A DNA stretch of 64,000 bases, taken from positions 2,759,001 through 2,823,000 of the forward strand of contig NZ_CP152050.1 of assembly GCF_038632915.1 (NCBI RefSeq). Reading direction: 5' to 3'. A program made the position numbers and the translations under genes. Below are positions 1 to 64,000 of the stretch, in pieces. Positions within the stretch are counted from its first letter, which is position 1. Each line of letters starts with the position of its first letter. The notes beneath the pieces are model-generated. The model was not told the origin of the DNA. It saw only the letters and a program-made list of their open reading frames with translations, and did not search any database. The DNA is from Paenisporosarcina sp. FSL H8-0542. GTDB lineage: Bacteria; Bacillota; Bacilli; Bacillales_A; Planococcaceae.

Positions 1-2
1 CG

Positions 3-707
3 ACTTGGGAGCCTTATGAAGAAAAGTATGGTGCTGCCGTCTTTATCATAGGTACACTTTCTTTGACCGCATTAACCCTGTTGTTTGCTGCACCGATTTC
101 CATAGGACTAGCAATATTCACGGTTGAAATCGCACCAGAATCACTAAAACGTATAATTCGGCCTGTTTTGGATTTACTCGTGGGGATTCCGTCTATTGTC
201 TATGGCTACTTAGGTTTGACCATTCTTTTGCCGTTTTTAAGACAAGTGACTGGAAGTCTGTTAGGAGATGGTTTGTTAGCTGCAGCGATTGTTTTGACGA
301 TTATGGTATTACCTACGATTTCAAGAATTAGTGATGATGCGATCACTGCTGTTCCTCGGGAGCTAAGAGAAGCGAGTTATGCTATGGGGAGCACAAGATT
401 TCAAACAGTGTTTGGGATTGTTTTGCCAGCAGCAAAATCGGGGATATTTACTGCAATCATTTTAGGGATGGCTCGGGCCATTGGTGAAACGATGGCTGTT
501 GTTATGGTGATAGGGAATACAGCACAACTACCAACTGATTTGGTCACACCAACCGCTGTACTTACCAGTAATATCGTTAACCAAATCATTGATGTTGAAT
601 TTGAATCAACATGGAGTAATGCCTTGTACATGATGGCTTTCATTTTATTAATTATCTCGTCACTTATGATTGTCCTAATCCGCAAACTTCGTCCAAAAGG
701 GGTATAA
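3..707 (+). CDS. pstC: Phosphate ABC transporter permease PstC (5' end outside window)
   Basis: Integral membrane subunit of the high-affinity phosphate importer PstSCAB. The reading frame is open from base 3, so the gene begins upstream of the window; the TTG at 63 is internal. Several hydrophobic segments are visible. The cytoplasmic EAA loop, which docks the PstB ATPase, is clear (ELREASYAMGSTRF, followed by G and LP), then the IGETMAVV segment typical of PstC. The stop at 705-707 lies 2 bp before pstA, so the two are co-transcribed and probably translationally coupled. Family assignment is very secure; only the N-terminal part (TM1 and the periplasm-side region) is missing. Confidence 0.95.
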   Translation, partial: TWEPYEEKYGAAVFIIGTLSLTALTLLFAAPISIGLAIFTVEIAPESLKRIIRPVLDLLVGIPSIVYGYLGLTILLPFLRQVTGSLLGDGLLAAAIVLTIMVLPTISRISDDAITAVPRELREASYAMGSTRFQTVFGIVLPAAKSGIFTAIILGMARAIGETMAVVMVIGNTAQLPTDLVTPTAVLTSNIVNQIIDVEFESTWSNALYMMAFILLIISSLMIVLIRKLRPKGV

Positions 708-709
708 GT

Positions 710-1609
710 ATGAGAAGTGGTATTTCAAACGAACTGATAAAAAATAAAAAATCAAGATACCTTGTTGATCGTATACTGACAATTAGCTTATGGATATTAA
801 CAGTGATCGTTCTTTTTCTCATCGCTGCGTTACTTCTATTTATTCTTTCAAAGGGTTTACCAAAATTGACTCCTCACTTTTTCTTTGGATTACCAGATGA
901 AATTTTAGCTGGAGGAGGTGTTGGGCCGTTTCTGATTAACTCCTTTTACGTCTTATTTATTTCATTGGTCATTTCGATTCCAATTGGTGTTGGTTCAGGG
1001 ATTTATCTATCAGAGTACGCGCCAAATAATCGATTAACTGAATTTATACGAACATGTGTTGAGAGTTTAGCAACCGTACCTTCGATTGTATTTGGATTAT
1101 TTGGCTATGTTGTATTTGTAGATATCTTTAATATAGGTTTAACCATTTTAGGAGCTGGTGTTGCCTTATCGTTGCTTAATTTACCTGTTATTACACGAGT
1201 AACAGAGGTGTCGCTTCAAGCTGTTCCAGCCGAGTTAAGAGAAGCATCCTATGCGTTAGGATCAACCAAATCAAAGTCGATTGTCAATGTAGTCGTTCCT
1301 GTGGCCATGGGTGGGATATTAACTGGATTAAGCTTGGCCACCTGCCGTGCTTTCGGTGAATCTGCTGTTATTTTACTTGTTGGTGGAACGGGGACATCGG
1401 GGAATATGTGGGACTTTAACTTGCTTTCGCAAGGTGGGACCTTACCTGTCCATCTTTGGTATCTTCAATCAAGCGCGATTGTAGAAGATGCTGCAGATAT
1501 TGCAGACATGTCTGCAGCGGTTCTAGTGTTAATCGTCTTAATAATTAGTTTAACGATGAGATTTCCACTCTGGTTGAGAGATTACAAAATGAGAAGTCGT
1601 ATGAAATAG
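710..1609 (+). CDS. pstA: Phosphate ABC transporter permease PstA
   Basis: Second membrane subunit of the Pst phosphate importer, paired with PstC. The 299-residue length is normal for PstA. About six hydrophobic helices are visible, with the EAA loop at ELREASYALGSTKSKS and the RAFGESAVILL motif that follows it in PstA. The ATG at 710 directly follows the pstC stop. The operon normally continues with pstB (one or two copies) and often phoU, but here the gene is followed by more than 300 bp of repeat-bearing non-coding DNA and then by an unrelated minus-strand gene. The ATPase must therefore be encoded elsewhere or has been lost. Confidence 0.95.
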   Translation: MRSGISNELIKNKKSRYLVDRILTISLWILTVIVLFLIAALLLFILSKGLPKLTPHFFFGLPDEILAGGGVGPFLINSFYVLFISLVISIPIGVGSGIYLSEYAPNNRLTEFIRTCVESLATVPSIVFGLFGYVVFVDIFNIGLTILGAGVALSLLNLPVITRVTEVSLQAVPAELREASYALGSTKSKSIVNVVVPVAMGGILTGLSLATCRAFGESAVILLVGGTGTSGNMWDFNLLSQGGTLPVHLWYLQSSAIVEDAADIADMSAAVLVLIVLIISLTMRFPLWLRDYKMRSRMK

Positions 1610-1619
1610 GCAGTAACAC

Positions 1620-1664
1620 CTCATTACTCCATAAAAAAAGCTCCCTCTTAAGGCAGCTGGTTCT
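1620..1664. repeat. Partial copy of palindromic intergenic element (central hairpin)
   Basis: The block beginning TCATTACTCCATAA and containing an AGCTSCC...GGCAGCT hairpin recurs at 3301-3346 with a few changes. The hairpin resembles the central stem of the three-hairpin element found further right. It lies 10 bp after the pstA stop and may serve as part of its 3' end. Confidence 0.6.
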
Positions 1665-1700
1665 TCTTACTATGGATGACAACTTCACTTATGAAGAAGT

Positions 1701-1734
1701 AACCCATCTTTTGCGTCTAACTAAAGGATGGGTT
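1701..1734. terminator. Possible weak terminator hairpin after pstA
   Basis: AACCCATC (1701-1708) pairs with GATGGGTT (1727-1734) across an 18-base loop. There is no clean T-run after it. The rest of 1610-1940 holds only the repeat fragments listed separately; I see no convincing gene there. Confidence 0.3.
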
Positions 1735-1849
1735 ATTTGTTTCGGGGTAAATGACAGAAATGACACGATTAATGCTGCAAATGTTACCGCAAACATCTTA
1801 TCAAGACTAATCTTAAAAATTTAAGTTTCTCTAATTCTTCCTAACATCC

Positions 1850-1885
1850 TTCTTACGCTAACCTGCTGCGTTAGTTTAACAAGAG
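1850..1885. repeat. Left-end fragment of palindromic intergenic element
   Basis: CGCTAACCTGCTGCGTTAG followed by TTTAACAAGAG matches the left hairpin of the element (consensus TTGAACTAACCTGCCCCGTT then AGTTCAATAAGAAAAA). Only the left hairpin is present. Confidence 0.6.
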
Positions 1886-1940
1886 TTTATTAACAAATCT
1901 TGTGTAGCACTTTTTTTAAAAAAATAGTTCGGAAAATAAA

Positions 1941-2366
1941 CTACTTAATATTTTTATTACTTTCTAATTGTTTTTGAATACCTGACCTATCAATCTGAAT
2001 CCAATACTCTGCAATTTTTTCATTTTCTATTTTATATACAGCACTCGCAATTTCAATTACTGGCAGACCCGTTGGGGGAAAACCATCGATTTCTCCTACG
2101 TGTTTACCTACTTGTTTCCAACGTACATATACTTTATTTCCTTGTACTAAAAATTCTTGAATTTCTAAAGAAAAATTACCATATGCTTCAATCATTTCTC
2201 TTACGTGTTCAGCATAATCTTTAGGTGTCCTCAAAACTGTTTGTTCTACTTCAGATACAATTTGATGTGCCAATACTTGTTCTGCCATTAATTGATTTGA
2301 GTAATCAGGATTATTACCTGAACGTACTTCTTCAAAAAATTCTCTAACAATTTGTTCTGGTGTCAT
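1941..2366 (-). CDS. SnoaL-like/NTF2-fold protein (ester cyclase type)
   Basis: A 141-residue single-domain protein starting MTPEQIVREFFEEVRSG, the usual opening of SnoaL-like NTF2-fold proteins. Helical N-terminus, then alternating beta strands (VYVRWKQVGKH, YKIENEKIAEYWIQID). The GFPPTG segment and the terminal KIAEYW are typical of ester-cyclase/SnoaL-like relatives, which bind small hydrophobic ligands in a cone-shaped cavity; the true substrate is unknown. A polypurine ribosome binding site (AAGGGGG) precedes the ATG. The gene stands alone between repeat copies. Family fold is secure, function is not. Confidence 0.75.
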   Translation of the reverse strand: MTPEQIVREFFEEVRSGNNPDYSNQLMAEQVLAHQIVSEVEQTVLRTPKDYAEHVREMIEAYGNFSLEIQEFLVQGNKVYVRWKQVGKHVGEIDGFPPTGLPVIEIASAVYKIENEKIAEYWIQIDRSGIQKQLESNKNIK

Positions 2367-2429
2367 TTAAAAACCCCCTTGTTAATAAATTCAAAACTAA
2401 TAATATCATAGGTGATTTTATTCTAACTA

Positions 2430-2516
2430 TTAAACTAGCGAGTGCGTTAGTTTAACAAGAAAAAAGAGCCGTCTATGCAGCTCATTGATCTTCTACTAAC
2501 GCACCCGATAGTTTAA
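2430..2516. repeat. Palindromic three-hairpin intergenic element, full diverged copy
   Basis: Left hairpin AAACTAGCG...CGTTAGTTT, tail AACAAGAAAAAAGAGC, central GAGC...GCTC hairpin, then right hairpin ACTAACGCACCCGATAGTTT. It shows the same order of parts as the copies at 13330, 14420, 14782 and 16708. Confidence 0.7.
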
Positions 2517-2647
2517 GTGTAATACTTCACAATTCCCTCCAGAATAAATAAAAATGGCGAGAAAAATGTCACAGGAAGGTGTATTACTCCTTAACTTCAC
2601 CATTAATTTAAATGGATAATTTCCCAATTAATAAAGGGTCCCCCCTG

Positions 2648-3112
2648 CTACTTAATCAAGAACATCTCCCCTTTTTCATCAAATGCATGCTTAAAATCAA
2701 ATGCAAAAGGAGTGGGACCATGCTGAATATAATAGTTGTATCTCTTGAATGCCTCCTCCCATGAGACATCATTAACCTTTTCTGTCCACCAAACTACATA
2801 AGAAAGGTGTTTCTTTGGATACGGCTCGATCCATCTGCTTCTATCTCGTAATGCTTGCATATGCTGTCCTGAATAGGTAAAGCGATATAAGGATTGAAGG
2901 CTTCTCCATACTGTTAGTGTAAGAATAGGAGAACCAATTCCCTTTACGGTTTCTTCAGGGAAAGGGACTCCTTCAGGTGAAAACGCCTCAATAAGTCCTG
3001 ACTTAGTTGCCTGACGATATACTTCATTTCCCACTTGAAAAAATTCACGAGAGGCAGGGTGGTCATTGTGGTGGTTTAGCCTACCAACAGTATAGATTGA
3101 AACTAATGCCAT
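2648..3112 (-). CDS. DUF3291 family protein
   Basis: A 154-residue soluble protein that I recognise as DUF3291 (start MALVSIYTVGRLNHHNDHP, then EFFQVGNEVYRQA and SLQSLYRFTYSGQHMQALRDR). Members have a ferredoxin-like (dimeric alpha/beta barrel) fold related to antibiotic-biosynthesis monooxygenase-type domains; no reaction is established for them. The WIEPYPKKHLSYVVWW segment is typical of the second repeat of the barrel. It is monocistronic between repeat copies on the minus strand. Function unknown; a stress or detoxification role would be a guess. Confidence 0.75.
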   Translation of the reverse strand: MALVSIYTVGRLNHHNDHPASREFFQVGNEVYRQATKSGLIEAFSPEGVPFPEETVKGIGSPILTLTVWRSLQSLYRFTYSGQHMQALRDRSRWIEPYPKKHLSYVVWWTEKVNDVSWEEAFKRYNYYIQHGPTPFAFDFKHAFDEKGEMFLIK

Positions 3113-3174
3113 AAACAGCCCTCCATCTATAGTCTTTTCCTAGATATATTCAAGTAAAAATGTGAAAATTCCTT

Positions 3175-3210
3175 CTTCAGCTAACCTGCCTCGTTAGTTG
3201 AAGAAGAAAT
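3175..3210. repeat. Left-end fragment of palindromic intergenic element
   Basis: CTTCAGCTAACCTGCCTCGT followed by TAGTTGAAGAAG matches the left hairpin of the element. The arms have changed to CTTCA/TGAAG together, a compensatory difference from the TTGAA/TTCAA copies. Confidence 0.6.
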
Positions 3211-3300
3211 ACGATCTGTAACATATCTATTCTATCGCTGAACGAGTGTGCTGCATGCACTCCTAGTAGACATAACACCCGGATTGGGAAGTATTCGATT

Positions 3301-3346
3301 TCATTACTCCATAAGAAAAGCTGCCCTTTAAAGGCAGCTGGCTTCA
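3301..3346. repeat. Partial copy of intergenic element (central hairpin), second copy of 1620-1664
   Basis: TTCATTACTCCATAAGAAAA then AGCTGCC...GGCAGCT. It is nearly identical to 1620-1664, but here the hairpin is perfect (AGCTGCCTTT/AAAGGCAGCT). Confidence 0.6.
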
Positions 3347-3385
3347 CATTTGTATATATACCAACTGACATAATGTTAAATAAAA

Positions 3386-3411
3386 AAATCGTCCGTTCTA
3401 TCGGACGATTT
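3386..3411 (-). terminator. Rho-independent terminator of the lipoprotein gene
   Basis: Perfect 10-bp stem AAATCGTCCG/CGGACGATTT with a 6-base loop and a T-run on the minus strand, immediately after the stop at 3416. Confidence 0.85.
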
Positions 3412-3415
3412 TTTC

Positions 3416-3967
3416 TTATTGTGCTACTTCGCTGGCAATGCTTGATTCTGCTAAGCCAACTTCTTTAAGTACCTCATTTAATTCAGCTTCAGCCTCTTCA
3501 AATTTAGCATTTGCCTCATCTAATACAACGTCACCTTCTGCAGCTAATGCGTCTGCTTTCATTGTATAAGCTTCTTGCATTTTGTTTAATGCTGAGTCAA
3601 TTGTTTCTTGGTGATCTTTTAATTCAGCAGGAACTTCTAATTCTTCTACTTTAACCGCAGTATTTGCAGCAGCTGTTTTTGCAGCATCCCGCATTTTTTT
3701 TAGCTCAGCAGCTTCTGGAGGTGCTTCTACATCTACATTTTCAAAAGCATTTAGATCTGCATCTACAGCATTAATAGATTGAGAGATTGATAAGTAAAAC
3801 TTCATCATATCTCCAGCAGGGTTCGCTTTTTCTTCAGATGCAGTTTCTTCAGATTTAGTTCCTACAGTCGTTGTAACTTTTTTCTCTTCTTTGTCTTCTT
3901 TGTCTTCAGTACAAGCTGCAAGCACTAAAGAAAGTGAAGCAATAAGCAATAATAGTTTTTTCATCAT
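3416..3967 (-). CDS. Putative lipoprotein, coiled-coil, unknown function
   Basis: A 183-residue protein with a lipoprotein signal: KKLLL n-region, hydrophobic core and lipobox LVLAAC, with Cys about residue 19. A charged, low-complexity linker follows (EDKEDKEEKK), then a long Ala/Glu-rich helical region such as EAAELKKMRDAAKTAA and EANAKFEEAEAELNEVL. The length and the helical Ala/Glu-rich body recall YkyA-type Gram-positive lipoproteins, but I cannot assign it. Expected to be membrane-anchored on the outside. Monocistronic, with a strong terminator 5 bp after the stop; AGGAGA ribosome binding site upstream of the double ATG. Confidence 0.7.
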   Translation of the reverse strand: MMKKLLLLIASLSLVLAACTEDKEDKEEKKVTTTVGTKSEETASEEKANPAGDMMKFYLSISQSINAVDADLNAFENVDVEAPPEAAELKKMRDAAKTAAANTAVKVEELEVPAELKDHQETIDSALNKMQEAYTMKADALAAEGDVVLDEANAKFEEAEAELNEVLKEVGLAESSIASEVAQ

Positions 3968-4356
3968 TCAATCTCCTTTAATCTTGGGAATATTTAGTTA
4001 TATTACCACAGATAAACTCCCTTGTAAATGAATTACCAAATAATTCGCCATTTAGTAACGTTTTCAAAGATCTTATAAAGACCGATTCAATCACTGAACC
4101 GAAGGGTTTTGTTCAGTAAATCAGGAGTTAATGAACACCCTATATTTACAGTGTTTTGTGAGGTTAATTCTTTTATTAATGTTCAAGAACTCGTTCAATA
4201 ATCTAAGTTCAGTAACCTATACGACACCTAAGTATAGTTACACGATTAAATCTAGGCCATAAGAAAAAACCGCCTTGTAAGGCTGTCGGTTATTCAACTA
4301 AAGCGCCCGTTAGTTGAATATGAAAAAAGCAATTTATCACATATTAAATTTAGGAG
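3968..4356. other. Non-coding stretch with a repeat copy
   Basis: AT-rich sequence holding one diverged copy of the palindromic element (4258-4330) and scattered GTTCA/TGAAC words (about 4105-4205) that form weak inverted pairs. I see no gene, RNA or clear promoter. Confidence 0.5.
4258..4330. repeat. Palindromic intergenic element lacking its left hairpin
   Basis: CATAAGAAAAAA, then a CCGCCTTGTAAGGCTGTCGG hairpin, then the right hairpin TTCAACTAAAGCGCCCGTTA with GTTGAATATGAAAAA. The central stem sequence differs from other copies but still pairs. Confidence 0.65.
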
Positions 4357-4669
4357 TCTTCATTAATCTTTGGAAAAAGTAGTCCCGTCCAGTCGGAATT
4401 GGCTGATGGCTGCTTTATAGCAAGCTGCATCACCAGTGAAGCATCGATTCCAGGAGTCGTTGCAGTAGGCGATTTATTGAAACATGACTGCATTTAATTT
4501 GATTGCAGGTACATTTCAAGACGCAGCCAACACCATTAACAAAGTTAAGCAATACATCCAACCGGATGCTGCTAGTCTGGGGATGATTTCATCTCACAAT
4601 GAGGTCTTTAAAACTCGTAATAAAGAATTAATAAAAGATTTGATTAAAGAAAAATACAAGTTTGAATGA
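4357..4669 (+). pseudogene. Decayed gene, two frames joined near 4485
   Basis: Frame A is open from 4357 and reads protein-like (QSELADGCFIASCITSEAS, then IPGVVAVGDLLKH) until TAA at about 4499. The next frame opens at 4484 (MTAFNLIAGTFQDAANTINK) and runs to 4669 with a plausible helical end, EVFKTRNKELIKDLIKEKY. The two pieces overlap by only about 15 bases, which suggests one ancestral gene with a frameshift. TAGGAG at 4351 resembles a ribosome binding site, but no start codon follows at proper distance. I do not recognise the family. Confidence is low because both pieces are short. Confidence 0.3.
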
Positions 4670-4703
4670 ACCACGAAAATGCATCAAAGAAGAATGTATT
4701 CAC

Positions 4704-5405
4704 TTACACATAGCCTTTCACACTTAGCAGACTGTATTTTCTCTTGAAGCGTTCCAAGATTTTCGTCCAGCTTGCCCCGAAAACTAAAATGAAAAATACA
4801 TTCGATAATCCATGCGCCAAATCGAAATAGATGCTGGAGACATAGACACCGACAAAAAATTCCCTTGTCAAAATCTCCATGTTGCTTACAATGATCCACA
4901 TGTTCATGAACCAACCGAATAAATATCCCCAAAGGAACCCGAAGATGCACTTACCCCACATTTTCTTCATCCACCAAACGTTACGCAACAGACCGGCACT
5001 CATCCCAAGCATTCCCCACGCATACATTTGCCATGGAGTCCAAGGTCCTTGTCCCAAGAAGATGTTGGAAACGACCGCTGCGACAGCCCCTACGATGAAG
5101 CCCGATTCCGCCCCGAAAACAAGACCGGCCATCATGATGACGAATGAGGTGGGCTGGACACTGGGCAGGCCCGCAAAAGGAACGCGGCTAACCGCCGCAA
5201 TGGCCGCGAGCATCGCCAAAATGACGATTTCCCGCCCTGCCAATTCCCTGAATTCAAAACGGGAAAAGAAGGGGAGCATGGTACACGCGATAATCGCAAG
5301 GCTCAGCAGCAGATAGGCATTGTAATCGAAATAAACGATGGAAACAATGAGCATGGTGAGCACAATAAAAGAAGCGGCCATCAAGTAAATGTGGGAGCGG
5401 GCCAT
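4704..5405 (-). CDS. ECF transporter S component, probably cobalamin-specific (CbrT-like)
   Basis: Substrate-binding membrane subunit of an energy-coupling-factor vitamin importer. 233 residues with about six hydrophobic helices. The core SRVPFAGLPSVQPTSFVIMM and the loop FLGQGPWTPWQMYAWG are typical of S components of the CbrT type, with small residues (AAIAAV) on helices that contact EcfT. It is the last gene of the riboswitch-controlled operon, and its start overlaps the end of the ATPase gene by 25 bp. Cobalamin specificity is inferred from the B12 riboswitch and the DUF4430 partners; the fold call itself is strong. No clear terminator is visible after it. Confidence 0.85.
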   Translation of the reverse strand: MARSHIYLMAASFIVLTMLIVSIVYFDYNAYLLLSLAIIACTMLPFFSRFEFRELAGREIVILAMLAAIAAVSRVPFAGLPSVQPTSFVIMMAGLVFGAESGFIVGAVAAVVSNIFLGQGPWTPWQMYAWGMLGMSAGLLRNVWWMKKMWGKCIFGFLWGYLFGWFMNMWIIVSNMEILTREFFVGVYVSSIYFDLAHGLSNVFFILVFGASWTKILERFKRKYSLLSVKGYV

Positions 5406-7060
5406 GTTTCGATCGCCTCCTCTAACGTAAGTGCTTCATATACATTGCTTGACCTTGTCGCCCGGTTGATTGCCGTGGTGTAGAAGTAATTCCCTTTGAA
5501 TAATTGATCCGCCGTGCCGGCAACCGTTATTTCCCCATCAAACATGATAGCGCATCTTTGTGCATTCCGGGCAGCGAACTCGATGTCATGCGTCACCATC
5601 ATGATGGTCAATCCTTCACGATGGAGCCTATAGAGCACTTCGGAAAAGCGCTTTTTCGAGATGGGATCCAGCCCTTTTGTCGGTTCATCGATGAACAGGA
5701 TATCAGGAGAGCCAATCAGCATGCAGGCAAGTGCCGCCCTTTGTATTTCTCCGCCTGAGCAATCATACGGATGGCGATCCCGCAGATGTGTGATATTGAA
5801 TGCCTTCATCAATTCCTCCATTTTGGCAGTGCCGTTTTTCACATCGTGTCGCACGACCGCTTCTTCCAATTCCTTCACAATGGTATCATGGACGAAATAG
5901 GTCCGTGGATTTTGGGGAAGGTAGGCCATTCTTTCATACAGTTTCCTGCCCTTCAGCTTACTTACTTCCATTCCTTCATAGCATACTGTTCCCCGTTTCG
6001 GCTTGATGCTTCCAATGCACGCCTTCATAACAGTGGATTTTCCTGAACCGTTCCCTCCGACCAATGCAAAGAATTCCCCTTTGAAAATATCCAGCGAAAG
6101 ACTTTTCAAGATCATCGATCCTTTTTTCTCGTATTGGAAATATACATCCTTCATTTCCAGTACCCGCTGCCTCCCAGTTCCCTTAGTGGCATCGGCATCC
6201 GCAACTTCAAGTGCAGGATATACCGGCAGTGTTCGGATCCACTCTTTGCTTTCCTTCACGTTCAATGGTATGCCATCCAGTCTTGGCCAAACTTCTTTTT
6301 CCATATAAAGCCTAGATATTGAAGGTACGTAAGGGATGAATCGTTCGTCTCCCCGCGCATATAGTTCAGTGATGACCGCTTTGCTGTTTCCATCATAAAC
6401 GATTTTCCCGTCCTCCATCATAAGTACCCGATCCGCAACCCCGAACAGTTCTTCCAACCGATGTTCGACAAGAATGACCGTCATGCCCATTTCCTTGTTC
6501 AACCTTTCCAGAATGAGAATCAACTCTTTGGCCGCAATCGGATCAAGCTGGGAAGTCGGTTCATCCAGTAGCAGCACCTTGGGCTTCAATAACAGAACGG
6601 AAAGCAAATTCAGCATCTGCTTCTGGCCACCGGATAGTTCCGATGGCTTCAATCTCAGCAATCCTTCCACTCCAAAAAAATGGACCATCTCTGCAACCCT
6701 TTTGCGCATTTCGAAATTCGAGTAGCCCAGATTTTCCAAGCCGAACACAATTTCCTGCATCACTTCATCCATGACGATTTGATTGTCGGGATCTTGAAAA
6801 ACAAGGCCAATTTGTTCAATCAATAACCTTTCTTCCCAGTCCTCCAAACGCTTTCCTTCGTAATAGATTTCCCCTTTCCTCCTGCCTGCAGGGGCAAGCT
6901 CTTTTTTCAAAAGACGCAGCAATGTCGTCTTGCCGCAGCCGCTCGGGCCGCATAGCACTACAAATTCCCCTTCCCTCACACTTAAATGGATATCCTTCAG
7001 CGCTTTCCATTCCATGTCGGGAAAGCCGAATGTCATTTCTTCTATACGGAAAATTTCCAC
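5381..7060 (-). CDS. ECF transporter ATPase, fused A and A' domains
   Basis: A 559-residue protein with two complete ABC ATPase domains in one chain, equivalent to EcfA and EcfA'. Domain 1: Walker A GPSGCGKTT (about 38-46), signature LSGGQKQ, Walker B VLLLDEPTSQLD. Domain 2: Walker A GGNGSGKST (about 335), signature CSGGEIQR, Walker B ILFIDEPTKGLD, switch His in MMVTHD. All catalytic motifs are intact. It energises uptake through EcfT. The GTG start overlaps the end of ecfT by 19 bp, so translation is probably coupled. Fused A-A' proteins are less common than separate subunits but are well known. Confidence 0.93.
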   Translation of the reverse strand: MEIFRIEEMTFGFPDMEWKALKDIHLSVREGEFVVLCGPSGCGKTTLLRLLKKELAPAGRRKGEIYYEGKRLEDWEERLLIEQIGLVFQDPDNQIVMDEVMQEIVFGLENLGYSNFEMRKRVAEMVHFFGVEGLLRLKPSELSGGQKQMLNLLSVLLLKPKVLLLDEPTSQLDPIAAKELILILERLNKEMGMTVILVEHRLEELFGVADRVLMMEDGKIVYDGNSKAVITELYARGDERFIPYVPSISRLYMEKEVWPRLDGIPLNVKESKEWIRTLPVYPALEVADADATKGTGRQRVLEMKDVYFQYEKKGSMILKSLSLDIFKGEFFALVGGNGSGKSTVMKACIGSIKPKRGTVCYEGMEVSKLKGRKLYERMAYLPQNPRTYFVHDTIVKELEEAVVRHDVKNGTAKMEELMKAFNITHLRDRHPYDCSGGEIQRAALACMLIGSPDILFIDEPTKGLDPISKKRFSEVLYRLHREGLTIMMVTHDIEFAARNAQRCAIMFDGEITVAGTADQLFKGNYFYTTAINRATRSSNVYEALTLEEAIETWPAPTFT

Positions 7061-7920
7061 TTCAATTGTTCTCTCCCTTCAACGAGCAATGGAAATGATA
7101 CCAATAACATCATACAAATAAGCAGGACCCAATCCAGGAAATAAAGGTGCAATGTCCCCAGAGCTGGATAGATAATGATTTTGCCGTACCCAAGCATCCC
7201 GCCTGTTACACATAGCGCAAAAAGAGCAGTCATTGTCACGAGCCACCCCTTATCCCGTTTGTTCATTCTGTAGGGAATATAAGGATTCCGCTTGCCCGTC
7301 CCGTATCCCCTCGCCTTCATTGAATCCGCCGTGTCCAATGATTCTTGCAAGGACCATGTCAACAAAATCTGCAGCATGGTCATCCCATTTCCCACTCGCT
7401 CCCATACGGTTCCTGTCGAGGCTGTCGTCCCTTTGATGCGCTGCACGTCGCTTATTTCATCCAGCCTTCTTTTCAAAAGGGGGACGAAACGGATGGCCAG
7501 CATGGTCAAAAAGGCGGTTCTTGGCAAGAATGAAGAAAAAACGAACAGAAATTTATTGCCGTTCAAAATGATGTTGAATGAAATGAACATCAGCAGGATC
7601 ATGACAATCGACTGCGCCATTACGACACCGTACATCGTGGCTTCCAGGGTAACCTGCTTCCCTCGAAAGTAGAAGAAAATGTGCGTACCCCTCGAATTCA
7701 ACAATGGATTCAAGACAATAATGGCAACGCTCATCCAGACGAGTGATGGAATCCATTTCCTGAGCGCTTTGCCGCCGCCATGGGCAAGATTGGCCCCAAA
7801 CAGCAGCAAGCACGCCACAAGCAGAAATGCTGGATGATTGAAATACATGGCGAGAAAGCCGACACATAAATAATAGAAGAAAACCACGAATGGGTGGCAG
7901 CTGCGAAAGCCACTTTCCAT
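7042..7920 (-). CDS. ECF transporter transmembrane component EcfT/CbiQ family
   Basis: 292-residue integral membrane scaffold that links the ATPases to the S component. Hydrophobic N-terminal helices, a long cytoplasmic coupling segment (FVPLLKRRLDEISDVQRIKG) and the conserved signature SMKARGYG near residue 205, followed by basic residues, as in EcfT coupling helices that insert into the ATPase grooves. The ATG at 7920 has an AAGGTG ribosome binding site. It sits between the DUF4430 lipoprotein gene, from which it is separated by a hairpin, and the ATPase gene, which it overlaps. Family assignment is secure. Confidence 0.9.
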   Translation of the reverse strand: MESGFRSCHPFVVFFYYLCVGFLAMYFNHPAFLLVACLLLFGANLAHGGGKALRKWIPSLVWMSVAIIVLNPLLNSRGTHIFFYFRGKQVTLEATMYGVVMAQSIVMILLMFISFNIILNGNKFLFVFSSFLPRTAFLTMLAIRFVPLLKRRLDEISDVQRIKGTTASTGTVWERVGNGMTMLQILLTWSLQESLDTADSMKARGYGTGKRNPYIPYRMNKRDKGWLVTMTALFALCVTGGMLGYGKIIIYPALGTLHLYFLDWVLLICMMLLVSFPLLVEGREQLKWKFSV

Positions 7921-7958
7921 ATTTGTACACCTTCTTTCATTTAACGTTTCTCATGCAG

Positions 7959-7988
7959 AAAACCGGCCGCATTGCACTGGCCGGTTTT
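7959..7988 (-). terminator. Intra-operon hairpin (possible attenuator)
   Basis: Perfect 10-bp stem AAAACCGGCC/GGCCGGTTTT with a 10-base loop in the 80-bp gap between the lipoprotein gene and ecfT. The T-run on the minus strand is short (TTTTC), so it may only partly terminate, giving more surface protein than transporter, or protect the upstream mRNA. Confidence 0.6.
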
Positions 7989-8000
7989 CGCTTGGCTGAA

Positions 8001-8870
8001 TTAACGGCGAAAAGGTTTCAGGTCGGCTTTCAGGTCCTCCCCAAGACTGGTCGTATAGAGCCATTCGACATGATCATCCACCATTAACGGGACCGTGCCT
8101 GCCCCACGATCCGGAAATACCCCATTTACACGGTACATCCAGCCGCTCCCCTGTCCACGATCAAATTCATAGACATTGGCGATACCTTCCACGTAAGCAC
8201 TGGCGCCTTTCCCGCCACGGTAATCCATTTGGATTTTATGTTTTTTCGTGATTTGGATCAATGCGTCCAGTACGGTATCCCCTTCCTTGAATTCCATTTT
8301 TACAGGAGTCAGAGGGACCTCACTTGACGAGATGACGATTGAGAAGACGATTGTGGATGCTTGCTCTTCAGGTTCCTTTTCTTTTTCAGCGGGGCTTTCC
8401 ACAGGCGGTGCCGGTGGCTTGGAAGGGACCTGTACGGGTGCTGCCGTTTTTGGGAGATTGCCGGCAGTGGCGTTTGAAGGTTGCTTGCCATCTTCCCCTA
8501 AAGGCCCTGACGTATGATTTTCGGCTTGTCCTGGCTGCTTTTTAGCCTGCTCCTTTGCATGAGTAGGCTGCTGCACTTCTTTCTTTGCCGACGCAACCGT
8601 TTTTTCCTGCTCATTTTCCACCCGTACCTTGGTTTCTCCTGCTTTTTCTTGCTCTTCCTTGCGGGAATCCGTTATTGATTCTTCAGAGATGCCCTCGTTC
8701 TCTTCTACGGGTTCCTGTTCCGTCAGCTCCTCGCTTGCATCCGTTTCCTGGCTGCTCTGCGGTTTTTCCAGCCCTGTCGGTTTCTGCAGTGACGATCCGC
8801 ATGCGCCCAGCAAAAGAACCAATACAAAAGCGGCGGCCAAATTTCCGAAGAACTTCACATGGTTCCTCAA
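8001..8870 (-). CDS. DUF4430 (transcobalamin C-terminal-like) lipoprotein
   Basis: Predicted 289-residue surface lipoprotein. I choose the TTG at 8870 because AAAGGGGG lies 8 bases before it; it gives MRNHVKFFG, a hydrophobic core and lipobox LLLGAC. After the Cys comes a long Glu/Lys/Pro-rich linker of about 150 residues that can span the wall. The C-terminal DUF4430 domain has the landmarks VLDALIQITKKHKI, YVEGIANVYEF, GSGWMYRVNGVFPD and VEWLYTTSLGEDL. DUF4430 is the domain found at the C-terminus of transcobalamin/intrinsic factor. Inferred role: membrane-proximal corrinoid receptor that passes ligand from the large SLH protein to the ECF importer encoded behind it. Confidence 0.85.
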   Translation of the reverse strand: MRNHVKFFGNLAAAFVLVLLLGACGSSLQKPTGLEKPQSSQETDASEELTEQEPVEENEGISEESITDSRKEEQEKAGETKVRVENEQEKTVASAKKEVQQPTHAKEQAKKQPGQAENHTSGPLGEDGKQPSNATAGNLPKTAAPVQVPSKPPAPPVESPAEKEKEPEEQASTIVFSIVISSSEVPLTPVKMEFKEGDTVLDALIQITKKHKIQMDYRGGKGASAYVEGIANVYEFDRGQGSGWMYRVNGVFPDRGAGTVPLMVDDHVEWLYTTSLGEDLKADLKPFRR

Positions 8871-9012
8871 CGATAGTCCCCCTTTACTTACATTCTTTGA
8901 ATTGAATGTCCTCCATATTGCAGACAATCCAGCACCTTAGTGGAGGAATGCTGGACCGTCCTTGAAATACGATATTTAATGTGAACACTTGATAAAATGA
9001 ACGCGACACTGT

Positions 9013-12000
9013 TTATTTCTTGTTGTTCAGTGAACGGGAAAGGAACACGGCAAAATGCGCGCGGGAGACAGACCCTTTAGGATCGAAATTTCCGTTCCCA
9101 TTCCCAAGCGTGATACCATTTTGATATAAAATTTCTGCATCTTTCCGATGTGCATCCGACACACTGTCCAGATCAGCCAATTTCACTTTTTCATTTGTGG
9201 CTTTCAATCCAAAAGCTCGGACAAGCACGGAAGCCATTTGTTCACGATTCAGTTTTTCACCAGCACCGAAAGTTTCCCCGATCCCCTGACCTCTGAAAAT
9301 GCCTGCCGCTTTCGCAGCATGTGCGGCTTCATAGAATACGCTAGATTTGGCTACATCCTTGAATCCTGCCGGCGACTCCGGAGCTTTCAAATCCAGTGCT
9401 CTGGCAAATAAAATCGCCGCTTCCCCTCGGTTCAATTCTAGGTTTGGCTTGAACGTCCCATCCAAGAAGCCAGCAATTACACCTTTTTCAGCAAGCTCCT
9501 GTATTTCTTTTTCCCCAAAAGATCCTTTCTTGACATCCGGGAATGAAAGATTCGGGGCCGATGCCTTTACGTCTCCCATATCATACAGGCCGGTTTTGCC
9601 AGTTTTGAGACGGTCATAGGCGACCAAAGCCATCATCCCTTGCTGGGTGGCCATGTAGTTGCTTTCCGCGCCTTTCGTATGGGAAATCCCCCCGTCCATA
9701 TTGACAAAGGTTTGAAGTGCCGAAAGCAAATCGCCTTTCTCTTTCTTGAAGCGATTGTCTTCCAAGTCAATCCCAAGACTTGACAGCGCAATGATTACTT
9801 GCGAAACGCTTTCACTGTTGACTGATCCTGCCGACTGGAATCCACCTTCAGCCAGTTGTTGCTTGGACAGCCAATCCAATCCTTTATTCGTTGCATCCTT
9901 TGCTTCTTTCGTTTGCTGGTATTTCGCTAGAGCTTGCAGCGCCATGGCAGTCATGTCGATATCACTTGCAGCTCCATCCGTCAGCGGAAAGCCACCATCG
10001 CCGTTCTGTTCCGCAAGCAGCCAATCCACCAGCTTTGCTTTCGTCCATACCGCATTCGCAGGAACTTCGTAATTTTTTGAGTCCAAGGCAAGCAAAGCGA
10101 AAATGACACCGTTTGTCCCTTGCATCGTCATGCGTTCATTGTTGTAGATTTTTTCAATGAAGTCATATCCCGCGATATTTCTCGGATTTTTCCCGATCGA
10201 GGTGATGGCCAACGCCATCCGCTCATAGTCGGTGACTTTCCTGAACTCTCCTTTTTCCGCCTTTACATAGCTCTCGAACGCAGCGTAGTAAGAAGCTGGA
10301 ACTTTTTGAGCCGCCCTCGCCAAACCAAGTACATCCCAATCGATGAAATGATCATAATTAGTGAAATCACGGGTTTTTTCGATCCATTTTGCTGCATTGG
10401 CAATTGATTTTTGTATCTCGATCTGGTTGTTTCCATTGCTATTGCCGTTTCCGGGACTGCCGCCCCCTCCGTTATCCGGAATATTTCCTTGTCCTAGATC
10501 ATGCCCAAGATCCTTCGTATATTGCCAGCGGAGAACATCTCCGTCTTTCAACACATAGTTCCCTGCACTGTATTCCGGGAAGGTTCCGTTGACCGAATAC
10601 ATCCAACCACTTTGTGAACCATGGTCAAACTCCCCAAGATTTTCTATCGCCTGAACGTAAAGCCCAGCCCCGGATCCAATATAATCAATGGATACCCCTT
10701 TTTGGTCGGCCACTCTTTTCAATAATGTGAACGCAGTATCACCATTTTGCAGTGCCACTTCCATAGGCACGATGATATCTCCCAGACCTATTGTGCGCTT
10801 CTCGACGGACAGTGTGACCGTTTTGTCCGACGGGATGGCACCGCTGTCGGGGTCTTCCTCAATGATGATCTTACTTGATTGGCGCAGGAGCCTTGGATAA
10901 CTACCGTTAATGTCTTTCGTGACCTTCAGCTCATACGTCCCGACCCTTGCTTTTTCACCAGGTATGCGTGCGACTCCGTTGGCATCCGTTCTGAATGTCT
11001 CCCCATTGAAGTGGATGGCCGCGTCCTTGATCTTCGCTACCTCGTTCTCTTTTTCCAGTTCCCAGGAACGGTTGTACACATTGTATTCTGCCGTCACCGT
11101 AACTTCAATTTCATCGCCTTCAAGTAATTTCGGCGCAATTGAAATGTTTGGGCGGAGGGTCAATTCCTCCACTTCATCGGCTATATCGATATCTTGGTAA
11201 ATGTCCCCCACGTTCCCGTAAAACCAGACGATTTCATCTCCGTCTTCAATCGGGTACTCTCCGACAGACACACCCGGATAGTCATCATTCACTATATACT
11301 GCCAGCCATCCCAGGCCCCGAACGTCGCTTGTTCCTCTGGCCCTATTTTGGCAATATAGGAACTCGATCCTTCAAACGGGATGCTTGCTTCGGCAAGCGC
11401 CTGCTCCGTCGCATCGAAAGCATCGGCGGCTTCCATGAATGTCTCCACTTGGACATCTTTATTCATGAGTAGCGTATCGTTGATTCCTTCCACTCTTACC
11501 GAGACATTCGTTTGCTTGTCCAGTTCTTGCTCCTTGTAGTCTTTCAGCCGCACGAAAGTCGACTTTCCTGCAACGGCATCAGAGATGGCAAGCAATCCTT
11601 GCTCGGTTGCCAACTGCCAGGAGCCCAAAGTGTTCTCCTGCCAAGTAAATCTGCCATCAGCCATTTGATAGCGGTCCACAAATCGTTCAATCAGGTTGAC
11701 CGATCCGAGCTGCGTCGTTTCCATGGTCCACTTTTCCGAGAAGAGGTCCTCGCCTACCGCCGCCAAGCCATTGATGATAGGCGCGACGCTATTGGAGTTT
11801 TCCCCGAACATCTGCCCCATGACTTCGCCCGTGGCTTTGTTCCGGTTGTCATGTATCCCTTGGACCGCCTTGTCGACAGCGGCTTTCACATCCGGCCGGT
11901 CCAAATGTGGGGCTAGGGCGATCAGTATCCACCCTGTCACATCGGAATCGCCAAAGTATCCTGTCGTGGCATTTTGCTTACTCAATATATATTGGATATG

Positions 12001-12633
12001 TTTATCCTGGTCATACTCCGCTTCCATCAGATCAAGCGCGACCATTGCCCAAGGCTCTCCCCAAATAGTAAAGAAAGATCCGTTCTCTTTCTGCTTCGCA
12101 ACTAAATCATGCACTATGTCCCGTGTCCCGAATTTATATGGGTTTTTGCCCAAAACGATGGAACCGATAACAATTCCTGCATCCTCGTTCGAGGAAGTAG
12201 TCACCTTTTCCTTGCCGACGGTCCAATAAGACGCTGGATTCCATGGGGAAGCATTTTCTTTCCATGGAACGTCGTTTTCCAAGTCCGTCCCTGCACCCCA
12301 TAAAGCGGACATCAGCCAATAATTGCTATGTGAAGTCCCTTTGGAATAGTCAGGGGGGTTCTGTATGTAGTAGTTTTTCGTTTTCTCGATTGCTTGTTCC
12401 ACTTTTGCTCTTATCTCGGCGCTACGGTCGGTTTGTGTCGACTGCGTTTGTGTATTAATTTGCCCTTCGGCAAGCTGGCCTCTCGTCTCCTGAGGCAGCG
12501 AAGCATTTCCGCTTTCCCCTATGGCTCCTGCCTGGATCGGTGAAATCAAGGACCCGAGCATAATCAATGCCAATAATGCAGGAAGAAGGCGTCGCAATTT
12601 CTGTGTGTAGGTAGTCAAGTGATGATTCTCCAT
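9013..12633 (-). CDS. SLH-anchored transcobalamin/intrinsic-factor-like protein
   Basis: A 1206-residue exported protein. Signal peptide (RRLLPALLALIMLGSLISPI), then about 70-380 an alpha/alpha-barrel region of the prenyltransferase/terpenoid-cyclase fold, about 390-485 a DUF4430-like domain (GAWDGWQYIVNDDYPG), about 490-600 an Ig-like domain, about 608-715 a second DUF4430 (SQSGWMYSVNGTFPEYSAG), a Gly/Asn linker (718-736), a second alpha/alpha barrel (736-1020, with AEQNGDGGFPLTDG) and three SLH repeats (1030-1206). Barrel plus DUF4430 is the architecture of vertebrate intrinsic factor and transcobalamin. A TTG at 12618, 9 bases after GGAG, is an alternative start. First gene after the cobalamin riboswitch. 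Inferred role: wall-bound B12 capture. The ligand is inferred, the domains are read from sequence. Confidence 0.85.
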   Translation of the reverse strand: MENHHLTTYTQKLRRLLPALLALIMLGSLISPIQAGAIGESGNASLPQETRGQLAEGQINTQTQSTQTDRSAEIRAKVEQAIEKTKNYYIQNPPDYSKGTSHSNYWLMSALWGAGTDLENDVPWKENASPWNPASYWTVGKEKVTTSSNEDAGIVIGSIVLGKNPYKFGTRDIVHDLVAKQKENGSFFTIWGEPWAMVALDLMEAEYDQDKHIQYILSKQNATTGYFGDSDVTGWILIALAPHLDRPDVKAAVDKAVQGIHDNRNKATGEVMGQMFGENSNSVAPIINGLAAVGEDLFSEKWTMETTQLGSVNLIERFVDRYQMADGRFTWQENTLGSWQLATEQGLLAISDAVAGKSTFVRLKDYKEQELDKQTNVSVRVEGINDTLLMNKDVQVETFMEAADAFDATEQALAEASIPFEGSSSYIAKIGPEEQATFGAWDGWQYIVNDDYPGVSVGEYPIEDGDEIVWFYGNVGDIYQDIDIADEVEELTLRPNISIAPKLLEGDEIEVTVTAEYNVYNRSWELEKENEVAKIKDAAIHFNGETFRTDANGVARIPGEKARVGTYELKVTKDINGSYPRLLRQSSKIIIEEDPDSGAIPSDKTVTLSVEKRTIGLGDIIVPMEVALQNGDTAFTLLKRVADQKGVSIDYIGSGAGLYVQAIENLGEFDHGSQSGWMYSVNGTFPEYSAGNYVLKDGDVLRWQYTKDLGHDLGQGNIPDNGGGGSPGNGNSNGNNQIEIQKSIANAAKWIEKTRDFTNYDHFIDWDVLGLARAAQKVPASYYAAFESYVKAEKGEFRKVTDYERMALAITSIGKNPRNIAGYDFIEKIYNNERMTMQGTNGVIFALLALDSKNYEVPANAVWTKAKLVDWLLAEQNGDGGFPLTDGAASDIDMTAMALQALAKYQQTKEAKDATNKGLDWLSKQQLAEGGFQSAGSVNSESVSQVIIALSSLGIDLEDNRFKKEKGDLLSALQTFVNMDGGISHTKGAESNYMATQQGMMALVAYDRLKTGKTGLYDMGDVKASAPNLSFPDVKKGSFGEKEIQELAEKGVIAGFLDGTFKPNLELNRGEAAILFARALDLKAPESPAGFKDVAKSSVFYEAAHAAKAAGIFRGQGIGETFGAGEKLNREQMASVLVRAFGLKATNEKVKLADLDSVSDAHRKDAEILYQNGITLGNGNGNFDPKGSVSRAHFAVFLSRSLNNKK

Positions 12634-12701
12634 TTCTCATAGAATTTTTGATTAACGTGTTGTTGCGGTTCCGTGAAATCCTCCCTTTTTCGAAATCAAA
12701 C

Positions 12702-12737
12702 AAAAAAAGCGCTTACCCCCGGAAGAAAGGTAAGAGC
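12702..12737 (-). terminator. Riboswitch expression-platform terminator
   Basis: On the minus strand, stem GCTCTTACC/GGTAAGCGC (one mismatch) with an 11-base loop is followed by seven T. It lies between the cobalamin aptamer and the first operon gene, as expected for control by premature termination when B12 is bound. Confidence 0.85.
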
Positions 12738-12814
12738 CTTTGTATTCTCACAAATTCAAAAAGAAATTCAATGATCCACAATGCAACCTTTTCCCGGAAG
12801 GTATTCTACATCTA

Positions 12815-12975
12815 TATTTAGGCAAGTCTCCTGACTTATGAGGTTGGTACGTTTCTTCCGCCTTCCCAGTTTTTCAACTAGTGGCTCATGGAAGTCACTC
12901 CCTCAATTACAGTGGCCGGACCGTCCAGGATTTTAACCTGGTTCCTTTTTAATCTTTACCCGCAAGTAAAGAACC
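12815..12975 (-). promoter_or_regulatory. Cobalamin riboswitch
   Basis: On the minus strand the class-defining blocks appear in order: GGAACCAGGTTAAAATCC, then GGCCACTGTAATTGAGGGAG, GAGCCACT, GGGAAGGCGGAAGAAAC and the B12 box AAGTCAGGAGACTTGCC (+ strand 12821-12838). It precedes the terminator at 12702 and the SLH/DUF4430 gene, so the whole operon should be repressed by adenosylcobalamin or a related corrinoid. Confidence 0.96.
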
Positions 12976-13010
12976 AAAATATATAACTATTCAATTATTA
13001 AATCGCTTTC

Positions 13011-13039
13011 ATTATAGTTTAATGGAAATAGAATTACAA
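13011..13039 (-). promoter_or_regulatory. Sigma-A promoter of the cobalamin operon
   Basis: TTGTAA (+ strand 13034-13039) and a perfect TATAAT (13011-13016) are 17 bp apart on the minus strand, about 35 bp before the start of the riboswitch. Confidence 0.75.
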
Positions 13040-13082
13040 TAATTGAATTGGTAAAGTTTGCCTACAAAAAACGGATGATTTT

Positions 13083-13268
13083 TTATATAGAGATAAAGTG
13101 GGGGTTATCGCTCCTACGATTAAAAAGTCTCCAGGACTCATCATCCTCTTCTGAAGTGTCTGGGAATAATTCCAATATATAACTTTTCGATAAATAGACC
13201 TTTAGCCCACCTACTTCATCTGAGTCAATGATTTCAACAATCAAATGTTCTTTTCCTAAAATATCCTG
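13083..13268 (-). pseudogene. C-terminal remnant of a small acidic protein gene
   Basis: 61 open codons read as clear protein: KEHLIVEIIDSDEVGGLKVY, then LSKSYILELFPDTSEEDDES and WRLFNRRSDNPHF to a TAA at 13083. Upstream the frame is cut by TAG at 13269-13271. A different frame starts MVLPTHSRIF at 13288, so the N-terminus appears frameshifted. The style (short, acidic, ending in a SWRLF segment) is that of small immunity-like or DUF proteins common in Bacillaceae, but I cannot name the family. It lies just upstream of the cobalamin operon promoter. Confidence 0.5.
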
Positions 13269-13329
13269 CTATGCGTTGGTAGTACCATTAGTTCAAAATG
13301 CTTCTTATTCATTTGGTAAATTAATCCTC

Positions 13330-13422
13330 TTATTGAACTAACCTGCCTCGTTTGTTCAATAAGAAAAAGCTGCCTAAGCAGCACGAGGATCTTCAACTAA
13401 AGCACCCGTTAGTTGAATAAGA
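13330..13422. repeat. Palindromic three-hairpin intergenic element, full copy
   Basis: Left hairpin TTATTGAACTAACCTGCCTC with GTTTGTTCAATAAG, central AGCTGCC-TAA-GCAGC hairpin, then right hairpin CTTCAACTAAAGCACCCGTT with AGTTGAATAAG. The three stems span 93 bp. Confidence 0.8.
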
Positions 13423-13430
13423 AGTTTTAT

Positions 13431-13613
13431 TTAATTCTCTTGATGTTTTTTCTTATACATCTCTTTTAGTACATCTACATATTTATCGCTTGTAAAGTCA
13501 TCTTTTCCGTCTTTTGCCATTTCCAAATATGCGGCGGTCATCATTTCAATGCTTTTTAGCATCTGACTCATCTAAGGCAATGATTTTTTCTTTTGTTTTT
13601 CTAAATCCAACAT
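13431..13613 (-). pseudogene. Small gene split by an in-frame TAG
   Basis: A strong ribosome binding site (AAGGAG) precedes the ATG at 13613, which codes MLDLEKQKKKSLP and then meets TAG at 13572-13574. The very next codon, ATG at 13571, is in the same frame and continues 46 codons (MSQMLKSIEMMTAAYLEMAK, then DGKDDFTSDKYVDVLKEMYK) to TAA at 13431. This looks like one gene of about 60 codons broken by a nonsense change (TGG to TAG would be one step), or else re-initiation at the adjacent ATG. Family unknown; the product would be a short helical, lysine-rich protein. Confidence 0.5.
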
Positions 13614-13712
13614 AAATTATCTCCTTAGTTCTGAATGAAACTATAGTAAATTCGCTATAAGGGGTAGCGTCAGGAAAATGCAGATTTACAACGTTAAGGA
13701 AGTTTCAATATT

Positions 13713-13756
13713 AAAAAACCTAATTTCTCATTTAATGCTGAAAAATTAGGTTTTTT
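13713..13756 (-). terminator. Terminator of the DinB-like gene
   Basis: AAAAAACCTAATTT pairs with AAATTAGGTTTTTT across about 15 bases, giving a T-run on the minus strand 18 bp after the stop at 13774. Confidence 0.75.
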
Positions 13757-13773
13757 CATTAATAGAAAAAGAC

Positions 13774-14283
13774 TTATAAGTATTTATCACTAATCACTTT
13801 CATATGGTGTAACTCGTGCCCGGCAATACCATATGCAATGGTACCTATCGAAACTGGGCTGTTCATTACAGTTCCATTACGAACCCACGCTGCATCATCA
13901 ATGGTTGAAATAAGGCTTAACGTGTTGGAGCGTACTGTGTCAAAACCAGCTAGTAACTGCTCCCAGGATAATTTGTTGAAGTTTGCCGCAGCAACGTATT
14001 GATCCTGATCCATTGCTGGGAGTGGTGCACTTTCATTTCGTGCAATGGCAAGCATTCGATACGACATCACACGTTCCGAGTCGGTCATATGCCCAATCAC
14101 TTCTTTTAAAGTCCATTTCCCTGGAGCGTACGACTTCCTTGCTGCCTCCTCTGATACGCTGCTTAAGAGGGTAATGGTCTTAGTTCGTTGCTTACTAAGT
14201 ATTTCTTCAATATCTCCATCTGGCACAAGACTAACAAACCTAGCATGCTCTGGATTTTCAATAAATAATGGTCGTGGACGCAC
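13774..14283 (-). CDS. DinB/YfiT-family metal-binding protein
   Basis: DinB-superfamily four-helix-bundle protein. Three His that normally bind a divalent metal are in place: GHMTDSE in helix 2, and the pair in GHELHHMKVISDKYL at the C-terminus. GKWTLKEVIGHM and RMLAIARNE are family landmarks. I choose the GTG at 14283 (169 residues) because AGGAGG lies 6 bases before it; the ATG at 14298 would overlap that ribosome binding site. Relatives include thiol-S-transferases using bacillithiol, but many have no known reaction. Monocistronic, with terminator. Confidence 0.85.
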   Translation of the reverse strand: MRPRPLFIENPEHARFVSLVPDGDIEEILSKQRTKTITLLSSVSEEAARKSYAPGKWTLKEVIGHMTDSERVMSYRMLAIARNESAPLPAMDQDQYVAAANFNKLSWEQLLAGFDTVRSNTLSLISTIDDAAWVRNGTVMNSPVSIGTIAYGIAGHELHHMKVISDKYL

Positions 14284-14419
14284 AAGAATCCTCCTCATCG
14301 GAATAGTTAATTATGGTTCTAGGCAAATATTCGACAGTAAGAAGATATTTCCTTCATTATCTGTACAACTGATTTATGCAGTTAACATAATACAGATAAT
14401 AATGGATTAATTCACTTTT

Positions 14420-14513
14420 TATTCCACTAACCTGCCCCGTTAGTTCAATAAGAAAAAAGAGCTGCCAAAGCAACTCCACGATCTTTAACTAAAGCACCCG
14501 TTAGTTGAATAAG
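14420..14513. repeat. Palindromic three-hairpin intergenic element, full copy
   Basis: CACTAACCTGCCCCGTTAGT with TCAATAAGAAAAAAG, central GCTGCC-AAA-GCAAC stem (one arm decayed), CTTTAACTAAAGCACCCGTT with AGTTGAATAAG. It ends 9 bp before the stop of the next minus-strand gene. Confidence 0.8.
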
Positions 14514-14521
14514 GAAAATGT

Positions 14522-14734
14522 TTATCTCTTTCGCTTTTCTAGCCAAGGTTGGATTTTCTTTTCAATTAATTTAACTCCAATATAAGCATCCAAGACACCA
14601 ACTAATAAAACAATAATTATCATACTTATACCAGTAGAATCAGCATTTACAATCGGTTTGAAAATTCTAAAAACGACAGATAAAAGAATGGGTGATGTTA
14701 TTACAACCCAAACAACTACAAAAATGTTAACCAC
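14522..14734 (-). CDS. Small membrane protein, unknown
   Basis: A 70-residue protein with two hydrophobic segments (NIFVVVWVVITSPILLSVVF and ISMIIIVLLVGVLDAYIGV) and a very basic C-terminus (EKKIQPWLEKRKR) expected to face the cytoplasm. GTG start with AAGAGGCG upstream. Flanked on both sides by full copies of the palindromic element. I do not recognise a family. Confidence 0.6.
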   Translation of the reverse strand: MVNIFVVVWVVITSPILLSVVFRIFKPIVNADSTGISMIIIVLLVGVLDAYIGVKLIEKKIQPWLEKRKR

Positions 14735-14781
14735 TTCAAACGCCTCTTTTAATATTTATTTTAGGATAAGATAAAAGTTTT

Positions 14782-14873
14782 CTTTAGCTAACATGCCCCG
14801 TTAGATGAAAAAGAAAAAAGGGCTACCAAAGCAGCCCAAAGATTTTTACAAAAGCACCCTTTAGTTGAATAAG
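14782..14873. repeat. Palindromic three-hairpin intergenic element, full copy
   Basis: TTAGCTAACATGCCCCGTTA with GATGAAAAAG, central GGGCTACCAAAGCAGCCC stem, right arm with CACCCTTTAGTTGAATAAG partly decayed. Confidence 0.75.
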
Positions 14874-14885
14874 AAAATATCCGTC

Positions 14886-15722
14886 TTATTCAATAACCAA
14901 AAGCTTAACTTGCTTCCAACCTCTAATAAATATTAGTAGAAGGAAAAATGTAATAGCAAATGTAATCGGTCCGTACAATGCTAATTCCCCTATCAATTGT
15001 TCTCTCGAGGGCATGGCTAAATCAGTCAAATTTGGAGAATCGAATGTACTCAAAAGAATAGCTACAAGGTTTATTACTGCATGTAAAATAATTGGTATCC
15101 AAATGTTTTGTTTCAATAGATAAAAATAAGCTAACATACATCCCATAAGAAATGCATGAGCTATTCCAATGAAACCACTATGTACTATGGCGAAAATAAG
15201 AGAAGAAATTAATATTGCAGTAATAGGCTTAAATCTTTTTGTTAACTTTCTTAGCACTATACCTCTAAAAAACAGCTCTTCCCATATTGGAGTTAATATC
15301 GCTGTAGAGATTATAGGTATTATTAAACTTAATGCACTCCTAGATACGGGTTCAATATTTTGTTCAGAAAGAAAGTTAATAAAATAATCAAAAAGTGATG
15401 GGAATAGAATAACGAACAGCGTAAAACTAATTGCTGCTATGAAAGTAAAATTAATTTTTAAAATGATACTCAAAGAGACATATTTTGCCCATTTGATACC
15501 TGACATACTCTTTTTAAGAGAAACATTATTAAATTCAATTCTATACTTTTTAATTTGGTAGATGAAATAAATCAAGATGGCTATTTTTAAAACTAACACA
15601 AGTGTTCCGTTTGGATAATTCTTTAACATAAAACCAAAAAAAATTATTCCCGAAATCACTATAGACATATAAAAAAGAACAAATGACGTAATATTAAATT
15701 TCCGATAATTGTCTACATCCAT
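14886..15722 (-). CDS. CPBP family intramembrane metalloprotease
   Basis: A 278-residue polytopic membrane protein of the CAAX-protease/bacteriocin-processing (Abi) family. The catalytic motifs are all visible: EELFFRG (Glu148, Glu149, Arg153), His181 in the FAIVHSGF segment, and His214 in LHAVINLV. Such glutamic-type membrane proteases process prenylated or membrane peptides, and some give immunity to bacteriocins; the substrate here is unknown. The ATG at 15722 has GGGGGAG upstream. It lies in a block of small membrane-protein genes separated by palindromic elements, and no bacteriocin gene is visible beside it. Confidence 0.88.
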   Translation of the reverse strand: MDVDNYRKFNITSFVLFYMSIVISGIIFFGFMLKNYPNGTLVLVLKIAILIYFIYQIKKYRIEFNNVSLKKSMSGIKWAKYVSLSIILKINFTFIAAISFTLFVILFPSLFDYFINFLSEQNIEPVSRSALSLIIPIISTAILTPIWEELFFRGIVLRKLTKRFKPITAILISSLIFAIVHSGFIGIAHAFLMGCMLAYFYLLKQNIWIPIILHAVINLVAILLSTFDSPNLTDLAMPSREQLIGELALYGPITFAITFFLLLIFIRGWKQVKLLVIE

Positions 15723-15767
15723 TTACAAATCTCCCCCACTAAATTTTACCACAAAAAATCTTATCTC

Positions 15768-15802
15768 TTATTGAACTAACCTGCCCCGTTAGTTGAAGAT
15801 GA
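15768..15802. repeat. Left-end fragment of palindromic intergenic element
   Basis: CTTATTGAACTAACCTGCCC with CGTTAGTTGAAGATGAAAA; no central or right hairpin follows before the next gene's 3' end. Confidence 0.65.
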
Positions 15803-15817
15803 AAACGGAATACTATT

Positions 15818-16132
15818 TCACCAATTTAATATCAACATTAAAATGCTTGAAATGAGGAATACAACAAAAAAGGCAAGGATGTAATATGTTTTTCCTTGTT
15901 GCTGTGTCTTATGTTTCTTTTCATAATCCTTCCAACCAATAAACACACCCAAAAACATTCCTATAATTCCAAAACGTAAAATCGCTATAAAATAATCAAG
16001 AAACGGTTTATACGTAATTAGTTGACCACCGTTATCTACCTCTTGAATTTCTTTGTAACTAACAAATAGAATGGAAACAGCCAATCCGAACACTAACCCA
16101 TACAGACCTGATTTTCTTAATACTTTTTCCAT
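15818..16132 (-). CDS. Small membrane protein, unknown
   Basis: About 104 residues from the ATG at 16132 (GGGAG at 5-9 bases before it); an in-frame upstream ATG at 16168 is less likely. Three hydrophobic segments: SGLYGLVFGLAVSILFV, a middle segment with FGIIGMFLGVFIG, and the C-terminal ILAFFVVFLISSILMLIL. A charged loop (KDYEKKHKTQQQGK) separates the last two. Family not recognised. Part of the run of minus-strand membrane genes between 14.5 and 17.3 kb. Confidence 0.6.
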   Translation of the reverse strand: MEKVLRKSGLYGLVFGLAVSILFVSYKEIQEVDNGGQLITYKPFLDYFIAILRFGIIGMFLGVFIGWKDYEKKHKTQQQGKTYYILAFFVVFLISSILMLILNW

Positions 16133-16194
16133 AGTTCTCCCATCTCCCTTCTCCACAAAATGTCCCAATTGTTGAACAAAAGTTATACCACACT

Positions 16195-16274
16195 CTTCAA
16201 CTAACCTGCCCCTTTAGTTCAATAAGAAAAAAGGCTTCACCCCTTATTGAAGTAAAGCATCCGTTAGTTTAAGT
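16195..16274. repeat. Palindromic three-hairpin intergenic element, diverged copy
   Basis: CTTCAACTAACCTGCCCCTT with TAGTTCAATAAG, an AAGGCTTCACCCCTTATTGA central region that no longer pairs well, then AAGTAAAGCATCCGTTAGTT. Confidence 0.7.
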
Positions 16275-16294
16275 ACAATTTTTCACAAACTTCG

Positions 16295-16615
16295 TTAATT
16301 ATTTACTATATTTTGTTCCCCAAACTTTTCCTTCGTGTTTATTAAAACTAAAATCATATTTACTACACTTAATAATAGAACAACTAAAAACATATAGAAG
16401 ATAATTGGGTCTCCTCCAGATGGAACTTCATCCGCTATATATCCCGAAATAAACATATTTACTCCCGATACGATACAAGAAACAAATACCAACATACTGA
16501 CTGAATATCCACTTATAACGGACTTTTTCAATAATATTAAAATTAATGTAACTAACAAACTAAAAATAAAAACACCAATTGAAAATTTAAGATAATAAAA
16601 AACATCTACTAACAT
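16295..16615 (-). CDS. Small membrane protein, unknown
   Basis: A 106-residue protein with three hydrophobic segments: FYYLKFSIGVFIFSLLVTLI, SVSMLVFVSCIVSGVNMFIS and PIIFYMFLVVLLLSVVNMIL. The ATG at 16615 has AAAAGGAG 8 bases upstream, a good ribosome binding site. The C-terminus is short and charged. No family recognised; it lies between two copies of the palindromic element. Confidence 0.6.
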   Translation of the reverse strand: MLVDVFYYLKFSIGVFIFSLLVTLILILLKKSVISGYSVSMLVFVSCIVSGVNMFISGYIADEVPSGGDPIIFYMFLVVLLLSVVNMILVLINTKEKFGEQNIVNN

Positions 16616-16707
16616 TAATTCAGCTCCTTTTCAAATTTGACGTTTACACATATTACCAAGTTCCACAATGATAACCCTACTCATTATTTTCATAATTCCT
16701 CGAGCAG

Positions 16708-16802
16708 TTATTCAACTAGACTGCCCCGTTAGTTCAATAAGAAAAAGGGCTGAATAATCAGCCCGATGATCTTTAACTAAAGCACCAGTTAAATAGTTGA
16801 AG
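16708..16802. repeat. Palindromic three-hairpin intergenic element, full copy
   Basis: TTATTCAACTAGACTGCCCC with GTTAGTTCAATAAG, central GGGCTGAATAATCAGCCC stem, right part CTTTAACTAAAGCACCAGTT carrying a small insertion (AAATA) before GTTGAAG. Confidence 0.75.
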
Positions 16803-16859
16803 TGTAAAGTCATCAATTTAGTTTATATAGTGGTTCTGCAAGAAAAATATAAAGTTGTT

Positions 16860-17306
16860 TTAACTTAAATTATTTCCCCATAAAGCATTTAGAAATACCA
16901 TATATAACGTGAAGAATCCTGTTAATATAGTGAAGCTTAACGGGATAATTCTTAAGGTTTCGTTTTTTCTAATTGTTATTATAAAAATAGCAAAAGAAAG
17001 GATTGCAACAACATAAAAAAGATAAATCATAAGATAGTGAGTTAGTGGTCCCAAAAATAATCCAAGTACCGCAAATTGAATTAAAAAGGCTAATATAGAA
17101 ATAGCAACCCACTTTAGTCTACTTTTGATGGATACTATATTTTTAATTGAGAAAAGTACTGAAATTAATACAATTGCAACAAGCAGCCATTCATACAAGT
17201 AGAACAATGATTCTTTGTGGACGGCAAAATAATATCCAAGAGCGGATAATGGTATGATTGTGAGCAGTAAATATCCATTTAGTTTGAGATAAAAGGTTTC
17301 GTTAAT
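16860..17306 (-). CDS. Membrane protein, unknown, probable ATT start
   Basis: The frame is open well upstream of the first usual start (TTG at 17207). A perfect AAAGGAGG lies 8 bases before an ATT at 17306, and from there 33 extra codons code a sensible membrane N-terminus (INETFYLKLNGYLLLTIIPL, then SALGYYFAVHKES). That would make a 148-residue protein with about five hydrophobic segments. Either ATT is the real start, a rare codon, or an ATG has mutated and expression is reduced. If TTG 17207 is used the product has 115 residues. Family unknown. Confidence 0.55.
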   Translation of the reverse strand: MNETFYLKLNGYLLLTIIPLSALGYYFAVHKESLFYLYEWLLVAIVLISVLFSIKNIVSIKSRLKWVAISILAFLIQFAVLGLFLGPLTHYLMIYLFYVVAILSFAIFIITIRKNETLRIIPLSFTILTGFFTLYMVFLNALWGNNLS

Positions 17307-17346
17307 TTTCTTCTCCTCCTTTTAAATTCCCCATTTACGCCCAGTA

Positions 17347-17574
17347 TTAAGATAACAGTCCAATTAATTTTAACAGATAATTCCATAAATCAAAATAATT
17401 TCTTTTAGTAAACTGACCTCTAAGCCACCCATGCAGCGAATAATCACTGCACCACAAAGGATGAAAATTTGTTCTTAATGGGTATAAATCACTACGGATG
17501 ACGAAGAAGGTCGATGAACTATGGTGCCATAGAGCCCAACCGTTAGTCTGACTCCAACGACCACGGTGCATCAC
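17347..17574 (-). CDS. Doubtful Trp-rich ORF
   Basis: 75 codons, rich in Trp, His and Arg (MMHRGRWSQTNGWALW at the start), with no clear ribosome binding site and no recognised family. The region from here to 17857 has no other gene. A decayed tail of the palindromic element (AGTTCAATAAGTTAAAAAAA) is visible near 17780. Listed only because the frame is long for such AT-rich DNA. Confidence 0.2.
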   Translation of the reverse strand: MMHRGRWSQTNGWALWHHSSSTFFVIRSDLYPLRTNFHPLWCSDYSLHGWLRGQFTKRNYFDLWNYLLKLIGLLS

Positions 17575-17857
17575 AAAACTGTCGCCCCAATATGAGTAGC
17601 ACTTACGGGATATTTATCCTACTTTAGTTACTGCACCAGACTTGCCTTTATTCTTAGTAGATTGGAGATACTTCTCGATTTACTTACCAACTCCAAATAA
17701 TTTCTCTTAAGGCTCAGCTTTTTTCGGGGTCCTTTTGATATGCACTATTATTGATTTTGAGCGTTTTTTAATTTTCATGTGAGTTCAATAAGTTAAAAAA
17801 AGAGCGTTATTCCTACTCGGATCATCGCAACTTTATTTCAAAACTACAATAGAATAA

Positions 17858-17893
17858 AAACCTCGTATTTTGTTTGATCAAAATACGAGGTTT
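17858..17893 (-). terminator. Terminator downstream of MFS gene
   Basis: Perfect 15-bp stem AAACCTCGTATTTTG/CAAAATACGAGGTTT with a 6-base loop, followed on the minus strand by TTTATT. It ends the minus-strand unit that starts at the MFS gene. Confidence 0.85.
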
Positions 17894-17906
17894 CACCTGT
17901 TAATTA

Positions 17907-18014
17907 CTATTCATTTTTATTTAATAGCTCCCAGCTAAACTGGCCAAAAGCCTTTTCTGATTGTGACACCCTACGTTCATATTGTCGAACTAACCTATCG
18001 AACGCAATAAATTC
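17907..18014 (-). pseudogene. Possible C-terminal gene fragment behind the MFS gene
   Basis: 35 open codons read like the charged helical end of a protein (EFIAFDRLVRQYERRVSQSE, then KAFGQFSWELLNKNE) and stop at 17907. There is no start codon, and a stop lies two codons upstream inside the end of the MFS gene. It could be the tail of a neighbour deleted when the MFS gene arrived, or chance. Confidence 0.25.
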
Positions 18015-19197
18015 ACTTCACAAATTGGATTGATTTCTGATTCCTCTGCCACACGACACTTACCAAGATTGTAATCCCTAGTACGACGAATCCTAGCAAG
18101 AAAGGATATATAATATTCACGTCATATAAAACACCAGCAAGTAGCGGTCCAACTACGTTACCAATACTCATATAGGCGTTATTCATCCCCATCGCGAAGC
18201 CTTGTTCATTACCTGCTAGCTTTGAGATCAGCGTATTCAGCACTGGTCTCAAAATAGAAGTTGCAAGGAACACCACTAACGTAATCATAAAGAACAGCAC
18301 ATAGGTGGAGGCAAATAAAGATAAGAAGAAACATAAAGCTGTCAGGGCGATAAAGAAATTCAAAATGATTCCTTCACCATACCTTCGAACGAGACGATCC
18401 ACCACCAATAATTGCATCACAACGCTGACAATCCCTGTTGACGTCACCATCACTGCAATCTGTTTCGGTGTTGCGCCAAATTGATTATCCACAAACAGAC
18501 CTAATACCGATTCATATGCCATCAACCCAAAACTCATGACGAGTGTAATAACAAGTGGGATAAAATAAGGCTTTTGTACAGACTGTGCAAGTTTTTTCAC
18601 CATTGATTCCTGTTTAACTGCGCCTAAAACATCTCCAGTTTCCCTGCTTTCCTTCAATACAATTATTGAGAATATCACAGACAACAACGATACCAATGCG
18701 GAAACGAGTAATGGAAGCTTCAAGTCATAATCCGCCAAAAACCCTCCGATTCCAGGTCCAATGACAATTCCGAGTGACATCGCTGCGGAAATGTAACTAT
18801 TCCCTTTTGCACGCTGATCCATAGTCGTAATATCTGCTACATAAGCGAAAATCGCAGGAATTAATAAGGCTGCTCCGATACCGCCTATCACTCGCGATGT
18901 ATACAGCACCCATATTGAATCCGAGAAATAAAACACAAACATGGAAAGCGTTAATCCGCTTAGACCTGCAATAATCATCTTCCGTCGACCAACTTGATCT
19001 GCCCACTTACCGGCAATCGGTGACATGACGAACTGTGCCCCCGCAAAGATGGCAATCATAAGACCTGCCGCCATGCCCCCTTCACCAATCGACATTAGAT
19101 AGGCTGGCAGTATCGGAATGATTATGCCAAAACTCCCTATTGCGATAAACATATTTATCATTAAAACAATTATTTTCTTTCGTTGATCTTGCATCAT
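18013..19197 (-). CDS. MFS multidrug efflux transporter (NorA/Bmr type)
   Basis: 394 residues, twelve predicted transmembrane segments, DHA1-type drug:proton antiporter. Motif A is visible in the loop after TM2 (GKWADQVGRRKM), motif B around RVIGGIGAALLIPA, and the antiporter motif C as GIVIGPGIGGFLAD in TM5. These place it with the Bmr/Blt/NorA/TetA-like pumps; the substrate cannot be read from sequence. Start ATG at 19197 with GAGGAA upstream. No local regulator gene is present, though a promoter with a GGTAGGTAGG-containing spacer lies just upstream. Confidence 0.9.
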   Translation of the reverse strand: MMQDQRKKIIVLMINMFIAIGSFGIIIPILPAYLMSIGEGGMAAGLMIAIFAGAQFVMSPIAGKWADQVGRRKMIIAGLSGLTLSMFVFYFSDSIWVLYTSRVIGGIGAALLIPAIFAYVADITTMDQRAKGNSYISAAMSLGIVIGPGIGGFLADYDLKLPLLVSALVSLLSVIFSIIVLKESRETGDVLGAVKQESMVKKLAQSVQKPYFIPLVITLVMSFGLMAYESVLGLFVDNQFGATPKQIAVMVTSTGIVSVVMQLLVVDRLVRRYGEGIILNFFIALTALCFFLSLFASTYVLFFMITLVVFLATSILRPVLNTLISKLAGNEQGFAMGMNNAYMSIGNVVGPLLAGVLYDVNIIYPFLLGFVVLGITILVSVVWQRNQKSIQFVK

Positions 19198-19230
19198 AAC
19201 TATTCCTCATCTCATTTAACATACTTTCCT

Positions 19231-19260
19231 ATCTAACCCTACCTACCAGTCAAACGTCAA
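19231..19260 (-). promoter_or_regulatory. Putative promoter of the MFS gene
   Basis: On the minus strand TTGACG (19255-19260) and TTAGAT (19231-19236), spaced 18 bp. The spacer contains TTTGACTGGTAGGTAGGG, a possible operator. The remainder of the 19198-19504 gap is AT-rich and shows no gene; the GGGGG ribosome binding site for the next gene is at about 19493. Confidence 0.4.
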
Positions 19261-19504
19261 CTCTTTCGGTTCATTTACTTGAAATGTAATCTTTTTTTAT
19301 GTTGGGTACGATTGTGACGAATTAAACAACTTTTTCGACTATATTCGACTTTATTCATTATTTGGTAGGTAAAATCCTTCTTATCAACTATAATAAAAAG
19401 GAGTACTAGCTACTATAATACAAAAATATTGTTATATATTGTAAAACCTTGAATTATTTACTTAAGACACTTTGCAAAAACCTTATTATAAAGGGGGGAT
19501 TTGA

Positions 19505-21757
19505 ATGCAAGCACAACAATTAAATTTACAGCTAATTGAACAGTCGAAAATGCGATGTGAAGAATGGGGATTGGATCCGACGATTATTCCCGACCCTTTT
19601 GAAATTGGCCATGAACAACTACAACAAATTCAAAAAGAAAATAAAGAAGTCTTGAAAGTGGTGGAATTTTTTATTCCAGAATTTTTGAAGATGGTAAAAG
19701 GAACTCCACTTTTGATTGTTGTTACCGATAATCAGGGCATCGTTACCTATATGGAAGGTGACAATACGATTAAAGATGTCATTCAACAACTTGGCTTCAG
19801 AACAGGCGTTCAGTTTACGGAGAAATACAATGGAACGAATTGTATCAGTCTTGCACTGAACCACAATCAACCGGTGGAAGTAGTAGGCTCTCAACATTAT
19901 CATGATTTCCTCTATCAGTCGGCTTGTTATTCCGTGCCAGTTACAGATCATCGTACGAACGGCACTCTTGGAACAGTTTCCATTATGACCGCTTTGAATT
20001 TTGAAGACCCTCTACTCCTTTCCTTGCTTTCGATTGTCGGAACGAGTATCGAACGTGAAATCCAATTGCAAGAACAAAACAAAGATTTGAATGTGCTGAA
20101 CCAAGTGTTAACGGAATCCTCACATACTGCCATGATTTTGACGGATCATTATGGTCGTATTATGGAATTTAATCCATATGCAGAAAAACTGACAGGATTG
20201 AAACGCCAAGATGTGATTAAAAAGCCTGCGTCTGAGCTGGCTATTCTTAAGGATTGGATAGATCAAATCATCCAAACGAAAGAAAGCTTCTCCGATATCG
20301 AAGTGAAATTCCAAAAACCGGATTCGTCAAAAGAAACCATATGTCTATTTGACGGCCGTCCAATTTACAGTGTGAATCAATATTTCATCGGGACAGTCTG
20401 CAGTTTCCGGGACATAACGGAACGCTATGAAAACCAATTGATCATGCAACATCACGCACATCATGATGATTTAACAACATTGCCTAATAGACGCTATTTC
20501 CATAACTATATAAATGGCATTCTGGATTCATCCGATGGGAAAAATATTTCATTGGCGGTTTTCCTGCTAGATCTTGATCGTTTTAAATTAATCAATGATA
20601 CATTGGGTCATGCAAAAGGTGATACGTTACTTGTTGAAATCGCTCAAAGATTAAATCATTATTTACTCGACAAAGGAAAGCTGTTTCGAATGGGTGGCGA
20701 TGAGTTTACCATCGCTTTGACAGATTTCAATTCAGTTGATGAAATAAAAAAAATTGCCGACGATATTATTGAAGTCGTTCGGAAACCATTTTTCCTTCAA
20801 AACCTGGAGTTTCATGTTAGCACGAGTATCGGTATCGCCCTCTATCCAAATGACGGGTCAGATATCAATACCCTATTCCTACATGCAGATACTGCTATGT
20901 ACCGTGCAAAAGATCAAGGGAAAAACGGTTACTGCATATACAATTCGGATATGAACGAGGAATCTCTCAAGAAACTGACGCTCGAATCGGAGCTCGAATT
21001 AGCCATAAAAAATAACGATCTTATCCTGCATTACCAACCGCAGATTGATTTGCACACTAAGCAAATTGTGGGAGTTGAAGCCTTATTACGCTGGAATCAT
21101 CCTGAACTCGGACTTATTCCTCCAGCTGATTTCATTCCACTAGCTGAAGAAATGGGATTGATGGTACATCTTGGTGAATGGGTACTCAATCACGGCTGCC
21201 GTCAAATGAAAAAGTGGCACGATCAAGGCATGACGTCATTGAAACTATCCATCAACTTGTCTCCTCAGGAATTTTTAAAGCAACGTCTTGTGGATAAAGT
21301 CAAACAAGTATTGCAAGAAACTGGGCTTGCACCACATGGTTTGGAACTGGAAATCACGGAATCTATGACAATGGATGTTATTCGTTCCACATCAATCTTG
21401 GAAGAATTGCATGAGCTTGGTATCCAGATAGCCATGGATGACTTTGGTACAGGCTACAGTTCACTTAACTACTTGAAGAACTTCCATATTCATCGTCTGA
21501 AAATTGATCGAAGTTTCATTCGTGACATGCTGAATGGACCGAAAGATGGCCAAATCGTTAGCACCATCATTTCCATCGCACATGCGCTGAATCTAAAAGT
21601 CATTGCAGAAGGCGTAGAAACAAAAGAACAGCTTCATTTCCTTGAAAAATTACAATGTGACGAAATACAAGGCTACTATTACAGCAAACCGTTATCAGCT
21701 ACCGATCTCGAAAAAAAATATGAATTTAATTCATCTAGAGGTGTCATTCATCCATGA
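19505..21757 (+). CDS. AcoR-type GAF-PAS-GGDEF-EAL protein (c-di-GMP synthase/phosphodiesterase)
   Basis: 750 residues, soluble. Residues about 1-190: GAF region like the N-terminus of the acetoin-operon activator AcoR and relatives (GLDPTIIPD, GTNCISLALNHNQPVEVVG, and a QSACYSVPV segment). About 200-310: PAS. About 320-480: diguanylate cyclase with intact GGDEF (LFRMGGDEFTIAL, near 397) but no RxxD inhibitory site 5 residues before it. About 500-740: EAL phosphodiesterase with EALLRW, ELEITES, DDFGTGYSSL, KIDRSF and AEGVET, all expected for activity. The ATG at 19505 follows AAGGGGGG. Its last 4 bases overlap the start of the ThDP enzyme gene, so the two are translationally coupled. Confidence 0.92.
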   Translation: MQAQQLNLQLIEQSKMRCEEWGLDPTIIPDPFEIGHEQLQQIQKENKEVLKVVEFFIPEFLKMVKGTPLLIVVTDNQGIVTYMEGDNTIKDVIQQLGFRTGVQFTEKYNGTNCISLALNHNQPVEVVGSQHYHDFLYQSACYSVPVTDHRTNGTLGTVSIMTALNFEDPLLLSLLSIVGTSIEREIQLQEQNKDLNVLNQVLTESSHTAMILTDHYGRIMEFNPYAEKLTGLKRQDVIKKPASELAILKDWIDQIIQTKESFSDIEVKFQKPDSSKETICLFDGRPIYSVNQYFIGTVCSFRDITERYENQLIMQHHAHHDDLTTLPNRRYFHNYINGILDSSDGKNISLAVFLLDLDRFKLINDTLGHAKGDTLLVEIAQRLNHYLLDKGKLFRMGGDEFTIALTDFNSVDEIKKIADDIIEVVRKPFFLQNLEFHVSTSIGIALYPNDGSDINTLFLHADTAMYRAKDQGKNGYCIYNSDMNEESLKKLTLESELELAIKNNDLILHYQPQIDLHTKQIVGVEALLRWNHPELGLIPPADFIPLAEEMGLMVHLGEWVLNHGCRQMKKWHDQGMTSLKLSINLSPQEFLKQRLVDKVKQVLQETGLAPHGLELEITESMTMDVIRSTSILEELHELGIQIAMDDFGTGYSSLNYLKNFHIHRLKIDRSFIRDMLNGPKDGQIVSTIISIAHALNLKVIAEGVETKEQLHFLEKLQCDEIQGYYYSKPLSATDLEKKYEFNSSRGVIHP

Positions 21758-23379
21758 AATCAATTGCATCATTATTGGTCGAACACTTAAAATCATTTCA
21801 AGTAACTCACGCATTCGGTATTCCCGGTAAAGCGGTTGTTCCTCTTCTCCTTGCAATGGAAAAGAACGAACTTGAATTCGTATTAAGCAGACACGAATCT
21901 GGCGCTGGCTTCATGGCTGCAGGTTATGCACGCCAGAACAATACGCTTGGGGTCGCGGTCGGAACTTCAGGACCAGGTGGCACGAACTTGCTGACTGCTG
22001 CTGGACAAGCAAAAGCCTTCCACCTGCCGGTACTTTTCATTACTGGACATCCTTCAGTCAAAGATTCAGGACGTGCCATGGGTCAGGATTCCAGTATTTT
22101 CGGGACAGATCTTGTAAAAATGTTTGAACCAGTTACTCTTTTCAGCGCAAGAGTCGAACGAGCTGATCAGTTCCAAGTATACTTCCAGCATGCACTTCAA
22201 AAAGCACTGACTGGAACAAAAGGTCCTGTTCATCTTTCCATCCCTGCTGACGTGTTGATGGAAGAAATCGAGCCCTTTACATTATCGCTTCCGGCCTTGG
22301 AACCGGCGGTCTCGCCATACATGGGAGAAGTGAAATCCTTGCTGGAGCAAGCGAAAAGACCTCTCCTGTTCCTAGGGAAAGGTGTGCATATTTCACAGGC
22401 TTATGACGAAGTTAGCCAACTTTCACTTCAATACAATGTGCCCGTCATCACTACACCGGGCGGAAAAGGAACAATTCGCACTGACCATCCGGGTTACCTC
22501 GGTCCTTTCGGATTGGGGGGAACGCAAGCTGCGACTGATTATTTAAATGAAGGCGTTGACTTGTTAATTGTCATCGGAACGAAACTGACGGATATGACGT
22601 TAGCCGGTTTCACTCTGGACATGGCGCCTGAACAAATCATTCAATTTGATATTGAAGCGACATTTATCGGCCGGTCACTACCTGTTCCTACCCTGCCTGT
22701 CATTGGGGATGCAAAAACGAATCTACATGCCATTCTTGACCCGGCATTTCGTGAAATTGCGGCAACAACTTTCGCTGAGAAAGAAGCAATTGAAGTTGAC
22801 ATTCTTCCTTCAACTACCGAAAGATTGTCAGCAGTTACTGCTGTCCAATTGATGCGCAAACATCTGCCCTCAGAGACCATACTGTATGGGGACGATGGAA
22901 GTCATACTTTCTACGCAATCGAGAATTTCACGATTGAACAAGAAGGTACATTCTTTATGGATGATGTCTTCGGGACAATGGGACATGCAATCGGCTACGC
23001 CATCGGTGCTAAATTTGCAGATCCCAACCAAGCCATCGCCTGTCTGACTGGCGACGGCTGCATGATGATGCACGGCACAGAAATATCAGCCGCTGCATGC
23101 CATGACCTGCAAATTCCATTTATCATCCTGAACAACGGTCGCTTAGACATGGTCGACAAAGGCATGCGCTATAATTTAGGGCGATCAGTCGGAACGGTTT
23201 ACGAATACCCAGCAAACTTAAGCCTATTCGGCGAATCACTGGGTGCAGCATCTTTCCGTTGCTTCACTGCTCAACAAGTTGAAGAAGCCCTGACCTTCGC
23301 AAATGCTAACAAAGGGCCAACCGTCATCGAAATAATGGTGGACCCTGAAGAAATCCCACCTACTCTGAAACGCGGTTAA
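21754..23379 (+). CDS. Thiamine-diphosphate-dependent enzyme, acetolactate synthase-like
   Basis: 541 residues with the three-domain layout of the acetolactate synthase/pyruvate oxidase family. N-terminal Pyr domain with catalytic Glu48 in LSRHESGAGFMAAGYAR, central domain, C-terminal PP domain with the ThDP motif from GDG (LTGDGCMMMHG) to NN (IILNNGRLDM). It is shorter and more diverged than IlvB, and no regulatory subunit gene (ilvN) follows, so it may be a catabolic acetolactate synthase or another 2-keto acid carboligase/decarboxylase. It starts inside the ATGA overlap with the GAF-GGDEF-EAL gene. A strong terminator follows. Confidence 0.85.
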   Translation: MKSIASLLVEHLKSFQVTHAFGIPGKAVVPLLLAMEKNELEFVLSRHESGAGFMAAGYARQNNTLGVAVGTSGPGGTNLLTAAGQAKAFHLPVLFITGHPSVKDSGRAMGQDSSIFGTDLVKMFEPVTLFSARVERADQFQVYFQHALQKALTGTKGPVHLSIPADVLMEEIEPFTLSLPALEPAVSPYMGEVKSLLEQAKRPLLFLGKGVHISQAYDEVSQLSLQYNVPVITTPGGKGTIRTDHPGYLGPFGLGGTQAATDYLNEGVDLLIVIGTKLTDMTLAGFTLDMAPEQIIQFDIEATFIGRSLPVPTLPVIGDAKTNLHAILDPAFREIAATTFAEKEAIEVDILPSTTERLSAVTAVQLMRKHLPSETILYGDDGSHTFYAIENFTIEQEGTFFMDDVFGTMGHAIGYAIGAKFADPNQAIACLTGDGCMMMHGTEISAAACHDLQIPFIILNNGRLDMVDKGMRYNLGRSVGTVYEYPANLSLFGESLGAASFRCFTAQQVEEALTFANANKGPTVIEIMVDPEEIPPTLKRG

Positions 23380-23385
23380 TAGATA

Positions 23386-23414
23386 CCCCACCAACTTTTT
23401 TCGAGTTGGTGGGG
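23386..23414 (+). terminator. Terminator of the GGDEF-EAL/ThDP operon
   Basis: Perfect 11-bp stem CCCCACCAACT/AGTTGGTGGGG with T-rich tail CTTTGTTTTGTT, 7 bp after the stop at 23379. Confidence 0.9.
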
Positions 23415-23490
23415 CTTTGTTTTGTTAACTAAAGAAGTGTCACGTTAATTTTGATAAGAGGTTGCTGTTGTTTGTTGGAAAATGCCGTTT

Positions 23491-23562
23491 CAAACAAAAG
23501 TTGCGTTTTTTCCAACTAACATTTCAGATTCCCTAACTAACAATCAGAATTTTCCGACTAAT
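23491..23562. repeat. 21-bp phased array, TTTTCCAACTAA core (3-4 units)
   Basis: Cores TCCAACTAA, CCTAACTAA and CCGACTAA have their CCAACTA-equivalents at 23512, 23533 and 23554, exactly 21 bp apart; a weak fourth unit (CAAACAA) is at 23491. Sequence between cores varies. This is the main content of the 23415-23691 gap; the HAD gene promoter must also lie there. Confidence 0.75.
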
Positions 23563-23691
23563 TAGCAGTGGTTATGTTCGGAAGTCTATAATGGGTGTCT
23601 GGTATTTTTCTTTATATTAGAATTATAAAAGATTCCATAAATACAAAGAATTTCATGATAAACTAGAATTATCAGAACAGGAGTGATCACA

Positions 23692-24354
23692 ATGCGCGTA
23701 GCCATTTTCGACTTTGACGGTACACTGTACCCGCAAGAAACATTTACATTAATGATGAACTATATGAAGAAACACCCTGTCCACTCATCAAAATATCAAT
23801 CATTTTACCGAGCGCTTATGAAGCCATACCTTGCCTATAAAATGAAAATATACCCTGAAAATAAAATGAAAGCCAAATCAATGCAACTCTATCTAGACGC
23901 ATTCAAAGGTATGTATCAACGTGAAATCGAAAAATACTTTGAGGATATGTCCCGTGATATGCACAAAGACCTTAACTGGAATGTTGTCGATCGTTTGCAA
24001 AAGCATTTAATCGAAGGTGACCATGTCCTTCTCGTGTCAGGTGCTTTCACTCCCATGCTAAACGAAGTTACCCGTGACTTTGCTATTCACGATGTCATTG
24101 GTACAGAAATTCCAATGCGAAACGGCAAAATCGATACAGATACTGGCATTTACCATATCCAAGGAGAACGAAAAAACGAAATGATAGAGAAAGCACTTGA
24201 AGGCATGGAGATTGACTGGGAAAACAGTTCAGCTTATGGCGACAGTATTTCAGACATCACCGTTTTGGAACTTGTTGGAAATCCGGTGGCGGTCCGTCCC
24301 GAATCCCGACTGAAAGCAGTAGCTGAAGAACGCAAATGGGAGATTATTTGGTAG
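23692..24354 (+). CDS. HAD-IB family phosphatase
   Basis: 220-residue haloacid-dehalogenase superfamily hydrolase of the IB (SerB-like) type. Motif I is DFDGT with nucleophile Asp7 and acid/base Asp9; motif II is the LVSGAF segment; the conserved Lys is in GERKNEMI; motif IV is YGDSISDITVLE. A helical cap follows motif I. I choose the ATG at 23692, 8 bases after AGGAG, rather than the GTG at 23683. Subfamily IB members dephosphorylate small phosphomonoesters such as phosphoserine; the substrate is not determinable here. Single gene with a large structured element and terminator behind it. Confidence 0.9.
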   Translation: MRVAIFDFDGTLYPQETFTLMMNYMKKHPVHSSKYQSFYRALMKPYLAYKMKIYPENKMKAKSMQLYLDAFKGMYQREIEKYFEDMSRDMHKDLNWNVVDRLQKHLIEGDHVLLVSGAFTPMLNEVTRDFAIHDVIGTEIPMRNGKIDTDTGIYHIQGERKNEMIEKALEGMEIDWENSSAYGDSISDITVLELVGNPVAVRPESRLKAVAEERKWEIIW

Positions 24355-24365
24355 ACAGAAAAGTG

Positions 24366-24537
24366 GAGAAGCCCACTATAGCTCGACTCCAACGCTGGAA
24401 TGGCCGAATCGAAAAACCTGTTTTCAAATGTTGTTAGGAAGGAAGGCTAAGAGCCCGACATCGTGTCGGAACGCCTTCATGATCAACATCCGATTGAACC
24501 AAGCTTAGGTGCGGGCTGGCACTTGTAGCTGGACCGC
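24366..24537. repeat. Large structured intergenic element
   Basis: A 170-bp GC-richer block whose ends pair imperfectly (AGCCCACTATAGCT near 24370 with AGCTTAGGTGCGGGC near 24501) and which contains further hairpins: CCGACA-TCG-TGTCGG at about 24455-24469, and GTGCGG...CCGCAC at about 24510-24538. The text strongly resembles a degenerate extragenic repeat I have seen in other Bacillales, but I cannot name it. It may be a mobile-element relic or a structured 3' RNA. Confidence 0.45.
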
Positions 24538-24548
24538 ACAATTAATGT

Positions 24549-24584
24549 AAAAGCGACTGAAGATATAATTTCAGTCGCTTTTTC
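24549..24584 (+). terminator. Terminator hairpin of the CTGAAGAT..ATTTCAG repeat family
   Basis: AAAAGCGACTGAA (24549-24561) pairs perfectly with TTCAGTCGCTTTT (24570-24582), and T follows. The loop GATATAA resembles the GATGCAA loop of the hairpins at 41196, 50214 and 56257. It ends the HAD transcription unit. Confidence 0.8.
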
Positions 24585-24750
24585 TTTTCCCGAAGCCTAC
24601 TCAAGAGTGTTTCAGACGCGAGTGATGATTTTTCCGATGTCACCATCTTTTCCTCAAACTGAGATTTCGCACTAGTAAAGTTCAATGAATAGCCACCCCC
24701 GTGCACTGGTACGTATGATACACTTAAAAGAAAAAAGGAAGTATTCATAA

Positions 24751-24969
24751 ATGAAACGTTTTAAATTTATCATTCCGATTATGGTAGTCGTCGCGGTTCT
24801 TTCGTTATGGCACTTAAGCACAGATTATTCAGAGGTTCCTCTTGCAACACGTATTTTGATTGCAGCAGGCGGTTCCGTCGTGTCAGGCATTATCTCCTAC
24901 TTTATGCTGAGAAAAGATGTTCATAAAGTCGACCCAAAACCTGCAGAACCTACCAATAAAAAACGCTAA
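24751..24969 (+). CDS. Small two-helix membrane protein, unknown
   Basis: 72 residues: FKFIIPIMVVVAVLSLWHL, a short outside loop, ATRILIAAGGSVVSGIISYF, then a basic tail ending in KKR. The ATG at 24751 has AAGGAAG upstream. The topology (two helices, basic cytoplasmic end) is common for small DUF membrane proteins of Bacillales. No family recognised. Confidence 0.6.
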   Translation: MKRFKFIIPIMVVVAVLSLWHLSTDYSEVPLATRILIAAGGSVVSGIISYFMLRKDVHKVDPKPAEPTNKKR

Positions 24970-25008
24970 ATATATTTACGTGCACTATAAATATGGACAA
25001 CAAATACT

Positions 25009-25044
25009 ACCTCCAATTGTTAGTTGTGTCTAACAATTGGAGGT
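25009..25044. repeat. 15-bp perfect inverted repeat
   Basis: ACCTCCAATTGTTAG and CTAACAATTGGAGGT flank a 6-base loop, with no T-run on either strand. It lies between the small membrane gene and the alpha-glucosidase 3' end; likely an operator, a cruciform or an RNA processing hairpin rather than a terminator. Confidence 0.55.
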
Positions 25045-25180
25045 GCAGTTCATTTTGACGGTGCTTTCTCTTTCCTTTCGAGACTTCTTAAAAATCTCAT
25101 AGACACCTTTTACCTCAAAATTTATCGCTCAAGCACATCTCAACACCAACTTCACTTGTTGAGACACCTCTCACCTCAAA

Positions 25181-25210
25181 ACAAAAAAACCTTCCCTAAT
25201 CGGGAAGGTT
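25181..25210 (-). terminator. Terminator of the alpha-glucosidase operon
   Basis: On the minus strand AACCTTCCC-GATTA-GGGAAGGTT is followed by seven T, 6 bp after the stop at 25216. Confidence 0.93.
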
Positions 25211-25215
25211 CATAA

Positions 25216-26883
25216 TTATTTCATTTGATATATACGTGTTTCAAATGGTGCCATCTCGAAACTATTCATTTCTTCGTGAGGTTGCACGTCTTTGTTCGCC
25301 AATAATAAGTTATCGAAATTAAATGCGGACTCCGCCATTTTTTCAATGGACACGGTATTTGCTCCCAAATTGGAAATGACAACTACTTGTTCGTCACCCA
25401 AAGTACGCGAATAAGCATATACGTATTCATAATCAGGCAGCAATAAATCGTACGTGCCATACGTAAAAACATCGTGTGATTTTTTCAGTTGAATCATTTT
25501 TTTGTAAAAATGATAGATGGACTGTTCATCTTTCAACTGGTTTTCAACGTTGATGTCAACATAGTTTGGATTGATGCCAATCCAAGGAGATGCTGTAGAG
25601 AAGCCAGCGTTTTGTTCAGACGACCATTGCATCGGGGTACGTGAATTATCACGGCTTGATGACCAAATGATGTCCATGATTTCTTCATGCGTCTTGCCTT
25701 CACTTATCTTAGAAGCGTACATCCCTTTGATGGCCACATCATTATAATCTTCAATCGATGCGAACTGTACATTGGTCATGCCGATTTCCTGACCTTGATA
25801 AATGAATGGCGTTCCTTGCATGAAGAAATACATAGCTGCGATAGATGTTGCACTTTCGTACCAGTACTCTTTGTCGTTCCCCCATGTGGAGACGATGCGG
25901 GCTTTGTCATGATTTTCGATGAACAATGCGTTCCAGCCATTGTTCTCAAGCCCCTTCTGCCAACGCGTCAACACTTCTTTAAGACCTTGGATATCCAGTG
26001 TTTTCTTACCTTCAGCATCCCATAATCCCAAGTGATCGAATTGGAACACCATATTGAACTTACCGTTCTCTTCTCCAACCCATTGATCGATTTCGTCGAG
26101 ACTGACACCGTTTGCTTCGCCAACAGTCATGATATCATATTTTGAAAACGTCTCTTGCTTGAGTTCTTCAAGGAATGGTTGGATTCCCTCGACGTTCATA
26201 TATTTTTCCCATGCGTGAATATATGGTTGATCCGTAACGTTTTCCATATCTGAAAACGTTTGGTCTTTTTTAATATGGCTGATTGCATCCACTCGGAAAC
26301 CATCAATGCCTTGATCCAGCCACCAATTAATCATGTCATAAAGGGCTGTTCGCACGTCACCATTTTCCCAGTTCAGGTCAGGTTGTTTTGTCGAGAAGAT
26401 GTGTAAATAATATTGCCCACTTTCTTCATCCAATTCCCATGTTGAACCGTTGAAAATACTTTCCCAGTTGTTCGGCTCTTTGCCATCTTTGCCGTCACGC
26501 CATACGTACCAATCACGTTTCGGATTGTCTTTTGACGATTTGGACTCGATAAACCATTGATGCTCATCACTCGTATGATTAATAACCAAATCAATAATCA
26601 GCTTCATCCCACGTGCGTGAACTTCTGACAACAATTGAGTGAAATCGGCCATCGTGCCAAACTCATCCATGATGTCCTGATAATCGCTTATGTCATAGCC
26701 ATTGTCATCATTTGGTGATTTGTACATCGGACAGATCCAGATAACATCAATGCCTAAATCTTTCAGATAATCCAATTTTGAAATGATTCCTTGAAGATCG
26801 CCAATGCCATCTCCATTTGAATCCATAAAACTACGAGGATACACTTGATAAACAATTGCTTCTTTCCACCAGTTTCTAGTCAA
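25216..26883 (-). CDS. Alpha-glucosidase, GH13 subfamily 31 (likely alpha-1,4)
   Basis: 555-residue cytoplasmic glycoside hydrolase of the oligo-1,6-glucosidase/alpha-glucosidase subfamily, without signal peptide. Catalytic residues: nucleophile Asp199 (GFRVDAISH), acid/base Glu256 (TVGEANG) and stabiliser Asp326 (ENHDKAR). The subfamily 31 motif QPDLNWEN is present. The residue after the nucleophile is Ala200; in characterised relatives Val at this site goes with alpha-1,6 and Ala/Thr with alpha-1,4 cleavage, so a maltase-type activity is predicted. It lies 592 bp downstream of the MsmX-like gene, with two LacI-type operator-like sites in the gap. Confidence 0.93.
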   Translation of the reverse strand: MTRNWWKEAIVYQVYPRSFMDSNGDGIGDLQGIISKLDYLKDLGIDVIWICPMYKSPNDDNGYDISDYQDIMDEFGTMADFTQLLSEVHARGMKLIIDLVINHTSDEHQWFIESKSSKDNPKRDWYVWRDGKDGKEPNNWESIFNGSTWELDEESGQYYLHIFSTKQPDLNWENGDVRTALYDMINWWLDQGIDGFRVDAISHIKKDQTFSDMENVTDQPYIHAWEKYMNVEGIQPFLEELKQETFSKYDIMTVGEANGVSLDEIDQWVGEENGKFNMVFQFDHLGLWDAEGKKTLDIQGLKEVLTRWQKGLENNGWNALFIENHDKARIVSTWGNDKEYWYESATSIAAMYFFMQGTPFIYQGQEIGMTNVQFASIEDYNDVAIKGMYASKISEGKTHEEIMDIIWSSSRDNSRTPMQWSSEQNAGFSTASPWIGINPNYVDINVENQLKDEQSIYHFYKKMIQLKKSHDVFTYGTYDLLLPDYEYVYAYSRTLGDEQVVVISNLGANTVSIEKMAESAFNFDNLLLANKDVQPHEEMNSFEMAPFETRIYQMK

Positions 26884-27475
26884 ATCTTTACCTCCTTCAG
26901 TCTTTCAAGATAACTGCACATTTCATTTTTCATTTAACTTTTTTCAACTTACCTGTTTTACTTCACATCACCAGCCGCTTCTCCTAAGATCCCTCTCGGT
27001 CGAAAACTTATTAAGACTATTTGTAACAATTTCATATGTATTAATCATTCTGTAAGGGGTCTCAACTTTGCCCCATCGATGTTGATATTGAATTTCCAAA
27101 ATACGAAGAACAATGGAATCATGATTCATTGGAACGGATACCATATACTTTTCTTACGAGAAAGTATGTATGCTGCCATCGAAGAGATAATGATGATAAG
27201 AATGATTACGCTCGGGGTCATAATCATGAGGGTATTGAAAAAAATATTGGAACGAAATCCAAACGCTCTAAAATATCATTGTCATCATCCATATGAAAAC
27301 AACGAAACATATAAAGTTCATTGTCCCAGCAAATAGAACATTTCTTAAAATATGAAAACGCTTGCATAAACTTTCCAGGAATCTGTGCAAACGTTTTCAC
27401 AAATAGGTAAACTTATCGTATCACATGACGTTTCTTCATTCAATAACACTTTTTATATTATTCAATTACTTTATT
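26884..27475. other. 592-bp gap between alpha-glucosidase and MsmX-like gene
   Basis: It holds the alpha-glucosidase ribosome binding site (GGAGGT, near 26890), two operator-like sites (27353-27399) and a plus-strand stretch of about 260 bp (27070-27336) open in two frames at once. I do not recognise either translation, and neither has a good ribosome binding site; a decayed gene is possible. Confidence 0.4.
27353..27399. promoter_or_regulatory. Pair of cre/LacI-family operator-like sites
   Basis: TGAAAACGCTTGCA (27353-27366) and TGCAAACGTTTTCA (27386-27399) are inverted copies of one 14-bp pseudo-palindrome centred on CG. Each fits the CcpA cre consensus with one mismatch. As RNA the pair could also fold as a hairpin after the MsmX-like gene. 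Catabolite or maltose-regulator control of the glucosidase genes is plausible. Confidence 0.5.
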
Positions 27476-28561
27476 TTACTTAATGCGTAATTCACTTTCT
27501 TTATCAAAGAAGTGTCCTTTTTCCAAGTTGAATGCAAGATTGATTATATCGCCAGGCTGAACATTGCTGCTAGCATCTATTCGTGAGATGAATTCTTGAT
27601 TGTCGATGTTCGAGTAAACCATCAATTCCGCCCCAGTAAGTTCTGATACTTCCACTTTTACAGGCAAAGTTGGTGATCCAACAGGTGCTTCATTTGAAAT
27701 ATGTTCAGGACGAATTCCTAAGATTACTTCCTTACCTTCGTAGCCTTGCTCTTTTAAGTAAGTTGCATGTGAAGCTGGAATTTCAAGAGAAGTTTCCCCA
27801 ATCACAAAATGTCCTTTCACGACTTTTCCATTGAAGAAATTCATAGAAGGTGAACCGATGAAACCACCAACGAATACATTATCCGGCTTATCATATACTT
27901 CTTTTGGCGTGCCGATTTGCTGAACGAGCCCGTCTTTCATAATGACAATACGTGAAGCCATTGTCATTGCTTCTGTTTGATCATGTGTTACATAAATAGT
28001 TGTTGTCTTCAGTCGTAAATGTAATTTGGCAATTTCAGCACGCATTTGAACACGCAACTTCGAATCAAGGTTCGATAATGGCTCATCCATCAAGAATAGA
28101 TTGGCATCACGGACAATCGCACGACCTAGTGCCACGCGCTGACGTTGACCGCCTGATAGTGCTTTTGGTTTGCGATCCAAATAAGGTTCCAAACCAAGAA
28201 TTTCAGCAGCATTTTTTACACGTTCTGCAATTTCATCTTTCGGGAACTTACGCAATTTCAATCCGAACGCCATATTTTCAAATACCGTCATGTGAGGGTA
28301 AAGTGCGTAGTTTTGGAAAACCATTGCAATATCACGCTCTTTTGGCGGAACATCGTTCATGCGTTTGCCATCGATATAAAAATTACCATGCGAAATATCT
28401 TCAAGACCGGCAATCATACGCAATGTGGTTGACTTCCCACACCCTGAAGGACCAACGAAAACAATAAATTCTTGTTCTTCTACATGCAAGTCAAAATTTG
28501 AAACGGCAGTAACGTTGTTATCGTAAACTTTTGATATGTTTTCCAACACTAATTTTGCCAA
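27476..28561 (-). CDS. msmX: Carbohydrate ABC transporter ATPase, MsmX/UgpC-like
   Basis: 361-residue multitask sugar ATPase. Walker A GPSGCGKST (37-45), signature LSGGQRQRVALGRA, Walker B LFLMDEPLSNLD, H-loop YVTHDQTEAM, then a C-terminal TOBE/regulatory domain (GIRPEHISNE). I place the start at the TTG at 28561 (MAKLVLENIS), which matches the usual N-terminus of the family and has AAAGGA upstream. No sugar permease or binding protein lies nearby, as is usual for MsmX, which serves several importers. It lies 18 bp behind the ROK kinase gene, in the same operon. Confidence 0.9.
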   Translation of the reverse strand: MAKLVLENISKVYDNNVTAVSNFDLHVEEQEFIVFVGPSGCGKSTTLRMIAGLEDISHGNFYIDGKRMNDVPPKERDIAMVFQNYALYPHMTVFENMAFGLKLRKFPKDEIAERVKNAAEILGLEPYLDRKPKALSGGQRQRVALGRAIVRDANLFLMDEPLSNLDSKLRVQMRAEIAKLHLRLKTTTIYVTHDQTEAMTMASRIVIMKDGLVQQIGTPKEVYDKPDNVFVGGFIGSPSMNFFNGKVVKGHFVIGETSLEIPASHATYLKEQGYEGKEVILGIRPEHISNEAPVGSPTLPVKVEVSELTGAELMVYSNIDNQEFISRIDASSNVQPGDIINLAFNLEKGHFFDKESELRIK

Positions 28562-28579
28562 TCCATACACGTCCTTTAC

Positions 28580-29482
28580 TTATTTTTTCTCTTCTTCGCC
28601 TGACCATACCAGTAAAGCAGCACCAAGCATACCTGCTTCATTGCCAAACGTCGCTCTTCTTACTTCCAACGGCTTCAGCAACAACGGTTCGAGTGCCTCC
28701 AGTAAGTGAGACCACCATCCATCTGCCGATTCGGAAACACCGCCGCCGATTACAACACAATCCATATCAAGGACTGCCTGTAACGAACTGATAACAATAG
28801 CCAAATCACCCGTGAATTTTTTCGTGATAGCTAATGCTTCCGTATGGCCTTCACCAGCAAGTTCAAACATTCGGTTCGGTGACACTAACTGATTTTGATT
28901 ATCCACAATATTACGTTCAGCAATAAAGCGTCGCAGCGCCGTCCCTGAAACATATTGTTCACTGCAACCCGGTCGACCACATGCACAGACGTGACCATTC
29001 GGATATAAAATCATATGACCGACTTCCCCCGCACCGCCGTGGGCTCCATTCATAACGTGACCATCGATGACAAAACCGCCACCCAGTCCAGTACCAACCG
29101 TTAAACAAACCGTGCGTCGGAAACCTTTTGCTGCGCCAAGTCGATGTTCAGCAAGACCGGCACAGTTCGCATCATTATTGACCTCGACTCGAAGTCCTGT
29201 CGCTTTCTGTAAAAGCGCTTTCACTTCTGTGCCTTGCCAGCCGGGCAATGTCTCGGTTTCGAAAGTGATCACGCCTTGTTCCGCGTCCACCATGCCTCTC
29301 GTGCCAATCCCAATCGCCTCGATGTGCGGATGGTTCTGTAAAAATTCGACTACTTTTTCTTCTAAATAAGGATACAAAGGGATCTGAGTTGGAACAACAT
29401 GATCTTCAATCACTTGTCCCGTCGAATCGACAACGCCGAATCGAATCTTCGTCCCTCCAATATCCACACCAAGGACTACCAT
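28580..29482 (-). CDS. ROK family glucokinase
   Basis: 300 residues. ATP-binding loop VDIGGTKIRFG near residues 6-16, catalytic Asp in VNNDANCAG, ROK signature region around HGGAGEVGHM, and the structural zinc motif CACGRPGCSEQ intact. It phosphorylates glucose, or a related hexose, released by the two alpha-glucosidases encoded on both sides. It starts 103 bp after the upstream glucosidase gene and ends 18 bp before the MsmX-like gene. Glucose versus fructose/N-acetylmannosamine specificity cannot be settled by eye; neighbours favour glucose. Confidence 0.88.
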   Translation of the reverse strand: MVVLGVDIGGTKIRFGVVDSTGQVIEDHVVPTQIPLYPYLEEKVVEFLQNHPHIEAIGIGTRGMVDAEQGVITFETETLPGWQGTEVKALLQKATGLRVEVNNDANCAGLAEHRLGAAKGFRRTVCLTVGTGLGGGFVIDGHVMNGAHGGAGEVGHMILYPNGHVCACGRPGCSEQYVSGTALRRFIAERNIVDNQNQLVSPNRMFELAGEGHTEALAITKKFTGDLAIVISSLQAVLDMDCVVIGGGVSESADGWWSHLLEALEPLLLKPLEVRRATFGNEAGMLGAALLVWSGEEEKK

Positions 29483-29585
29483 CTACTCTTGACCTCCATT
29501 ATATTGAAATCTATTAAACGATGAAGTTATCTTTTTTATCATACATGATTTTACCGATTCGTCTATATTTGATTTTTCACAAAAT

Positions 29586-31277
29586 TCATTCCGACGCAGA
29601 TGAGTAAAAAATCAATGCCTCATATGGTCGCAACTCAATTTTATCAAGCAGATCAACAGAAGGATAATTATGGCTGATCAGTTTACTATTACAAATATAG
29701 TTTTTCACGACATCATCTTTTAGTAAAATTTCATCCTTACTGAAATTACATAACACCAACAGGCTTTCTTTCTCAGCTCTGCGTTCATAAGCAAATAGCT
29801 GTGCATGATCCTTGAATAATATTTTGAAGTCACCGATTGTGATAACGTCCAGCTGTTTTCTCAACTTGATCAGCTGCTGATAATGTGCAAACACCGACTG
29901 TTCACTCTGTAAATCATTCGCCACATTAATTTCTGAATAACTCGGATTAACTTCGATCCACGGAGTCCCCGTTGTAAAACCACCATTTTTTTCAGATGAC
30001 CACTGCATCGGTGTGCGTGCATTATCGCGACCTTTTGCATAAATGGATTGCATAACGGTATCGTGATTGGCACCCTGCTCCATTTTTTCATGATACATAT
30101 TTAATGTTTCCAAATCTTTGTATTGGTCAATTGTTTCGAATGCCACATTCGTCATGCCAATTTCTTCGCCTTGGTAAATATAAGGTGTCCCTTGCATCAT
30201 ATGTAAGCAAGTTGCGAGCATTTTTGCTGACTCCACACGATACTCCCCATCGTTGCCGAAACGCGACACAATCCGTGGTTGATCATGGTTATTCCAATAA
30301 AGACTATTCCACCCTTTGTCTTGAAGCGAGATTTGCCACTTTTCAAGATTGTCCTTCAGATCGATTAAATTCAAAGGTTTTAGATCCCATTTACCATTAG
30401 AACCATTATCTAAATCCATATGTTCAAATGTGAAAATCATATTCACTTCTTTATTTTCAGGGTTCGTGTAATCGATTGCTTCCTTTGGTGAAGCTCCTGG
30501 CATTTCGCCAACTGTCAAAACGTCATAATGCGAAAGCACTTCTTGATTCATCTCTTGTAAAAAGTCATGTATCTTCGGACCGTTAATGAAATAGGGACTG
30601 CCATCCCCGTAGACTTGTCCTTCATTTTGTGCACCATTAGGCAAACCTGGCTCCTTAGAAATGAAATTGATTACATCCATACGGAATCCGCCAATCCCTT
30701 TATCCAGCCAAAAACGCATCATGTCATACACCGATTGTCGCAATTCATCATTTTCCCAGTTTAAATCAGGCTGTTTTTTAGAGAACAAATGAAGGTAATA
30801 ATCTTGTGTTGCGTCGTTCAATTGCCAAGCGGACCCACCAAAAACCGATCCCCAATTGTTAGGCGGCTGTCCGTTTTTACCCTGTGCCCATATGTAAAAA
30901 TCTCGTTTAGGATTATCTACACTCGACTTCGACTCAACAAACCACGCATGTTCATCCGATGTATGATTGACGACCAGATCCATAATAATTTGGAGATTCC
31001 GTTCCTTTGCCGCTTCCAATAACTCATCAAAATCCGCCATGCTTCCGAATTCATCCATGATGGATTGATAATCCCGGATATCATAGCCGTTGTCATCATT
31101 TGGAGAATCGTATATCGGACTCAGCCAAATCACATCCACACCAAGCTCCACCAAATAATCCAATTTTGAAATGATTCCTTGTAAATCGCCGATTCCATCA
31201 CCATTAGAATCATAAAAACTGCGTGGATACACTTGATACACAACACTTTTTTTCCACCAGTTAGTTTCAATATTCAT
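29586..31277 (-). CDS. Oligo-1,6-glucosidase, GH13 subfamily 31 (likely alpha-1,6)
   Basis: 563-residue cytoplasmic paralogue of the enzyme at 25216, with the same QPDLNWEN motif. Nucleophile Asp201 (GFRMDVINF), acid/base Glu258 (TVGEMPG), stabiliser Asp332 (NNHDQPR). Val202 after the nucleophile is the residue linked to alpha-1,6 (isomaltose) specificity, in contrast to Ala200 of the paralogue. The pair should therefore cover both linkages of isomalto- and malto-oligosaccharides. Probable first gene of the operon glucosidase, glucokinase, MsmX-like ATPase (and perhaps the second glucosidase). GGGGGAAATGAC ribosome binding site. Confidence 0.93.
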   Translation of the reverse strand: MNIETNWWKKSVVYQVYPRSFYDSNGDGIGDLQGIISKLDYLVELGVDVIWLSPIYDSPNDDNGYDIRDYQSIMDEFGSMADFDELLEAAKERNLQIIMDLVVNHTSDEHAWFVESKSSVDNPKRDFYIWAQGKNGQPPNNWGSVFGGSAWQLNDATQDYYLHLFSKKQPDLNWENDELRQSVYDMMRFWLDKGIGGFRMDVINFISKEPGLPNGAQNEGQVYGDGSPYFINGPKIHDFLQEMNQEVLSHYDVLTVGEMPGASPKEAIDYTNPENKEVNMIFTFEHMDLDNGSNGKWDLKPLNLIDLKDNLEKWQISLQDKGWNSLYWNNHDQPRIVSRFGNDGEYRVESAKMLATCLHMMQGTPYIYQGEEIGMTNVAFETIDQYKDLETLNMYHEKMEQGANHDTVMQSIYAKGRDNARTPMQWSSEKNGGFTTGTPWIEVNPSYSEINVANDLQSEQSVFAHYQQLIKLRKQLDVITIGDFKILFKDHAQLFAYERRAEKESLLVLCNFSKDEILLKDDVVKNYICNSKLISHNYPSVDLLDKIELRPYEALIFYSSASE

Positions 31278-31834
31278 GTCATTTCCCCCGTTAATTTTTG
31301 AAACTAGCGTACCATAATTTTCACTAGACCGAAAATTTTCATTTTTCTCTTATCTTGAGGCATAAAAAAAGAACCTACAATGTTTAGACGCTTGAAGATT
31401 CTCTTTAACGATATTTTAATTGTATGACACAAAATTAAAGCTCAATTATATTCCTTGGTATCTATTCAGTAATGAATCAAGCTCCTGGCTGCATGCGACT
31501 ACGCTGGAATGCGTAAAACCAAAATGCTTTGCTTTGTAATACATTACTCTCCTTTTAATATTGATTTGTCCAAGTAAAAACATTTTAAGGTGAATATTTG
31601 TCATGATTACCCTTTCCTCCACTTAATAATTTTTGGTATTTTTTGTATACGAATTAGAGACGTTGTACACTCAAAGAACATCTTAACTAATTGGCTTTGT
31701 AAAAAAATGTCGCATTGTGGTGAGTTTTTAAAAATTCACTAATTTGTCACATTCACTAAATTATTTGATGTTTAATATTGAAAAAACATGTTTTTTCTGA
31801 TTCGCAATTTTAGTAATACGAAATAATATTTTGT
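31278..31834. other. 557-bp gap without recognised gene
   Basis: AT-rich DNA upstream of the glucosidase operon and downstream of the VanZ gene. It must hold the operon promoter, but I do not see a clear -35/-10 pair or a strong hairpin. No protein-like reading frame stands out on either strand. Confidence 0.4.
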
Positions 31835-32284
31835 TCATCCAGGTGCTTCATGAATTTTATTTGTATTTGAATTTCCGGCAAGAGATTTACACAGTAAAAA
31901 TGCTAATAGGATACCAATCATATCAACGCCTACATCAAAAAGTCTCCCATTGCGTTGAAAATATAGCTGTAGGATTTCTGTAAAAAACGCAAACATACTG
32001 CATAACATAAACGCATGGCCAAACCTTTTGATCGTTGTAAAAAGGAAGAAAAACAGAAGTCCAAAAGCAGAAATGTGACCGATTTTTTGTATCACATAGA
32101 ACTCTTTCTCGAGGTGAATATCATGTGTAATAAACAAGTCACGAAAATTCGGTTTGACATCCAGATGAAAACTGATTGCTTGCTCATATAAAAAAGCGTG
32201 AGCATCCGCGGTACAGCCTGCGACTAATATCGTGACTATCCAGAATAACAGGAGGAGTGGTTTTAAACATGTGGAAAGCGCCAT
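31835..32284 (-). CDS. VanZ family membrane protein
   Basis: 149 residues, about four hydrophobic helices. The family hallmark is visible: the KIGHISAFGLLFFFLF segment, then FFTEILQLYFQRNGRLFD and VGVDMIGILLAFLL. VanZ proteins are linked to low-level teicoplanin resistance and lipid-linked envelope functions, but the biochemistry is unknown. The first 30 residues look like a signal anchor ending LVAGC, not a convincing lipobox in context. Single gene. Confidence 0.85.
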   Translation of the reverse strand: MALSTCLKPLLLLFWIVTILVAGCTADAHAFLYEQAISFHLDVKPNFRDLFITHDIHLEKEFYVIQKIGHISAFGLLFFFLFTTIKRFGHAFMLCSMFAFFTEILQLYFQRNGRLFDVGVDMIGILLAFLLCKSLAGNSNTNKIHEAPG

Positions 32285-32466
32285 GTTAGTTCAACTCCAG
32301 CCCAGGTAGAAATATACTCTTAATAAAATTTTTAAGCTTTATTAATAAATAAAACAAAACCGCACATCCTTTCATCGAATGTCATGTAAAGCGGATATGA
32401 GGAAAGACTATCTGTGGCTATTGAAAAGGTTGACCACAATTTCTATCAGTTATTCGCACAAAATAA

Positions 32467-32494
32467 ATAAAAGCCGACAGAATGAACTGTCGGC
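32467..32494 (-). terminator. Terminator of the spore protein gene
   Basis: GCCGACAG/CTGTCGGC 8-bp stem with a 6-base loop and a T-rich minus-strand tail (TTTTATTTATTTTG), 8 bp after the stop at 32502. Confidence 0.85.
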
Positions 32495-32501
32495 CCGTGT
32501 T

Positions 32502-32708
32502 TTATGAATTTTGGTTACCTCTTAATTGTTGTTGGGCTTGTGCTACTAATCGCTTAGTGATTTCTCCGCCAACGGAACCGTTAGCACGCGATGTAGCGTT
32601 TTCGCCTAATTGTACTCCAAATTCTTGTGCAATTTCATACTTCATTTGATCCAAAGCTTGTTTTGCACCTGGTACTGACAATTTGTTGCTTGAATTGTTG
32701 TTTGCCAT
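32502..32708 (-). CDS. Alpha/beta-type small acid-soluble spore protein
   Basis: 68-residue DNA-binding protein that coats forespore DNA as A-form and protects it from UV and heat. The GPR protease cleavage region [12 protein letters not shown] and the second conserved block [17 protein letters not shown] are intact. I choose the ATG at 32708 ([11 protein letters not shown]), which has GGAGGTGA upstream, over longer in-frame starts. It is expressed in the developing forespore from the sigma-G promoter at 32732-32760. Its presence shows the host is an endospore former. Confidence 0.95.
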
Positions 32709-32731
32709 GTTACTCACCTCCTTGTTGCATA

Positions 32732-32760
32732 TAGAATGTCTCATTTTTAAAAAATCATAC
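32732..32760 (-). promoter_or_regulatory. Sigma-G promoter of the SASP gene
   Basis: On the minus strand GTATG (-35, 32756-32760), 17 bp spacer, CATTCTA (-10, 32732-32738): a near-perfect forespore sigma-G promoter 24 bp before the SASP start codon. Confidence 0.8.
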
Positions 32761-32829
32761 AAGAAGGTTATATATTTTGTTCAAGAATGGATGTTTTTTA
32801 TGAAGCGATTTAGGCTGACCATTGTTTTG

Positions 32830-32920
32830 TTGGAACAATAGAGGGTTTAGTTGAAAAAAAGTGTGGCTTAATTGGAAAAAAGGAGATTTTAGTTGGAAAA
32901 ATTGCAGCAATCGTTGGAAT
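32830..32920. repeat. 21-bp phased array, TTAGTTGGAAAA core (5 units)
   Basis: Reverse-complement form of the TTTTCCAACTAA core. TTG of each unit falls at 32830, 32851, 32872, 32893 and 32914: five units at exactly 21 bp. Bases between cores differ. It lies in the divergent gap between the SASP gene and the membrane protein gene. Confidence 0.8.
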
Positions 32921-33000
32921 TATACCTATAGTGAAATCTATATGTGCCTATATTATTAATAACTCCTTTCATATATATAGAAACAGAAGGAGGATTCCGA

Positions 33001-33686
33001 TGAACAAAGTGATGTATACCGTATATGAATGTTATAAAGAAGTTTTCAACCCACTTGAAATAGTGACGTCTATTTTTAGATACATTAAAATAACCAGTTG
33101 GAAAAACCGTTTGATTCTTGCTACCATGCCAACTTCGTTACTTGTCTGTCTATTTCTGTATTTCAATAATTATTTTGTCCTAGCCACACTAACTATTTTC
33201 ACGGGATATTTAGTATATGCCATATTTGAATGTTATTTAAAACATGATATTTCCATTAACAACTCTATTTATCATTTCAAACAGGACTATGAAGAAGAAG
33301 TATCGACGTGGATTAACTTACTGGAACAGAAACTTCACTTTTCTCTTATGGATCTGAATAATCTCCAAATGCTAGAGGTCATTGTTCGAAATGAAATTGA
33401 AAATACCATGACCAAAAAATCGTTTGGAACCCGTATGAGTAGTTCCATTCAAATTTATTTAATTCCTTTACTAAGCTTTTTAGGCGGGATTCTCTTTTCC
33501 CAATCGATTACGATTCAATATTTGGACATGGTGTTCCTGGGAATTGTCTGGTTTTTCCTTCTCCTCGCAATTATTAATGTGATGGCACATACAATCTTTG
33601 ATTTCTCGAGTCAAACGAAACTTCGGGATATTTTATCCTTGCTTTTGGAAATCAAACTCAACATTATTTCCTCACAGAAAAAATGA
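33001..33686 (+). CDS. Membrane protein with four hydrophobic segments, unknown
   Basis: 228 residues from the ATG at 33001, which has AGAAGGAGG upstream; longer in-frame starts at 32931 lack a ribosome binding site. Two N-terminal helices (LILATMPTSLLVCLFLYF, FVLATLTIFTGYLVYAIFE), a charged middle (FKQDYEEEVSTWINLLEQ), then two C-terminal helices (SIQIYLIPLLSFLGGILF, MVFLGIVWFFLLLAIIN). No family recognised. Flanked on both sides by 21-bp phased arrays, a terminator follows at 33866. Confidence 0.65.
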
Positions 33687-33726
33687 TATTCCACACGAAT
33701 TTAATTAGGCAATTCGATTGATTTTT

Positions 33727-33836
33727 AGATATGTTTGAATGATTTCCAGATAAACCACGTTGATTTAGAGATATCACCATGCGAAATATTGATATGTACG
33801 AATGAATTTCAGATATCCACTTGTGAATTTCAGATA
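33727..33836. repeat. 21-bp phased array, TTTCAGATA core (6 units)
   Basis: AGATA/TGATA of each unit starts at 33727, 33748, 33769, 33790, 33811 and 33832: six units at exactly 21 bp. The best units read GAATTTCAGATA. The core differs from the CCAACTAA arrays but the period is identical. Confidence 0.8.
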
Positions 33837-33865
33837 ATCTATAAAAGACCTATTTTTCAACACAA

Positions 33866-33899
33866 AAAAACCTTTTGGAACTCAAGCCAGAAGGTTTTT
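33866..33899 (+). terminator. Terminator after the 33001 membrane gene
   Basis: AAAAACCTTTTGG pairs with CCAGAAGGTTTTT (one mismatch) over an 8-base loop. Confidence 0.7.
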
Positions 33900-34013
33900 G
33901 CTTTGATTATAAGGAAATAATGCTTACATTTCTTCTGACAAGGTAAGAGAGTTCTTAAGGTTAACCGAGAATAATAAAATAATGAAACGACACATTTACA
34001 CAAGGAGGTACAT

Positions 34014-34202
34014 ATGAATGAACAAAATATCACTAATTTAGTTGCTATCCTGCAAGACATTCAAATTGAGCTACATCACATCAGTGATTCGTTACATACG
34101 TTAGCACACCATCCTCCCATCCACGATAAAAGTTTCAACGGAATGGAAGAAAAATTAAGGCGCATCGCCTGTTTTCTGGAGGATATCTCATATAAAAAAT
34201 AA
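34014..34202 (+). CDS. Small amphipathic helical protein, unknown
   Basis: 62 residues, almost certainly expressed: ACAAGGAGG lies 7 bases before the ATG at 34014 and a terminator follows. The sequence is His-rich with leucine/isoleucine at heptad spacing (NLVAILQDIQIELHHISDSL), suggesting a short coiled coil. No family recognised; no transmembrane segment. Confidence 0.6.
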   Translation: MNEQNITNLVAILQDIQIELHHISDSLHTLAHHPPIHDKSFNGMEEKLRRIACFLEDISYKK

Positions 34203-34227
34203 ATGATATGTAAATTTTTTGATACAA

Positions 34228-34257
34228 AAACCCACTAGAACCAGCTCTAGTGGGTTT
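34228..34257. terminator. Bidirectional terminator between convergent genes
   Basis: Perfect 12-bp stem AAACCCACTAGA/TCTAGTGGGTTT with a 6-base loop between the 34014 (+) and 34276 (-) genes; A/T runs on both sides serve both strands. Confidence 0.85.
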
Positions 34258-34275
34258 CGTGCGTAAACTCTTTAT

Positions 34276-35220
34276 TCATTTCACAGATACGCGATTGCGA
34301 CCTGCTCCTTTTGATAAATAAAGAGCTGCATCCGCTTTAGAAAATAATATACTGGAATCGTTGCCTTTTTCATACGTTGTCACACCAATACTGACAGTCA
34401 CACGTTTTTGAGTCCAGGAGCCATGATCGAGATTCAGTCGAATCCGTTCCGCCATCACCCGTGCGCTTTCTTCATTCGTATTCGGAAGCAAGATTATGAA
34501 CTCTTCTCCACCCATGCGGGCAACAACGTCATGCTCTCTAGTCTCTCTTAAAAGCTTCCATGACAGCTCGCGAAGCACGGCATCGCCCATTGGATGGCCA
34601 AACGTATCATTGATCTGTTTGAAATGGTCGACGTCAATCAGCAACAAGGAAAAAGTCTCATTCTCTGAACTCTCCGCTAACTCAACGAGATCCATTAGTT
34701 TTTTCTCCAAGAAACGACGATTCTTCAATCCCGTCAGTGCATCCGTCATTGCAAGTTCCTGCAATTCCACATTTAAATCCAACAATTCCTGTTGTTTCCC
34801 TTCGACTTCTTTCAGTAACTCTTGCAATTTTCTGTTGGCTTCATCTGTATCATGAAGAATCCGCTCAGCATTTCGTCGAGCAAGCAACAGCTCATTCTCA
34901 TACTCATCGCGGACTGCCATCTGAACCAGTACACAAGCAAATTGGTCATTGTGTTTAATCGCATTCATCAAAACCGGAAGATGATGTTCTTTACCTTTTA
35001 ACATCAAATACATCTCATTGACTTTTCCGTGCAACATAATAGATGGAGCGAAGTAAGTTTGAAAATAAATGCGGGAAGGCACCGTCAAAATGTCATGTAA
35101 GTGAATAGGTGTATCTTCTACACCGAGCATATCACGCAAGGTACGATTCATTTCCACCACGTGAAAGCTTTGATTCATCACCAAATAACCACAAGGCGCC
35201 AAATCCAATTGCTCTTCCAT
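34276..35220 (-). CDS. PAS-GGDEF diguanylate cyclase paired with RsbQ
   Basis: 314 residues. N-terminal PAS domain (about 1-105) opening LDLAPCGYLVMNQSFHVV, which resembles the PAS of RsbP, the usual partner of RsbQ. A coiled-coil linker (110-155) follows, then a complete diguanylate cyclase domain with GGEEF at 237-241 and the RxxD product-inhibition site REHD at 228-231, so c-di-GMP feedback is expected. It lies 14 bp behind the rsbQ-like gene. Inference: the RsbQ hydrolase supplies or processes a small ligand for the PAS, and output is c-di-GMP rather than sigma-B. Confidence 0.92.
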   Translation of the reverse strand: MEEQLDLAPCGYLVMNQSFHVVEMNRTLRDMLGVEDTPIHLHDILTVPSRIYFQTYFAPSIMLHGKVNEMYLMLKGKEHHLPVLMNAIKHNDQFACVLVQMAVRDEYENELLLARRNAERILHDTDEANRKLQELLKEVEGKQQELLDLNVELQELAMTDALTGLKNRRFLEKKLMDLVELAESSENETFSLLLIDVDHFKQINDTFGHPMGDAVLRELSWKLLRETREHDVVARMGGEEFIILLPNTNEESARVMAERIRLNLDHGSWTQKRVTVSIGVTTYEKGNDSSILFSKADAALYLSKGAGRNRVSVK

Positions 35221-35234
35221 TTAATTTCCTCCCT

Positions 35235-36035
35235 TCACTTCGTCAAATACGCTTTTATGCACGTCACAGTCTCTTCAGGATAACTAAGATGCGGATTGTG
35301 TCCTGTAGCTTCCATCAGCACAAACTCACTTGTAGTAATTTTCGTATGTAGGTATTCGCCTACTGCCACCGGGGCAATAGCATCGAATTGTGTCTGTAAA
35401 ATTAAGGTTGGTGACGTAATTTCACCAAGTATATCACGCGAATCGGAAGTAAACGTCACTTCAGCAAACTTCCGTGAAATGACAGGATCATTCGAGCACA
35501 ACGTGTTCTCAAAATTCTTTGTTATTGTTGAATCCGAATCTTCACCCATTACAACTGGCGCTAAATATTTCGCCCATTCCCGATAATTAATTTCCATCAT
35601 ATCTAGCAACGCATCAACATCCGATTTATCAAAGCCGCCAACATATCCTGGTTCATTCAAATAATGTGGTGAAGGACCAATCATTATTAATTTTTCTATT
35701 ATCCCGGGTCTCTCAATACTAGCCAATGCACCGATCATACTACTGACAGAATGCCCAACGAATACGATATTTTCCAACTCAAGTGCGTCACACACATCAA
35801 TTACATCTTGGGCATACCCATTCAAAGAATCGTATCGTTCTGTCGAATACCTAGACTTATCACTGTTGCCAGAACCGACATAATCAAACAGGACTACACG
35901 ATAATCCGTTGAAAATGCTGGTGCTACATCACGCCAAACGGACTGATCACAGCCAAAACCATGAGCAAACAATATAGTCTTTTGACCTTCCCCAAACACT
36001 TTCACATTATTCCGTTCAACTATATCATTGTACAT
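35235..36035 (-). CDS. rsbQ: RsbQ-like alpha/beta hydrolase
   Basis: 266 residues, strongly like RsbQ, the energy-stress signalling hydrolase related to the plant receptors D14/KAI2. N-terminal NNVKVFGEGQKTILFAHGFG, nucleophile Ser96 in VGHSVSS, Asp218 in QTQFDAIAP, His246 in ATGHNPHLS: the triad is intact and at nearly the same positions as in Bacillus subtilis RsbQ. In B. subtilis RsbQ acts with RsbP (PAS plus PP2C) to turn on sigma-B. Here the next gene has an RsbP-like PAS but a GGDEF output instead. No rsbP, rsbV, rsbW or sigB is in the window. Confidence 0.9.
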   Translation of the reverse strand: MYNDIVERNNVKVFGEGQKTILFAHGFGCDQSVWRDVAPAFSTDYRVVLFDYVGSGNSDKSRYSTERYDSLNGYAQDVIDVCDALELENIVFVGHSVSSMIGALASIERPGIIEKLIMIGPSPHYLNEPGYVGGFDKSDVDALLDMMEINYREWAKYLAPVVMGEDSDSTITKNFENTLCSNDPVISRKFAEVTFTSDSRDILGEITSPTLILQTQFDAIAPVAVGEYLHTKITTSEFVLMEATGHNPHLSYPEETVTCIKAYLTK

Positions 36036-36189
36036 TTACCTAATTTCTCCTTCGTGACGTATTCCATTATAGGTTAATTATACCATAATAAACTCCACAA
36101 TATGGTAACTTACCATCTATTTTAACAACTTCAAATATACATCTATTTACTGCTTGCTTAACATAAAAAAATAGAATTAACAAAACAAC

Positions 36190-36366
36190 AGAACCCAGCG
36201 AATAAAACCTGGCATGGAGAAAGCTGTATCTTTCCTAGAGTCTCGCAGGTATGGAGCGATGTTAGATGCGACTTCCGAGTTTAACAAGATGGAAGGAATT
36301 GCAGAAGATAGTAAAGCCTATATCGCAATATCTTGCATTTTATTCTATGACGAATGTTACAACACA
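36190..36366 (+). pseudogene. Possible gene fragment
   Basis: An open stretch reading RIKPGMEKAVSFLESRRYG then AMLDATSEFNKMEGIAEDSK looks protein-like, but it has no ribosome binding site and runs into the terminator of the minus-strand gene. I do not recognise the family. Probably a leftover of a larger gene; 36036-36189 has nothing I can name. Confidence 0.25.
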
Positions 36367-36369
36367 AAA

Positions 36370-36398
36370 ACACTTCCAGTTACATGCACCGGAAGCGT
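36370..36398 (-). terminator. Terminator of the PAS-GGDEF-EAL gene
   Basis: ACACTTCC/GGAAGCGT stem with an outer AC/GT closing pair; minus-strand tail TTTTTG follows. 3 bp after the stop at 36402. Confidence 0.75.
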
Positions 36399-36401
36399 CT
36401 A

Positions 36402-38246
36402 TCAATCGCCTATCAACTTAAAAAATTCTACCTCGAGCTGTTCAGGACGAATCGGTTTACTGAAAAAATATCCTTGGCCCATCGGACAGTCCAATTCCGC
36501 AAGAAGATGAAGATGCTCCTCTTTCTCAATCCCTTCAGCGACAACATTGAGATTGAAGGTTTGTCCGATTGAAATGATGGTCTTAACCAGAGATAGGTCC
36601 TGGCTATTGCCAATCAAATCACGAATAAACGATTGATCGATTTTCAACGTATCAAATGGCAAGTTCTTCAGCATACTCAGCGACGAATACCCTGTACCGA
36701 AATCATCAATCGAAATACCTACTCCAAGAGCTTTCAGCGAATTAATTTTGGGCATAACCAAATCAATATTTTCGATTACACTTTCCGTTACTTCAAATTC
36801 CAAATATTTTGCTTCAATACTATAAGAATAAAGACACGACTCGATAAAAGGAACGAAATTATTATCACGGAATTGGCGCTGGGATACGTTCACTGAAACT
36901 TTAACAGGCGAATACCCTTTGTCCTGCCATCTTCGCATCTGGTACAGAACATCATTGATGATCCAGTTACCAATCTCATTGATCAACCCTGTATCTTCAG
37001 CTACCGGAATAAATTCCATCGGCGAAACCATGCCAAGAACCGGATTGTCCCATCGTATTAAGGCTTCAATGCCTGCCAGTTTGGAATTGTGCAAATCAAA
37101 CTTCGGTTGATACACCACATAAAGCTCCTCATTGCGAATTGCTCTTCTCAATTCTATTTCTATGAGCGTTCTTCTTTCACGCTGCTCTTTTAACTCATTA
37201 TTGAAGAATTTATAGGTGTTTTTTCCATCCAATTTTGCATAATACATCGCAGTGTCTGCCATTGTAATTAATTCATTCATATCGTCCGTATGTTCTGGAC
37301 TGCCGCTAATGCCTATACTGGCCGTCACAAAGATTTCATTGCCTTTAAGATAGAAAGGCTCTTTTATGTATTCTCCAATGTCCATTGCGATATTTTTAAC
37401 GAAATCCATGTTCTCTTTAAGAATCAGGACAACAAACTCGTCGCCACCTAAGTGATACGTCTTAATCATACGATTACTGAAGAAATTCAATCGTTCCGCT
37501 ACCTCAATTAGTAATTTATCTCCCACTTCGCGGCCCATTGTATCGTTGGTTATTTTAAATCGGTCCAAATCAATAAACAACAACGATGATTCTAAAGATT
37601 GTTCTTTGAATATTTCTAGATCTTGATTCAACTTGCGGCGATTTGGAAGATGAGTCAATTCATTATGTTCAGCTTTATACTTCACCATGGCTTCGTATTG
37701 TTTTTTCTTTGTTATATCTCGAATAATCACGAGTGTTTTTTGAGTTTCATTTAATAGTGACATCGTGATTTCCAAAGGAAACGTGGACCCATCACTTTTA
37801 AGTCCGGTTGCTTCACTTCTGTCATACCCATTTTTTTTAACTTCAGAAAAGAAGTTTTCATGAAAGTAATCGATGGATTCTTGTGTAAAAAGTTTTTCCC
37901 AATGTATTGTTAAAAGCTCGTCCTTTTGATAACCATACAATCTCGCCAATTCTTCATTGACAAATTCATGGTTTCCTTCTTCATTCGTTATCCCAATCGC
38001 ATCAACCGACGAATCCAATGCATACGTATAATCAACCAACACACTTTTCGTCGAATCAAGTTCTCTCTTCGAATGCAAATACTTATCAATCTGTAGCCCA
38101 ACTACCCACCCTAAAAACAAATTAACCGGTAATGTAGCCAGACGCCACCACGAAAAGTTTTCTTGAATGACCAAGACGATTAAATTTAGGAGTAGTGCAA
38201 TAGATGTAATTAATATTCGCCATTTAAATCGCTTTGATATACCCAC
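36402..38246 (-). CDS. Membrane PAS-GGDEF-EAL protein
   Basis: 614 residues. Two N-terminal membrane helices (ILITSIALLLNLIVLVI and LATLPVNLFLGWVVGL), a PAS domain (about 70-190, LDSSVDAIGITNEEGNHEFV), GGDEF intact (YHLGGDEFVVLI) without RxxD, and an EAL domain with EALIRW, EFEVTES, DDFGTGYSSL, KIDQSF and AEGIE, so both activities may be retained. The GTG start lies inside the last 37 bp of the phosphatase gene, implying coupled translation. Membrane location suggests sensing of envelope or redox/ligand state by the PAS. Confidence 0.92.
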   Translation of the reverse strand: MGISKRFKWRILITSIALLLNLIVLVIQENFSWWRLATLPVNLFLGWVVGLQIDKYLHSKRELDSTKSVLVDYTYALDSSVDAIGITNEEGNHEFVNEELARLYGYQKDELLTIHWEKLFTQESIDYFHENFFSEVKKNGYDRSEATGLKSDGSTFPLEITMSLLNETQKTLVIIRDITKKKQYEAMVKYKAEHNELTHLPNRRKLNQDLEIFKEQSLESSLLFIDLDRFKITNDTMGREVGDKLLIEVAERLNFFSNRMIKTYHLGGDEFVVLILKENMDFVKNIAMDIGEYIKEPFYLKGNEIFVTASIGISGSPEHTDDMNELITMADTAMYYAKLDGKNTYKFFNNELKEQRERRTLIEIELRRAIRNEELYVVYQPKFDLHNSKLAGIEALIRWDNPVLGMVSPMEFIPVAEDTGLINEIGNWIINDVLYQMRRWQDKGYSPVKVSVNVSQRQFRDNNFVPFIESCLYSYSIEAKYLEFEVTESVIENIDLVMPKINSLKALGVGISIDDFGTGYSSLSMLKNLPFDTLKIDQSFIRDLIGNSQDLSLVKTIISIGQTFNLNVVAEGIEKEEHLHLLAELDCPMGQGYFFSKPIRPEQLEVEFFKLIGD

Positions 38247-38995
38247 TCACCCCTATCATGTTTTTCCTTAACAACAACGAATTGATTAAATTCGCCTTCG
38301 TTGATTTCAAGGCAATTTAACTGATGCCCATATACACAAGCCCCATCTATGCCGATTTTCTTATTTCCAAAATATATATCAGCCTTTTCATGTAAATAAA
38401 TCGCTGGAGTATGACCATGAATAATCGTTTTGTCAAACTTGTGATTGACGGTCAAAAACGGTTCCCTTATCCAAACTAGATCATACTCACTTGTCGTCTT
38501 CCAATCTTCGTACTCTGGATTAATCCCTGCGTGAACAAAGATAAATTCCTCTGTTTCAAAATAATATGGTAGGTCTTCGATAAAGTTAACAATCTCTTCG
38601 TTTGATTCTAAAATCTCCTTTGCCCACTTCTCATAAGTCGAATCAACAGGGTTATCTATATTAATTTTACCGAGAAAAGAAATAATGGTTTCCAATCCAC
38701 CACTCCTAAAATAAGTATGTTGTTTACCGATTGGATCTTTTAACCAATCATAAAATAGCTGGTCATGATTCCCTTTTAATGCAATCGCTTTTTGACGCTC
38801 TACCAATTCTTTGACGAAATAGATGACGTCCTTACTATATCTCCCTCTATCCATATAGTCACCTAGTAAAATTAAGTCATCTTTAGCAGAATCATAATTC
38901 ACCAATGTTAGTAATTCTTTAAATTCATCTAAACAACCGTGTATATCGCTAATGGCAAGTATTCTTTTGCTAATGGTAATCAACCTCATCTTCAT
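38210..38995 (-). CDS. Serine/threonine phosphatase, PPP family (PrpA/PP1-like)
   Basis: 261 residues, metallophosphoesterase with the PPP-family motifs in order: DIHGCLDEF (metal ligands Asp, His), LGDYMDRG, LKGNHDQLF, then His in FVHAGINPEY and IHGHTPA. All metal-binding residues are intact. Bacterial members dephosphorylate Ser/Thr/Tyr-phosphoproteins or diadenosine polyphosphates. The gene overlaps the PAS-GGDEF-EAL gene by 37 bp, suggesting that the two act in one signalling unit. Confidence 0.88.
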   Translation of the reverse strand: MKMRLITISKRILAISDIHGCLDEFKELLTLVNYDSAKDDLILLGDYMDRGRYSKDVIYFVKELVERQKAIALKGNHDQLFYDWLKDPIGKQHTYFRSGGLETIISFLGKINIDNPVDSTYEKWAKEILESNEEIVNFIEDLPYYFETEEFIFVHAGINPEYEDWKTTSEYDLVWIREPFLTVNHKFDKTIIHGHTPAIYLHEKADIYFGNKKIGIDGACVYGHQLNCLEINEGEFNQFVVVKEKHDRGEWVYQSDLNGEY

Positions 38996-39081
38996 CGTAA
39001 TTTCCCTGTTACATAAGATAGGAACGATAATTGCTTTATTACTTCCGTAATCAACTTGTGCTTTAATTTAAGATAGCCAAG

Positions 39082-39324
39082 TTACTTGTCCACACTCTCA
39101 AAGTATTTTTTAACATATTCTCTTATAAAGCTGTCTCTCTTCAGCAAATCTTCTTCCTTACGGAAAAACCCGACTTTTTTCATCTTTTGCTCAATCGGCA
39201 GCTGTTTCCATTCTTCAATCGCTTTTCCTTCAATTTCATAACCCTTCCGAACGGAAGAAATCATGATATCTATTTTTTCGGCTCTAATTTCTTGGGCTGT
39301 TTTTGGGACTTCCAACCTGTTCAA
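39082..39324 (-). CDS. Short charged helical protein, unknown
   Basis: 80 residues from a TTG start; very rich in Lys and Glu (EIRAEKIDIMISSVRKGYEI, EEWKQLPIEQKMKKVGFFRK). The ribosome binding site is weak. It lies upstream of the phosphatase gene on the same strand with an 86-bp gap. No family recognised; the continuous protein-like composition is the main support. Confidence 0.45.
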   Translation of the reverse strand: MNRLEVPKTAQEIRAEKIDIMISSVRKGYEIEGKAIEEWKQLPIEQKMKKVGFFRKEEDLLKRDSFIREYVKKYFESVDK

Positions 39325-39798
39325 TACCTGTTATTCAAGTTCCTTTTTCTCTATTATCATAATTCATCAACCTGAAAAAAGTCTATGTTTTCTAGCAATT
39401 TTGTAAATATCTTCATATGGTAGAGTGCGAAATTAAACACAAAAAATGGCCGTTCGAAACTGCCATCCTTTTTAAGCTAAAACTACCTAACACTCAACCA
39501 TATGCTTAGTTGCCGCTTCCCGTGAATCATCACTTTCCCTCGTTGTTCGATGGTGTAAACACTGTTATGATTTCATGTATTTTTTACATCTTTTAACATC
39601 TTAAATTGCATATTTAACCTATTGATGCTTCGCATCCATTTTTCAATTCAAAGGGGGTATTTTGTCACTTTTCCAACTAAACCTACATTTTTTCCAACTA
39701 AACTTTTAATAACTCCAACTAAACCTGAGATTTTTCCAACTAATGCCCATTTCTTACACAGAAGCCCCAGCGCCATTTGTAAAAACTTGTCTCTTCTA
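39325..39798. other. 474-bp gap with phased array
   Basis: Contains the 21-bp array at 39671-39745 and otherwise AT-rich sequence. A plus-strand reading frame across the array (FPTKPTFFPTK...) is a by-product of the 21-bp period and has no ribosome binding site. Confidence 0.5.
39671..39745. repeat. 21-bp phased array, TTTTCCAACTAA core (4 units)
   Basis: CCAACTA starts at 39673, 39694, 39715 and 39736: four units at exactly 21 bp. Units share TTTTCCAACTAAAC, the other 7-8 bases vary. It lies 54 bp after the stop of the symporter gene. Confidence 0.85.
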
Positions 39799-40746
39799 TT
39801 ACGTAACAATTCTCTTAAAGTAACGATCCGTCACTAAACCAAACACCGAAGCCAATGTCTGTTGAAAAAGCATCCCCATGATAACTGGCACAGCAACTGC
39901 TGCCGGGAAGTATGAAATCGCGAGCACCGCACCCGCACTGATATTTCGCATGCCGCCATTGAACATTAGCGCAATCACAGTCTCTTTATCCTGCTTAAAC
40001 AATTTTCCAGCGAAAAAGGAAATCAAATATCCGCTACACGCTATGAAAAATACAACGACCGCTATGGCAATCAGCTTCCCGCTTACGTCAAGCAAATACG
40101 GCGCAACTACCGCTCCATTCAACATCACAACAAAACCCATCCCAATTTTCGAAAAAGGTGAAAGGCTATCACTTAATCTCTTCACCTTATCACCGGTCGT
40201 CAGTTGATTCAGCATCATCCCCACAATCGAAGGAATCACAATCATCAAAATCAATCCTTGGGTCATACTGATAACATCCATTTCGATGTTTCCACCCACC
40301 AACAACGACATCGTAAGTGGCACAATCAACGGTGACAGCAATGTATCAATCAAAATAACTGATAGCGACAGCGCTATATTGCCTTTATAAATAGCGACCC
40401 ACACAACACTCGAAATACCAGTTGGTATGGCCATCGACAACACCAAACCAGTTATGGTAAACATATCACCACTAAACACCACGTGACCTATCCCAAGCGC
40501 CAATAGTGGCATAAATACATGCAACACGAAGATTGTTAGCACCAAAGGCAAAGGAGAAAGCATTGCTTGTTTCATCGATGCAAAATTCGAATTCAAACTG
40601 CCGGCAAACGTCATGAACGCAAATATCCATGGAATCAGTCCCGAAAAATCGTGAAGCGTCGCAGAAAAAATAACCCCAATTACCAAACTGATTGGGATGA
40701 ACAACGACATTATTTTTTCCAACTTTTTATTTATTCTATTTAACAT
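39799..40746 (-). CDS. Bile acid:sodium symporter family (BASS) transporter
   Basis: About 315 residues from the ATG at 40746 (MLNRINKKLEKIM). Nine to ten hydrophobic helices with the family's broken helices: FMTFAGSLNSNFASM, SMAIPTGISSVVW, and the late motif FNGGMRNISAGAVLAI, typical of the PF01758/SBF fold that places a Na+-dependent binding site at the helix crossover. Bacterial members move organic anions such as pantoate, pyruvate derivatives or bile acids; the substrate is not predictable here. Monocistronic. Confidence 0.88.
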   Translation of the reverse strand: MLNRINKKLEKIMSLFIPISLVIGVIFSATLHDFSGLIPWIFAFMTFAGSLNSNFASMKQAMLSPLPLVLTIFVLHVFMPLLALGIGHVVFSGDMFTITGLVLSMAIPTGISSVVWVAIYKGNIALSLSVILIDTLLSPLIVPLTMSLLVGGNIEMDVISMTQGLILMIVIPSIVGMMLNQLTTGDKVKRLSDSLSPFSKIGMGFVVMLNGAVVAPYLLDVSGKLIAIAVVVFFIACSGYLISFFAGKLFKQDKETVIALMFNGGMRNISAGAVLAISYFPAAVAVPVIMGMLFQQTLASVFGLVTDRYFKRIVT

Positions 40747-40908
40747 GCAACCAAATCCCCTAAAAAATACGAAGTCTTTACACATTATAATCCCATTTGG
40801 TCTTTCGTGACCCTAAGAAAATATTTTTTTAAAACGTCACATGATAATGCTGATTCAAACTCAAACTAATTCAAACTGAATAGGCAACTTGATTAAGGAG
40901 GAATTCAC

Positions 40909-41094
40909 ATGGAACTGAACCGCATCAAACAAATCGTCAACTCTCCAAATGATATCGAAGTCACGTACAACGGAGTTTCCGTCTGGATCGACCAAGTTCA
41001 CGAAAACGGCAAACTCGCAACAGTCCATCTTCGTCGCTCACTCGAAGAGCGTTCTGAAGTCGACATCTCCGAACTAAACGAAGTGGTACACTAA
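40909..41094 (+). CDS. sspH: H-type small acid-soluble spore protein
   Basis: 61 residues matching the SspH family: NRIKQIVNSPNDIEVTYNGV, then VWIDQVHENGKLATVHL and a short acidic end. Minor spore core proteins of this type are made in the forespore and have no known DNA-protective activity. AAGGAGG lies 8 bases before the ATG. A sigma-G promoter is expected but only a weak match is visible upstream (CAAACTA near 40860). A 21-bp array and a terminator-like hairpin follow. Confidence 0.9.
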   Translation: MELNRIKQIVNSPNDIEVTYNGVSVWIDQVHENGKLATVHLRRSLEERSEVDISELNEVVH

Positions 41095-41110
41095 TACGCC
41101 GATGTCTATT

Positions 41111-41146
41111 TTTCCAACTAACACGGAGTTTTTTCCAACTAAGCTT
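41111..41146. repeat. 21-bp phased array, TTTTCCAACTAA core (2 units)
   Basis: CCAACTA starts at 41114 and 41135, 21 bp apart, directly behind the sspH stop codon. Confidence 0.7.
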
Positions 41147-41195
41147 TACCCCCCTGCTGTAAACGAAAGAATTATCTCCATATTTCCATAAAACA

Positions 41196-41223
41196 GGCGG
41201 CTGAAGATGCAATTTCAGCCGCC
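41196..41223. terminator. Hairpin of the GAAGATGCAATTTC loop family
   Basis: GGCGGCTGAA-GATGCAA-TTTCAGCCGCC. It is identical to 50214-50241 over 28 bp. Position after sspH fits a terminator, though no long T-run follows. Confidence 0.7.
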
Positions 41224-41667
41224 TCCTCACTTTCTCCATAAAAAGAACCCAACAACTTAAAGTTGCTGGATTCTATCATCACTTTCTTTATCCTTCAGCC
41301 CCCTCCCCCTCAAACAAAACATCAAAGAGCATAATGGAATCCATAAAAAAAGGCAGTCGAATATGAAATTACGACCGCTTTACTGTTAATCTTACAATCG
41401 ATTACTGCCATAAACATCGAGTCTAAACCACAAAAAAACGACCGAAATAAAAATTTCGACCGTTCATTTCATTTATTTAACTTTCGAGAGTGAATCCAAT
41501 TTTCTTTATTGATTTCACGTAAATTAAGCACGCTATATCCCCAATTCATCTCTCCTAATCTATTATTTTTTTATTAAATTTGTAATATTGATGACTTTTT
41601 TTCCATAAATTATATCTTATTATCATTATTACTATTATACTAAAAATAAAAACACATAATTAGGAGT
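41224..41667. other. Non-coding stretch with three decayed hairpins
   Basis: Holds CCAACAACTT-AAAGTTGCTGG (about 41251-41271), a decayed family hairpin AGGCAGTCGAATATGAAATT with ACGACCGCTT (41350-41381), and CGACCGAAATAAAAATTTCG with ACCGTT (41438-41465). No protein-like frame is seen. The promoter of the deacetylase gene should lie near 41600. Confidence 0.5.
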
Positions 41668-42903
41668 TTGGACATCATTAAATTAAATATTAGGCACTTC
41701 ACTATGGTTTTTCTATTAATTATTACACTATTTTGTAATCCTTTTGAATCAAAAGCACAAGAATCACTTTCACAGGGTATCAAACCGTTATTCAATATCG
41801 GTGGATATGTACATATGGGCAATGAAAAAATGGGTTTTGCGACGTTTATGAAAGGACAAACATACTACATAGAGTCAGAGGATGAAAAATTTTATCACGT
41901 TTCATTTGGTAATGGATTTGTTAATGTAGATAAAAATCATGCTGAAAAAGTAGAGTTCCCAAATAAACAAGTTTTAGAATCAGGTACATCTTCTGTCATC
42001 GCAAAGAATAGACTTGTGGTTTTTTCACAACCTAAAAGCTCACCTTCACTGGGATATGTGAATTCTAATGTTCGCATACCTATCATTAAAGAGGACAAAG
42101 AGTTTTATGAAATTAATTTCGGTGGTTCAAAAGGATATATCAAAAAGTTGCAAACACGCACAGATAATGGCATTCCTGTGTTGATGTATCATCACATGAT
42201 GCATAACAAAGCTCAATCTAATCAAGCTTTTAATAATATGACGATTGAATACAAGCAATTTGAGGATCAAATGCGCTACTTGAAAGAGAATAAGTGGAAA
42301 ACAATATCCATGCAGCAACTAGATGATTGGCTGACTTATCAAACGAACCTTCCTGAAAAAGTCGTTGCCATTACGTTTGATGATGGAATAACCTCAACTG
42401 TGGACTTAGCGTATCCTCTGTTAAAAGATTTGGACTTTCATGCTACGTCATTCGTTATTACAGGAAAAATTCGGCAATCTTCAGATTACTGGATTGCGAG
42501 TGATTTGCAATATGTAGGGCTAAAAGAAATTAGAGAAACTTCCGATGTATATGACTACCAACATCATTCCAATGACATGCACCTATACAAACCTGGTGCT
42601 AGATCGGGCATGTACACAACGGAATCTTATGACGCAATCTTAAAAGATATTCAAAAGGGCACTGCCCAATTGGGAAAAGCATTTTCAAATGACCTTCTCA
42701 GAACAAAATATCTTGCCTATCCATTTGGTCATTACAATCAAACGACCATACAAGCTACTCAAGATGCCGGCATACGATTGGCGTTTACGACCATGACGGG
42801 AAATGTAAAATTAAGTGACTCTCCATACGAATTGAAAAGACAAGGCATTGCTCCCTATCATTCGATGGAAGACTTCATTCGTAAACTAGAAGGCACCTAT
42901 TAA
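41668..42903 (+). CDS. Exported polysaccharide deacetylase (CE4) with SH3-like N-terminal region
   Basis: 411 residues. Signal peptide (FTMVFLLIITLFCNPFESKA), an N-terminal beta-rich region of about 150 residues with two similar halves (FYHVSFGNGFVNV and FYEINFGGSKGYIKK) resembling SH3 repeats, then a NodB-type domain. Metal/catalytic motifs: TFDDG (catalytic Asp plus metal Asp), HHSNDMH for the metal His, and AYPFGHYN. It probably de-N-acetylates peptidoglycan or an exopolysaccharide. Start unclear: the TTG at 41668 is only 1-2 bases from TAGGAG, and an ATT further in is the right distance; both keep the basic n-region (KLNIRH). Confidence 0.85.
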   Translation: MDIIKLNIRHFTMVFLLIITLFCNPFESKAQESLSQGIKPLFNIGGYVHMGNEKMGFATFMKGQTYYIESEDEKFYHVSFGNGFVNVDKNHAEKVEFPNKQVLESGTSSVIAKNRLVVFSQPKSSPSLGYVNSNVRIPIIKEDKEFYEINFGGSKGYIKKLQTRTDNGIPVLMYHHMMHNKAQSNQAFNNMTIEYKQFEDQMRYLKENKWKTISMQQLDDWLTYQTNLPEKVVAITFDDGITSTVDLAYPLLKDLDFHATSFVITGKIRQSSDYWIASDLQYVGLKEIRETSDVYDYQHHSNDMHLYKPGARSGMYTTESYDAILKDIQKGTAQLGKAFSNDLLRTKYLAYPFGHYNQTTIQATQDAGIRLAFTTMTGNVKLSDSPYELKRQGIAPYHSMEDFIRKLEGTY

Positions 42904-42923
42904 AATTTTATGATAAACACAAA

Positions 42924-42951
42924 AAAGGCGGCCGGTAATTCGGCTGCCTTT
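42924..42951. terminator. Bidirectional terminator
   Basis: AAAGGCGGCCG/CGGCTGCCTTT stem with one mismatch between the convergent deacetylase and YuiD-type genes; A-run and T-run flank it. Confidence 0.8.
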
Positions 42952-42970
42952 GCAATTTATATTATTCAAA

Positions 42971-43501
42971 TCAATCCCAGGAAACGCGGTCTGATCCTTC
43001 CAAGCGATGTCCATATTTACGTTTTTTCCGTCGCTCATCATTCTCAAGCTTCGCTGCAATAAGTCCATAAGCGATTCCAAATAATGCGCCACCCAGTACT
43101 TCAATTGGTTGATGGCCAAGTAGTTCTTTAAGCTCACCTTCACGCTCCGTGTACTGGAAACTTGGATAATCACCAGAAAATGCGACCAATTCATCTTCTA
43201 AATCATTTACCAGTTGTGCAATCTCACCCGTATGACGACGAATTCCTTGCGCATCATACATAACGATAAAGCCAAAAACGACGGCAAGAGCCGTTTCAGT
43301 GTGACGAGTCCCTTTATTCGCTGCAACGTAAGAAGCAAGTGCCGCTACACCAGCTGAATGTGAACTCGGCATGCCACCCGTCTGAAACAATGGTCGCCAA
43401 TCCCATACACCTGTATTTTTCTTATGTGTAAAAACCTTTAACCCTTGCGCAACGCCAATGGCAGATAGTGCCGTAATGATTCCACGATTCATCTTTTTCA
43501 T
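42971..43501 (-). CDS. Divergent PAP2 family protein (YuiD type)
   Basis: About 176 residues from the ATG at 43501, with GAGGG 8 bases upstream. The YuiD/DUF212 signature is clear: TGGMPSSHSAGVAALASYVA, then VMYDAQGIRRHTGEIAQLVN and LLGHQPIEVLGGALFGI. The SSH and H residues correspond to the acid-phosphatase PAP2 motif. Several membrane helices are expected. Physiological substrate unknown, probably a lipid phosphate. Confidence 0.88.
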   Translation of the reverse strand: MKKMNRGIITALSAIGVAQGLKVFTHKKNTGVWDWRPLFQTGGMPSSHSAGVAALASYVAANKGTRHTETALAVVFGFIVMYDAQGIRRHTGEIAQLVNDLEDELVAFSGDYPSFQYTEREGELKELLGHQPIEVLGGALFGIAYGLIAAKLENDERRKKRKYGHRLEGSDRVSWD

Positions 43502-43608
43502 TCTCATCACCCTCAGCTCTTTTATTGTTGAAAATGCTTTTAAATATTTTCTTCTTCCTTTTATTACCCCACTTGCTCATTTTTATTCTAATATTTTTTG
43601 GAAAGAAA

Positions 43609-43636
43609 AAATCCAGCAAAAAGATTTGCTGGATTT
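43609..43636 (-). terminator. Terminator of the SLH/beta-propeller gene
   Basis: Perfect 12-bp stem AAATCCAGCAAA/TTTGCTGGATTT with AAGA/TCTT loop; minus-strand T-run TTTTTTC follows. Confidence 0.85.
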
Positions 43637-43640
43637 CCAC

Positions 43641-45239
43641 TTATTCTTTCTCAGGATTAACCGTTTCAACTGCAAAGTAGATTTTTTCAAATCCTAAGTA
43701 CGTTTTCTGTGAATCGCCGATTTTCACTTTTGTTAAAATCAAGAGCGAATCACTTTTCGCATCAAAGAACATATAATCAATTTCACCGTATGAAGTCAAT
43801 TGATAAATCGATTCAAACGTATCGTAATCATAAACAGTAATTAGGTTCTTGCCGTTCGATGTATACAGCTCGCCGTATGTCAAATCATAGGCTGCAGCTG
43901 TAAATGGACGATCCAATTTGCCAACATACGTCATATCAGCAGCTGTATTGACACTAGCACGGAAAATCCCACCAAGACCATTGAATAAATAACGGCCATC
44001 TGGAGAAACTTCCAAATGTTTACTCAGATCATAGTCTCCATGATAAGGAGAATCTTTTTCAGGTTGAAGCTTGCCATCAACAATCGTATATGCCGCGAAA
44101 TCTCTCGGTGAAGAATCGGTATCAATTGCATAAATTTTGTCTTGTTTTGGAGTCATATCGATATAAGAACGTTGGCGAATCATTTGGGAAGACAAAATTG
44201 CACCAGTTTCTCCATTGTAGCTTTCTATGCGTGTCCATTGACTAGATCCACTTGAAATATAAACGACGCCTTGATTATCTGCTTCAATGTCATATGGATC
44301 CAAACCGATATGGATTAGTTTCAGGCTTTCCAAAGTGTCCGCACTATACACACCAAATGCGCCTTGCTGTTGATCTTCATCCATATTTGAACTATGTGGG
44401 ACCTTCACTTGTGTCACATAAACCTTACCGTTTGCATATGCAAGCTTTTCAGCTGGGTATGGTAATTCTACTGTAATACTTTCATACGTGTCCGTGTTGA
44501 TCGCGTTCAATGTATTATCATTTCCATCGATTATATACACGATTGGTTCAGTCGGATGCTTGATAGCGTCTGTTGCAAGCATATCCCATGCATCTTCCAA
44601 ATACGCATCCGCCACTGATGGTGAATACGGTTTGAACGCAGGATTCAAAATACGTGCCATAAATGCTGCAAACTGTGCACGATCAATCGTTACACCCGGC
44701 TTAAATGTACCGTCAGGATAACCAACTGTTACATTGTTTGCCGCTAAGGACGAAATAAACGGGTATGCCCAGTATCGAGTCGGAACATCCTTGAAACCTT
44801 TTGGATAAATACTGCCAAGCTCATATGCATTCACTAGAACCTTCGCCATTTCCGCTCGAGTCAATTTCCCTTGCGGATCAAAACGATTGCCCTCTTTCCC
44901 AGAAATAATGCCTAGTTCAACAGCAGCTGCCACTTCGGCATATCCGCGGTCAGCTGGCTTGATATCCACAAAACCAGGATCTTTAGGTGTTTCATTTGGC
45001 ATACCCAAGTCGCGCATGATCATCATGACCGCTTGGACGCGTAGAATCGGTGCAGACGGACGATACGTCCCATCTGGGAAACCATTAATTATACCGGCTT
45101 CTGTTAAATACTCAATTTCCGTTTTAAAACTCGAAACATCACTAAAACTAGCAGCAGAAACACTATGGGTAGATGACAACATCATCAAACCTACCATCAA
45201 TAAAGCCAGTCCGGCTCTCAAACTCTTTAGCACTTTCAA
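43641..45239 (-). CDS. SLH-domain surface protein with beta-propeller-like region
   Basis: 532 residues. Signal peptide ending VSA-A (about residue 29), then three SLH repeats (about 30-205: SFSDV...GIINGFPDGTYRPSAPILR, GIISGKEGNRFDPQGKLTR, and VTVGYPDGTFKPGVTIDRAQ), which bind pyruvylated secondary wall polymer. The rest (220-530) is made of repeated blades such as VYIIDGNDNTLNAINTDTYE, YSADTLESLKLIHIG and VYDYDTFESIYQLT, as in YVTN/WD-like propellers. Non-enzymatic surface adhesin or scaffold is likely. ATG at 45239 with GAGAGGAAG upstream. Confidence 0.85.
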   Translation of the reverse strand: MKVLKSLRAGLALLMVGLMMLSSTHSVSAASFSDVSSFKTEIEYLTEAGIINGFPDGTYRPSAPILRVQAVMMIMRDLGMPNETPKDPGFVDIKPADRGYAEVAAAVELGIISGKEGNRFDPQGKLTRAEMAKVLVNAYELGSIYPKGFKDVPTRYWAYPFISSLAANNVTVGYPDGTFKPGVTIDRAQFAAFMARILNPAFKPYSPSVADAYLEDAWDMLATDAIKHPTEPIVYIIDGNDNTLNAINTDTYESITVELPYPAEKLAYANGKVYVTQVKVPHSSNMDEDQQQGAFGVYSADTLESLKLIHIGLDPYDIEADNQGVVYISSGSSQWTRIESYNGETGAILSSQMIRQRSYIDMTPKQDKIYAIDTDSSPRDFAAYTIVDGKLQPEKDSPYHGDYDLSKHLEVSPDGRYLFNGLGGIFRASVNTAADMTYVGKLDRPFTAAAYDLTYGELYTSNGKNLITVYDYDTFESIYQLTSYGEIDYMFFDAKSDSLLILTKVKIGDSQKTYLGFEKIYFAVETVNPEKE

Positions 45240-45388
45240 CTTCCTCTCAAATTACAAATTCAATTTATTATAATGTTCTAGTAAATAATTTTCTTATGGC
45301 ATTGGAACTATTTTTTCACAATAGCTTCAAAGTTTTGACAAGCAATTTTATTATCTATTTGAGCTTCATACCATTATTGAGGATAAAT

Positions 45389-45417
45389 AAAAAAGGACTC
45401 CATTTGGAATCCTTTTT
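45389..45417 (-). terminator. Terminator of the SLH-CAP gene
   Basis: AAAAAGGACTCCA/TGGAATCCTTTTT stem (one mismatch) with minus-strand T-run TTTTTTATTT. Confidence 0.85.
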
Positions 45418-45425
45418 CTTAACTA

Positions 45426-46496
45426 TTATCTAGATAATAAAGAGATGACCCACGTGAATGAACCGTCCATTTCCTGTGCAACTCCTACGCCCATTTCTTT
45501 GCGACTTGCGTCATACAAATAAGGTTCATTGATTGCCTGAGACAATATTTGTTGTAATGCAGATTCCACTGAGCCATTTGCATAACGCTCACTATAATCT
45601 CCGTTTAGTTTCTCTCCATATTTATCTTCATAAAATTTATATATGTCCATGACTCTCTCATCAGATGGATATTTAGCCATCGCTCTAATTTTCAAACCAG
45701 CCATATCCTGTAAACGCTCATTTAAAACGATTGGTTCATACCCCTTTTTTATACGGGCATTGTTAATCAACTCAATCATTTCAGTTTCCATTGCATTCAA
45801 TTGTTGTTCTGTCAGCCATGTCGTTTTCACCCGCTGCAGAGTGTCCGGGTCGTAATGAACATATTCCATATACATTGGGTTAAATTCTTTTTTTACTGTT
45901 CGTCCAAGGAATCCTGCAAACTCTTGTCGGGTAATTTTTGCATAGGGCTTAAAGTACAAATTTTCATAGCCAAATGATATTCCGCCATTGAATAACGCAT
46001 CGATTTCCTTCTTCCCAGTTGTAGTTGAAGAAACATCTTTAAAAGGAATGTCCCTACGATCTAGCGGAATATCATACGCACGTGCCAATATGATGGCCAT
46101 TTCCGCACGAGTCAAGGAACCACTCGGATCAAAATAGCGTGTACCATCCTTGGCCACTTTCCCTTGAATCACACCATGTTCAACAGCTTCAGCTACTTCT
46201 GTATAAAAACCGTCACCTTTTTTAAAATCTGTAAAGCCTGGATCCTTAGCACCATCCCATCGTATTCCAAGTTCACGGACAATCATCACTACGGCTTCGC
46301 CTCTAGAGACAGTTGCATTGACTCCAAACGTACCATTAGTATATCCTTTTGCCACATTGCGCATCGCCAAATACGTTATTTCTTTCTCAAAACGTGGTCC
46401 GACGTCCGAAAACTTTCCGGCTGCCCCTGCAGACAGTGGCAAGACAAGCGACAAAGACAATGCCGATAAAGCGATTTTCCATTTCCACTTCTTCAA
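45426..46496 (-). CDS. SLH-domain protein with CAP/SCP-like domain
   Basis: About 356 residues from the TTG at 46496 (MKKWKWKIALS), which has GGAGG 8 bases upstream; the ATG at 46511 would contain that ribosome binding site. Signal peptide ending SAGAAG, three SLH repeats (about 30-210: KFSDV, NVAKGYTNGTFGVNATVSRG, YFDPSGSLTRAEMA, FKPYAKITRQEFAG), then a CAP-like domain (IELINNARIKKGYEPIVLNE, LKIRAMAK, WVISLLSR). Canonical CAP His/Glu residues are not obvious. Probably wall-anchored, of the same general kind as the 43641 neighbour, on which strand it is tandem. Confidence 0.8.
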   Translation of the reverse strand: MKKWKWKIALSALSLSLVLPLSAGAAGKFSDVGPRFEKEITYLAMRNVAKGYTNGTFGVNATVSRGEAVVMIVRELGIRWDGAKDPGFTDFKKGDGFYTEVAEAVEHGVIQGKVAKDGTRYFDPSGSLTRAEMAIILARAYDIPLDRRDIPFKDVSSTTTGKKEIDALFNGGISFGYENLYFKPYAKITRQEFAGFLGRTVKKEFNPMYMEYVHYDPDTLQRVKTTWLTEQQLNAMETEMIELINNARIKKGYEPIVLNERLQDMAGLKIRAMAKYPSDERVMDIYKFYEDKYGEKLNGDYSERYANGSVESALQQILSQAINEPYLYDASRKEMGVGVAQEMDGSFTWVISLLSR

Positions 46497-46786
46497 CGTT
46501 AAAACCTCCATTATTCGTTTATGTTGGAAGAGAAATCACCAAGAATGTAATTAAAATCCCCTAATGCCTAAACCTTCCATTTGAAGTATATAGGAAATTT
46601 CACTATAAATGGCAGTGTCCTTCCAAAACCATCCCTTATACCTACACATTTCTTTGATTCCCCCATTTAATTGGGATTGCACGCTTCGCTTTCTAATCTT
46701 TACTGTTGGCGTAATGTTTCACTTAATTATCCTACTTCTAAGTTGACAGAACGGGTCTCCAGTTTGCACAATACCTTATCATCAAA

Positions 46787-46817
46787 ATGAGAGAAACGAC
46801 ATGGTCGCTTCTCTCAT
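46787..46817 (-). terminator. Terminator of the YdjM-like gene
   Basis: ATGAGAGAAACGAC/GTCGCTTCTCTCAT stem (one mismatch), minus-strand tail TTTTG. The rest of 46497-46786 shows no gene or repeat. Confidence 0.75.
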
Positions 46818-46826
46818 CCTCACTTC

Positions 46827-47306
46827 TTATAAATAAACCCTAAACGCTTCATACCCGAAATACACCGAAAGAACCGACAGTGCAGCGAGCACGAGTGATT
46901 CCACTGTGCCACCTGTTTTAGTCGTCAATGGGAATCGTACACGTATTTTGAATGGAAATAGCAACTTAATGCCATTACGTGTCATCATGTCCAGCACATA
47001 ATGACTGACCATCCCGACCAAAATTCCTTCTATCACTGCTTCATTTGTTACAAATGATTTCATTAGAATCGAAATGATGAATAAAAATAACAAGCTGTGA
47101 GTGAAAGAACGATGTCCGAAAATCACATTAATCATTTTCGAAATGAACGGGAATGTTCGTCCAATTTTACTGCCGCCATGACAAATATCCGGAATCAACG
47201 CTCCGATAACCCCCGCCCCTACCAATAGTACGGGATCAGATGTTGTAAATTGTGCGTATGCAAGACTTGCTGTCAAACCGCCTATGATGTGTGTCTTTCC
47301 TGTCAT
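46827..47306 (-). CDS. Membrane-bound metal-dependent hydrolase, YdjM/DUF457 family
   Basis: 159 residues, four hydrophobic helices. Motifs: MTGKTHIIGGLTASLAY at the N-terminus, IPDICHGGSKIGR, GHRSFTHSLLFLF and VSHYVLDMMTRNGIKLLFPF, giving the His/Asp set that defines the family. The Escherichia coli member is a LexA-regulated inner-membrane protein with no known substrate. AAAAAGGAGCAAAAGC ribosome binding site before the ATG at 47306. Single gene. Confidence 0.88.
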   Translation of the reverse strand: MTGKTHIIGGLTASLAYAQFTTSDPVLLVGAGVIGALIPDICHGGSKIGRTFPFISKMINVIFGHRSFTHSLLFLFIISILMKSFVTNEAVIEGILVGMVSHYVLDMMTRNGIKLLFPFKIRVRFPLTTKTGGTVESLVLAALSVLSVYFGYEAFRVYL

Positions 47307-47417
47307 GCTTTTGCTCCTTTTTCATTGGTTTCTATACGGAACCAAACGATTTCATCCAATCGATGCCCTGTCCAAACTTTTCCATCAATAACTCTACAAC
47401 AAGTCAATTATTCGAAA

Positions 47418-47442
47418 CAAGCGGCTGAAGATGCATTTTCAA
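47418..47442. repeat. Broken copy of the GAAGATGCAATTTC hairpin
   Basis: AAGCGGCTGAAGATGCATTT matches the left arm and loop of the family, but the right arm is replaced by the gene fragment that begins at 47435. Confidence 0.55.
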
Positions 47443-47707
47443 GTTCTATGGCGAAAAAGTTAAATTTTACGGTAAGGTTATTCAAGTGATGGAAGGCGAT
47501 GGTGAAACCCAAGTTCGAATTGCCGTCAATGACGATTACGATAAGATTATTTATGCAAGTTACGTTTCATATATAGTAGATTCTCGTATTTTAGAAGACG
47601 ACTTGATTACTTTGATGGGTACATCAGATGGTTTGTTAACTTACGAATCGACAATGGGTGGAGAAATCACCATACCGAGTATTATCATCGATAAAATCGA
47701 ACAGTAA
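47435..47707 (+). pseudogene. N-terminally truncated lipoprotein-type domain
   Basis: 91 open codons: FYGEKVKFYGKVIQVMEGDG, ETQVRIAVNDDYDKIIY, then LEDDLITLMGTSDGLLTYES and TMGGEITIPSIIIDKIEQ. I recognise this as the C-terminal beta domain (GK-V-F-GKV-QV ... TIPSI-VDKI-Q) that usually ends Gram-positive lipoproteins; the signal peptide and N-terminal part are missing. The frame is closed by TGA just before it, inside the broken hairpin. A strong terminator follows. Probably a relic; an internal ATG at 47486 could still start a 73-residue peptide. Confidence 0.6.
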
Positions 47708-47723
47708 CAACTGCTTCTCGGAT

Positions 47724-47764
47724 TACCCACCACACGTAACAAATTACATGTGGTGGTGGGTTTT
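47724..47764 (+). terminator. Terminator after the truncated gene
   Basis: ACCCACCACACGTAA pairs with TTACATGTGGTGGTGGGT (small mismatch/bulge), then TTTTG. Confidence 0.75.
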
Positions 47765-47781
47765 GTTATGACTTAAAGACA

Positions 47782-47814
47782 AAAATCCAGTAGCCTGAAA
47801 AGCTACTGGATTTT
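47782..47814 (-). terminator. Terminator of the 47845 gene
   Basis: Perfect 13-bp stem AAAATCCAGTAGC/GCTACTGGATTTT, minus-strand T-run TTTTTG. Confidence 0.85.
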
Positions 47815-47844
47815 CATTTCTATCATGTGTTTGAAAAGGACCTT

Positions 47845-48489
47845 TTAGCTCTCAACTCGATAAACCAGTGTACGAATAAATTGATCCATATCCGATAAAT
47901 ATTCATATTTTTTCCCGTTCAATTCAAGTTCATAAATACCCGATTCCCTAATTGTAAAGGTGTTATCCCCTAAAAATTCACCCGCACGGTCTGTCGGGAT
48001 CTCGTCATCGACATAACTGATGAACATGCTCATTGTATGAAAAATGGCGGCACTATCCGGACCGGTATCATGACAGATAAGCCTCATTTCAATGATTTCT
48101 TCGGTTTCGTTATTTACCGTGTAGACCAAGCTGATTTTCACCGCAGTGTTGAACTCATGCGAAAACGTCGTAACTTCATCATTGGATTTCATTTCATCTT
48201 TTACTATCCGAGACGCATCAAACCTGAACTCAGGATACCTCTCTATGAACTCAGATGCTGTCGCATTCCATTTTGCAACCTCGTTTTCCGCGTTCGGCAA
48301 GGTTTCCAACTGCTCGACTTTTTCAGGCTGTTCAACTACAGGCAGTTCATCGTCTTCCTTAGGTACGTTCCCCTGTACTTTTACAGTCTCTTCTTTCTTA
48401 GCCACTCGATCCAACGCAAAAAAACCAACAAACAACATCCCCATACTCATCATCATACCTACAATTATCGTCACTGCTTTACTTTTCAC
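47845..48489 (-). CDS. Exported or membrane-anchored protein, unknown
   Basis: 214 residues. One N-terminal hydrophobic segment (AVTIIVGMMMSMGMLFVGFF) after a short basic end, an acidic linker (VPKEDDELPVVEQPEKVEQL), then a globular domain of mixed alpha/beta character (NEEVAKW-like helix, KISLVYTVNNETEEIIEMRL, TFTIRESGIYELELNG). The GTG at 48489 has AGGGGAA upstream. Domain not recognised; expected to sit outside the membrane. Confidence 0.6.
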   Translation of the reverse strand: MKSKAVTIIVGMMMSMGMLFVGFFALDRVAKKEETVKVQGNVPKEDDELPVVEQPEKVEQLETLPNAENEVAKWNATASEFIERYPEFRFDASRIVKDEMKSNDEVTTFSHEFNTAVKISLVYTVNNETEEIIEMRLICHDTGPDSAAIFHTMSMFISYVDDEIPTDRAGEFLGDNTFTIRESGIYELELNGKKYEYLSDMDQFIRTLVYRVES

Positions 48490-48536
48490 AGGATTCCCCT
48501 AACTGTAAAACCTTCATTCTCACGCCAAACTAAACA

Positions 48537-50102
48537 TTACAAAATACTGCCGCTTTCCACTCGCTGTTCCCGCAACAAGAACTTTTGAATTTTCCCACTA
48601 GCATTTCGCGGCAATTCATTAACAAACTGATAATGCCTCGGACGTTTATAACCAGCCAGTTTGTCGTTTCCTTTACAGAATTTTTCAAGCTCTTCCGCCG
48701 TAAGTTCAGGATTCTGCGTCACGATAAACGCCAGCACCGACTCCCCCCACTTCTCATCAGGAATCCCAAGCACCGCTACATCCTGCACCGATTCGTGTTC
48801 ATGCAGCACATCTTCCACTTCACGCGGATAAATATTTTCGCCACCACTGATGATCATGTCATCCACACGGTCTGCCACATACAAATAGCCGTCTTCATCC
48901 ATGTACCCCAAATCACTTGAATGGTACCAACCTTTATACAGCGCCTTTTCAGTCGCGTCCTCGCGATTGAAATAACCGGCCATCATGCAAGGACCTTTTA
49001 CGATGATTTCGCCCACTTGGCCCGGTTTCAAAATAGCATCTGGCTCGGAAGGCCCAATCTCATTCGGCTGGACAATGCGGATTTCATGATTGTATGCAGG
49101 TTTCCCAGCTGAACCCACTTTAGTTAGCTGCTCGTCTTCCTCTAGAAACGTAATCGCCGGCCCCATTTCCGTCTGGCCATATGCCTGAATCAAATCGATA
49201 CCCAGAACTTCTTTTACTTTCTTAACAAGAATGGGAGCCATTGGCGCAGCACCATACAACCCTCGTTGCAACGTCCCGACTTTCGACGCTGCCCCTTCAA
49301 GGTCCGCCATCATGCTCCACATCGTTGGAACCGCGAACATCACCGACACTTTTTCTTGCTCGATCGTATCAAGCGCAACTTGCGGATGGAATTGATGCAT
49401 AATAACGCTCTTCGCACCTGCCTGAATCCTCGGAATCACACAGCAATGCAGTTCAGCACAATGAAACATCGGTGCCGTTACAAGCCCAACATCATTTTTC
49501 GTATACTTCAACACCGCCGTGCAAATAAGACTTTGCTCCGCCATATCACGGTGACGGTGAATCACGCCTTTCGGACGCCCCGTCGTTCCACTCGTATACA
49601 TGATGGCATACGTATCCGACTCGTCTACTTCCACTGCTGGAGCAGTCGACTGCGCACTGCCAACCTCCGAGTGATAGCTGATTGCGAAATCTGGTGTATT
49701 CTCATTAATAAACCAAAACTGAATCTCTGGAAACTGTGGCTGAATCACTGCCACCTGATCCTTCAGAATATCTTCAAACATCACAACTTTTGGTTTTGCA
49801 TCATTTAAAATATATGCCACTTCCTCCGACTTCAACCGGAAATTTATTGGATTAAAAATAGCCCCAATTTTGGCACACGCAAATAAAGTCGTCGCAAGCT
49901 CACTCGTGTTGAACAAAAACGTCGACACCCGATCTCCTCTTCCAACCCCAGCCGAACTCAGCGCATTCGCCAAACGGTGTACTTCGTCCCGCCACTCCCC
50001 ATACGTCCAACGCTGCCCCCGCTTCAAATCCACAAGCGCCTCTCGATTCGGAAAATTACTCACCGTCTGATCGAAAATACTCCCTAAAGTCGCATACATC
50101 AT
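48537..50102 (-). CDS. Fatty-acyl-CoA synthetase (ANL superfamily)
   Basis: About 521 residues from the ATG at 50102 (MMYATLGSIFDQ). The AMP-forming motifs are intact: A3 YTSGTTGRPKGV, A5 YGQTEMGP, A7 HSSDLGYMDEDGYLY, A8 hinge DRVDDMIISGGENIYPREVE and A10 GKIQKFLLRE with catalytic Lys. It activates a medium- or long-chain fatty acid to its CoA thioester via an acyl-adenylate. The PMFHCAELHC segment resembles other Bacillus acyl-CoA ligases of the YngI/LcfA kind. No beta-oxidation genes lie beside it. GGGGG precedes the start. Confidence 0.9.
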   Translation of the reverse strand: MMYATLGSIFDQTVSNFPNREALVDLKRGQRWTYGEWRDEVHRLANALSSAGVGRGDRVSTFLFNTSELATTLFACAKIGAIFNPINFRLKSEEVAYILNDAKPKVVMFEDILKDQVAVIQPQFPEIQFWFINENTPDFAISYHSEVGSAQSTAPAVEVDESDTYAIMYTSGTTGRPKGVIHRHRDMAEQSLICTAVLKYTKNDVGLVTAPMFHCAELHCCVIPRIQAGAKSVIMHQFHPQVALDTIEQEKVSVMFAVPTMWSMMADLEGAASKVGTLQRGLYGAAPMAPILVKKVKEVLGIDLIQAYGQTEMGPAITFLEEDEQLTKVGSAGKPAYNHEIRIVQPNEIGPSEPDAILKPGQVGEIIVKGPCMMAGYFNREDATEKALYKGWYHSSDLGYMDEDGYLYVADRVDDMIISGGENIYPREVEDVLHEHESVQDVAVLGIPDEKWGESVLAFIVTQNPELTAEELEKFCKGNDKLAGYKRPRHYQFVNELPRNASGKIQKFLLREQRVESGSIL

Positions 50103-50213
50103 CCCAACCCCCATCAGTCTGAATCTTCATTCATTTCATTTTGTCAGAAAAGAATGAAGATTTCAATAACTTTTCAGTTTACTAAAGAAGCGTCACACCA
50201 TTTCACAAAAGAA

Positions 50214-50241
50214 GGCGGCTGAAGATGCAATTTCAGCCGCC
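50214..50241. terminator. Hairpin of the GAAGATGCAATTTC loop family
   Basis: GGCGGCTGAAGATGCAATTT with CAGCCGCC, identical to 41196-41223. It lies between divergent genes (48537 minus and 50374 plus), so it is not an obvious terminator here. A lone TTTTTCCAACTAA motif follows at 50275-50287. Confidence 0.6.
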
Positions 50242-50373
50242 CCCTTGCCTTAGATATATGCTCCACTTCTCCCATTTTTCCAACTAAGTTAACTCTAGAC
50301 ACAAAAAATGGCTTTTGTACCTATCCTCTTCTATTAAATTTTCAGTAAAATGGAAATCTAGGGGGAAATAACC

Positions 50374-50874
50374 ATGAATAACTGGAAACTCGCCACCATC
50401 ATACTTGCTATCCTGCTCGGCATATCACTTATGTGGAGCGTTCAACAGCGCGCCAACTTTGAAAAAACACAACTCAAAGCATATGTACTCGAGTACGCCC
50501 AGCTTGAATACGCTCTAAAGGATACGATTGAAAGTTACGAACAAGGCGGAAGTCAAAAAGAGCTGGGAGAACGGCTACACTGGTTGTCTGGATTTGTCGT
50601 TAACATTAATCCAGCAGGACAAACCGTAGCTTATCATAGCTTTGACTTCGATTATGACACTAACGTTGTTCTCAGCGAAGTCCACCGCAAAGCAAGAGGC
50701 AACCAAGCCACAGAAGAAGATATAGATCGCCTTAAAACATTGCATCAACTAATCAATAGATTCCAAAAATCCGCACTCGACAACGTCGAACACAAAACCG
50801 TCGCCGATTACGAAGCCGACTTTATTGAATTTATGAAGTACTACGAAACCCAAAAAGAATACCTGTTTAAATAG
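50374..50874 (+). CDS. Single-pass membrane protein, unknown
   Basis: 166 residues: one N-terminal helix (LATIILAILLGISLMWSV) and a soluble, mostly helical outside domain (QLKAYVLEYAQLEYALKDTI, IDRLKTLHQLINRFQKSALD). GGGGG lies 8 bases before the ATG. No family recognised. Tyr/Glu/Lys-rich composition and helical periodicity suggest an extracytoplasmic coiled-coil. Confidence 0.65.
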   Translation: MNNWKLATIILAILLGISLMWSVQQRANFEKTQLKAYVLEYAQLEYALKDTIESYEQGGSQKELGERLHWLSGFVVNINPAGQTVAYHSFDFDYDTNVVLSEVHRKARGNQATEEDIDRLKTLHQLINRFQKSALDNVEHKTVADYEADFIEFMKYYETQKEYLFK

Positions 50875-50943
50875 AAAAGCAGCCGAAGATGTATTTTAAA
50901 AGCCTTCGGGTTACGAAAGAATAGACAACTTCATACCTAGAAA

Positions 50944-50977
50944 GGAAGCTGCCGAAAATACAATTTCGGCAGCTTTC
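50944..50977 (+). terminator. Hairpin of the GAAGATGCAATTTC loop family, variant
   Basis: GGAAGCTGCCGAAAATACAA with TTTCGGCAGCTTTC. The stem is changed on both sides (GCTGCC/GGCAGC). A decayed copy (AAAGCAGCCGAAGATGTATT) lies at about 50875-50900, directly after the upstream stop. Confidence 0.65.
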
Positions 50978-51012
50978 TGCATTTCATATAGCCTAAACGG
51001 CTTCACTTTCGA

Positions 51013-51081
51013 TTAATTGACACCGGCTGCTAATTAATCCGCATCGACTGCAATTTAATCGGCATCAAACCTGTGTTAATC
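51013..51081. repeat. 21-bp phased array, AATTAATCGGCATCG core (4 units)
   Basis: TTAATY of each unit starts at 51013, 51034, 51055 and 51076: exactly 21 bp apart. Consensus about AATTAATCGRCAYCGRCTGC. It differs in core sequence from the other arrays but not in period. It fills most of the 50978-51198 gap. Confidence 0.8.
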
Positions 51082-51198
51082 CTTTCCATCCAGTTTCTCC
51101 GACCAAATATGATGTAACAACTAACATTCAAATATATTTCCCCACCCTATCAAATACTGGCATGTCCCTGCATATACTCCACAAAGGAGGCGGTACAT

Positions 51199-51324
51199 AT
51201 GTCGTATTATTTAGCGCTTACAATTGGGTTTATATTGTGTTTGGCCATGCTCGGGGGTGCGTTTTTTTATTTCCTTTCCCATGGATTAAAAACTCGTGAT
51301 GCAACGAAAATCGATCCGAAATAA
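51199..51324 (+). CDS. 41-residue single-helix membrane protein
   Basis: Very good ribosome binding site (AAAGGAGGCGG, 6 bases before the ATG at 51199). Product: a hydrophobic helix (YLALTIGFILCLAMLGGAFF) and a short charged end (GLKTRDATKIDPK). A terminator follows 20 bp after the stop. Small membrane peptides of this form are common in Bacillales; no function can be given. Confidence 0.7.
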   Translation: MSYYLALTIGFILCLAMLGGAFFYFLSHGLKTRDATKIDPK

Positions 51325-51343
51325 GAGAATTAAAGTTTCATAA

Positions 51344-51378
51344 AACAAGCACCCGTCGATAAAGATGAGGTGCTTGTT
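51344..51378 (+). terminator. Terminator of the 41-residue ORF
   Basis: Perfect 10-bp stem AACAAGCACC/GGTGCTTGTT with a 15-base loop, then GCTTTGTTT. Confidence 0.75.
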
Positions 51379-51486
51379 GCTTTGTTTATTTCGGTTGAAT
51401 ATAAACCTCGTCTGTGTGTCTCCCCACTCCAAGCAAGCAGTGTGACATATGCTGAAGGGTAGATTACGAGGAATGAGGTAGAAGTT

Positions 51487-51860
51487 TTGACAAATAATCC
51501 TTTTTATCGGAATGGAGATGAATTTGATTCATCACGCTTTCCACAAGGGTTCCAACAAGAGCTCTCAAATGATTATGTTGAGCCACCCCCATTTGGATCC
51601 CCACCCGGTGCTACCCTCCCACCAATGGTACCACCCCCTGACTTCTCTCCACCGATCCCCGCATGGCAGGTCGGACCCAGCAGAATCAGGAATTGTTTAT
51701 ACCGCAACACCTATATTTGGCTAAGAAACAGCAGAAGCTTTTGGTTTTCCCCTACCTTCGTAGGAAGACAAATAATCGTTGCTATCGCTGGAGAAGAAGG
51801 CGGGGATGGACATATCACATTTTGAATACGCACAAGATTCGTTCCTATCAATGCTTCTAA
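51487..51860 (+). pseudogene. Frameshifted gene: Pro-rich leader plus YIWLRN-SFWF-P-FVGR domain
   Basis: The first frame codes TNNPFYRNGDEFDSSRFPQG, a Pro-rich stretch (PPPFGSPPGATLPPMVPPPD), then NCLYRNTYIWLRNSRSFWF and PTFVGRQIIV. The family ending then continues in another frame: CYRWRRRRGWTYHILNTHKI with RSYQCF to TAA at 51860. The switch falls near 51770-51785. I recognise the CLYR-TYIWL-N--SFWF-P-FVGR ... RRGW ... YQCF pattern from small Bacillales proteins of unknown function. A one-base indel, or a sequencing error, has split the gene. Confidence 0.65.
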
Positions 51861-51936
51861 ACGTAAAAGAACGTGGCCAACCATTTGAAATAGTTATCAT
51901 TCATATAATTGGTTGATTCTCATAAGGTGAAAAATG

Positions 51937-51980
51937 AAAACAAGGTACGGAGTGAACATTCACTCCGTACCTTGTTTTTT
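51937..51980. terminator. Strong bidirectional terminator
   Basis: Perfect 19-bp stem AAAACAAGGTACGGAGTGA/TCACTCCGTACCTTGTTTT with loop ACAT; T-runs on both strands. It separates the frameshifted gene (+) and the subtilase gene (-). Confidence 0.92.
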
Positions 51981-52017
51981 GCATCAAAAATTTCGTTGTA
52001 TTAGAGAGAATTCACTA

Positions 52018-53679
52018 TTAATTTGACAACCGATACATAAACACTGCCAATTGACCACGGGTTATCGAATTAGAAACGCCATATTTCGTAGGAGAGATAC
52101 CATCTGTAATATAGTTTGCAACCAAAGCGCCGACTGCATCGCTGTATTTCGGAGATACATCAGAAAAAGGGTATTTACTTCCGTCAGAAGAAAGCTTGTA
52201 CGCACGTTGAAGGATAATGGCCACTTCTCCACGAGTCAATGTATCGTAAGCTCCGAATCTCGTGGTCGTTTTACCACCAACGATTCCTGCTTCTTTAAGT
52301 GCATTGACTGCCCCAATCGCGCGGTCTGGTACGTCCGTAAATCCAGATGCTTTTGCAGTTTCCTTATTCAAGCCAAGTTCTTTGGCCAACCAGATGGCTG
52401 CATCCGCGCGTTTGATATTTTTCGATACGCCAAATTCAGTCGTAGATATGCCACGTGTAATTTGATTTTGGACCAAATACGTAACTGCTGGTGAATAGAA
52501 AGATGTGACATCCTGGAACTCCGGAGCCGCTTGTGGATTTGCTTTTTGGAAATCAACCGGATCCAGGAAAGAAGCTGCCTGGATAAAACCGTAACCAAAA
52601 TACGGATCTCTCCCTGCCGCGCCTAGATCCTTAGTATGTTCAATCAGAACGAGTCGAAGCTGCTCATTTGTCAATTCAGGATATGCTTGCTTTAACAACG
52701 CAAGTTGACCTGTCACATATGGCGTCGCCATTGACGTTCCGCTCATATAAGCATATTGATTGTCTAAATAGGTACTCAATATTTCCACACCTGGAGCTGC
52801 CACTTCGACTTCTGGACCAGTGGAGGAAAAGGGTGCCCGTTCAAAAAAACTGTTAACAGCACCGACACCGATTACCGAAGCATAACGCGCTGGAAAATCG
52901 ACCGTGTCACCCAGACCATTCGGGGCTCCATCATTTCCAGCGGCCGCCACAATCAATAACCCACTGTCATAGGCCTTGTTAACGACATTAAGGAATGAAC
53001 GAGTACTTGTTTGTGTTCCTGAACTCAAATTGATGATGTCCATGCCGTTTGCAATCGACCAATCGATTCCCTCGATTAAATCCGATAAGTAAGCCTCGCC
53101 GTTACGGTCAAATGCCTTTACTGCATAAATTTCCGTCTCATAGGCGACTCCTCTCACCCCAAAACTATTATTGCGTGCACCTATGATTCCAGCCACATGC
53201 GTTCCATGTCCTTGATCATCTTTGTAGGAAGAGGTGTAACCAACCGTCGAAATACCTCCAGCAATGTCAAGGTCACTATGCGGAGAAATTCCTGAATCTA
53301 TGACTGCGACTTTGATTCCTTTACCTGTAAATCCAGAATCCCAAGCTGTTGGAACTCTAGTAGACGCAATCCCCCAATCTTCCCATTGGTTATTGAGCTT
53401 GAGGATGATATCTTCCTCGACAAGGTGCACAAAAGGGTCTTTTCTTAGATTTTCAGCTTCTACTGAAGTCAAATCGACCGACGCCATATCCACCTCTGTA
53501 TAGGCTTCTGTCATTTCACCGCCAGCTTCCAACACCGTCTCTTTCATTTCCTGCTCATTAAGTTCTTCATCAAATACAACGAGCATTCGTTTCTCTTCGT
53601 ACTCTTCGGCAGAAACAGTGGCATTTCCATAAGAGCATAATAGCCAAGTCACAGATAAACCCATAACGAAACTTTTCAA
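52018..53679 (-). CDS. S8 family subtilisin-like serine protease with SLH domains
   Basis: About 553 residues from the TTG at 53679, with AAAGGGG upstream (MKSFVMGLSVTWLLCSYGNA signal peptide); a longer ATG frame from 53781 lacks a ribosome binding site. An I9-like propeptide (RMLVVFDEELNEQEMKETVL) is followed by the catalytic domain with Asp128 (VAVIDSGI), His158 (GHGTHVAG), oxyanion Asn (AAGND) and Ser316 (SGTSMATP), all intact. Three C-terminal SLH repeats (about 385-553; FTDVPDRAIGAVNALKEAGI, FSDVSPKYSDAVGALVANYI) anchor it in the wall. It likely matures or degrades surface proteins. Confidence 0.92.
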   Translation of the reverse strand: MKSFVMGLSVTWLLCSYGNATVSAEEYEEKRMLVVFDEELNEQEMKETVLEAGGEMTEAYTEVDMASVDLTSVEAENLRKDPFVHLVEEDIILKLNNQWEDWGIASTRVPTAWDSGFTGKGIKVAVIDSGISPHSDLDIAGGISTVGYTSSYKDDQGHGTHVAGIIGARNNSFGVRGVAYETEIYAVKAFDRNGEAYLSDLIEGIDWSIANGMDIINLSSGTQTSTRSFLNVVNKAYDSGLLIVAAAGNDGAPNGLGDTVDFPARYASVIGVGAVNSFFERAPFSSTGPEVEVAAPGVEILSTYLDNQYAYMSGTSMATPYVTGQLALLKQAYPELTNEQLRLVLIEHTKDLGAAGRDPYFGYGFIQAASFLDPVDFQKANPQAAPEFQDVTSFYSPAVTYLVQNQITRGISTTEFGVSKNIKRADAAIWLAKELGLNKETAKASGFTDVPDRAIGAVNALKEAGIVGGKTTTRFGAYDTLTRGEVAIILQRAYKLSSDGSKYPFSDVSPKYSDAVGALVANYITDGISPTKYGVSNSITRGQLAVFMYRLSN

Positions 53680-54023
53680 TGTGACTTCCCCTTTCAAGTA
53701 AACTTGGCATTGTAAAAACAAGTTCAAGAAAAACATTCTATATGTATGAATAGCGCTATTATTCTCGACATCTCTTATCATTTTAATTACCTATAACGAA
53801 ACCGACAACAAAATCTTTTTAGTAACTTCCCACTACTATTTTTATTATCGGTTAAAAGCTTTCACTATGAACAAAAAAACGAACGTTTATTAAAGCTCGG
53901 ACCCCATTCGCTACTCTATTTGTTTATATAATTTCCAATATTTATATTTTCATAGTGCTTTTATTACGCACATATGGTATTAATTGTATTGTTGAAATAT
54001 TGCAACGAGAGGAATTGTTATCA

Positions 54024-55382
54024 TTGAAAAAGTTAATTATTTTGTTGTTATCTGCTTTTTTATTTTTCACAGTCTCAAGTACGCCCGTTTCTGCAGCGTC
54101 GAAAAACATGTGGGGCAAGATTGAGATTCAAACTGGGATGGTCGGTAAAATCCAGATTTTGAAGGATACTGATTTATATTCGGTTAGTAATGGTAAGTTG
54201 AAATTTGTGAAGAAGTTGAAAAAAGGAAATGAGCATGGGATTTTTGGAGAGTCAAAAAGCTTTGGTGGTGTCTATAAGCTGACTGGGAGTAATGTTGTTA
54301 AGAAGTCTTCTTCCATTAAGTATATACCAGTTCCAAAAGCAACCAAAAAAGTCTATACAACAAAAGAAATTGTAAGCTTAAACGATGCCAAGATTGTGCT
54401 TATTGATACTGATCAAGGACAAGGCAGTGGAATCGTCGTTGGAAATGGCTTGATTTTAACAAACCACCATGTCATGGATGGTGTGACGAATGCGACTGTC
54501 ACTTTCACTAACGGTCAAAAGTTGGATGTAAAAGGCATTGTGGAATCCGATGCCAAAAAAGATATTGCCTTAATCAAAACAACGAAAACGTTCAAAACAG
54601 CAACTGTTGCAATTCGTCCTTCCAGCAAAGGGCTCGCTAAAGGTGAAAAAGTAGTTGCAATCGGAAGCCCCATCGGCTTGCAAAATACAGTTTCGGAAGG
54701 CATTATTAGTTCGTTCCGTACAATTAATGGCGTTTCATTGATTCAAACTAATGCAGATATTGACCACGGCAGTTCTGGTGGTGGATTATTTGATACGAGT
54801 GGGCAACTAATCGGGATGACAAGCAGTGGTTTTGATAGTTTGAGTGCTAACCTGAATTTCGCGATTTCCACAGAAGTGTTTATGCCTTTAGTGAAGAAAT
54901 ATAGCAGTAAAACCCATGCGAGCATTAACGCTTCGTTCCCAATACAAGTACAAACTCCCACCCTTGATAAGATTTCACTTGGGATGACGATGGAACAAGT
55001 CAAGAGCCTCTCAGGTGGTGTTTTCTACAGTCAAGAAAATGAGTATTTGACCTACACGGATGTAACGGTTTACGGATTAATGGCGGACGTGGATTACGAA
55101 TTCGAAAACAACAAACTCGTCTCCATATCGGTTTATCACTATGTGGCAGATAATGCGCCTGACTTAGAAACAATTGAGAACTATTTCGACTACATGTACG
55201 ATCAGCTTCGTTTAACATACGGGGAAGCTGATGAACTTGAATCGGATTGGGTAGAGGTGGATGATGGTTATCGTTTAGCTGCTTACTGGGCAAACAATAA
55301 ACATGACGCTTTTCTATTGGTTCAAGTATTCTTGAATGACGAAACGTTTGGTGGCGTTCAGTTCACCATTTTAGAACAATAA
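54024..55382 (+). CDS. Exported trypsin-like (S1/HtrA-type) serine protease
   Basis: 452 residues from the TTG at 54024 with GAGAGGAA upstream; signal peptide KKLIILLLSAFLFFTVSS ending VSAA. A linker of about 90 residues precedes a trypsin-fold domain: His149 (ILTNHHVMDG), Asp180 (KKDIALIK), Ser251 (DHGSSGGGLFD). HtrA normally has GNSGGP; here it is GSSGGG. No PDZ domain; instead the C-terminus (about 315-452) carries a domain starting ISLGMTMEQVKSLSGG, like small outer-surface BLIP/SmpA-type folds. Divergent from the subtilase gene, 345 bp apart. Confidence 0.85.
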   Translation: MKKLIILLLSAFLFFTVSSTPVSAASKNMWGKIEIQTGMVGKIQILKDTDLYSVSNGKLKFVKKLKKGNEHGIFGESKSFGGVYKLTGSNVVKKSSSIKYIPVPKATKKVYTTKEIVSLNDAKIVLIDTDQGQGSGIVVGNGLILTNHHVMDGVTNATVTFTNGQKLDVKGIVESDAKKDIALIKTTKTFKTATVAIRPSSKGLAKGEKVVAIGSPIGLQNTVSEGIISSFRTINGVSLIQTNADIDHGSSGGGLFDTSGQLIGMTSSGFDSLSANLNFAISTEVFMPLVKKYSSKTHASINASFPIQVQTPTLDKISLGMTMEQVKSLSGGVFYSQENEYLTYTDVTVYGLMADVDYEFENNKLVSISVYHYVADNAPDLETIENYFDYMYDQLRLTYGEADELESDWVEVDDGYRLAAYWANNKHDAFLLVQVFLNDETFGGVQFTILEQ

Positions 55383-55384
55383 TG

Positions 55385-55430
55385 AAAAGCAGCCCCAGAA
55401 ATCGATATAGATTTCCAAGGCTGCTTCTTT
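55385..55430 (+). terminator. Terminator of the trypsin-like protease gene
   Basis: AAAGCAGCC...AGAAATC-GATATA-GATTTC...GGCTGCTT with a small internal loop, then CTTTTAT. Confidence 0.8.
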
Positions 55431-55448
55431 TATATGCTTTATTATTTC

Positions 55449-56111
55449 CTACTCTACCTTCAACTCACTAGTCGCCAGTATCTCAATCCCATTCAATGCC
55501 TGCGTCGCTAATCGGTCCGCTTCGGCATTCGATTTACGTGGAACCAATTGGTATTCGGGCTGGAGACCAAGTTCATTTAGCTTTTCGTCAATCCGGTCTG
55601 CCCACTGGGAGAGATTAGATTCGAGCGCTGGCCATTCCCCATTCAACTGATTGATGACCACTTGGGAATCCCCAACGATTTTAACCGGGAGATGATGGAC
55701 GTTCAAGAGCTCGAGTTCCTGCAGGCATAAGTAAAGTGCCGCATATTCCGCCTCATTATTTGAAATCAGTTCGGCAGAAGGCGCGTTCCGTCGCAATCTG
55801 TATGACTTCCCGCTCTGTTCATAATAGATGACGCAGCCTAATCCAGAACTGTTTGTCGCGACATCAAACCCACCATCGAAATGAACCGTGATGTTATGTG
55901 GTTCGGTTTCAAGCCCTTTCAAGTATTGTTTCATTTCTTTCACCGTCCACGTGCTATCGTGCTCATCCGTGTACGTTACCTTTTTTGTACGCTTCGTCCG
56001 CTCTAAATCTTCCGCAATCAGCAAAGCATGCGCAATCGGCAATTCTTCGGATTGGAAGAAGGTTTCGGTTCCTTTCGGTGTTCTGTAATTCCATTCGATT
56101 CTGATTTTCAT
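55449..56111 (-). CDS. RNase H-like protein (YpeP/YpdQ type, RNase HI fold)
   Basis: 220 residues from the ATG at 56111, with AAGGGAGGA upstream. The first 70 residues form a small extra domain (MKIRIEWNYRTPKGTETFFQ). Then a type I RNase H domain with the four acidic residues: HFDGGFD, NNEAEYAAL, VGDSQVVINQ and EADRLATQAL. Such proteins cleave RNA in RNA/DNA hybrids, though some Bacillus homologues are inactive. Monocistronic. Confidence 0.88.
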   Translation of the reverse strand: MKIRIEWNYRTPKGTETFFQSEELPIAHALLIAEDLERTKRTKKVTYTDEHDSTWTVKEMKQYLKGLETEPHNITVHFDGGFDVATNSSGLGCVIYYEQSGKSYRLRRNAPSAELISNNEAEYAALYLCLQELELLNVHHLPVKIVGDSQVVINQLNGEWPALESNLSQWADRIDEKLNELGLQPEYQLVPRKSNAEADRLATQALNGIEILATSELKVE

Positions 56112-56256
56112 GGCCAGTCCTCCCTTTTCAACAAAACTATGTATGTATATTATTCCCTTTTTGCCCCGTCTAAACAATATGAGTTTTCCCAAGGCTGTTT
56201 ATGTATATGCAAGTTCCGTTGGGCAAACGAAAGAATTGAAAGCTTATTTACAAAAA

Positions 56257-56289
56257 GGAAGCGGCCGAAGATGCAATTTCGGCCGCTCC
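56257..56289. terminator. Hairpin of the GAAGATGCAATTTC loop family
   Basis: GGAAGCGGCCGAAGATGCAA with TTTCGGCCGCTCC. The stem base pairs changed together (GCCG/CGGC for GCTG/CAGC) while the loop stays GATGCAA. Confidence 0.65.
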
Positions 56290-56339
56290 TATGCTTTTGA
56301 TTATGAATAAAAATTAAACCAGCGCTCATCCTTTCTCCA

Positions 56340-56775
56340 TTTTGAGATAGGGTGGCTTTTCTGTTTTAATGGCCCTGTTAAACGATTTTGTAGATTTTCG
56401 TTACAGGCGGACGCTTTCCGCGGGCGGTCTGTAAGCCTCCTCGTCGCAAGCGCCTGCGGGGTCTCACCTGGACACGCTTTTCCCGCTGGAGTCGCCGCCT
56501 TTCACTACAATCACCTACTAAATTTAAATGATCAGAGATTTAGGGCATAGTTTTTGTATAATAAAAGTACTTAATATAGGTGGTGTTTTGAATGATTTCA
56601 AATCAACAGTCTCTTATTTAAAGGGAAAGCAAAATCTCGTTATAAAATTGAAGCAAAAAACAGTGAGTTAAAACATAGATATGCAAATACAAGGAACCAC
56701 CGCCATATTCGCAGTAAATCTCAAACGAATTATAATCTTAATGAAGGAATCAAAGTATAGAATATCAACGGACAA
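56340..56775 (+). mobile_element. Internally deleted relic of an IS1182-type insertion sequence
   Basis: A GC-rich 5' block (56401-56520, containing GGACGCTTTCCGCGGGCGGT and GAGTCGCCGCCTTTCACT) of the sort that precedes IS1182 transposase genes in Bacillales is followed by three transposase fragments in three frames: the N-terminus MISNQQSLI (56592), then GKAKSRYKIEAKNSELKHR (from 56623), then the C-terminus MQIQGTTAIFAVNLKRIIIL (56681-56755). About 1.3 kb of transposase is missing. No intact copy is in the window; exact ends and target duplication cannot be read by eye. Confidence 0.7.
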
Positions 56776-56816
56776 GGAGAGATTTCGTTCAATTTTTGAA
56801 CGAAATCTCTCCTTTT
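56776..56816 (+). terminator. Strong terminator at the IS relic's right end
   Basis: Perfect stem GGAGAGATTTCGTTCAA/TTGAACGAAATCTCTCC with a 3-base loop and T-run TTTTTT. Confidence 0.85.
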
Positions 56817-56890
56817 TTAATTGGAAGCACTTACTCCACTCTCTAACACATCTTTTTCAGTTGCCTCCCTATGAGGTAAATCACTTCTTT

Positions 56891-57394
56891 CTATTGAAAA
56901 TCATATATGTCTACAATATTGTCCGCTCTAACGCGGTTATGACAAAGCTTGAACAACTGAGTCAAAAAATCCTCGATTTCCACAGTTGATGTTGGAAATG
57001 GAATATTCATTGTCGTCGATCCAAAGATTTGCTTATAATACGACTTCCGAATGTCATTTTTGCCATCCCTTTTTAAAGGGTTGTATTTCCACGATAGAAA
57101 GTTGACACCATTTTCTTCGATTATTTTGTTCAGCTCGGCAATTGTAGTGGATTTATCATGCGCATATATCACCAAGTAATAGTTGTCATTTCGATGCCAA
57201 TCGATGAGTAAGAAATAATAGCTTTCTTCCCCGGGTTTAGCTACGTCATAGGCAGCAATCACCGGCTTGCCATTCGCCCATTGATGGAATTGACTCAAGG
57301 TGTTATTAAGTGTAGGCAATTTACTCACTTCATAAGTAGGCTCTTTGTATTGTTCCAGATATATGCTTAAATGATGAGCTAGTTTTTTTTCCAT
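56891..57394 (-). CDS. Hypothetical soluble protein
   Basis: 167 residues, no signal or membrane segment. Reads as a folded alpha/beta protein (GKPVIAAYDVAKPGEESYYF, LLIDWHRNDNYYLVIYAHDK, SWKYNPLKRDGKNDIRKSYY). AAAGGGATC lies before the ATG at 57394. It lies 44 bp after the GNAT gene on the same strand and is probably co-transcribed with it. Family not recognised. Confidence 0.65.
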   Translation of the reverse strand: MEKKLAHHLSIYLEQYKEPTYEVSKLPTLNNTLSQFHQWANGKPVIAAYDVAKPGEESYYFLLIDWHRNDNYYLVIYAHDKSTTIAELNKIIEENGVNFLSWKYNPLKRDGKNDIRKSYYKQIFGSTTMNIPFPTSTVEIEDFLTQLFKLCHNRVRADNIVDIYDFQ

Positions 57395-57438
57395 ATTCCA
57401 GATCCCTTTATGTTGAATTTGAATTTACGTATACTCAC

Positions 57439-57966
57439 TTACTTGTTTAGTAAAACCGTGATAAACTCTTCCAAGATTTTATGACTTACAGTAAAGCCTT
57501 TACGTTTATAGAATTCTAATGCGGCTTCGTTACCATTTGAGACAAAGATAAAATAATCCTCCACATCTTCAAATTGTTTCAACCACTCCATCGACAACTT
57601 AAAAAGCGTCGACCCAACTCCGTATTGTCTATATTCTTCTTTAATATAAAATTGCGATAAACACCCTACATTCATTCTATTAACACTAGATAGGTCAAAA
57701 AAAGTGGCAAATTCATTTGAATATGTTTCTTTAGGAGAGATATTCGAATAGACATACCCAACAATCTGCTCACCATCTTTAACGACTACCGTGTAATTAT
57801 GTAATGCTTTTTTAACAGAAGGCATCAACCGTGTGTCAAAATTCATGTTGTCAAAGAGTTCTGGAGTTATGTATGCTTTTGACTTTTGAAAAGTCATAAG
57901 TTCATTGCAAGTATCTCGAAGGCATTCAATCTTTTCGTCAGGTAAAATTTCATAAGTTAAGTTCAT
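57439..57966 (-). CDS. GNAT family N-acetyltransferase
   Basis: 175 residues. The acetyl-CoA binding core is visible: beta4 with LSQFYIKEEYRQYGVGSTLF (motif A, Q/R-x-x-G-x-G/A variant YGVGS), then the ISNGNEAALEFYKRKGF-like segment (FVSNGNEAALEFYKRKGF) of motif B. Typical single-domain acetyltransferase; the acceptor is unknown. The N-terminal half is family-specific. First gene of a two-gene minus-strand unit with 56891. Confidence 0.88.
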   Translation of the reverse strand: MNLTYEILPDEKIECLRDTCNELMTFQKSKAYITPELFDNMNFDTRLMPSVKKALHNYTVVVKDGEQIVGYVYSNISPKETYSNEFATFFDLSSVNRMNVGCLSQFYIKEEYRQYGVGSTLFKLSMEWLKQFEDVEDYFIFVSNGNEAALEFYKRKGFTVSHKILEEFITVLLNK

Positions 57967-58508
57967 TTTCCCATTCCTTTCTTAATAATAATTACCAATT
58001 ATTAAACTTTTTTAATTCTATAACAGATTTCAATACAATGATATGTAAACATCACTTCTATATTCCAACCCTCAATTGTGATTAAAATCTCTTCCAATAT
58101 GGGCCATTTGAGTAAATGCTACTTTTTAGCTTGATGCTTTTATGTCATGCAAGTTGCTCTAACGCTCTCACTCCTTATATCGGAAAAATACGTAAACGAA
58201 CAACTTTCATATGGTAGTTAATAGGAATTAAGAACAAGCTTTTTTTATGTGAAAATGATTTTTCACTAAAACTTTAATGACCATTTTTAATCTCCTTTTT
58301 ACTGTTTCGACTTTTAAATACAAAGAAAAATAGGTTATCGACAGAAGATTACAAAACCTCTTATGTACTAATAACTTTTTATGACTTAAATTAAGGTTGT
58401 AGGAAAAACGAATCAATGAAAAATGAATCGTTTTATTTTTTGTAAATAGAATAGATATTTATATCTAATTTATTAGTAATAAATGTAAGAGTTTTCATTT
58501 TGGGTATA
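57967..58508. other. AT-rich gap without recognised gene
   Basis: 542 bp. A minus-strand 62-codon frame at 58228-58416 has low-complexity composition and no ribosome binding site; I do not accept it. No hairpin or repeat family member is seen. Confidence 0.4.
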
Positions 58509-58524
58509 AAGTGAAACTTCACTT
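58509..58524. promoter_or_regulatory. Operator-like palindrome upstream of the NWY cluster
   Basis: AAGTGAA-AC-TTCACTT, two 7-bp arms with a 2-bp spacer, directly before an AT-rich TACTATAAATTAT that could be a -10 region, and 46 bp before the leader ORF. Confidence 0.45.
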
Positions 58525-58569
58525 TTACTATAAATTATTCTGGTCTATTGGCCCCAAGGGAGAGGTAGA

Positions 58570-58602
58570 ATGAATCAACTTTTCAATTCAGCTTATTCGT
58601 AA
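58570..58602 (+). CDS. Ten-residue leader peptide ORF
   Basis: MNQLFNSAYS, stop. AAGGGAGAGG lies 5 bases before the ATG, as strong as the ribosome binding sites of the real genes. An inverted pair TCCAATTG (58626-58633) / CAATTGGA (58664-58671) lies between this ORF and the first structural gene, next to its ribosome binding site. This is the layout of a translational attenuator, but it could be chance. Confidence 0.35.
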   Translation: MNQLFNSAYS

Positions 58603-58685
58603 CAACATTTGCATCAGCTATTTGCTCCAATTGTTGCTGACCGTTTTGAAAGAATCGTACAAGCAATTGGAAGGGAGAGGAATTA

Positions 58686-59120
58686 TTGAAAAAGATTTTT
58701 GGAATTATTATTGCATCCTCTGTGCTACTTGGTGCAGGAACCATGTATGCAAAAACCGATTCTGCAGCCAACCTTTCTAATTGGTATGAGCATTCATTTC
58801 AAAATGAAAGCATGAAATTAGGGGTGGAAACAGGTGCTGGACTCTGGAGAACGTTTTCGAACGTTAAAATCTTTGTAAGCGAAGCCAAACAATCTTTTGA
58901 TACCTCGCTTGCAAGCTTCACGGCAAAACGTGTTAGTGAAGCAACAACTGAAATTGAACAATACCAAATCGATACAGAAAATCGCTTGGAACAAACAGTT
59001 TCAGAATTAAAAGATGAAAACCTCAAAGTGTATTCAAAACAAGCGAATATTAATGAGGATATCGAAGAAGACATCGAACAAAGCGTAGAAGAAATTTTAG
59101 AAGAAGTATTAAGTGAGTAG
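58686..59120 (+). CDS. Exported NWY-motif protein 1, coiled-coil, unknown
   Basis: 144 residues from a TTG with GGGAGAGGAA upstream. Signal peptide KKIFGIIIASSVLLGAG ending near YAK, then the motif SAANLSNWYEHSF (Asn-Trp-Tyr at 32-34) shared with the next two genes, then a long charged helix (VSEATTEIEQYQIDTENRLE) and a very acidic tail. First gene of a cluster of three related exported proteins. No known domain. Secreted rather than lipid-anchored, as no lipobox is visible. Confidence 0.75.
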   Translation: MKKIFGIIIASSVLLGAGTMYAKTDSAANLSNWYEHSFQNESMKLGVETGAGLWRTFSNVKIFVSEAKQSFDTSLASFTAKRVSEATTEIEQYQIDTENRLEQTVSELKDENLKVYSKQANINEDIEEDIEQSVEEILEEVLSE

Positions 59121-59186
59121 CATTCAAATGGATCTTGCAAAATGCTTGAATTCATTCAAAAAACCAACCACAAAGGGGACATTCAA

Positions 59187-59954
59187 ATGTTAAAAACAAT
59201 CAAAGGTAAAGTAATCGCAGGAACAGTATCAGTAGTATTATTATCAAGCGCTGGAGCAGCATTTGCTAATTCGGATGCTGGAGCAAAATTGCAAAATTGG
59301 TATGCTGGTCAGTTTGGTTTAGCTACTTCAAACATCGTAAATGATGTGGAAGATAATGTGAGTGGAAAAGTTAATGGTTGGGCTAGTGAATATGAAGGCT
59401 TAAAAACAGCAGCTGGAACAAGTATTGTAGCTGATGGAACTAGTGCAACTAATAAAGCAAGTGATAATATCGATGCGAAAACTCAAGAACACATCGCTTC
59501 TATTGATGCAAAACAAGCACAAATTGAAAGATATATGGATGGTCAGTTTGCAACACTTAAATTTGCGGCAAATGGATTAATCAATGAAGCTGGAAGAGGA
59601 GCTTTAGCATATGCAAATTCTGATTTAACTTCTTTCACTGGAGATAAAGGTGTTACTGCACGTGCTAACTTGACTACAGCATTAGAAGCTGATACGGCTT
59701 CAGCTGTTGCTGAATTAGAAAAAGCAATTGCTGACGCAAAAGGAGAACTTCAAACTCAATTAGATACAAAAGAAGCAGCAACTACAGAAGCGATTATAGC
59801 TGCAATTGATGCTAAGATTGTTGAACTTCGTGGCACCATCACTGCTAAACGTGATGCATTAGTTGCTGCTCAAAAATTACTTATTGACGCAAAAGCACTT
59901 GAAATGGAAAATGCTGCAAAAGATGCATTACAAGCTGTTGTTAACGGCATTTAA
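59187..59954 (+). CDS. Exported NWY-motif protein 2, Ala-rich helical, unknown
   Basis: 255 residues from the ATG at 59187, with AAAGGGG upstream. Signal peptide (KGKVIAGTVSVVLLSSAGAA, cleaved near AFA-N), then the motif SDAGAKLQNWYAGQFG (NWY at 37-39). The mature protein is almost all Ala/Lys/Glu/Thr amphipathic helix (AVAELEKAIADAKGELQTQL, IDAKIVELRGTITAKRDALV), suggesting a long coiled-coil or filament-forming protein. No Cys. A hairpin after it may reduce transcription of the third gene. Confidence 0.8.
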   Translation: MLKTIKGKVIAGTVSVVLLSSAGAAFANSDAGAKLQNWYAGQFGLATSNIVNDVEDNVSGKVNGWASEYEGLKTAAGTSIVADGTSATNKASDNIDAKTQEHIASIDAKQAQIERYMDGQFATLKFAANGLINEAGRGALAYANSDLTSFTGDKGVTARANLTTALEADTASAVAELEKAIADAKGELQTQLDTKEAATTEAIIAAIDAKIVELRGTITAKRDALVAAQKLLIDAKALEMENAAKDALQAVVNGI

Positions 59955-59970
59955 TTAGTAATTTAATACT

Positions 59971-60003
59971 CAATAAGGACCTCGTAGTTTGGGGTCCTTA
60001 TTG
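59971..60003 (+). terminator. Hairpin between NWY genes 2 and 3
   Basis: CAATAAGGACCTC pairs with GGGGTCCTTATTG (a small mismatch) around TAGTTT, followed by TTG. Only 20 bp before the ATG of gene 3, so it may act as partial terminator/processing site. Confidence 0.7.
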
Positions 60004-60023
60004 TTGTAACTGGAGGTAACGAA

Positions 60024-60734
60024 ATGCTGAGCAGACTTGAGAAATATAAAAAGATTCAAAAGAGAAAAAAGATAATTTTGTTGGTAGCCGTAGTAGTGCT
60101 AACTCTCGGGATTGGCAGTGGAGTGAAAACTACGTTCGCAGATGCAGATGTAAGCACGCTATTGATTAATTGGTTTAAAAATAAAGAATCCCAATCCCTT
60201 AATGAAATTGATAAAGCGATTACGGATGAAAAAACAATACTTCTAGCTCAATTGAAAGTAGAATTGAAAAACGAAATGGATTCTGCTAAACAAGAACTAG
60301 ATGCATTTACGGAAAAACAGAAGTCTGATCGTATTGCTTCACTCCGTCAGTATGCAAATGAGTTAATTGAGAATTTGAATGTTGATACAACTGAACAACA
60401 AGATAAAATTACTGCACAAATCAATTCAATCATGAACGAAGCAATCGCTCAAATGGACCAAGCGGTTATTATTGTTCCTGAAACGATTCCTGAAGTCCCT
60501 CCTGTCTCAGAAGGAGAAAATTCATCGAAACCAAATGAAAATGAACAGGAACCAGCAACCGAACCTGTTCAAATTCCTGCACCTTCAACACCGGTTCCTG
60601 AACCCGCTCCTATTTCTGACCCTTTGCCAAACCCGGAATCAGATTCCACATCTGCTAATGGTGTTGATAACGTTCAAGCTAATCGCAATCCAAGTACTGA
60701 AGACGAATTAGAAAACTCTGTTGAAAACGACTAA
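60024..60734 (+). CDS. Exported NWY-motif protein 3 with Pro-rich tail
   Basis: 236 residues. Basic n-region (KYKKIQKRKK), hydrophobic helix (IILLVAVVVLTLGIGSGV), then the motif VSTLLINWFKNKES (NWF at 49-51), a coiled-coil (KAITDEKTILLAQLKVELKN, LDAFTEKQKSDRIASLRQYA) and a Pro/Glu-rich C-terminus of about 80 residues (VPETIPEVPPVSEGE, PAPSTPVPEPAPISDPLP) typical of wall-spanning regions, but without LPxTG. GGAGGT lies before the ATG. Probably the membrane- or wall-associated member of the trio. Confidence 0.75.
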   Translation: MLSRLEKYKKIQKRKKIILLVAVVVLTLGIGSGVKTTFADADVSTLLINWFKNKESQSLNEIDKAITDEKTILLAQLKVELKNEMDSAKQELDAFTEKQKSDRIASLRQYANELIENLNVDTTEQQDKITAQINSIMNEAIAQMDQAVIIVPETIPEVPPVSEGENSSKPNENEQEPATEPVQIPAPSTPVPEPAPISDPLPNPESDSTSANGVDNVQANRNPSTEDELENSVEND

Positions 60735-60748
60735 CGCTATATCACATG

Positions 60749-60775
60749 AGACTCTCTTTGGAGAGTCTTTTCTTT
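60749..60775 (+). terminator. Terminator of the NWY cluster
   Basis: Perfect 8-bp stem AGACTCTC/GAGAGTCT, loop TTTG, tail TTTCTTTTT. Confidence 0.88.
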
Positions 60776-60827
60776 TTCGATTCATAATGGAGTCAACGGA
60801 AAATTGCCATACGGATTTTTATTATGA

Positions 60828-60922
60828 AGTCTCAATCGGTAGCAGTCTTTAGAGCAACAGTTTTGCGTCTTCAATTTGATGACCGACTTCCCTTCGTGAT
60901 AGCAGTGATACTACCAACCAAT
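60828..60922 (-). ncRNA. Degenerate c-di-GMP-I (GEMM)-like aptamer
   Basis: On the minus strand the order CACGAAGGGAAGTC, then GACGCAAAACTGTTG, CTCTAAAGAC and GCTACCGATTG follows the layout of c-di-GMP-I riboswitches (CACG, GGCAAAC, GACGCAAAGC, CTAA, GTAGCCGGGTTGCC). GGTAG and CTACC can close the outer stem. The conserved GGCAAAC block is altered. It lies between the terminators of two convergent operons, with no gene behind it on the minus strand, so it may be a relic. The rest of the 60776-60968 gap shows nothing else. Confidence 0.35.
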
Positions 60923-60968
60923 TGCCAATCTCGGTGTCCATCCTACTCTTTGAATTGAAAAAGTTAAG

Positions 60969-61005
60969 AAAAGGAACTAAGTCATCAACTGACTAGTTCC
61001 CTTTT
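60969..61005 (-). terminator. Terminator of the TRAP operon
   Basis: AAAAGGAACTAAGTCA pairs with TGACTAGTTCCCTTTT (one mismatch and one bulge); minus-strand T-run TTTTCTTAAC follows. Confidence 0.8.
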
Positions 61006-61040
61006 GATTTACAAATCTAATTTAATATAGTCGAAACCAT

Positions 61041-62318
61041 CTAATGCAAATCTTCTTTAATCAAGAAGGTTGCAATCTCTGGGAATATCGACAGTAGGAC
61101 CATTAATAGTAGCATGATAATAGCATAAGGAATCACGCCTTTTACGATTTCGTCGATGGTATTTGTTCGATCGATTCCTTTCAATACGAACAAGTTCAGT
61201 CCGACTGGAGGTGAGATCAAAGCCAGCTCCATGTTGATTACCATGATGATTGCGAACCAGATTGGGTCAAAGCCTAATGCCACGATGATAGGATATAAGA
61301 TTGGCAATGTTATAACCAAAATCGAAATCGTTTCCAGGAACATACCTAAGATCAATAGCACAATATTAATCAAAATAAAGACGACCCATGGGTTGATGTC
61401 CTGTTCAGTTGCATAGGTAGTAATAGTTTGTGGAATCTGCAAGATTGTCATGATATAGCCAAGCAGCATCGCACCGACAATGATGAACAATATCATCGCA
61501 TTTGTTTTAACAGTAGAAATAATGATTTTCTTGAAGTTTTCCAAGTTCAAATTACGGTAGAAAAATGCAGCAATCGCAAAGCTCAACACGACACCTACTG
61601 CAGCCGCTTCAGTTGGAGTAAAAATACCTGTGTAAATCCCTCCAATTACGATTACAGGCAGCATCAATCCCCAGATGGCTGTTTTGGTCGCATCCATTCT
61701 CTCTTTCCATGTCGCAGGTGCATCTTTAAGGTGGCGTGCTTGGTAGGCAGCAAATACCATGAAAGAAAGCGTCAGTATGAGTCCAGGTATAATTCCAGCG
61801 ATGAACAGTTTTCCGATGGATTCACCGGTCACTGATCCATAGATGATCATTGGTACGCTTGGTGGAATCAAAATCCCTAATGTACCACCGGCAGCAAGCA
61901 GACCTAATACATGTCTTTTGTTATATCCACGCTTGACCATCTCTGGCAAAGCAACCGAACCAATAGTTATCGCAGTAGCTACACTCGATCCAGATATTGC
62001 AGCAAATATGGCACAGCAGAAAAGTGTGGCAATCGCGAGACCGCCTGGGAAATGGCGGAACCAGCGGCTAGCCATTTCGTATAGATCACGGCCAACTCCA
62101 CTGACCAATAAAACCTGGCTCATCAAAACATACATCGGTAATGCTGTTAGAGAAAAGTCATCAAGTGCCTTATAGGAAATGATTGGAACTTGCATAAAAG
62201 AAAAGGTTCCGCCATTAAAGAAGAACATCCCCGCGACTGCGAGAGTAGCAAGAGCAAACGCAACCGGCAGTCCGAGCAATAAGAGAGTTCCCAAACCACC
62301 TACAAAGAAAATATTCAT
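61041..62318 (-). CDS. dctM: TRAP transporter large permease, DctM family
   Basis: 425-residue Na+-coupled transport subunit with about twelve hydrophobic segments. Family landmarks: LLLLGLPVAFALATLAVAGM at the N-terminus, GGLAIATLFCCAIFAAISGS, ATAITIGSVALPEMVKRGYN, LLAAGGTLGILIPPSVPMII and NMELALISPPVGLNLFVLKG. It forms the elevator-type transporter with the DctQ subunit, whose gene end overlaps its start by 4 bp (ATGA). Last gene of the operon. Confidence 0.95.
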   Translation of the reverse strand: MNIFFVGGLGTLLLLGLPVAFALATLAVAGMFFFNGGTFSFMQVPIISYKALDDFSLTALPMYVLMSQVLLVSGVGRDLYEMASRWFRHFPGGLAIATLFCCAIFAAISGSSVATAITIGSVALPEMVKRGYNKRHVLGLLAAGGTLGILIPPSVPMIIYGSVTGESIGKLFIAGIIPGLILTLSFMVFAAYQARHLKDAPATWKERMDATKTAIWGLMLPVIVIGGIYTGIFTPTEAAAVGVVLSFAIAAFFYRNLNLENFKKIIISTVKTNAMILFIIVGAMLLGYIMTILQIPQTITTYATEQDINPWVVFILINIVLLILGMFLETISILVITLPILYPIIVALGFDPIWFAIIMVINMELALISPPVGLNLFVLKGIDRTNTIDEIVKGVIPYAIIMLLLMVLLSIFPEIATFLIKEDLH

Positions 62319-62812
62319 ATGTGCTCCCCTCCCTTATGTATCCCGCCGTCAACGATCTGCAAAATGAACGCCAGACACAATAGTACGCCACCGATAGGAA
62401 GGAACATTTCAGGCAGGTACATCGGAACACGCAACAAAGATGCAGAAGTAACTTCCAGTTCTATGGTATTCATCACGTGATGAATACCATAATAAGTAAA
62501 GATGATGCTGAATGCTAATCCCATGGCATTTGATAAATAAGCAAGCAATGTCTTTATGCGATCGTTAACATTGTTGATTAGTAAATCCACTGTTATATGA
62601 GAATAGGTTCGTACCGCATATGCACTTCCTAAATAACAACTGGCGATGATTGCATAAATAGACAGTTCAGTAGCCCAGATTGTCGGTTTGTTGAAAAGCC
62701 ATCTAGAAACGACTTCAAAGAAAATCATGAAAGTTGTCACCATAATGAAAAATCCGGATGCATAAGCACCAAACCTAATGAGCAAATCGGAAAAATTATA
62801 CAGCGATTTCAT
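62315..62812 (-). CDS. dctQ: TRAP transporter small permease, DctQ family
   Basis: 165 residues, four hydrophobic helices. The DctQ pattern is visible: FFIMVTTFMIFFEVVSRWLF near the N-terminus, TELSIYAIIASCYLGSAYAV, the conserved SHITVDLL and a C-terminal FLPIGGVLLCLAFILQI. TAAGGAGG precedes the ATG at 62812, which is 14 bp after the dctP stop. It stabilises DctM and links it to the binding protein. Confidence 0.92.
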   Translation of the reverse strand: MKSLYNFSDLLIRFGAYASGFFIMVTTFMIFFEVVSRWLFNKPTIWATELSIYAIIASCYLGSAYAVRTYSHITVDLLINNVNDRIKTLLAYLSNAMGLAFSIIFTYYGIHHVMNTIELEVTSASLLRVPMYLPEMFLPIGGVLLCLAFILQIVDGGIHKGGEHI

Positions 62813-62826
62813 TAGTTTTTTCCTCC

Positions 62827-63858
62827 TTACTGCTCATCAACCATTTCAAGCAGTTCTTTCCCTAAATCGCCAGAGTTTTTAGTGAATGCCTCCCAAGCAG
62901 GTTTTGCTGCTTCTTTCCACTGCGGTAAGTCCTCTTCAGGCACTACATAAACTTCCATTCCTTTTTCCTCCAACTGCTTAGCAGTCTTTTCATCTTCTGA
63001 CTGGGCTTGTGCACGAATCCATTCTTCTGATTCCTTAGCAGTTTCAGTCAATAGCGTTTGTGTTTTTGTAGGAAGTTTATCCCAGAAGTCCTGATTAATT
63101 GCCAATAAAAACTCGAGGTACGCATAATTATTGATAGTTAAATATTTTGCTACTTCATCATACTTTCTTTGAACCATTGCCGTTGTTCCTGATGTTGCTC
63201 CGTCAACTGTATTTAGTTTAAGTGCCATATATACCTCTCCACCACCCATGAATACAGGGGAAGCTCCATATGCTTTGATCATTTCAGAAGGAATGTCACC
63301 GATACTGCGGATCTTCAATCCTTCAAAATCGGAAGGTGATTCCAAAGGACGTTTGTTGTTTGCGAATTGTGCATAACCATAGTCAGCAAACATGAGAACC
63401 TTGGCACCCTTTTCTTCCATAGCAGTACGTAATTTATTCCCGAATTCACCGCTTAAAGCCTCACCAGCTTTTTCATAGTCTGAGAATACGTATGGAACAT
63501 CAAAAATACCCATTGCAGGGACTGTACTTGCCCAAAGCGTCGAAGAATTGACACCCATTTCAACGCCACCAGTAAGAATGGACTGGTTCATATCCTTATC
63601 ATTTAATAATTGGCCTGCTGGATATACTTGCATTTTTATAGCACCATCAGATTTTTCAGTGACATCTTTCACGAATTTTTCAAGCCCTTTAGCGATGTGG
63701 TGATCTGCCGGCAAGTTATAAGCTAATCTGATAGTCGTTTCTTCGTACCCGTCCCCAGTTGCATTGACTGCTTTTGTTTCAGGTTCTTTTGAGTTACATG
63801 CTGACAATAAGAACATAGAAATCATTAAGAACATAATTGCCTTCATCCATTTTTTCAT
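62827..63858 (-). CDS. dctP: TRAP transporter substrate-binding lipoprotein, DctP family
   Basis: 343 residues. Lipobox LLSAC with Cys21, so membrane-anchored in this Gram-positive host. DctP fold landmarks: IRLAYNLPADHHIAKGLEKF, MQVYPAGQLLNDKDMNQSIL, a YGYAQFANNKRPLESPSDFE segment, LKIRSIGDIPSEMIKAYGAS and NTVDGATSGTTAMVQRK. The conserved Arg in KIRSIG is the usual carboxylate-binding residue, so an organic anion is the likely ligand. Its ATG overlaps the stop of the HMG-CoA-lyase-like gene, which hints at a branched-chain or hydroxy-acid substrate. Confidence 0.93.
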   Translation of the reverse strand: MKKWMKAIMFLMISMFLLSACNSKEPETKAVNATGDGYEETTIRLAYNLPADHHIAKGLEKFVKDVTEKSDGAIKMQVYPAGQLLNDKDMNQSILTGGVEMGVNSSTLWASTVPAMGIFDVPYVFSDYEKAGEALSGEFGNKLRTAMEEKGAKVLMFADYGYAQFANNKRPLESPSDFEGLKIRSIGDIPSEMIKAYGASPVFMGGGEVYMALKLNTVDGATSGTTAMVQRKYDEVAKYLTINNYAYLEFLLAINQDFWDKLPTKTQTLLTETAKESEEWIRAQAQSEDEKTAKQLEEKGMEVYVVPEEDLPQWKEAAKPAWEAFTKNSGDLGKELLEMVDEQ

Positions 63859-64000
63859 GCTAATATCCCCTTTGTTTGTTTTCTTTCTACATGTCTAATG
63901 CGACCCAATGGATTTTTCGAAGAAAGACTCGCTGCATAGTCAGCAGCATCAAGTAATTTTTCAAAATCCAACCCTGTGTCGATGTTCATTCGGTGAAATA
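63855..64000 (-). CDS. Hydroxymethylglutaryl-CoA lyase-like protein, C-terminal end only
   Basis: Only the last 48 codons are in the window: FHRMNIDTGLDFEKLLDAAD, YAASLSSKNPLGRIRHV and a basic end. The M-I-TG-D--KLL-AA pattern matches the C-terminus of HMG-CoA lyase/HMGL-like aldolases (MGIETGVDLDKLL in typical members). The TGA overlaps the dctP start (ATGA), so the TRAP genes are in the same operon and translationally coupled. Exact enzyme uncertain because the catalytic domain is outside the window. Confidence 0.65.
   Translation of the reverse strand, partial: FHRMNIDTGLDFEKLLDAADYAASLSSKNPLGRIRHVERKQTKGILA

Follow-up and report, generated by a model that had tools for sequence, protein, structure and literature searches.

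What are two arrays of short direct repeats, equal in period and unlike in sequence, doing on either side of one gene? The question is posed by a window, the whole 64,000-nucleotide stretch of DNA analysed here, that spans positions 2759001–2823000 of the 3.63-Mb single-contig genome of Paenisporosarcina sp. FSL H8-0542 (label G000). Its plus-strand gene at 33000–33686 encodes a 228-aa membrane-like protein, for which an NCBIfam search gave zero matches and all Pfam matches fell under the cut-off; an ortholog is present in G005, a genome of the same genus. The original prediction described this gene as flanked by arrays with different cores, five units upstream and six downstream, sharing only a 21-bp period, and both arrays hold up. 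The upstream one (32825–32923, plus strand) belongs to what we call class B (core TTTAGTTGGAAAA) and consists of five TTAGTTGGAAAA units at 21-bp steps. The downstream one (33719–33838, plus strand) belongs to class A (core GAAWTNNAGATA, in its exact form TTTCAGATA) and has six units, with every step exactly 21 bp. Exact TTTCAGATA is found only in units 5 and 6, a pair that occurs once genome-wide; the other four units read TTTTAGATA, TTCCAGATA, TTAGAGATA and ATATTGATA, and GAAWTNNAGATA describes the class A core better than TTTCAGATA. A terminator-like hairpin, found by folding the flank, lies 3′ of the class A array (33864–33899, plus strand).

The two arrays were scored with weight matrices built solely from arrays elsewhere. 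The class A array reaches 86.5 (leave-one-out score), where 60 dinucleotide-shuffled windows give at most 12.9; the TTGGAAAA (class B) array reaches 73.5, where 60 such windows do not exceed 0. The cores of the two classes are not significantly similar in either orientation (P = 0.31), which confirms that the period is common to both and the core sequence is not. Coding repeats can be rejected, because the longest open frame across the class A array is only 63 codons and many arrays are intergenic. An Rfam scan of the window gave no match at the arrays, only a cobalamin riboswitch (12804–12993) and a Bacillaceae-1 RNA (24431–24497).

Further arrays lie in the same window. Class B arrays of four units are found on the minus strand at 39667–39744 (chain scan and matrix score) and at 23485–23562 (matrix score), and a class B unit pair, also on the minus strand, was found by pattern scan at 41113–41142 (G000:C1:2800113-2800142). 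A weaker 21-bp array with a different core (TTAATCC...) occupies 50977–51118, with no strand assigned, and includes a 21-bp tandem repeat at 51027–51066. Next to the array at 39667, a block of ∼56 bp (39509–39565) corresponds to only ∼12 bp in the closely related strain HGH0030. The array at 23485 had been singled out earlier because it contains TTTCAGA, taken as a possible bridge between classes. It is an ordinary TTGGAAAA-class array; TTTCAGA falls within the spacer, where letters vary freely, and the proposed link is therefore unsupported.

To place these arrays in the genome we used a sample of 1.264 Mb, made up of the window and 60 stretches taken at even intervals. Chains of six units occur six times at period 21 and not once at 11 other periods. 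In non-coding DNA, 8-mer recurrence is 75 for a lag of 21 and 61 for one of 42; lag 21 is prominent among the lags tested, with the reservation that multiples of three also occur in coding DNA. Isolated non-coding peaks are seen at other lags too, for example 38, 98 and 116–117. At least six core classes can be distinguished, each recurring at several places: besides A and B these are C (CTGTCWACCTGGA), D (CGCGAATAGA), E (TGAATGGACRAAAA) and F (TTTGAGCGATAAA), and there are further cores, such as that at 50977–51118 of the window. Matrix scans for each class return chains at assumed periods of 20–22 bp, and at most one chain at 17, 19, 23, 25 or 26 bp. Fourteen of the 15 class pairs are not significantly alike (P > 0.05), the exception being B with C (P = 0.03). 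Classes are thus discrete within this genome, as had been suspected from the first two arrays.

Unit number is nearly fixed within a class and runs from 4 to 7 overall, with spacings of 20–21 bp. Class A arrays mostly have 5–6 units, class E arrays 6 and class B arrays 4–5; classes C and D mostly have 4–5, as does class F, where spacings of 20 and 21 both occur. Since a step of 20–21 bp amounts to two helical turns, all copies of a core face the same side of the DNA. Two classes can also be found close together in opposite orientation, some 45 bp apart, as for A with B at G000:C1:1351337-1351516 and A with F at G000:C1:2928530-2928765. Two class E arrays (G000:C1:3169562 and 3458279) are preceded by GAATCGTGTC, which resembles the class A leader GAATTGTGCG.

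What is conserved in these arrays is a word and its spacing. Across the six classes of G000, core identity is 0.64–0.80 within arrays and 0.65–0.78 between arrays; for spacers the corresponding values are 0.28–0.40 and 0.25–0.35. Units of one array are therefore hardly more alike than units of different arrays, and there is little trace of recent unit-by-unit duplication; the arrays are sets of sites, not duplicated units. A second measure comes from strain HGH0030 (Paenisporosarcina sp.), whose DNA is ∼99% identical to G000 across the window region. This comparison covered 20 stretches and one locus, which is part of the reason that 24 of 57 arrays had no full match; of the 33 aligned arrays, 14 members of higher-order repeats were left out as paralogous. 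In the remaining 19 single-copy arrays, we counted 9 substitutions over 918 positions of the cores, 37 over 1215 of the spacers and 96 over 10434 of the flanks. The core rate is about one third of the spacer rate (P = 0.0013) and does not differ from that of the flanks (P = 0.86), which are mostly genes.

These figures bear on the simplest alternative, that the arrays are functionless tandem repeats undergoing neutral decay. Copy number of the higher-order tandem modules described below does vary between strains, as such a process allows. Decay would, however, erase core and spacer alike, yet spacers are random and cores are kept, and the same core stands at unrelated places. Neutral decay is strongly disfavoured by the within- and between-array identities, and we consider it highly improbable.

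Array positions are stable between close relatives and less so within the genus. HGH0030 has class A arrays at each of the 13 places where G000 has them, and at no new one. In G005 the class A locus of the window is kept at the same place with the same core, in three units and beside a protein 71% identical to its counterpart, so that the locus was not, as might have been feared, peculiar to one strain; the class B array of the window has shrunk there to a possible remnant. Ten G005 array places have both flanks in G000, a count that leaves out G005 loci with one flank or none (e.g. L098, L171, L173 and L327) as well as the first L170 array, situated in a gene that is duplicated in G005. At six of the ten, G000 and G005 have arrays that belong to the same class. 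The other four show no such match, and this turnover of places counts against the explanation that we favour below.

Words also change while an array stays where it is. The class B array at G000 3310633 and its G005 ortholog agree in place, orientation, number of units (five) and spacing (21, 20, 21, 21), with one degenerate end unit in each genome, but G000 uses the word TTTAGTTGGA and G005 uses TTTCGTTGGAC. Other differences between genomes are of the same kind. In the class F word GA(NN)GATAAA, all 19 units of G002 have TT at NN and all 7 units of G007 have CC; G005 has GC in 20 of its 22 units, and G000 is mixed. The fourth base of the class B word is A in 16 of 18 units of G000 and C in 23 of 28 units of G005. 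For class C the commonest word is CTGTCTACCTGGA in G000 and G005, TCGTCAACCTGGA in G003 and TTTCCAACTTGGA in G007. Arrays are carried by other genera of the family too: G018 has TTCGAGAATAAA, and 200 kb of G024 hold three strong arrays with new words, one of these words being present at three places. In G011 the lag-21 signal is weaker (200 kb) and class B pairs are present. Single pattern matches are a poorer guide across genomes. The class A pattern is loose, and its single matches in many of the 61 genomes are background (3 control hits); of the 15 control hits for the class B pattern, one genome accounts for 12, and of the 12 for class D, G018 accounts for 8.

From these genome-specific words it follows that cores drift between genomes, each class as a dialect, while remaining discrete within any one. 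The original prediction had offered two causes for the unlike cores, different readers or rapid core turnover. Turnover between genomes is borne out by the dialects; different readers would be implied by several unrelated words, and we infer them on that ground, no reader protein having been found.

A subset of arrays is embedded in longer units, tandem modules of 113, 197 or 264 bp, whose copy number differs between G000 and HGH0030. Satellite-like stretches of these modules with class A arrays lie at G000:C1:2715101-2719100 and 2894263-2895790 (L156 and L157); the 197- and 264-bp modules contain strong palindromes. Of 30 aligned copies of class F, most have imperfect palindromes on either side of the array, set in inverted orientation. 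In class F, then, terminal inverted repeats of the MITE kind are present. The motif TTGTG adjoins the array end in three classes: 6 of 15 arrays have it in class A, 6 of 7 in class C and 8 of 14 in class F. It occurs in 3.5% of non-coding 36-mers and is rare beside classes B, D and E. Leader and array together are very similar between two class A elements, those at 294226 and 2718979.

Modules, palindromes and TTGTG suggest copying of whole modules, and they keep alive the idea that the arrays are transposase-binding sites in short non-autonomous mobile elements, comparable to Tn7- or Mu-type ends and spread by transposition. It is weakened by the lack of any gain or loss among the 13 class A places shared with the 99%-identical strain, where the presence/absence differences typical of MITEs would be looked for. 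Spacers are saturated with changes and cores are not, no recurrent protein family lies beside the arrays and the orthologous array at 3310633 changed its core in place. Mobile elements are, in our judgement, an unlikely explanation, though one that deserves to be carried along.

The search for a recurrent neighbour covered 125 proteins near 51 arrays, with three control draws of 125 proteins each, and revealed no recurrent family beyond the controls: one family of three members and eight of two lie near arrays, and the control draws yielded 3, 4 and 8 families. A recurrent neighbouring gene as the source of the reader was rejected on this resemblance. Placement on the chromosome is less even. 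Skew and gene strand place the origin close to position 1, with the terminus at around 1.86 Mb, and 41 of 53 loci fall in the origin-proximal half (P = 4e-5), or 34 of 43 after merging loci within 6 kb (P = 9e-5). These 53 loci are pattern hits, some based on a single unit pair; the count excludes two class B units at 1989443, which we judged unlikely to form an array, together with the arrays at 547462 and 1351337, seen only in sampled or targeted stretches. Just one locus lies across 1.5–2.66 Mb, an interval picked after the data had been seen. One core type also goes with chromosomal place, an association that the original prediction had left to be checked: 12 of 13 class A loci are within 0.49 Mb (label-permutation P = 1e-4), a cluster that local copying alone could produce. 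Gaps between convergent genes are preferred (6 of 17 array gaps versus 61 of 425 background gaps, P = 0.024, with 7 arrays unassignable), and some arrays occupy divergent gaps. Position effects are modest throughout. Near-matches to the Noc consensus and two exact parS sites are present in the genome sample, separate from the arrays.

Of 41 arrays, a total that includes higher-order copies, 29 have cores oriented like the gene upstream, and several arrays adjoin terminator-like hairpins. Both facts would suit elements that lie in transcribed 3′ regions and are bound at the RNA level. Folding of class A, B and F arrays on both strands, however, gave no structure beyond that of shuffled sequences (z from −0.68 to 0.76), the two-turn spacing with its little drift is better suited to DNA, and divergent gaps contain arrays as well. 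Binding as RNA thus seems to us very unlikely.

The reading towards which we lean, without great confidence, is that the arrays are putative DNA-binding sites arranged on one face of the helix and read by class-specific proteins. An array would be 4–7 copies of a class-specific word of ∼10–13 bp, repeated every 20–21 bp with spacers free to vary. Each class would be bound cooperatively by its own sequence-specific protein, with every unit occupied on the same face and neighbouring bound molecules in contact. Binding to one face is what two-turn spacing, constrained words, free spacers and change of dialect in place would lead one to expect. When the specificity of a reader shifts, cores would follow in place; new arrays would arise mainly by tandem copying of the larger modules (113, 197 and 264 bp), together with slow gain and loss at single places. 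More tentatively, the bound arrays may serve as chromosome landmarks or docking platforms and not as promoter regulators, in view of the origin-proximal bias and the preference for gaps between convergent genes. The same bias, taken with the lack of a common neighbouring gene, points weakly to a role at the level of the chromosome in preference to control of single genes. Besides the turnover of places, the proposal has against it that no recurrent reader candidate turned up beside the arrays, that position effects are modest and that cores at single-copy loci are no better conserved than their flanks.

A bolder form of this proposal is a chromosome-marking code. Paralogous or convergent readers, one word each, would mark regions, which for class A would be mostly the 0.49 Mb mentioned above and for the whole set the origin-proximal half, and readers and their dozens of sites would co-evolve into species dialects. 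We regard such a code as a speculative possibility, doubtful at present.

Among known systems the iterons of plasmids come nearest. These are direct repeats of ∼19–22 bp in 3–7 copies, with words specific to the plasmid, and our arrays fall within the range of 3–7 direct repeats of ∼17–22 bp that is the usual mark of an iteron. The likeness to the iterons of Rep_3-type plasmids extends to the ∼21-bp step, the few copies, the possession of words of their own and the helical phasing. The arrays might then be sites for plasmid replication initiators, integrated into the chromosome or retained there, perhaps serving as decoys through which the cell becomes incompatible with plasmids that enter it, and both the geometry and the multiplicity of classes would fit. 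Unlike iterons, however, they number in the dozens, use six or more words and are spread across the chromosome with no common or recurrent gene beside them. A class F element and a class A module, the two queries used, found no match in 72,556 plasmid records, among which plasmids of this family are likely few. Plasmid origin was set aside for want of a match in that search, and the iteron reading as a whole appears to us quite unlikely.

A phage origin was likewise considered and rejected. Chains are present in at least three of 168 rescanned viral loci: L230, a phage contig in which three class F-like units 20–21 bp apart follow a tRNA-like gene at about 4070–4200; L382, a viral contig with five class A-like units in DNA with no called gene; and L417, where the chain is called coding. 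Several phage contigs among L208–L229 carry a non-coding pair of TGAGCGATAAA, the class F core, 22 bp apart and in two units only. No replication gene was recognised by eye near such phage class F word pairs, which are mostly 22 bp apart.

Other systems share less with the arrays. At the ends of Tn7 and Mu, too, a single protein binds at several sites of ∼22 bp, direct or overlapping; array places, by comparison, are stable between close strains, and paired inverted ends appear only as the class F palindromes. Noc sites, RacA ram sites and matS resemble the arrays in being dispersed in tens with an origin–terminus bias, but each is a single palindrome of one sequence, and the arrays are direct repeats in several. 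REP units (and BIMEs) are also short, intergenic, numerous and species-specific; they are palindromic hairpins, whereas class A, B and F arrays are without structure and have a helical period. CRISPR arrays have repeats of at least 23 bp and long spacers, in contrast to a period of 20–21 bp with spacers of 8–10 bp here. Each of these systems thus fails in at least one defining feature or is unconfirmed. According to the SPADE survey (PMC6344855), interspaced periodic repeats other than those of CRISPR and tRNA operons 'remain to be explored', and 21-bp arrays in several classes are not described in the part of it that we consulted. Our literature search, made mostly outside subscription journals, returned no account of such arrays, and there is a fair chance that the reader system itself is new.

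If class-specific readers do bind these arrays, they would constitute an undescribed layer of DNA-binding sites in a bacterial family, with several words, one geometry and rapid change of dialect. They would make the co-evolution of a DNA reader with its many dispersed sites tractable in bacteria, and add new candidates for a part in organising the chromosome, defending against plasmids or controlling mobile elements. Because one orthologous array differs in dialect between two genomes, a swap of words would put the reader hypothesis to a direct test.

What the first reader, a model, noticed from the sequence alone, without database searches (positions are those of the whole stretch)
58686..60734. 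Cluster of three exported coiled-coil proteins sharing an NWY/NWF motif
Each protein has a signal peptide followed at once by a short motif: SAANLSNWYEHSF, AGAKLQNWYAGQF, VSTLLINWFKNKES. The rest differs: acidic helix, long Ala-rich helix, coiled coil with Pro-rich wall-spanning tail. The order (small, major helical, anchored) and the inter-gene hairpin suggest a surface or extracellular assembly with set stoichiometry. I match none of them to a known family.
Basis: partly seen in the sequence, partly recalled or inferred. Interest (0 to 1): 0.66.

Follow-up and report, generated by a model that had tools for sequence, protein, structure and literature searches.

The report
Three-part exported helical protein operon
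Three neighbouring genes make related rod-like proteins that are exported and cut so that all three begin with the same short sequence; the set is conserved across many relatives of Bacillus, often beside its own signal peptidase or biofilm genes, and probably builds an undescribed fibre or matrix outside the cell.

Summary
The three ORFs (P1, P2, P3) are real, under purifying selection, mutually homologous over their first ~100 residues, and match no Pfam, NCBIfam, PHROG or PADLOC family. The motif sits at the predicted mature N-terminus: its Trp is residue +11 after an A-X-A signal-peptidase site in 55/57 P2, 52/53 P3 and 39/55 P1 homologues. The order P1-P2-P3 is conserved in Paenisporosarcina (the window), Sporosarcina, Psychrobacillus, Bhargavaea, Neobacillus and other Bacilli. 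P2 keeps ~255 aa almost without indels. In 17 of 52 loci a type I signal peptidase gene directly follows P3. A hairpin after P2 is conserved in position in most loci, with compensatory base changes. Six Sporosarcina-group loci lie within 20 kb of TasA/SipW/camelysin/sortase clusters; five Bacillaceae-type loci carry SinR-type operators. P2 and P3 are predicted all-helical. Best reading: an extracellular helical fibre or matrix, P2 the major subunit, assembled through the shared mature N-terminus, logically like TapA-SipW-TasA but not homologous. Polymerisation is inferred, not shown. The "wall-anchored" role of P3 is not supported.

The parts
58508..58525 (+). Inverted repeat AAAGTGAAACTTCACTTT in the leader upstream of P1; possible operator or leader hairpin
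   Evidence: Present in the window and its sister; in Paenisporosarcina L055 the arms change together (AAAGCACATTGTGCTTT). Function unknown.
58570..58602 (+). Possible short upstream ORF MNQLFNSAYS with a strong Shine-Dalgarno sequence
   Evidence: MNLLFNSAYS in L056 and MNRVFNSG in L055 (read from sequences printed). Not tested further.
58686..59120 (+). P1: exported acidic helical protein, 144 aa, TTG start; predicted cleavage MYA|KTDS; W33 = mature +11
   Evidence: homologues
58761..58799 (+). P1 motif SAANLSNWYEHSF at the mature N-terminus
59187..59954 (+). P2: exported Ala-rich helical protein, 255 aa, predicted major subunit; cleavage AFA|NSDA; W38 = mature +11; predicted helices 30-147, 153-193, 200-254
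59277..59315 (+). P2 motif AGAKLQNWYAGQF
   Evidence: W38 invariant in 22 aligned homologues
59971..60003 (+). Hairpin CAATAAGGACCTC-gtagttt-GGGGTCCTTATTG between P2 and P3; proposed partial terminator or 3' stabiliser giving P2 in excess over P3
   Evidence: no Rfam match
60024..60734 (+). P3: exported protein, 236 aa; cleavage TFA|DADV; W50 = mature +11; helical hairpin 43-116 and 123-146, then disordered Pro/Glu-rich tail 152-236
60150..60191 (+). P3 motif VSTLLINWFKNKES
   Evidence: W50 invariant in 20 aligned homologues
60748..60769 (+). Intrinsic-terminator-like hairpin closing the operon
   Evidence: (after-P3 z -3.5 in the window)

Best explanation
The operon encodes an extracellular all-helical protein assembly (fibre, sheath or matrix). 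Each protein is exported by Sec and cut by a type I signal peptidase, which exposes the same mature N-terminal helix start, [x-x-D-A/V-x-x-x-L-x-N-W-Y/F], on all three. P2 is the major subunit, a folded-back rod of three long helices. P1 and P3 share its N-terminal module and act as minor subunits: nucleator, cap or linker. The shared mature N-terminus is the docking element by which subunits bind one another, as TapA and TasA share the donor strand in B. subtilis. The hairpin after P2 keeps P2 in excess over P3. Many relatives carry a dedicated signal peptidase in the same operon; the window's genome must use one of its three signal peptidases in trans. Shown here: homology, order, motif register, hairpin conservation, gene neighbourhood. 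Predicted: helical folds. Inferred: secretion, polymerisation, stoichiometry, matrix role.
For: Homology of the three. W at +11 from A-X-A in 55/57 P2, 52/53 P3, 39/55 P1. Conserved trio in 45 of 261 Planococcaceae genomes by P2 and in four further families of the class. P2 length 255 aa with no internal indel across genera. Signal peptidase directly after P3 in 17/52 loci; no SPase hit among 545 more distant genes of the same loci, PF10502 at E 3.6e-30. NarL-type response regulators near the trio: 20/271 genes within three positions against 6/545 further out. Six loci within 20 kb of M73/SipW/sortase clusters (Pfam). SinR-type dyads upstream in Neobacillus, FJAT-27445, Gottfriedia, G605 and G581 (consensus from PMC3163267); SinR/SinI-domain proteins found in G605 and G581, absent from the three Brevibacillus-like genomes and all but a sub-threshold hit in six Planococcaceae genomes; Gottfriedia flanked by two SinR genes. 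Hairpin conservation. P3 helices at pLDDT about 95. dN/dS 0.21-0.38 against congeneric species. Hydropathy period 3.68-3.72 residues in all three.
Against: No fold match to a known fibre. The P2 model is only moderate (pLDDT 71, pTM 0.51). No experiment, no complex prediction. The window's own locus has neither a signal peptidase nor matrix genes beside it, and its genome has no M73/TasA protein and no SinR, so the matrix link rests on relatives. G609 has a SinI-domain protein but no SinR-type dyad at its trio.
Confidence: 0.55

Rival explanations
1. A surface adhesin of helical hairpins rather than a structural matrix: P2 forms short FadA-like filaments or a coat that bind a partner cell or surface, and the tail or C-terminal domains of P3 present the binding part.
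For: FadA is an exported helical hairpin that makes filaments (PMC13432900). Variable C-terminal additions in P3 (about 100-aa domain in Psychrobacillus) and in one Gottfriedia P2 paralogue.
Against: No Pfam match to any adhesin. Large conserved length of P2 and linkage to matrix regulators fit a scaffold better.
Confidence: 0.17
2. A secreted soluble multi-part effector, such as a tripartite helical pore-former.
For: Three homologous secreted helical proteins in one operon is also the plan of known tripartite helical pore-formers (own knowledge). One ClyA pore chain appears at rank 50 of the VIA list (Z 8.7, rmsd 8.2, 122 aligned).
Against: No hydrophobic membrane-inserting segment in any mature protein (maximum 19-residue mean hydropathy 0.45, 1.17 and 0.96). 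The ClyA match lies within the noise stated for helical bundles. No family match. Linkage to signal peptidase, NarL and SinR fits matrix genes better.
Confidence: 0.05
3. A cell-envelope accessory system (periplasm-like space or wall-associated spacer, or a stress or desiccation protein set) that does not polymerise.
For: Low-complexity acidic and Pro-rich tails; Ala-rich amphipathic helices with a period of about 3.7 residues; weak apolipoprotein-type matches.
Against: Strict mature N-terminal motif shared by three proteins and constant P2 length suggest specific assembly rather than a generic protectant.
Confidence: 0.15
4. A sporulation-specific structure such as an appendage or coat layer.
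For: Most hosts are endospore formers (own knowledge).
Against: Bhargavaea, reported as non-spore-forming (own knowledge), keeps the full trio. No sporulation genes in the conserved neighbourhood. Sec signal peptides and a dedicated vegetative-type signal peptidase.
Confidence: 0.06

Closest known systems
TapA-SipW-TasA matrix fibre system of Bacillus subtilis (and TasA/CalY/CapP of B. cereus)
   Same: Small operon of a major exported subunit and minor subunits; a dedicated signal peptidase in many relatives; shared mature N-terminus between subunits; SinR-type control in some genera; physical linkage to the M73/SipW cluster in six loci.
   Different: All-helical, not jellyroll; no M73 similarity; three mutually homologous proteins; the dedicated peptidase is a strong PF10502 type I enzyme, whereas the SipW of L073 scores below that cut-off; no M73 protein at all in the window's genome.
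FadA adhesin of Fusobacterium nucleatum
   Same: Exported helical hairpin; filament-forming in FadA.
   Different: No sequence match; one protein in two processing states rather than three paralogues; a different phylum; Leu chain not tested here.
Apolipoprotein A1/A4/E-type amphipathic helix proteins
   Same: Long amphipathic helices with a period near 11/3; weak profile match (E 0.02 to apoA-IV; PF01442 E 0.0069, below cut-off, in a Gottfriedia paralogue).
   Different: Not above any threshold; no lipid role known; the constant N-terminal motif is absent there.

Membership tests
TapA-SipW-TasA / M73 camelysin matrix system | Major subunit with M73/TasA sequence signature | tested here: not met
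   No PF12389 match in P1-P3; no M73 protein in the whole genome
TapA-SipW-TasA / M73 camelysin matrix system | Dedicated signal peptidase in the operon | tested here: inconclusive
   Absent beside the window trio; a type I signal peptidase (not SipW-like) directly follows P3 in 17 of 52 loci
TapA-SipW-TasA / M73 camelysin matrix system | Major and minor subunits share the mature N-terminal segment | tested here: met
   parallel to TapA/TasA described in PMC9674648
TapA-SipW-TasA / M73 camelysin matrix system | SinR control | tested here: inconclusive
   SinR-type dyads in five other genera; no SinR/SinI in the window's genome
TapA-SipW-TasA / M73 camelysin matrix system | Forms extracellular fibres | not testable with these tools
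   Needs biochemistry and electron microscopy
FadA (Pfam adhesion protein FadA) | Family profile match | tested here: not met
   Not among Pfam hits up to E 1
FadA (Pfam adhesion protein FadA) | Fold: two antiparallel helices joined by a loop | tested here: inconclusive
   P3 predicted H43-116/H123-146; a FadA chain (3etx) appears only at E 6.2
Tripartite helical pore-forming toxins (ClyA/Hbl/Nhe type) | Hydrophobic membrane-inserting segment | tested here: not met
   Maximum 19-residue mean hydropathy of the mature proteins 0.45-1.17
Tripartite helical pore-forming toxins (ClyA/Hbl/Nhe type) | Family profile match | tested here: not met
   No such Pfam or NCBIfam match up to E 1
Tripartite helical pore-forming toxins (ClyA/Hbl/Nhe type) | ClyA-type fold | tested here: inconclusive
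   One chain at Z 8.7, rmsd 8.2, in a list where helical bundles score as high by chance
LPXTG wall-anchored coiled-coil surface proteins (M-protein-like) | LPXTG sorting signal | tested here: not met
   Absent from all P1 and P3 C-termini examined
LeoA-type dynamin-like GTPases | Family match of the helical domain and a GTPase domain | tested here: not met
   PF18709 20 bits against a cut-off of 25.5; NCBIfam 17.5 against 325; no GTPase domain

The most novel reading that the evidence does not exclude
A previously undescribed class of Gram-positive extracellular fibre: all-helical, built from three paralogues whose signal-peptidase-generated N-termini exchange between subunits (an N-terminal helix exchange in place of the donor strand), with its own signal peptidase, replacing or complementing TasA across the Bacilli.
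Probability: 0.3. Interest if true: 0.85.

Novelty: new variant of a known kind. Interest (0 to 1): 0.66.

Why it matters
If right, many Bacilli outside B. subtilis, including genomes without any TasA, carry a second and unrelated protein matrix or surface fibre that no curated library used here describes. It would offer an all-helical counterpart of the TasA system with a directly testable assembly rule (Trp at mature position 11) and a dedicated signal peptidase in many hosts.

Tried and rejected
Family searches: nothing above any cut-off in Pfam, NCBIfam, PHROGs or PADLOC; weak hits to V-ATPase G, DLP_helical, PspA, ZorA are coiled-coil noise. tblastn of P2 against plasmid and phage collections: no match, so not a plasmid or phage gene by that search. 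PDB sequence profiles: best hit apoA-IV E 0.02 for P2, nothing for P3. Foldseek and VIA-align: no significant PDB match; no listed family is excluded by that. Rfam: no match for the hairpin or leader. The MAFFT hairpin alignment misplaced several rows, so pairs were recounted on separately extracted hairpins; that extraction favours pairing, so the shuffle control there is not fair and I rely on the compensatory pair types and on the P1/P2/P3 comparison. The 'order' search covered the same 261 genomes as the 'family' search. Literature searches found no description of this family; only open-licence papers were searched. The GTTCTYT test gave scattered single hits in Planococcaceae that I treat as chance.

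Full report
What is there. Three ORFs lie head to tail on the + strand: P1 58686-59120, P2 59187-59954, P3 60024-60734. The genome is a Paenisporosarcina: the nearest named relative, Paenisporosarcina sp. HGH0030, has a P2 99% identical. No curated family matches any of them above its cut-off.

Conservation. Searches with each protein find all three in the same order in other Paenisporosarcina, Psychrobacillus, Bhargavaea and Sporosarcina. A P2 profile hits 45 of 261 genomes of the family, in six of 19 genera; two of these hits are partial or weak matches in long ORFs and may not be true P2. An even sample of 399 genomes of the class finds P2 in four further families, among them genomes that I read from size and gene content as Brevibacillus-like (f22) and Paenibacillus-like (f3); named outliers are Neobacillus jeddahensis, Bacillus sp. 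FJAT-27445, two Paucisalibacillus and Gottfriedia solisilvae. P2 is 255 residues with no internal gap in the alignment of eleven homologues down to 36% identity. dN/dS against congeneric species is 0.21-0.38 for the three genes.

The three are paralogues. Profile-profile comparison gives E 3.8e-8 (P1-P2), 1.7e-6 (P2-P3) and 7.6e-8 (P1-P3), with alignments that start in the signal peptide and keep the Trp in register. The P2 profile also hits P1 and P3 genes in single-sequence searches (E down to about 1e-14). Coiled-coil composition can inflate such scores, but the register at the N-terminus cannot be explained that way.

The motif is the mature N-terminus. An A-X-A-type signal-peptidase site stands exactly 11 residues before the motif Trp in 55 of 57 P2, 52 of 53 P3 and 39 of 55 P1 sequences; five of the remaining P1 miss only because the window-type site MYA has Met at -3, outside my pattern. 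In the window: MYA|KTDSAANLSNWY, AFA|NSDAGAKLQNWY, TFA|DADVSTLLINWF. Cleavage itself is predicted, not measured.

Structure. AlphaFold2 with a 22-sequence alignment makes P2 all-helical: 30-147, 153-193 and 200-254 (mean pLDDT 71, pTM 0.51). P3 is a helical hairpin, 43-116 and 123-146 at pLDDT near 95, then a disordered tail. Hydropathy has a period of 3.68-3.72 residues in all three, nearer an 11-residue than a 7-residue repeat. PDB searches by fold and by profile give nothing significant.

Hairpin and operon logic. The 70 bases after P2 fold stably in most of 50 loci (mean -20.6 kcal/mol, mean z -2.8); after P1 they do not (-5.4, +0.4). Stem pairs change in a compensatory way (A-T to G-C, A-T to T-A or C-G), and Neobacillus-type and Brevibacillus-like loci have unrelated stems in the same place. 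After P3 there is a terminator-like structure in most loci where the operon ends, but usually none where a signal peptidase gene follows, which fits co-transcription of P3 and the peptidase. The tail of the P2 hairpin is only weakly U-rich, so partial termination and 3' stabilisation are both possible.

Neighbourhood. In 17 of 52 loci, across several genera and families, the next gene after P3 is a type I signal peptidase (PF10502); none of 545 more distant genes in these loci is. In one genome P3 and the peptidase stand without P1 and P2. NarL-type response regulators are enriched near the trio (20 of 271 against 6 of 545). Six Sporosarcina-group loci hold the M73-SipW-M73-sortase cluster within the same 20 kb, in different relative positions. 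The loci are related, so these counts are not independent events. In Neobacillus, FJAT-27445, Gottfriedia, G605 and G581 the promoter region carries 16-bp dyads of the type GTTCxxTATAAxGAAC that match the SinR inverted-repeat target (PMC3163267). These five were picked out after seeing the sequences. SinR/SinI-domain proteins occur in G605 and G581 and are absent from the Brevibacillus-like genomes without such sites; G609 has one but no dyads.

How it probably works. By analogy with TasA, where TapA and TasA share the N-terminal segment that becomes the donor strand (PMC9674648), I propose that the processed N-terminus of P1, P2 and P3 is a common docking element, that P2 is the bulk subunit of an extracellular helical fibre or matrix, and that P1 and P3 start, cap or cross-link it. 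FadA (PMC13432900) shows that exported helical hairpins can form filaments. This is inference: no polymer has been seen. The matrix role rests on relatives; the window's own genome has no M73 protein, no SinR and no signal peptidase beside the trio, so there the system stands alone.

What it is not. It fails sequence membership in the TasA/M73, FadA, LPXTG surface protein, tripartite pore-former and dynamin-like families (see membership table).

Verdict. The finding is real, conserved and undescribed in every library I could search. I class it as a new variant of a known kind (exported matrix or fibre operon with processing peptidase), with a fair chance that it is a new class of helical fibre.

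Noticed in passing
58508-58602: Conserved leader upstream of P1 in Paenisporosarcina: an inverted repeat whose arms change together and a possible short ORF MN-x-x-FNS with a strong ribosome-binding site.
   Followed up: partly
L089:8861-9919: Gottfriedia solisilvae has a second P2 paralogue with about 95 extra C-terminal residues that look like a separate domain; no Pfam match.
   Followed up: no
L058:11190-12143 and other Psychrobacillus P3: Psychrobacillus P3 proteins end in a conserved ~100-residue domain (SDILMNSQ..ILNSIL..H..F..IQYKT..EMSRVAP) after the Pro-rich stretch.
   Followed up: no
L064:8976-9404, L065, L066, L067: P1-like proteins without P2 or P3 occur in other genera of the family, with the motif altered to DWN or SWN, two of them near large secreted proteins and peptidoglycan-hydrolase-like genes.
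   Followed up: no
L055:7292-7798: A fourth P1-like gene without the Trp motif follows P3 in one Paenisporosarcina species.
   Followed up: no
L068:1388-1945: A P1-like protein with a Pro-rich tail stands alone in Paenisporosarcina G007 close to SipW-like and camelysin-like genes, a DUF5305 gene and a NarL-type regulator.
   Followed up: partly
L074, L140, L150 upstream regions; Sporosarcina-group promoters: Sporosarcina-group trio promoters carry repeated elements such as CTAAAGTAGAA, AAAGTAGAC and GTACAAAAGTGTACC that could be sites of the adjacent NarL-type regulator.
   Followed up: no
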